The notes beneath the pieces were generated by a model. That model made no database searches. It saw nothing but the letters and a program-made list of their open reading frames with translations, and was not told where the DNA came from. From an uncultured Ruminococcus sp. (GTDB taxonomy: Bacteria > Bacillota > Clostridia > Oscillospirales > Ruminococcaceae), in contig CAMWVM010000031.1 of assembly GCA_947177715.1 (NCBI GenBank), positions 1-10,981 of the forward strand: DNA of 10,981 bases, written 5' to 3'. Each line of letters starts with the position of its first letter. Within the stretch, counting starts at the first letter, position 1. Both the position numbers and the translations under genes were made by a program. Below, piece after piece: positions 1 to 10,981 of this stretch.

Positions 1-2
1 AT

Positions 3-719
3 CTTTATGGTCTTCCATATGAATGCTATGAGGAGCTTCATGTTAGAAAATACGGTTTCCACGGAACGAGCCACAGATATGTTTCTGCTGAGCTTGCAAA
101 GGTAATGGGCAAGGATATCAAGGATTTAAAAATTGTTTCATGTCATCTTGGAAACGGTTCGTCAATCACAGCTATTGAGGGCGGTAAATCTATTGACACT
201 TCAATGGGATTCACTCCTCTTGATGGACTTGTAATGGGAACACGCTGCGGCTCAGTTGACCCATCTGCTATTGATTATGTTGAAAAGAAAAAGGGCTTCT
301 CTCCAGATGAAATGACAGAGTACATGAACAAGGAATCAGGATTCCTTGGACTTTCCGGAGTAGGATCTGACAACAGAGATATTACAGCAGCTGCTGAAGC
401 AGGCAATGACAGAGCAAAAATTGTTAGGGAAATTTTTTGCTATCAGATTAAGAAGTTCATCGGATCATATGCAGCAGCTATGAACGGTCTTGACGCAGTT
501 ATTTTCACAGGAGGAATTGGTGAAAACGCACCTGATATTCGTGCAATATCATGCTCAAACTTAGATTTATTTGGTTTGAAAATTGATGATGAGGCTAATG
601 TCGCAAGAGGTAAGCTAACAAAAATTTCAACTGAGGATTCAAAAACTCAGGTTTGGGTTATTCCAACAAATGAAGAGCTTCTTATTGCAAGAGATACACT
701 TGATTTAATCAGCAAATAA
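3..719 (+). CDS. ackA: Acetate kinase, C-terminal part (5' end outside the window)
   Basis: The frame is open to the left edge, so the gene starts upstream; 238 residues are visible, against about 400 for the family. Acetate kinase interconverts acetate + ATP and acetyl phosphate + ADP in the cytoplasm, the ATP-yielding step of fermentative acetate formation. Visible family signatures are KYGFHGTSH near the left edge (its His is a catalytic-site residue in known enzymes), CHLGNGSS (phosphate-binding loop), GTRCGSVDP (carrying the active-site Arg) and FTGGIGENA (nucleotide-binding region). The protein ends normally at LISK and is followed at once by a terminator. A pta gene upstream would be typical but is not visible. 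Only the missing 5' end limits the call. Confidence 0.97.
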   Translation, partial: LYGLPYECYEELHVRKYGFHGTSHRYVSAELAKVMGKDIKDLKIVSCHLGNGSSITAIEGGKSIDTSMGFTPLDGLVMGTRCGSVDPSAIDYVEKKKGFSPDEMTEYMNKESGFLGLSGVGSDNRDITAAAEAGNDRAKIVREIFCYQIKKFIGSYAAAMNGLDAVIFTGGIGENAPDIRAISCSNLDLFGLKIDDEANVARGKLTKISTEDSKTQVWVIPTNEELLIARDTLDLISK

Positions 720-733
720 TTGATGACAAAATT

Positions 734-758
734 AAATCCGCCTTAACGGCGGATTTTT
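734..758 (+). terminator. Rho-independent terminator of ackA
   Basis: Nine-base stem AAATCCGCC / GGCGGATTT with a five-base loop and a T-run, beginning 15 bases after the ackA stop. It separates ackA from the next gene. Confidence 0.9.
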
Positions 759-832
759 CAATAAGTGGTGCATTACCTCGTTTAATCTAAAAATCAGGTA
801 TGTTAAATAAAATAAATTTGAGGTGTTTAATT

Positions 833-1231
833 ATGAGAATAGCTGTTACATACGAAAACGGCAATATTTTTCAGCATTTTGGTCATACTGCGCACTTTAA
901 AATATACGATGTGGTCGACGGCGAAATTATCAATGAACAGATTGTAAACACACTGGGAAGCGGTCACGGAGCACTGGCAGGTTTTCTTTCAGGCAATAAT
1001 GTAAACGTACTTATATGTGGAGGCATTGGTGATGGTGCTAAAATGGCACTGAAAGATGCTGGTATTCAGCTTTACGGCGGAGTATCAGGGAATACTGACG
1101 AAGCTGTTAAATCGCTTATTTCTGGTAAGCTGAACTATAATCCATTCGTCAAATGCAGTCATCACGAGCATGGGCACAGCTGCGGCAATAATAGTTGCGG
1201 TGAGGACAAGCACGGCTGCGGAGGGAATTAA
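833..1231 (+). CDS. NifB/NifX-type Fe-Mo cluster-binding family protein with Cys/His-rich tail
   Basis: Residues 1-105 have the fold pattern of the dinitrogenase iron-molybdenum cofactor family (PF02579): a first strand MRIAVTYENG, a HFGH motif near residue 15, and VLICGGIGDGAK followed by GIQLYGGVSG around residues 59-86. Members bind Fe-S or Fe-Mo type clusters or sit beside radical SAM and Mrp/NBP35-type genes; many occur in non-nitrogen-fixing anaerobes, so no nitrogenase role follows. Residues 108-132 form a tail rich in Cys, His and Gly, a probable extra metal site. I chose the ATG at 833 because GAGGTG lies 7-8 bases upstream and the family begins at this methionine; an in-frame ATG at 800 would add 11 unrelated residues. 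The gene is monocistronic between terminators. The exact ligand is unknown. Confidence 0.88.
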   Translation: MRIAVTYENGNIFQHFGHTAHFKIYDVVDGEIINEQIVNTLGSGHGALAGFLSGNNVNVLICGGIGDGAKMALKDAGIQLYGGVSGNTDEAVKSLISGKLNYNPFVKCSHHEHGHSCGNNSCGEDKHGCGGN

Positions 1232-1285
1232 GCATATTTGCTTAATACGCTTAAAAACAGTATAGAGCGACTATACCATTTTTTA
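1229..1285 (+). terminator. Weak hairpins and T-run after the NifX-like gene
   Basis: TTAAGCA / TGCTTAA (1229-1246) overlaps the stop codon. A second hairpin, GTATAG / CTATAC (1260-1276), is followed by a six-T run (1279-1284). Both stems are short and AT-rich, so termination here is likely partial, with the hairpin at 1318-1345 as backup. Confidence 0.5.
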
Positions 1286-1311
1286 AGCATAACGCAGTAA
1301 AATTTCACAAA

Positions 1312-1353
1312 CAAAAAATCCCCGAAAACACGAAGTTTCGGGGATATATTTTT
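1312..1353. terminator. Strong bidirectional intrinsic terminator
   Basis: Ten-base perfect stem ATCCCCGAAA (1318-1327) / TTTCGGGGAT (1336-1345) with an eight-base loop. An A-run precedes it (1312-1317) and a T-run follows (1349-1353), so it can stop transcription in both directions. It closes the core-like block; no minus-strand gene that would need it is visible to its right. Confidence 0.88.
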
Positions 1354-1631
1354 GCATATATGATAGAAAAGACTATCTCTTTGAGCTAAGCAGTATCGTT
1401 TCGCTTACTTTATCTATTTTTCAAAAAACGCCGAAAATACGATAAAATCTGCAATTCAGAGTAAGGGCTCTTGTTGCAAATTTCAAGTTTTATCGTAACT
1501 TGTTTCAACTTTGTTGAACAAAAGTTGAACTGGCGGACATGACGATCTCGTCGGTATTCAGAGAATAAAAACTATAATGATTGTGGTGAGGAGGATTTTT
1601 TCCTCACCCTGCCAAATGGAGGTAATCTATT
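1354..1631. other. Gene-free interval with clustered inverted repeats
   Basis: No credible gene is seen on either strand. The interval contains TACGATAAAA (1438-1447) inverted as TTTTATCGTA (1488-1497); CAAGTT / AACTTG (1484-1489, 1497-1502); TTCAACTTT / AAAGTTGAA (1504-1512, 1521-1529) with GTTGAAC repeated directly at 1513 and 1524; and GACGA / TCGTC (1541-1552). The right part holds the possible promoter and leader hairpin of the next operon. It could be a regulator-binding region, a small RNA locus, or the remnant edge of an inserted element; the sequence does not say which. Confidence 0.5.
1573..1608 (+). promoter_or_regulatory. Possible -10 box and leader hairpin before the DUF6809-like gene
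   Basis: TATAAT at 1573-1578 is a perfect -10 box, but no good -35 box lies 16-18 bases upstream. A stable eight-base hairpin follows, GGTGAGGA (1585-1592) / TCCTCACC (1601-1608), ending ten bases before the ribosome binding site at 1618-1622. It lacks a following T-run, so it looks like a leader structure and not a terminator. Confidence 0.4.
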
Positions 1632-1904
1632 ATGAGTAGAAATATTCTCGATAAACTTTACGATTATGGCTTGTTCCACCTGACGGAGATAGAGGACACA
1701 GACGGAGCATACAGGGCAGCCCTCGACAGTCTCGTCAAGGCAGAAGCAGAGTTGAAGAAAGTCTATCCCGACAGCTCCGACATTCTCGACAAGTATCAGT
1801 CAGCGGACATTGAACTGCACAACCTCTCCAACCGCAACGAGTTCCGCAAAGGCTTCAAGGTCGGCGCACAACTTGTCCTTGAAATGATAAAACCTATCAA
1901 GTGA
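1632..1904 (+). CDS. Small DUF6809-like protein
   Basis: A 90-residue soluble protein of unknown function. The start MSRNILDKLYDYGLF, the charged helical middle and the ending GFKVGAQLVLEM resemble the DUF6809 family as I remember it, small helical proteins frequent in Clostridia genomes and often near mobile elements. A GGAGG site at 1618-1622, nine bases before the ATG, fixes the start. The stop overlaps the ribosome binding site of the next gene, so the two are very probably cotranscribed and translationally linked. Codon use looks more GC-rich than in the minus-strand operon, suggesting a different history. No catalytic residues or membrane segments are visible. Family assignment is from memory and moderate. 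Confidence 0.65.
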   Translation: MSRNILDKLYDYGLFHLTEIEDTDGAYRAALDSLVKAEAELKKVYPDSSDILDKYQSADIELHNLSNRNEFRKGFKVGAQLVLEMIKPIK

Positions 1905-1914
1905 GGTGTGTGGT

Positions 1915-2331
1915 ATGAGCAGATATAAAAGCGAACAGACCGCTTACAATCCACTGAAAAAGAAATATGTGCCGCTTTGGAGACTTGATACTAACACTGT
2001 GACCGTCACGCACTTCAACGCCGATATGCAGACCGAGGAGAGCAAGAGCTACAACACCGACTTCATCAGGTATCATCTTCATTTTTCTGACAGCCGATAC
2101 CACGACAGGCTTCGCAGGCTCGTCAACGATGGTAAGATCATACAGTACCTCGATGATATGGAGCTGAAAGTCGGTGAAGCTATCTCACGTCAGGTAGAGC
2201 TTGGGAAACAGACCGACAGTTGTTATCTAAAAGCTATCCTCAGCGGTGATGCTGAGAAAATGCTCGGTCTGGAAAACTGCTTCGTCAACATGGCGAGAGA
2301 AGTGGTGTTTGAGTGTATGGTTTATATTTGA
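1915..2331 (+). CDS. TnpV-like small protein
   Basis: A 138-residue protein. Its second half (LVNDGKIIQYLDDMEL, then LKAILSGDAEKMLGLE, ending AREVVFECMVYI) follows the pattern I know from TnpV proteins (PF14198), where a GKL..L..ID segment is followed by LKA.D...W.G and a terminal AEEIVL.ELIY-type end. TnpV is encoded by Tn4451-like transposons and many clostridial elements; its biochemical role is not established. The first 40 residues (YNPLKKKYVPLWRLD) do not match the usual TnpV start. I chose the ATG at 1915 because GAGGTG sits at 1903-1908, overlapping the upstream stop; starting at GTG 1906 would leave no such site. It is the last gene before a strong terminator. No transposase or integrase is visible in the window. 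Confidence 0.55.
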   Translation: MSRYKSEQTAYNPLKKKYVPLWRLDTNTVTVTHFNADMQTEESKSYNTDFIRYHLHFSDSRYHDRLRRLVNDGKIIQYLDDMELKVGEAISRQVELGKQTDSCYLKAILSGDAEKMLGLENCFVNMAREVVFECMVYI

Positions 2332-2336
2332 GGATC

Positions 2337-2368
2337 AACGGCTGTGCCTTCGGGTGCAGCCGTTTTTT
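2337..2368 (+). terminator. Intrinsic terminator of the DUF6809/TnpV-like operon
   Basis: Twelve-base stem AACGGCTGTGCC / GGTGCAGCCGTT (two G-U pairs) closed by a TTCG tetraloop, followed by a six-T run at 2363-2368. The T-run overlaps the stop codon (2367-2369) of the convergent SEC-C gene. On the minus strand the hairpin has no T-run, so it is directional. Confidence 0.92.
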
Positions 2369-4103
2369 AATCATATACGCCTTTGCCTCTACAGCATTTT
2401 TTGAATTTTTTCCCACTGCCACATGGACATAGTTCATTTACTCCTATTTTATTTTTATGTATAGTTTGATATTTTCTTTCCCGCCAAGCAACTTGTATTT
2501 TTCCTATTTTTTCATGGCTTAACTGATCCCATGTGCTTTTAAAAAGACCTCCATGTAATAATGTTGTTTCTCCTGTCAAATTATAATCAACAAAGCACAC
2601 GAAATTTTCATTGTTCAGGTTTATACTTTTATCCTTTCTTGTATCATAACGATAAACATTCATGTAGATTGAGTCAGCTTCCATATTACCAGATTTATGG
2701 TGTATAGTAGGCGAATCAACATTTTTAACTGTTTTTATCCATTCAATACTCTCAGTAATAATGCTTAGTATGGATTCTTTGTCTGAAGTATCACCTATAA
2801 AAAGATTACATCTCAGTCTTTTCCTGTCTACTGTACTGGCATCTGCGATACTATTAATCCTATATCGATCACATTGATAATTAGGAAATCTATGGTATTT
2901 TATTTCTTGCATATCTATTGATGCAGTTGAAGCATCAAATATCAGTGCTTCTTTATTTCCAATTATTTCGCCAGTTATTTCTGTCAATTCACGTTTTTTA
3001 TTCAAAAGATCGGATAGTTGCTCATTAGTGAAACGCATCCAACTTGTCATTAATCTATCGTTGCTAAATGATATATAATATTTAGCATAATTACTGTTTT
3101 GGGAATAAATTAATATTGCGAGCATTACTGCCAAACGCAAAATATATGTGCGGTCTGTATTTGCTATACTGAATTCAGCATTTAATTGATTGAAATGCTC
3201 TACTTCACTGATGTCTCTACAACGTATCGTTGGAATACTGAGTTTCATTCCTAATAAATGAAATGATAAAAAATGATTATTAAAAACCGATTCATTTAAT
3301 AGGTTCCAATTTTGATTCAAAAATACGGTAATTCCAAGCAAGATAGCACTCGAAGTGTCGTAAACATCATTAATCAATTGGTCTAATTCATAAGTTGTTT
3401 TAGTCTTAGATACATTTCGCCCATTCTCGTTGAAATGAAAAACTATTTTTTCTCCGTCCTCTAAGAAAAGAATGCCTCCATGGTTTATAGCGTTTCTAAT
3501 ATTAATATCTACTTTTTGTGTAAGCTTATCATATCCAAATTTGTTCAATATTTCAGTAAGCGGCTTTAGCTTATAATTTGAATGATAGTCTTTTTCTGTT
3601 GTTTGATTGATAAGTAGAGTAATAAAACGGTATAGATTAGTCAAGCAACTTTCTACAATGGATACATAGGTTGGTAATCGGTACTGCCTATTCTTAATTG
3701 GTGCCCTATCATTCAGTCCTGATAAATCATTTATAACACTTGTAATTTGAGTATGGGCATTGTATGCAATAATATACAATTCTAACATCTCATCATCAAT
3801 TAGTACCGATGAATTGTTTTTGACTAAATTGCAAAGATTATCAGATGTTTGACTTAAAACCTCTTTATCCCAATAATAGCAAGGTTCAGTGTTAATAATA
3901 TCGTAAAATATACATATTAGCTCTTGTTGTATATTAGTAATATTATATGGTATTGTTTTTCGTATTGTAATTAGAAAACTATCTTCATTAAACTCAGACC
4001 GATACAGAATATCGGCTGCATCAACGAAAGGGTTCCTTTTATCAAAACCAAAGATATTATTCATAATACTTATCATATTTTTAGCAAATAAACCGTTATC
4101 CAA
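2367..4103 (-). CDS. SEC-C zinc-motif protein with candidate HEPN (RNxxxH) ribonuclease domain
   Basis: A 578-residue protein, last gene of the restriction operon. The C-terminus has a textbook SEC-C motif, CPCGSGKKFKKCC (Cys 559, 561, 570, 571), a zinc-binding module shared with SecA and many stand-alone proteins. Around residues 203-208 the sequence RNAINH, followed by GG, fits the HEPN signature R-N-x-x-x-H used by many toxin and abortive-infection RNases, and it lies in a helical context. No membrane segment or signal peptide is seen. I chose the TTG at 4103 because AAGGAG lies seven bases upstream and the start overlaps the previous stop by 8 nt (TTGGATAA); upstream in-frame starts (TTG 4160, ATG 4139) lack a ribosome site and overlap more. 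Codon use is strongly AT-rich compared with the flanking plus-strand genes. SEC-C is certain; HEPN is inference from one motif. Confidence 0.8.
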   Translation of the reverse strand: MDNGLFAKNMISIMNNIFGFDKRNPFVDAADILYRSEFNEDSFLITIRKTIPYNITNIQQELICIFYDIINTEPCYYWDKEVLSQTSDNLCNLVKNNSSVLIDDEMLELYIIAYNAHTQITSVINDLSGLNDRAPIKNRQYRLPTYVSIVESCLTNLYRFITLLINQTTEKDYHSNYKLKPLTEILNKFGYDKLTQKVDINIRNAINHGGILFLEDGEKIVFHFNENGRNVSKTKTTYELDQLINDVYDTSSAILLGITVFLNQNWNLLNESVFNNHFLSFHLLGMKLSIPTIRCRDISEVEHFNQLNAEFSIANTDRTYILRLAVMLAILIYSQNSNYAKYYISFSNDRLMTSWMRFTNEQLSDLLNKKRELTEITGEIIGNKEALIFDASTASIDMQEIKYHRFPNYQCDRYRINSIADASTVDRKRLRCNLFIGDTSDKESILSIITESIEWIKTVKNVDSPTIHHKSGNMEADSIYMNVYRYDTRKDKSINLNNENFVCFVDYNLTGETTLLHGGLFKSTWDQLSHEKIGKIQVAWRERKYQTIHKNKIGVNELCPCGSGKKFKKCCRGKGVYD

Positions 4104-5031
4104 TATGTTTCTCCTTGACGTATACTTGAAATTCCTCATCAGTAGAGAATACCGTATCAAAATCGTTAGAATTACGCATCTTATCGACTACTAAATCTGA
4201 TGTTATGGTGTTGATGAAAGCCTTAAAATCAGGATTTTCTTCACACAAACGATCAATGGTATTCCAATCAAGCTCATTTTCTTTTGCTGATAGCAGAATC
4301 TCACTTTGAGTATAATCCTCGATGTTCAGTTTTATAAAACCTATTCCGAAAGCACTGTTCAGCCTTCTGAGTTCGTCCATAAAATCAGGATCCTGATCGT
4401 ACTTAAGTGCTACAAGATAACCTTCATTTGCCCAACTTGAATTTGAGACTGCCTGGAAGAAGTATTCTCTTAAAGTTGAAAAGTCGATAGAACGCTTTAA
4501 TTCAAATGAAAAGATTTTGCATTTGCTGTGAGCCATTGCATTCATCAGATGCCGAGTATCTTCACAAAAATCATCAAATGGGTAGCGAATGCCTACAATA
4601 TCAGGGTGCAGCCACTCGTTCTTTCCTTTTTTCTTTTTGTTGGATACTTCATGATATATGGTCTTTGTATAGCTTTTAAAATGTGAATCTGAGAAAACAT
4701 ACGAGGACAATATTTTATGTAAATCTCGTTCCTTATATGAAGGCTTTTCTTCGGTTACAGGTTCTGGAACAGGAGTTGAAGGCACAGTAAGTTCCTTTAA
4801 AAAGAACAATGCTGGTCTTTTTGAAAACTGAATAAAGGGGTTATCATCACCGCCTTGTTTTATACTGACATATATTCTTGCTCCAAGTGTCTGCTCAGGT
4901 GTCTTTCCGTATTTAGGTAGCTTTTTGTGCAGATCATGTTCAACAGCTTTATTCCAAATTTCGTAAACAGACATCGGCTTGTTTTGCATTTTAATTACTT
5001 CTACAGCAAGGTCTAAAAAGGTATATGACAT
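4096..5031 (-). CDS. HARE-HTH protein with PD-(D/E)XK-like core (COG2958-like)
   Basis: A 311-residue protein. Residues 1-78 (SYTFLDLAVEVIKMQNKPMS, then YEIWNKA..., LGARIYVSIKQ) match the HARE-HTH winged-helix domain (PF05066) that links restriction systems and chromatin proteins to DNA. A Pro/Glu-rich linker (about 84-98) leads to a second domain with HPDIVG (Asp144) and FSFELKR (Glu177, Lys179), the spacing of a PD-(D/E)XK nuclease core, followed by FFQAVSNSSWANEGYLVAL. This layout is that of COG2958-type proteins. ATG 5031 is preferred over 5052: AGAGGGG stands four bases before it. The gene begins 24 bases after the endonuclease stop and overlaps the SEC-C start by 8 nt. It may modulate or assist cleavage, or be a second nuclease; no function has been shown that I can cite. 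Confidence 0.82.
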   Translation of the reverse strand: MSYTFLDLAVEVIKMQNKPMSVYEIWNKAVEHDLHKKLPKYGKTPEQTLGARIYVSIKQGGDDNPFIQFSKRPALFFLKELTVPSTPVPEPVTEEKPSYKERDLHKILSSYVFSDSHFKSYTKTIYHEVSNKKKKGKNEWLHPDIVGIRYPFDDFCEDTRHLMNAMAHSKCKIFSFELKRSIDFSTLREYFFQAVSNSSWANEGYLVALKYDQDPDFMDELRRLNSAFGIGFIKLNIEDYTQSEILLSAKENELDWNTIDRLCEENPDFKAFINTITSDLVVDKMRNSNDFDTVFSTDEEFQVYVKEKHIG

Positions 5032-5055
5032 ATAACCCCTCTTTTCAAACATAGT

Positions 5056-6666
5056 TTATAATTGTTGCGGCTTCATATAGCCACGAATAATCTTGTATTC
5101 TTGAATGCTGTCAAAATTATTATCCGCTGAGAATTCAACAAAATCATCAGCGTTCCAAGGATAAATCTCAACGTTATTGATTGCACGTATGAGTGCCACT
5201 TGATCGGCGACATCTTTTACAAGTTTAGGGGCAATAAACAAAGCAAACCATTTTTTATAATGATTCCCTTCATTTTCATCTTTTTCTTTACTTCCAAATA
5301 TATGGTTTCTGATTGAAGGAAGTTCATGTTCGGTTTGAAATGATCTTGAGGTAGCTGCGGTAGGTTCTACTATAGCGTGTATATCATTTTCATAAACATC
5401 TATATCCGTTCCGACGCAGTTGCCATGTTGCCCGCCAGCGGTTCCGTATGGAATACCATCGTCATCGGCTAAATAGTTTGCAATTACAACTACTTTAGGT
5501 AGTTTCTTTTTTATTATCACGGAACAAAGGAACTCAAGTCTAACTGGAACATCTATAAATCGTAATAAAGCATCCTTAGTATCATTTCCATTTGATATAA
5601 TGCTTATTTGAGATTTTAGGTATTCCCAATCATGATTTGAAGCAAACTCGGTAATAGCTTTTTCTTTTGCTGTCAACGCAATTTCGGTATCAATTTTATC
5701 ATCTTCAAATACCAATGACTTATCAATTGAACCCATATAATCAAAGTACGCTTCGTCGCTCTCGAACTCAGAGATATTGTGAGTATATGAATCAATAATA
5801 TGATTGATTTTGTCTATTTCCAGATTGTTAAAGTCAATAAACCTACCGGCACCTCTAAATGAAATTAATCTTGTCATCCTCAGTTTGCGGATTACCTCAT
5901 CTCTGGTTTCTCTGGTTAATTGCTTGAATTTGTAATGAGTGCTTTTCTTGTCAATAAATTCTTTTGTAGCTTCAGCAATAATATTATTTGGAGTGGATTC
6001 GTCAAGAAGGTTCATAGCGTAACTGTAAACCAACTCATCTGAGACATTGTTATAACGAAATTTATTTCTGAATGCTTGTATGTATTCAGCCAATTGGACA
6101 TAATCATTACTATCCCAAGCGATAATAAACGATATATCCTGATAAAAAATTCCTGGGCGATCATACTTTTCTTTTAAATATTTGATTACTTTCAATACCA
6201 AGGAGAAGAAGTTAACCTTGATTGTATTATTTCTGAAAGGATTGTTTACTTGATATTTGGCGAAAACACTTAGATAAGCGGACTGTATATTACTTGAAGT
6301 ATCTTCATCGCTATTATATCCCTGAAGCATTAAGTTTGCAGCAGGAGAGATTTTGACAATGTGTCCTTTTTCCATATATACAAGACCGAGCTCATTCAAG
6401 AACTTGCATTGAGTCCATAATCGTGTTTCCCAACCACCTTCCCAATGATCTTTATGGTCAGTTACCGTATTTTTGAGAAGATATATTATTTTATCGAGTG
6501 AAACACTTCCATGTTCGCTTTCTTTCCATTCTTTATAGTATTTTGCTACTCGCTCAGCTGCATCATCAGATTGATCATCGGCTTCAAAATAAAACTTGCC
6601 TTTATACTCTTTTTTGTAAGTTCCAAGTGTATTCTTAGTAGGCTCAAATTTCTTCTGTCGAATCAA
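5056..6666 (-). CDS. AlwI-family type IIS endonuclease, downstream ORF (lacks first 46 residues, has catalytic core)
   Basis: 536 codons from a TTG start; corresponds to residues 47-582 of the reconstructed AlwI-family endonuclease (PF09491, type IIS, cleaving outside an asymmetric site). The first 275 residues repeat the upstream ORF exactly because of the 827-bp duplication. The remainder is unique and carries the nuclease core: Glu378 in VRLEFL, Asp421/Asp423 in GTDIDV and Glu434 in AIVEPT, the E-D-E arrangement expected of the family. The TTG overlaps the stop of the upstream ORF (TTGA at 6666-6663), so it could be made by coupled re-initiation, though it is not the native start. If the duplication is an assembly error, this and the next entry are one 582-residue gene. 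Family call strong; activity of the fragment unknown. Confidence 0.85.
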   Translation of the reverse strand: MIRQKKFEPTKNTLGTYKKEYKGKFYFEADDQSDDAAERVAKYYKEWKESEHGSVSLDKIIYLLKNTVTDHKDHWEGGWETRLWTQCKFLNELGLVYMEKGHIVKISPAANLMLQGYNSDEDTSSNIQSAYLSVFAKYQVNNPFRNNTIKVNFFSLVLKVIKYLKEKYDRPGIFYQDISFIIAWDSNDYVQLAEYIQAFRNKFRYNNVSDELVYSYAMNLLDESTPNNIIAEATKEFIDKKSTHYKFKQLTRETRDEVIRKLRMTRLISFRGAGRFIDFNNLEIDKINHIIDSYTHNISEFESDEAYFDYMGSIDKSLVFEDDKIDTEIALTAKEKAITEFASNHDWEYLKSQISIISNGNDTKDALLRFIDVPVRLEFLCSVIIKKKLPKVVVIANYLADDDGIPYGTAGGQHGNCVGTDIDVYENDIHAIVEPTAATSRSFQTEHELPSIRNHIFGSKEKDENEGNHYKKWFALFIAPKLVKDVADQVALIRAINNVEIYPWNADDFVEFSADNNFDSIQEYKIIRGYMKPQQL

Positions 6667-7495
6667 TTCCTACCGGCACCTCTAAATGAAATTAATCTTG
6701 TCATCCTCAGTTTGCGGATTACCTCATCTCTGGTTTCTCTGGTTAATTGCTTGAATTTGTAATGAGTGCTTTTCTTGTCAATAAATTCTTTTGTAGCTTC
6801 AGCAATAATATTATTTGGAGTGGATTCGTCAAGAAGGTTCATAGCGTAACTGTAAACCAACTCATCTGAGACATTGTTATAACGAAATTTATTTCTGAAT
6901 GCTTGTATGTATTCAGCCAATTGGACATAATCATTACTATCCCAAGCGATAATAAACGATATATCCTGATAAAAAATTCCTGGGCGATCATACTTTTCTT
7001 TTAAATATTTGATTACTTTCAATACCAAGGAGAAGAAGTTAACCTTGATTGTATTATTTCTGAAAGGATTGTTTACTTGATATTTGGCGAAAACACTTAG
7101 ATAAGCGGACTGTATATTACTTGAAGTATCTTCATCGCTATTATATCCCTGAAGCATTAAGTTTGCAGCAGGAGAGATTTTGACAATGTGTCCTTTTTCC
7201 ATATATACAAGACCGAGCTCATTCAAGAACTTGCATTGAGTCCATAATCGTGTTTCCCAACCACCTTCCCAATGATCTTTATGGTCAGTTACCGTATTTT
7301 TGAGAAGATATATTATTTTATCGAGTGAAACACTTCCATGTTCGCTTTCTTTCCATTCTTTATAGTATTTTGCTACTCGCTCAGCTGCATCATCAGATTG
7401 ATCATCGGCTTCAAAATAAAACTTGCCTTTATACTCTTTTTTGTAAGTTCCAAGTGTATTCTTAGTAGGCTCAAATTTCTTCTGTCGAATCAATT
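5842..7495. repeat. 827-bp head-to-tail tandem duplication inside the endonuclease gene
   Basis: Copies lie at 5842-6668 and 6669-7495, directly abutting. They appear identical by eye, and their translations are identical over 275 residues. The join has at most one shared base (C), and no terminal inverted repeats or target duplications are seen. The copy length shifts the reading frame by two bases and splits the gene. It is either a very recent duplication or an assembly join of overlapping contig ends. Confidence 0.95.
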
Positions 7496-7631
7496 CGGCT
7501 TCTATTTTTAAGATTAATTCGCTGGTTAATACTTCACCTTCATACTGCTTAAATATAGAAATAAAATCGGGTATTCTATATGGATTACGTAAAGTAGTGT
7601 CAAAAGCTATCGGTTTTCTTGCATCTGCCAT
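6663..7631 (-). CDS. AlwI-family type IIS endonuclease, N-terminal ORF (truncated by duplication)
   Basis: 322 codons holding residues 1-321 of the endonuclease plus one junction residue (Asn) before TGA. It starts at ATG 7631, with AAGGGG upstream and 15 bases after the M2 stop, and begins MADARKPIAFDTTLRNPYRI, a typical AlwI-family opening. This part contains the predicted DNA-recognition region, including WEGGWETRLWTQCKFLNELG, which looks like a winged-helix segment, but none of the catalytic residues. The frame is lost at the join of the 827-bp tandem duplication (827 is not a multiple of three). As drawn it could bind DNA but not cut it. Without the extra copy the frame continues as FRGAGRFIDF into the catalytic half. 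Confidence 0.85.
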   Translation of the reverse strand: MADARKPIAFDTTLRNPYRIPDFISIFKQYEGEVLTSELILKIEAELIRQKKFEPTKNTLGTYKKEYKGKFYFEADDQSDDAAERVAKYYKEWKESEHGSVSLDKIIYLLKNTVTDHKDHWEGGWETRLWTQCKFLNELGLVYMEKGHIVKISPAANLMLQGYNSDEDTSSNIQSAYLSVFAKYQVNNPFRNNTIKVNFFSLVLKVIKYLKEKYDRPGIFYQDISFIIAWDSNDYVQLAEYIQAFRNKFRYNNVSDELVYSYAMNLLDESTPNNIIAEATKEFIDKKSTHYKFKQLTRETRDEVIRKLRMTRLISFRGAGRN

Positions 7632-7646
7632 AACATATATATCCCC

Positions 7647-8561
7647 TTAATAATTTGTTACTAATACTTCATAAGACCCTTTCTGCGTATTATCATGGAA
7701 GCTGATATAATTGCTTGTAATGTCAACAACATTGTATTTCTTTGCCCAGGTGTCAAATATCTTGTTATACATATTCTTGTGTCTGATGATATTTGAAACT
7801 GCAAATCGTATATGTCTGCTATTAAGCTCATCGAGAACATTGAGTAGGCGATGCTCCGTTTCAGGATTCCATAGCTTGTTATACTCGCTGAACGAGATAA
7901 GATAAGGCGGATCAAGATAAATAAAGTCATCGGTAGTCGGCTCTATTTTTGAAAGAAACTCCTCAAAATCCAGATTGAATAACTCGATGTCCTTTTCAGA
8001 TACATACTCGAAATACGCATTAAGAGCATTTACTACATTCTGATTAAAGTCAACATTTCCTACGGGCAGATTGAAATCTCCATTGCCATTAAACCTCAGC
8101 ATACGGTTAAAGCCGTAAATAAGCAATACATAGAGTTTCAACAAGTCGGACTTATCGCTGTTGAAATCGGCTCTGAGCTTCATATATGCTTCTTTATTAT
8201 ACTTAGCATAGTAAGTCTTTACAAAGTTGATCTTATATTCATCAGGGACAGTCCTGCCCAGGAAAGAAGCTGAAAGACCGTAGTCATTGATAATATCAGT
8301 CAGTTTGCTCCAGAAGCCGTCAACATCGTTACTGTAATCAAATAACAGTTTATGTAGGGCTATCATGTAGCTGTCTATATCATTAACAAGATAGCTTTCT
8401 GCTTCGGCGTTAAGGAAAACACTACCACCTCCGCAGAAAGGCTCAATGAACCTGTCAATATCAGTTGGAAAATGCCCTTTAAGTTGCGGAACGAGCTTAA
8501 ACTTATCTCCCACATAGAAGAAGGGCGATCTTCTGAAAGAAGCAGCTATCTGAGTTTTCAT
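7647..8561 (-). CDS. DNA N6-adenine methyltransferase, D12/Dam class (M2 of the AlwI-like system)
   Basis: A 304-residue intact methylase. In order: YVGDK (motif X region, 16-20), FIEPFCGGGS (SAM-binding motif I, from 38), NGNGDFNLPVG (158-168, typical of Dam-like enzymes) and YLDPPY (catalytic motif IV, DPPY at 217-220), with a Dam-like C-terminus. It transfers methyl groups from SAM to adenine N6 on one strand of the site, protecting host DNA from the endonuclease encoded next. The start is ATG 8561 or GTG 8570; GTG overlaps the M1 stop (GTGA), so coupling is likely either way and the ATG is chosen because Dam-like proteins begin near it. It is the only undamaged member of the restriction-modification trio. 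Strand specificity cannot be read from sequence. Confidence 0.93.
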   Translation of the reverse strand: MKTQIAASFRRSPFFYVGDKFKLVPQLKGHFPTDIDRFIEPFCGGGSVFLNAEAESYLVNDIDSYMIALHKLLFDYSNDVDGFWSKLTDIINDYGLSASFLGRTVPDEYKINFVKTYYAKYNKEAYMKLRADFNSDKSDLLKLYVLLIYGFNRMLRFNGNGDFNLPVGNVDFNQNVVNALNAYFEYVSEKDIELFNLDFEEFLSKIEPTTDDFIYLDPPYLISFSEYNKLWNPETEHRLLNVLDELNSRHIRFAVSNIIRHKNMYNKIFDTWAKKYNVVDITSNYISFHDNTQKGSYEVLVTNY

Positions 8562-8566
8562 AGTAA

Positions 8567-9109
8567 TCACTTCACTTTAACAATAAAAATCAGTTCTTTA
8601 TGGTCGTTAAAATCGGTTTTCCCCGCATTGAAGAAGTTGTGTGATGTTTCAAATTGCTGGACTTCTCCTCTTGCAGACAGGGCAGTTTCAATATCTTCAA
8701 GTGTCATTTTGTTTTTGGAAGAACTGCTCTTGGATTCATATGTGTTGTTATACGAAACAACGATATATTTGCAATCAAGGCTGTCAATAAGTTCCTTGAA
8801 TACTATTTTCGCTTTATTGCGGCAGTAGTCGCTCATGTTTTCGGGATCAGGCTTTAGGGCAACCCCATGAAGCTCAGGCTTTCTCCAGCAAGTGATGTTC
8901 TCCAGTACATGATAAAAACGGCTGTACTGTCTTGAATTGTACGGAGGATCAATATAGACTATATCACATTTGAGTTTTTTAGCAAATTCATTGGAATCTT
9001 CCCTTGATATGAAGATTAGCGATTTTTTTGATTTGTATGGTGCTATAAGATCAAATGTAAAGGTATCAGGAATATCGTGTCCCTTTATGTAAGCATCATA
9101 GTGACCCAC
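8567..9109 (-). CDS. Adenine methyltransferase M1, C-terminal fragment with DPPY
   Basis: 180 codons from a GTG; contains YIDPPYNSRQYSRFYHVLEN, i.e. catalytic motif IV and everything after it, but neither motif X nor the SAM-binding motif I. Its first 51 residues duplicate the end of the N-terminal fragment. The frame continues upstream of the GTG to a TAG just beyond the duplication join, with no better start, and no Shine-Dalgarno sequence precedes the GTG, so translation is doubtful. The stop TGA overlaps the possible GTG start of M2. Joined to the N-terminal fragment after removing one 253-bp copy, it gives a continuous 335-residue D12-class methylase. Best viewed as half of a gene broken by duplication, or by misassembly. 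Confidence 0.78.
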   Translation of the reverse strand: MGHYDAYIKGHDIPDTFTFDLIAPYKSKKSLIFISREDSNEFAKKLKCDIVYIDPPYNSRQYSRFYHVLENITCWRKPELHGVALKPDPENMSDYCRNKAKIVFKELIDSLDCKYIVVSYNNTYESKSSSSKNKMTLEDIETALSARGEVQQFETSHNFFNAGKTDFNDHKELIFIVKVK

Positions 9110-9462
9110 GGTATTAGCACTTTTATCTGCTGAATAGAGCAGAGATGCAAGAAGTATAGAAAATTCCTTGTCCGATAGTTTTTCCTTATCGGATTCGATG
9201 ATTTCTCTTGACTATATCACATTTGAGTTTTTTAGCAAATTCATTGGAATCTTCCCTTGATATGAAGATTAGCGATTTTTTTGATTTGTATGGTGCTATA
9301 AGATCAAATGTAAAGGTATCAGGAATATCGTGTCCCTTTATGTAAGCATCATAGTGACCCACGGTATTAGCACTTTTATCTGCTGAATAGAGCAGAGATG
9401 CAAGAAGTATAGAAAATTCCTTGTCCGATAGTTTTTCCTTATCGGATTCGATGATTTCTCTT
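8957..9462. repeat. 253-bp head-to-tail tandem duplication inside the M1 methylase gene
   Basis: Copies at 8957-9209 and 9210-9462 abut directly and are identical by eye. No homology is seen at the join. The length is one more than a multiple of three, so the frame is lost immediately before the DPPY motif. There are no transposon ends. Confidence 0.95.
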
Positions 9463-9824
9463 ATATGTCCAATCAGTTTTGCATCAGTGTGTGAGAAGAA
9501 CTTACCTCCGAAATTAATGGAGATGTAATTCTCATCTATATCATCAGCTGACAGAGATTGAAAACAGCTACAATATTCAGAAATCAACTTCTTATCATAG
9601 TCAGAAGGCTCAAAGAACGCTTTATAAATAACTTCGTTTGAGTAAAGAAAGTCATTGATGTATATTTTCTTCATTTTATCAAGCATAGTATATGAAATAA
9701 TGCCTGTTCCTGCAAAGATATCACAAAAAGAGCTGCCATTGCAGTTCTCCTCAATCAATTCTCCGATCCAAGAGGAGAGCTTATACTTACTGCCTGTATA
9801 TCTCCTGTTCCAAATATCAAACAT
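9186..9824 (-). CDS. Adenine methyltransferase M1, N-terminal fragment with SAM-binding motif
   Basis: 212 codons. NRRYTGSKYKL (residues 6-16, motif X) and FCDIFAGTGIIS (from 33, motif I FxGxG) identify a D12-class N6-adenine methylase of the type paired with type IIS enzymes. The frame breaks after KCDIV, one residue before the YIDPPY catalytic motif, and reads six foreign codons to a stop at 9186. As drawn the fragment can bind SAM but cannot methylate. ATG 9824 is chosen because GGAG stands seven bases upstream; an in-frame ATG at 9854 lies only three bases beyond the -10 box and would fall at or before the transcription start. First gene of the operon. The intact protein would have 335 residues. 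Confidence 0.83.
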   Translation of the reverse strand: MFDIWNRRYTGSKYKLSSWIGELIEENCNGSSFCDIFAGTGIISYTMLDKMKKIYINDFLYSNEVIYKAFFEPSDYDKKLISEYCSCFQSLSADDIDENYISINFGGKFFSHTDAKLIGHIREIIESDKEKLSDKEFSILLASLLYSADKSANTVGHYDAYIKGHDIPDTFTFDLIAPYKSKKSLIFISREDSNEFAKKLKCDIVKRNHRIR

Positions 9825-9857
9825 AATAGTCTCCGTTTCAATATAATTACCCATATT

Positions 9858-9886
9858 ATTATATCACAAACAATCAGAAAAAGCAA
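9858..9886 (-). promoter_or_regulatory. Strong promoter of the restriction-modification operon
   Basis: Reading the minus strand: TTGCTT (9886-9881), 17-base spacer, TATAAT (9863-9858), with TG one base before the -10 box (extended -10). Near-consensus for a vegetative sigma factor. It lies 33 bases before the chosen M1 ATG at 9824. The rest of 9855-9960 shows no convincing terminator for the upstream DUF6076-like gene, so some read-through is possible. Confidence 0.85.
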
Positions 9887-9960
9887 TGCTTTGAGTGGAT
9901 ATTTTGCCTATTTTTCATCAAATTGTAATTTCGACTCCACCGGAATCAAAGTTCCCATCA

Positions 9961-10956
9961 TCACTTGTTCTCCGCCAGTGCCTTATCCCTGAAAGCCTTG
10001 ATGATAGCTTCCTGTTCCTCGATCGTATGAGCAAGCTCCTCAACAGGCAGTCCGAATTCTTCACATTCTGCCAGCTTGCTGTCAACGATAGCCTTGCATT
10101 TCTTTTTCAACTCCTCAAATTCGTCCATGACAAACGGGCTGACTTTGGCTATCTTCAAGTCTCTTTTCCTGTTTCTGACATAAGTGTTGTAATTATCCGT
10201 ATCATGCGTGTATTCGCTGTTTTTACGTTTCTCTCTTGTCATCTGATTTTTCAGTCTTTTATTTTCAGCAAGACACTCCTTACGGTCACAGCATATAGCT
10301 TCTTCCGTTCCGAGAAAATGGCGGTGACAGAACCTGCACTCGCACACTTTAAGTCCGGCATTAAACACAGCGAAGCTGAATTCATAGAAAAATGTGAGAA
10401 GTGGTTTGTCAGCAACACGATACACGATGTTGGTATTCTCGGTGCGTATGACAGCAAGCTGCGATCTCGGAGTGGCAACCAGAATTTCTCCAGTAGCCGA
10501 GTAGTCGAAATTACGCTCATCGTTCATAGCCTGCAATATCTCGTCAAACTGCTTTTGAAGCTCGGCTCTTGCCGTTTCCACCAGCTTTTTATGGTTGAAC
10601 CTCTCCTTAACATAGTCCTTCGGCATCAGGATAGGCTCACCGATATTCATATAGGCTATCGTGAGCAGATTACTGTAATACTTGAAAAATACGTTGTCGC
10701 TATTTTCAAGTACAGCAGACTCAACGTTTTTAACAAGCTCTTGTACCTTGATGCGCTCATTCAGACCGCTCATCATAGTGATACGGAGATTTTCAAATAT
10801 CTCACTGCGGTTATTGCGAAAATCTTCAAGCTGGGACAGTATATCATCAAATGTATAGACTTGTTCTTTTTCAAAAGCTGACAGAAGTTCATCTTTATTG
10901 ATAGACCACACTATACTCACGGTGCGGTCTTTTTCATTTATACGGTACAGCAGCAT
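9961..10956 (-). CDS. DUF6076-like protein with CxxC...CxxxxC zinc finger
   Basis: A 331-residue protein. An alpha-helical N-terminal two thirds without recognisable catalytic residues leads to a treble-Cys zinc-finger pattern: Cys207-x2-Cys210, then Cys222/Cys223 and Cys228, followed by a basic stretch (KNQMTREKRK, NRKRDLK) and C-terminal charged helices ending EEQEAIIKAFRDKAL. The pattern is reminiscent of CGNR-type fingers and of the DUF6076 family as I recall it from Clostridia. A nucleic-acid-binding role is plausible from the finger and basic patch but unproven. The start is well fixed: AAGGAG is ten bases before ATG 10956. It points the same way as the restriction operon but is separated by 136 bases and that operon's own promoter. 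Base composition resembles the plus-strand accessory genes more than the AT-rich operon. Confidence 0.68.
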   Translation of the reverse strand: MLLYRINEKDRTVSIVWSINKDELLSAFEKEQVYTFDDILSQLEDFRNNRSEIFENLRITMMSGLNERIKVQELVKNVESAVLENSDNVFFKYYSNLLTIAYMNIGEPILMPKDYVKERFNHKKLVETARAELQKQFDEILQAMNDERNFDYSATGEILVATPRSQLAVIRTENTNIVYRVADKPLLTFFYEFSFAVFNAGLKVCECRFCHRHFLGTEEAICCDRKECLAENKRLKNQMTREKRKNSEYTHDTDNYNTYVRNRKRDLKIAKVSPFVMDEFEELKKKCKAIVDSKLAECEEFGLPVEELAHTIEEQEAIIKAFRDKALAENK

Positions 10957-10981
10957 ACTCTAATCTCTCCTTTGATACGAT

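Follow-up and report, generated by a model that had tools for sequence, protein, structure and literature searches.

Type II restriction-modification (RM) systems are usually regarded as self-contained. As far as the portions of Anantharaman et al. (2013, PMC3710099) drawn on here go, at least 16 HEPN clades occur in RM neighbourhoods, and a HEPN RNase beside an RM system is proposed to act as a second line of defence once restriction has been overcome, with PrrC and the type Ic RM system PrrI as the model case; the term 'SEC-C' is absent from the main text of that paper. Proteins that combine HARE-HTH with a restriction endonuclease (REase) domain are placed beside Dnd and BREX systems in the extracts of PMC10853773 and PMC12839542 used here, and binding or cleavage of modified DNA has been proposed for such proteins, the Dnd paper of the two proposing, in its extract, that they discriminate modified DNA. 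In Helicobacter pylori, hrgA occurs in the absence of the MboI-like HpyIII restriction gene (excerpts of PMC4687069 and PMC4615327). Neither layered RM-HEPN defence nor HARE nucleases are new to the literature. The sequence-only reading of the locus studied here knew of no described system with its exact composition, and the literature that we searched held nothing to the contrary, the underlying principle being known.

The window, meaning the whole 10,981 nt stretch analyzed (uncultured Ruminococcus sp., GCA_947177715.1, contig CAMWVM010000031.1, positions 1 to 10,981, forward strand), carries a minus-strand cassette at 2367..9824 with five genes in the order M1, M2, R, HARE and HEPN-SEC-C. 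M1 (8567..9824, start ATG 9824) is a D12-class adenine DNA methyltransferase whose frame is broken, with MethyltransfD12 (PF02086) found in both pieces; against the PADLOC type II methyltransferase model PDLC03373 the N piece covers 4-209 and the C piece 158-338 of 339. M2 (7647..8570) is an intact Dam-family D12 adenine DNA methyltransferase (PF02086, E 3.5e-34; TIGR00571, 153.2 bits against a cut-off of 114.85), so that the window has the two adenine methylase genes of a type IIS system, M1 counted as one gene in two pieces. R (5056..7631), also with a broken frame, belongs to the AlwI restriction endonuclease family, its C piece matching RE_AlwI (PF09491) at E 4.1e-24 and 85.8 bits against a cut-off of 23.1, and its N and C pieces covering 79-295 and 78-526 of the 542 positions of PDLC03507. 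AlwI recognises GGATC and cuts outside its site. The genes are tightly packed: computed from the start codons judged most likely, M1 and M2 overlap by 4 nt (M2 start GTG 8570), gaps of 15 nt and 24 nt separate M2 from R and R from HARE, and HARE and HEPN overlap by 8 nt (HEPN start TTG 4103), in agreement with the overlaps and gaps under 25 bases described earlier. A scan of the cassette gave no minus-strand terminator-like site, again as had been claimed. The one strong promoter of the sequence-only reading looks weaker than stated, as a sigma-70 scan (50 sites, versus 36.4 on average after shuffling, sd 5.5) showed no outstanding site upstream of M1, although an extended -10 promoter-like element, TGATATAAT, lies at 9858..9866 on the minus strand, with no strong -35 listed. 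Co-transcription of the five genes is likely.

The M1 and R frames are both shifted because each gene contains an exact tandem duplication, at 8957..9462 in M1 (copies 8957-9209 and 9210-9462, 253 bp) and at 5842..7496 in R (copies 5842-6669 and 6669-7496, period 827 bp). Both duplications probably arose in assembly, because four more exact tandem duplications occur elsewhere in the same MAG, in stretches of 40 other contigs (538,571 bases), and one of them splits a class II fructose-bisphosphate aldolase gene. Phase variation would offer another explanation, which we do not favour in view of the exact tandem copies at four other places in the assembly; it keeps some probability in that two duplications in one 11-kb contig exceed the 0.08 that this rate predicts (post hoc P about 0.003).

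The HARE gene (4096..5031, minus strand) is intact and encodes a 311 aa protein of the HrgA/COG2958 type. Its N terminus is a HARE-HTH domain (PF05066, E 1.6e-12, 48 bits against a cut-off of 25.9), a domain for which the domain paper is reportedly that of Aravind and Iyer from 2012. Pfam gave no PD-(D/E)XK match in this protein; the motif is recognisable from conservation, with P150, E184 and K186 present in 23/23 aligned relatives and D151 in 22/23, and the fold matches combine a winged helix with a nuclease-like part, including PaqCI and EndoMS at middling Z. Plasmid proteins named HrgA match it, and no PADLOC-DB 2.0.0 model does. A dN/dS of 0.028 against the rabbit MAG contig discussed below (L019) indicates purifying selection.

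The HEPN-SEC-C gene (2367..4103, minus strand), also under purifying selection, has an intact frame of 578 aa from TTG 4103, the longest open frame starting at 4160, and encodes a predicted RNase effector with a C-terminal SEC-C domain (E 6.9e-8). Searched with Pfam up to E 10, the 597-aa protein matched SEC-C only, with neither a HEPN match nor the ABC-ATPase of PrrC/RloC. Its HEPN assignment comes from a helical fold and from the RX4-6H motif RNA[IV]NHG (R222-NA[IV]N-H227), found in 33/33 aligned relatives. PADLOC-DB 2.0.0 matched the protein at its SEC-C end only, with CBASS E2-type and PDC-S12 models. The whole protein, used as query, had matches in 52 of 61 genomes, but besides the window's own full-length match these were short and C-terminal, most of them in frames of about 900 aa, probably SecA. 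For later HEPN searches the SEC-C tail was therefore left out of the alignment. The five-gene cassette of the sequence-only reading is confirmed, with the AlwI-like RM trio, the HARE-HTH/PD-(D/E)XK protein and the protein with a HEPN-like domain and SEC-C; that reading overlooked that M1 and R are broken.

Comparison of three loci reveals a mosaic around HARE. By blastn, positions 2106..5032 of the window are 90.4% identical (one gap) to the rabbit MAG contig, the upstream edge of this block being the HARE start codon, and the similarity extends across HEPN and into the next gene. That contig has a FokI-type RM system, and no DNA similarity was detected between its RM genes and the AlwI-type genes of the window; in this second genome the same HARE-HEPN pair stands behind FokI-type RM. 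The third locus, from a genome of the same genus, combines methylases of FokI type with a HARE gene 98.5% identical to that of the rabbit contig, and 3' of HARE a RES-like gene takes the place of HEPN. Across the three loci HARE is constant and its neighbours switch at its start and stop codons. As judged from these alignments, HARE may be a constant hinge, with RM modules exchanged 5' of it and effectors (HEPN-SEC-C or RES-like) 3' of it; such a two-sided exchange was not found in the literature searched. A further apparent locus, G715, was rejected as independent of L019, being the same contig. A relaxase-like gene, assigned by eye, adjoins both L019 and L022, and the window cassette has DUF6809 and a shared downstream gene beside it.

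HARE adjoins RM genes of several kinds in 15/31 loci (16 with a doubtful case): 5/7 chromosomal loci, 1/7 viral contigs (plus 1 doubtful) and 9/17 plasmid records, 17 having been examined of 25 matched. The plasmid count was 7/17 from annotation alone and rises to 9/17 because a check of all open frames against an RM protein panel revealed type I R fragments, absent from the annotation, immediately after HrgA in two records (L108 and L111). The linked systems include AlwI, FokI, DpnII and type I operons, and where the system is DpnII-type or type I, core RM genes stand on both sides of HARE. PF09491 is present in 6/331 class genomes. The sequence-only reading had proposed a search for conserved adjacency of AlwI-type R and HARE; this adjacency is not general, the five AlwI loci besides the window showing no sign of either gene in the sequence examined around them; two of these stretches (L102 and L103) are partly blind because contig ends cut them just upstream and just downstream of R, respectively. 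AlwI and HARE are not a fixed pair, and HARE seems, from the neighbourhoods seen, to accompany many RM types without preference for AlwI. That reading named as grounds for its rejection that the last two genes lie mostly away from RM loci; this is so for one of them, HEPN-SEC-C being RM-linked in only 2/7 loci seen.

We see about an even chance that the window holds a type IIS RM operon with a two-gene add-on, in which HARE is a second DNase and HEPN-SEC-C a backup effector of a layered defence; the operon is probably sited on a mobile element. The first layer would consist of R and the two methylases and act on DNA that lacks methylation. What the winged helix of HARE reads is most likely the modification state of DNA, and its predicted nuclease domain would cut what R has missed; should neither succeed, the HEPN protein would cleave cellular RNA and growth would stop. 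This order of action, and any physical coupling of the parts, is presumed. The anatomy of the cassette, the precedent in PMC3710099 and the HARE-HEPN pair behind FokI-type RM fit this part of the earlier reading, and the rare RM linkage of HEPN-SEC-C tells against it. It is also possible, if rather doubtful, that HARE and HEPN are an abortive system of their own, HARE sensing foreign or damaged DNA and releasing the HEPN toxin independently of RM. Their overlapping frames, the purifying selection on both, the 15/31 loci where HARE was seen without an RM gene, and the fact that HARE (and HEPN in L019) is open in L019 and G011 while RM genes there are broken would all fit, but such breaks in MAGs may be assembly errors, HARE lies inside DpnII-type and type I operons, G011 carries HARE without HEPN, and HEPN relatives occur without HARE.

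Hitchhiking in a defence island, with genes brought together by mobile-element recombination and functionally joined by nothing but a common promoter, could explain the mobile-element setting noted above, the HEPN genes mostly away from RM and the AlwI loci without HARE. We consider it unlikely, given exchanges whose edges coincide with the start and stop codons of HARE, cassette genes that overlap or nearly touch, and the recurrence of HARE in or beside four kinds of RM operon. RNA polymerase delta shares the HARE domain, and HARE might likewise be a regulator that tunes RM and effector expression and no nuclease; the conserved C-terminal PD...ExK, with restriction and repair nucleases among the fold matches of that part, makes this highly improbable. 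Returning to the layered defence, we tentatively extend it to a less certain idea: that HARE is a general coupling module, an effector-triggering sensor between exchangeable RM systems (AlwI, FokI, DpnII, type I) and exchangeable suicide effectors (HEPN-SEC-C, RES). Were this true, simple type II restriction would become a sensing-and-abort system.

Natural exchanges at exact gene edges show which genes travel as units, and here they point to a little-studied nuclease family, named from H. pylori hrgA, as the common component. That related bacteria have the same HARE gene with other partners on each side suggests a swappable, layered defence, and the mosaic makes it directly testable which layer protects and whether HARE controls a toxic effector. 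The cassette also draws attention to the HEPN-SEC-C family, which has more than 100 protein clusters in public (meta)genomes and for which the literature searched contained no paper. Like AlwI and FokI type IIS systems, the window has an R of the same family and two D12 adenine methylases; it differs in carrying HARE and HEPN genes, which the textbook systems are not known to have. It shares with the RM-linked HEPN systems, as portrayed in the portions of PMC3710099 used, a HEPN RNase gene (here predicted) adjoining RM genes, and unlike PrrC/RloC its HEPN protein is without an ABC-ATPase and tied to a predicted HARE nuclease and type IIS RM. The link to H. pylori HrgA runs through the plasmid proteins of that name; in H. 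pylori hrgA replaces R, whereas in the window R and HARE coexist and a HEPN gene comes after them. With the HARE proteins of Dnd and BREX systems, as far as the extracts describe them, the window protein has in common the domain pair and the placement with modification genes, but here the modification side is type II/IIS RM (AlwI, FokI, DpnII), and HARE stays in place while the partners around it are swapped.

The cassette occupies 9824 to 2367 (minus strand). Its five genes encode, in order, the D12 adenine methylases M1 and M2, the AlwI-family restriction endonuclease R, the HARE-HTH protein and the SEC-C protein. With the likeliest starts, M1 and M2 overlap by 4 nt, gaps of 15 and 24 nt separate M2 from R and R from HARE, and HARE and HEPN overlap by 8 nt, given a HEPN start at the TTG at 4103, behind an AAGGAG and at the same place as the start of the relative P0002. 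The five-gene cassette proposed by the sequence-only reading is real. Its two tail genes also match, by prediction, what that reading described, but the RM genes M1 and R are broken in the assembly, probably falsely. M2 scores above the Dam subfamily cut-off. The M1 start (9824) is preceded, at a distance of 33 nt, by a TGATATAAT element; the promoter scan, taken as a whole, came close to its shuffles (50 vs 36.4, sd 5.5), and no terminator-like site on the minus strand was listed within the cassette. Upstream of M1 on the same strand, a 331-aa gene with cysteine pairs (9961-10956) matches DUF6076 below threshold only.

The breaks come from two exact tandem duplications overlooked in the sequence-only reading, at 8957-9209/9210-9462 in M1 (253 bp) and at 5842-6669/6669-7496 in R (period 827 bp). 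Since 253 and 827 are not divisible by three, each duplication breaks its reading frame; because the pieces jointly cover the PADLOC models (4-338 of 339 for M1, 78-526 of 542 for R), no further break is visible. The source assembly, of which the window is contig C31, is fragmented: it is 80% complete and comprises 1,736,549 bases in 277 contigs. Another 538,571 bases of it, read as a control in stretches from 40 further contigs, hold four more exact tandem duplications. Their periods are 203, 109, 221 and 622, and their copies overlap by 1-4 bases (L028:10707-11116; L030:5378-5596; L030:12839-13281; L053:9250-10494). With the two in the window this makes six, overlapping by 0-4 bases, in the 549,552 bases covered. 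The duplication with period 109 interrupts class II fructose-bisphosphate aldolase, a central glycolytic gene in which a genuine break is unlikely. Since the control contigs hold the same kind of duplication, one of them splitting this gene, the best reading is that the duplications scattered through this MAG are assembly artefacts, which would mimic pseudogenes. Two duplications in one 11-kb contig do exceed the control rate (P about 0.003, post hoc), and this excess leaves a small door open to something real in the window. No such repeats were seen on inspection of L019 and L022, two stretches with FokI-type cassettes.

With the HEPN-SEC-C protein as query, three loci were found on genome contigs. 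One of them, L019 (contig CANRLY010000024.1, also numbered G715, from MAG 'Lapin', an uncultured Clostridia), has the order M1, M2, FokI-type enzyme (FokI D1, domain 2, D3 and cleavage domains), HARE, HEPN-SEC-C. By blastn it shares with the window a single block (window 2106-5032, 90.4%, one gap) which is bounded upstream by the HARE start codon, and DNA similarity was not found between the RM genes upstream. G011, from the window's genus, encodes a HARE protein 97% identical to the window's, and is 93.5% identical to L019 in the methylase region and 98.5% in HARE. There the similarity runs as far as the HARE stop codon and returns only behind the next gene, which is a different one from that of L019. 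A single in-frame stop splits this replacement gene. Its 3' half has 20 relatives, and a RES Pfam scan of eight placed four above the cut-off and two below, with no match in two; the G011 pieces themselves gave no RES match. RM therefore differs between the window and L019 and the effector between L019 and G011, while HARE is constant. Low dN/dS (0.028 for HARE, window-L019; 0.145-0.162 for HEPN) argues that both are maintained as proteins. A relaxase-like gene, recognized by eye, adjoins the FokI-type cassettes (L019:12390-13374, L022:8395-9291), which suggests that they sit on a mobilizable element.

We speculate that HARE might couple swappable RM and effector modules, a reading that we hold only tentatively and consider rather unlikely. 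The best argument for HARE working without R is that the RM genes of both relatives, L019 and G011, look worn, through either biology or MAG quality: L019 has its M2 start out of frame and its FokI-type enzyme spread over separate frames, and G011 has a split M1 and retains no more of R than its beginning.

HARE was found in 2 of 61 relatives, 3 of 391 class genomes, 4 of 396 family genomes and 2 of 16 genus genomes, in overlapping sets that include the window's own genome. Five of seven distinct chromosomal loci are RM-linked: the window, L019, G011, and G677 and G553, which run Dam-like M, DpnII-type R, HARE, further methylase (in G553 an additional frame separates M from R). The loci in G305, where the stretch is partly masked and so incompletely read, and G249 showed no RM link. 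Two same-family genomes (L090:7720-11450, L091:6739-11544) have HARE embedded in DpnII-type operons, with the restriction gene on one side of it and a further methylase on the other. Among seven viral loci, L068 clearly adjoins methylases and an AAA restriction gene; the link in L072 is doubtful, with a type IIG enzyme 3.5 kb off and the HARE frame itself split; and neither eye nor protein panel found an RM gene at the other five, two with one flank only. Four IMG/VR contigs (L069, L070, L071, L073) carry HARE without a visible RM neighbour and have neighbouring genes in common; phages may carry the HARE nuclease themselves. Of 25 plasmid HrgA records matched, 17 were read, some sharing a protein accession and hence not independent: HrgA lies within or adjoins type I genes in nine (seven by annotation, two because type I R pieces missing from the annotation immediately follow HrgA), as in the Proteus and Vibrio order M-S-HrgA-R, and RM was not seen beside it in eight. 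HrgA comes after a large AAA ATPase gene and a TPR gene, which may be another exchangeable partner pair, in plasmids from Shewanella (L107:1226-6579) and Escherichia marmotae (L111:1133-6435). Overall HARE stands beside RM in at least 15 of 31 loci (16 with L072), a lower bound because the panel detects only relatives of the RM proteins included.

Among seven loci read in contigs and plasmids, HEPN-SEC-C stands beside HARE and RM in two, the window and L019. No HARE or RM link was found in L020, L021 and G317 (the last two fragments) or in the Priestia and Leuconostoc plasmids, whose proteins are 23-27% identical. HEPN-SEC-C genes are rare, with hits in 2 of 396 family genomes and 2 of 331 class genomes; a protein search gave 135 clusters, the best 120 of them listed.

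No paper came up in full-text searches that paired HEPN with SEC-C or that looked for COG2958, and searches on HrgA, HARE-HTH, HEPN-RM-abortive and HARE-HEPN-restriction-RES gave no such system in the titles and abstract starts among the matches listed; only within these searches do we call the cassette not described. The general principle is already known. Earlier papers place HEPN genes in RM loci with the idea of a second line of defence (PMC3710099), and HARE-REase fusions next to Dnd systems, where telling modified bases apart is their proposed role (PMC10853773). Such fusions are also described next to BREX, as are HEPN RNases cast as backup effectors (PMC12839542). PMC11037411 raises the possibility that HARE-HTH reads modified DNA, and PMC4687069 and PMC4615327 report hrgA where the HpyIII restriction gene is absent. 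Against these precedents, what is new as far as searched is that the HEPN-SEC-C family adjoins RM genes and, judging from three loci, that partners are swapped on both sides of a constant HARE gene.
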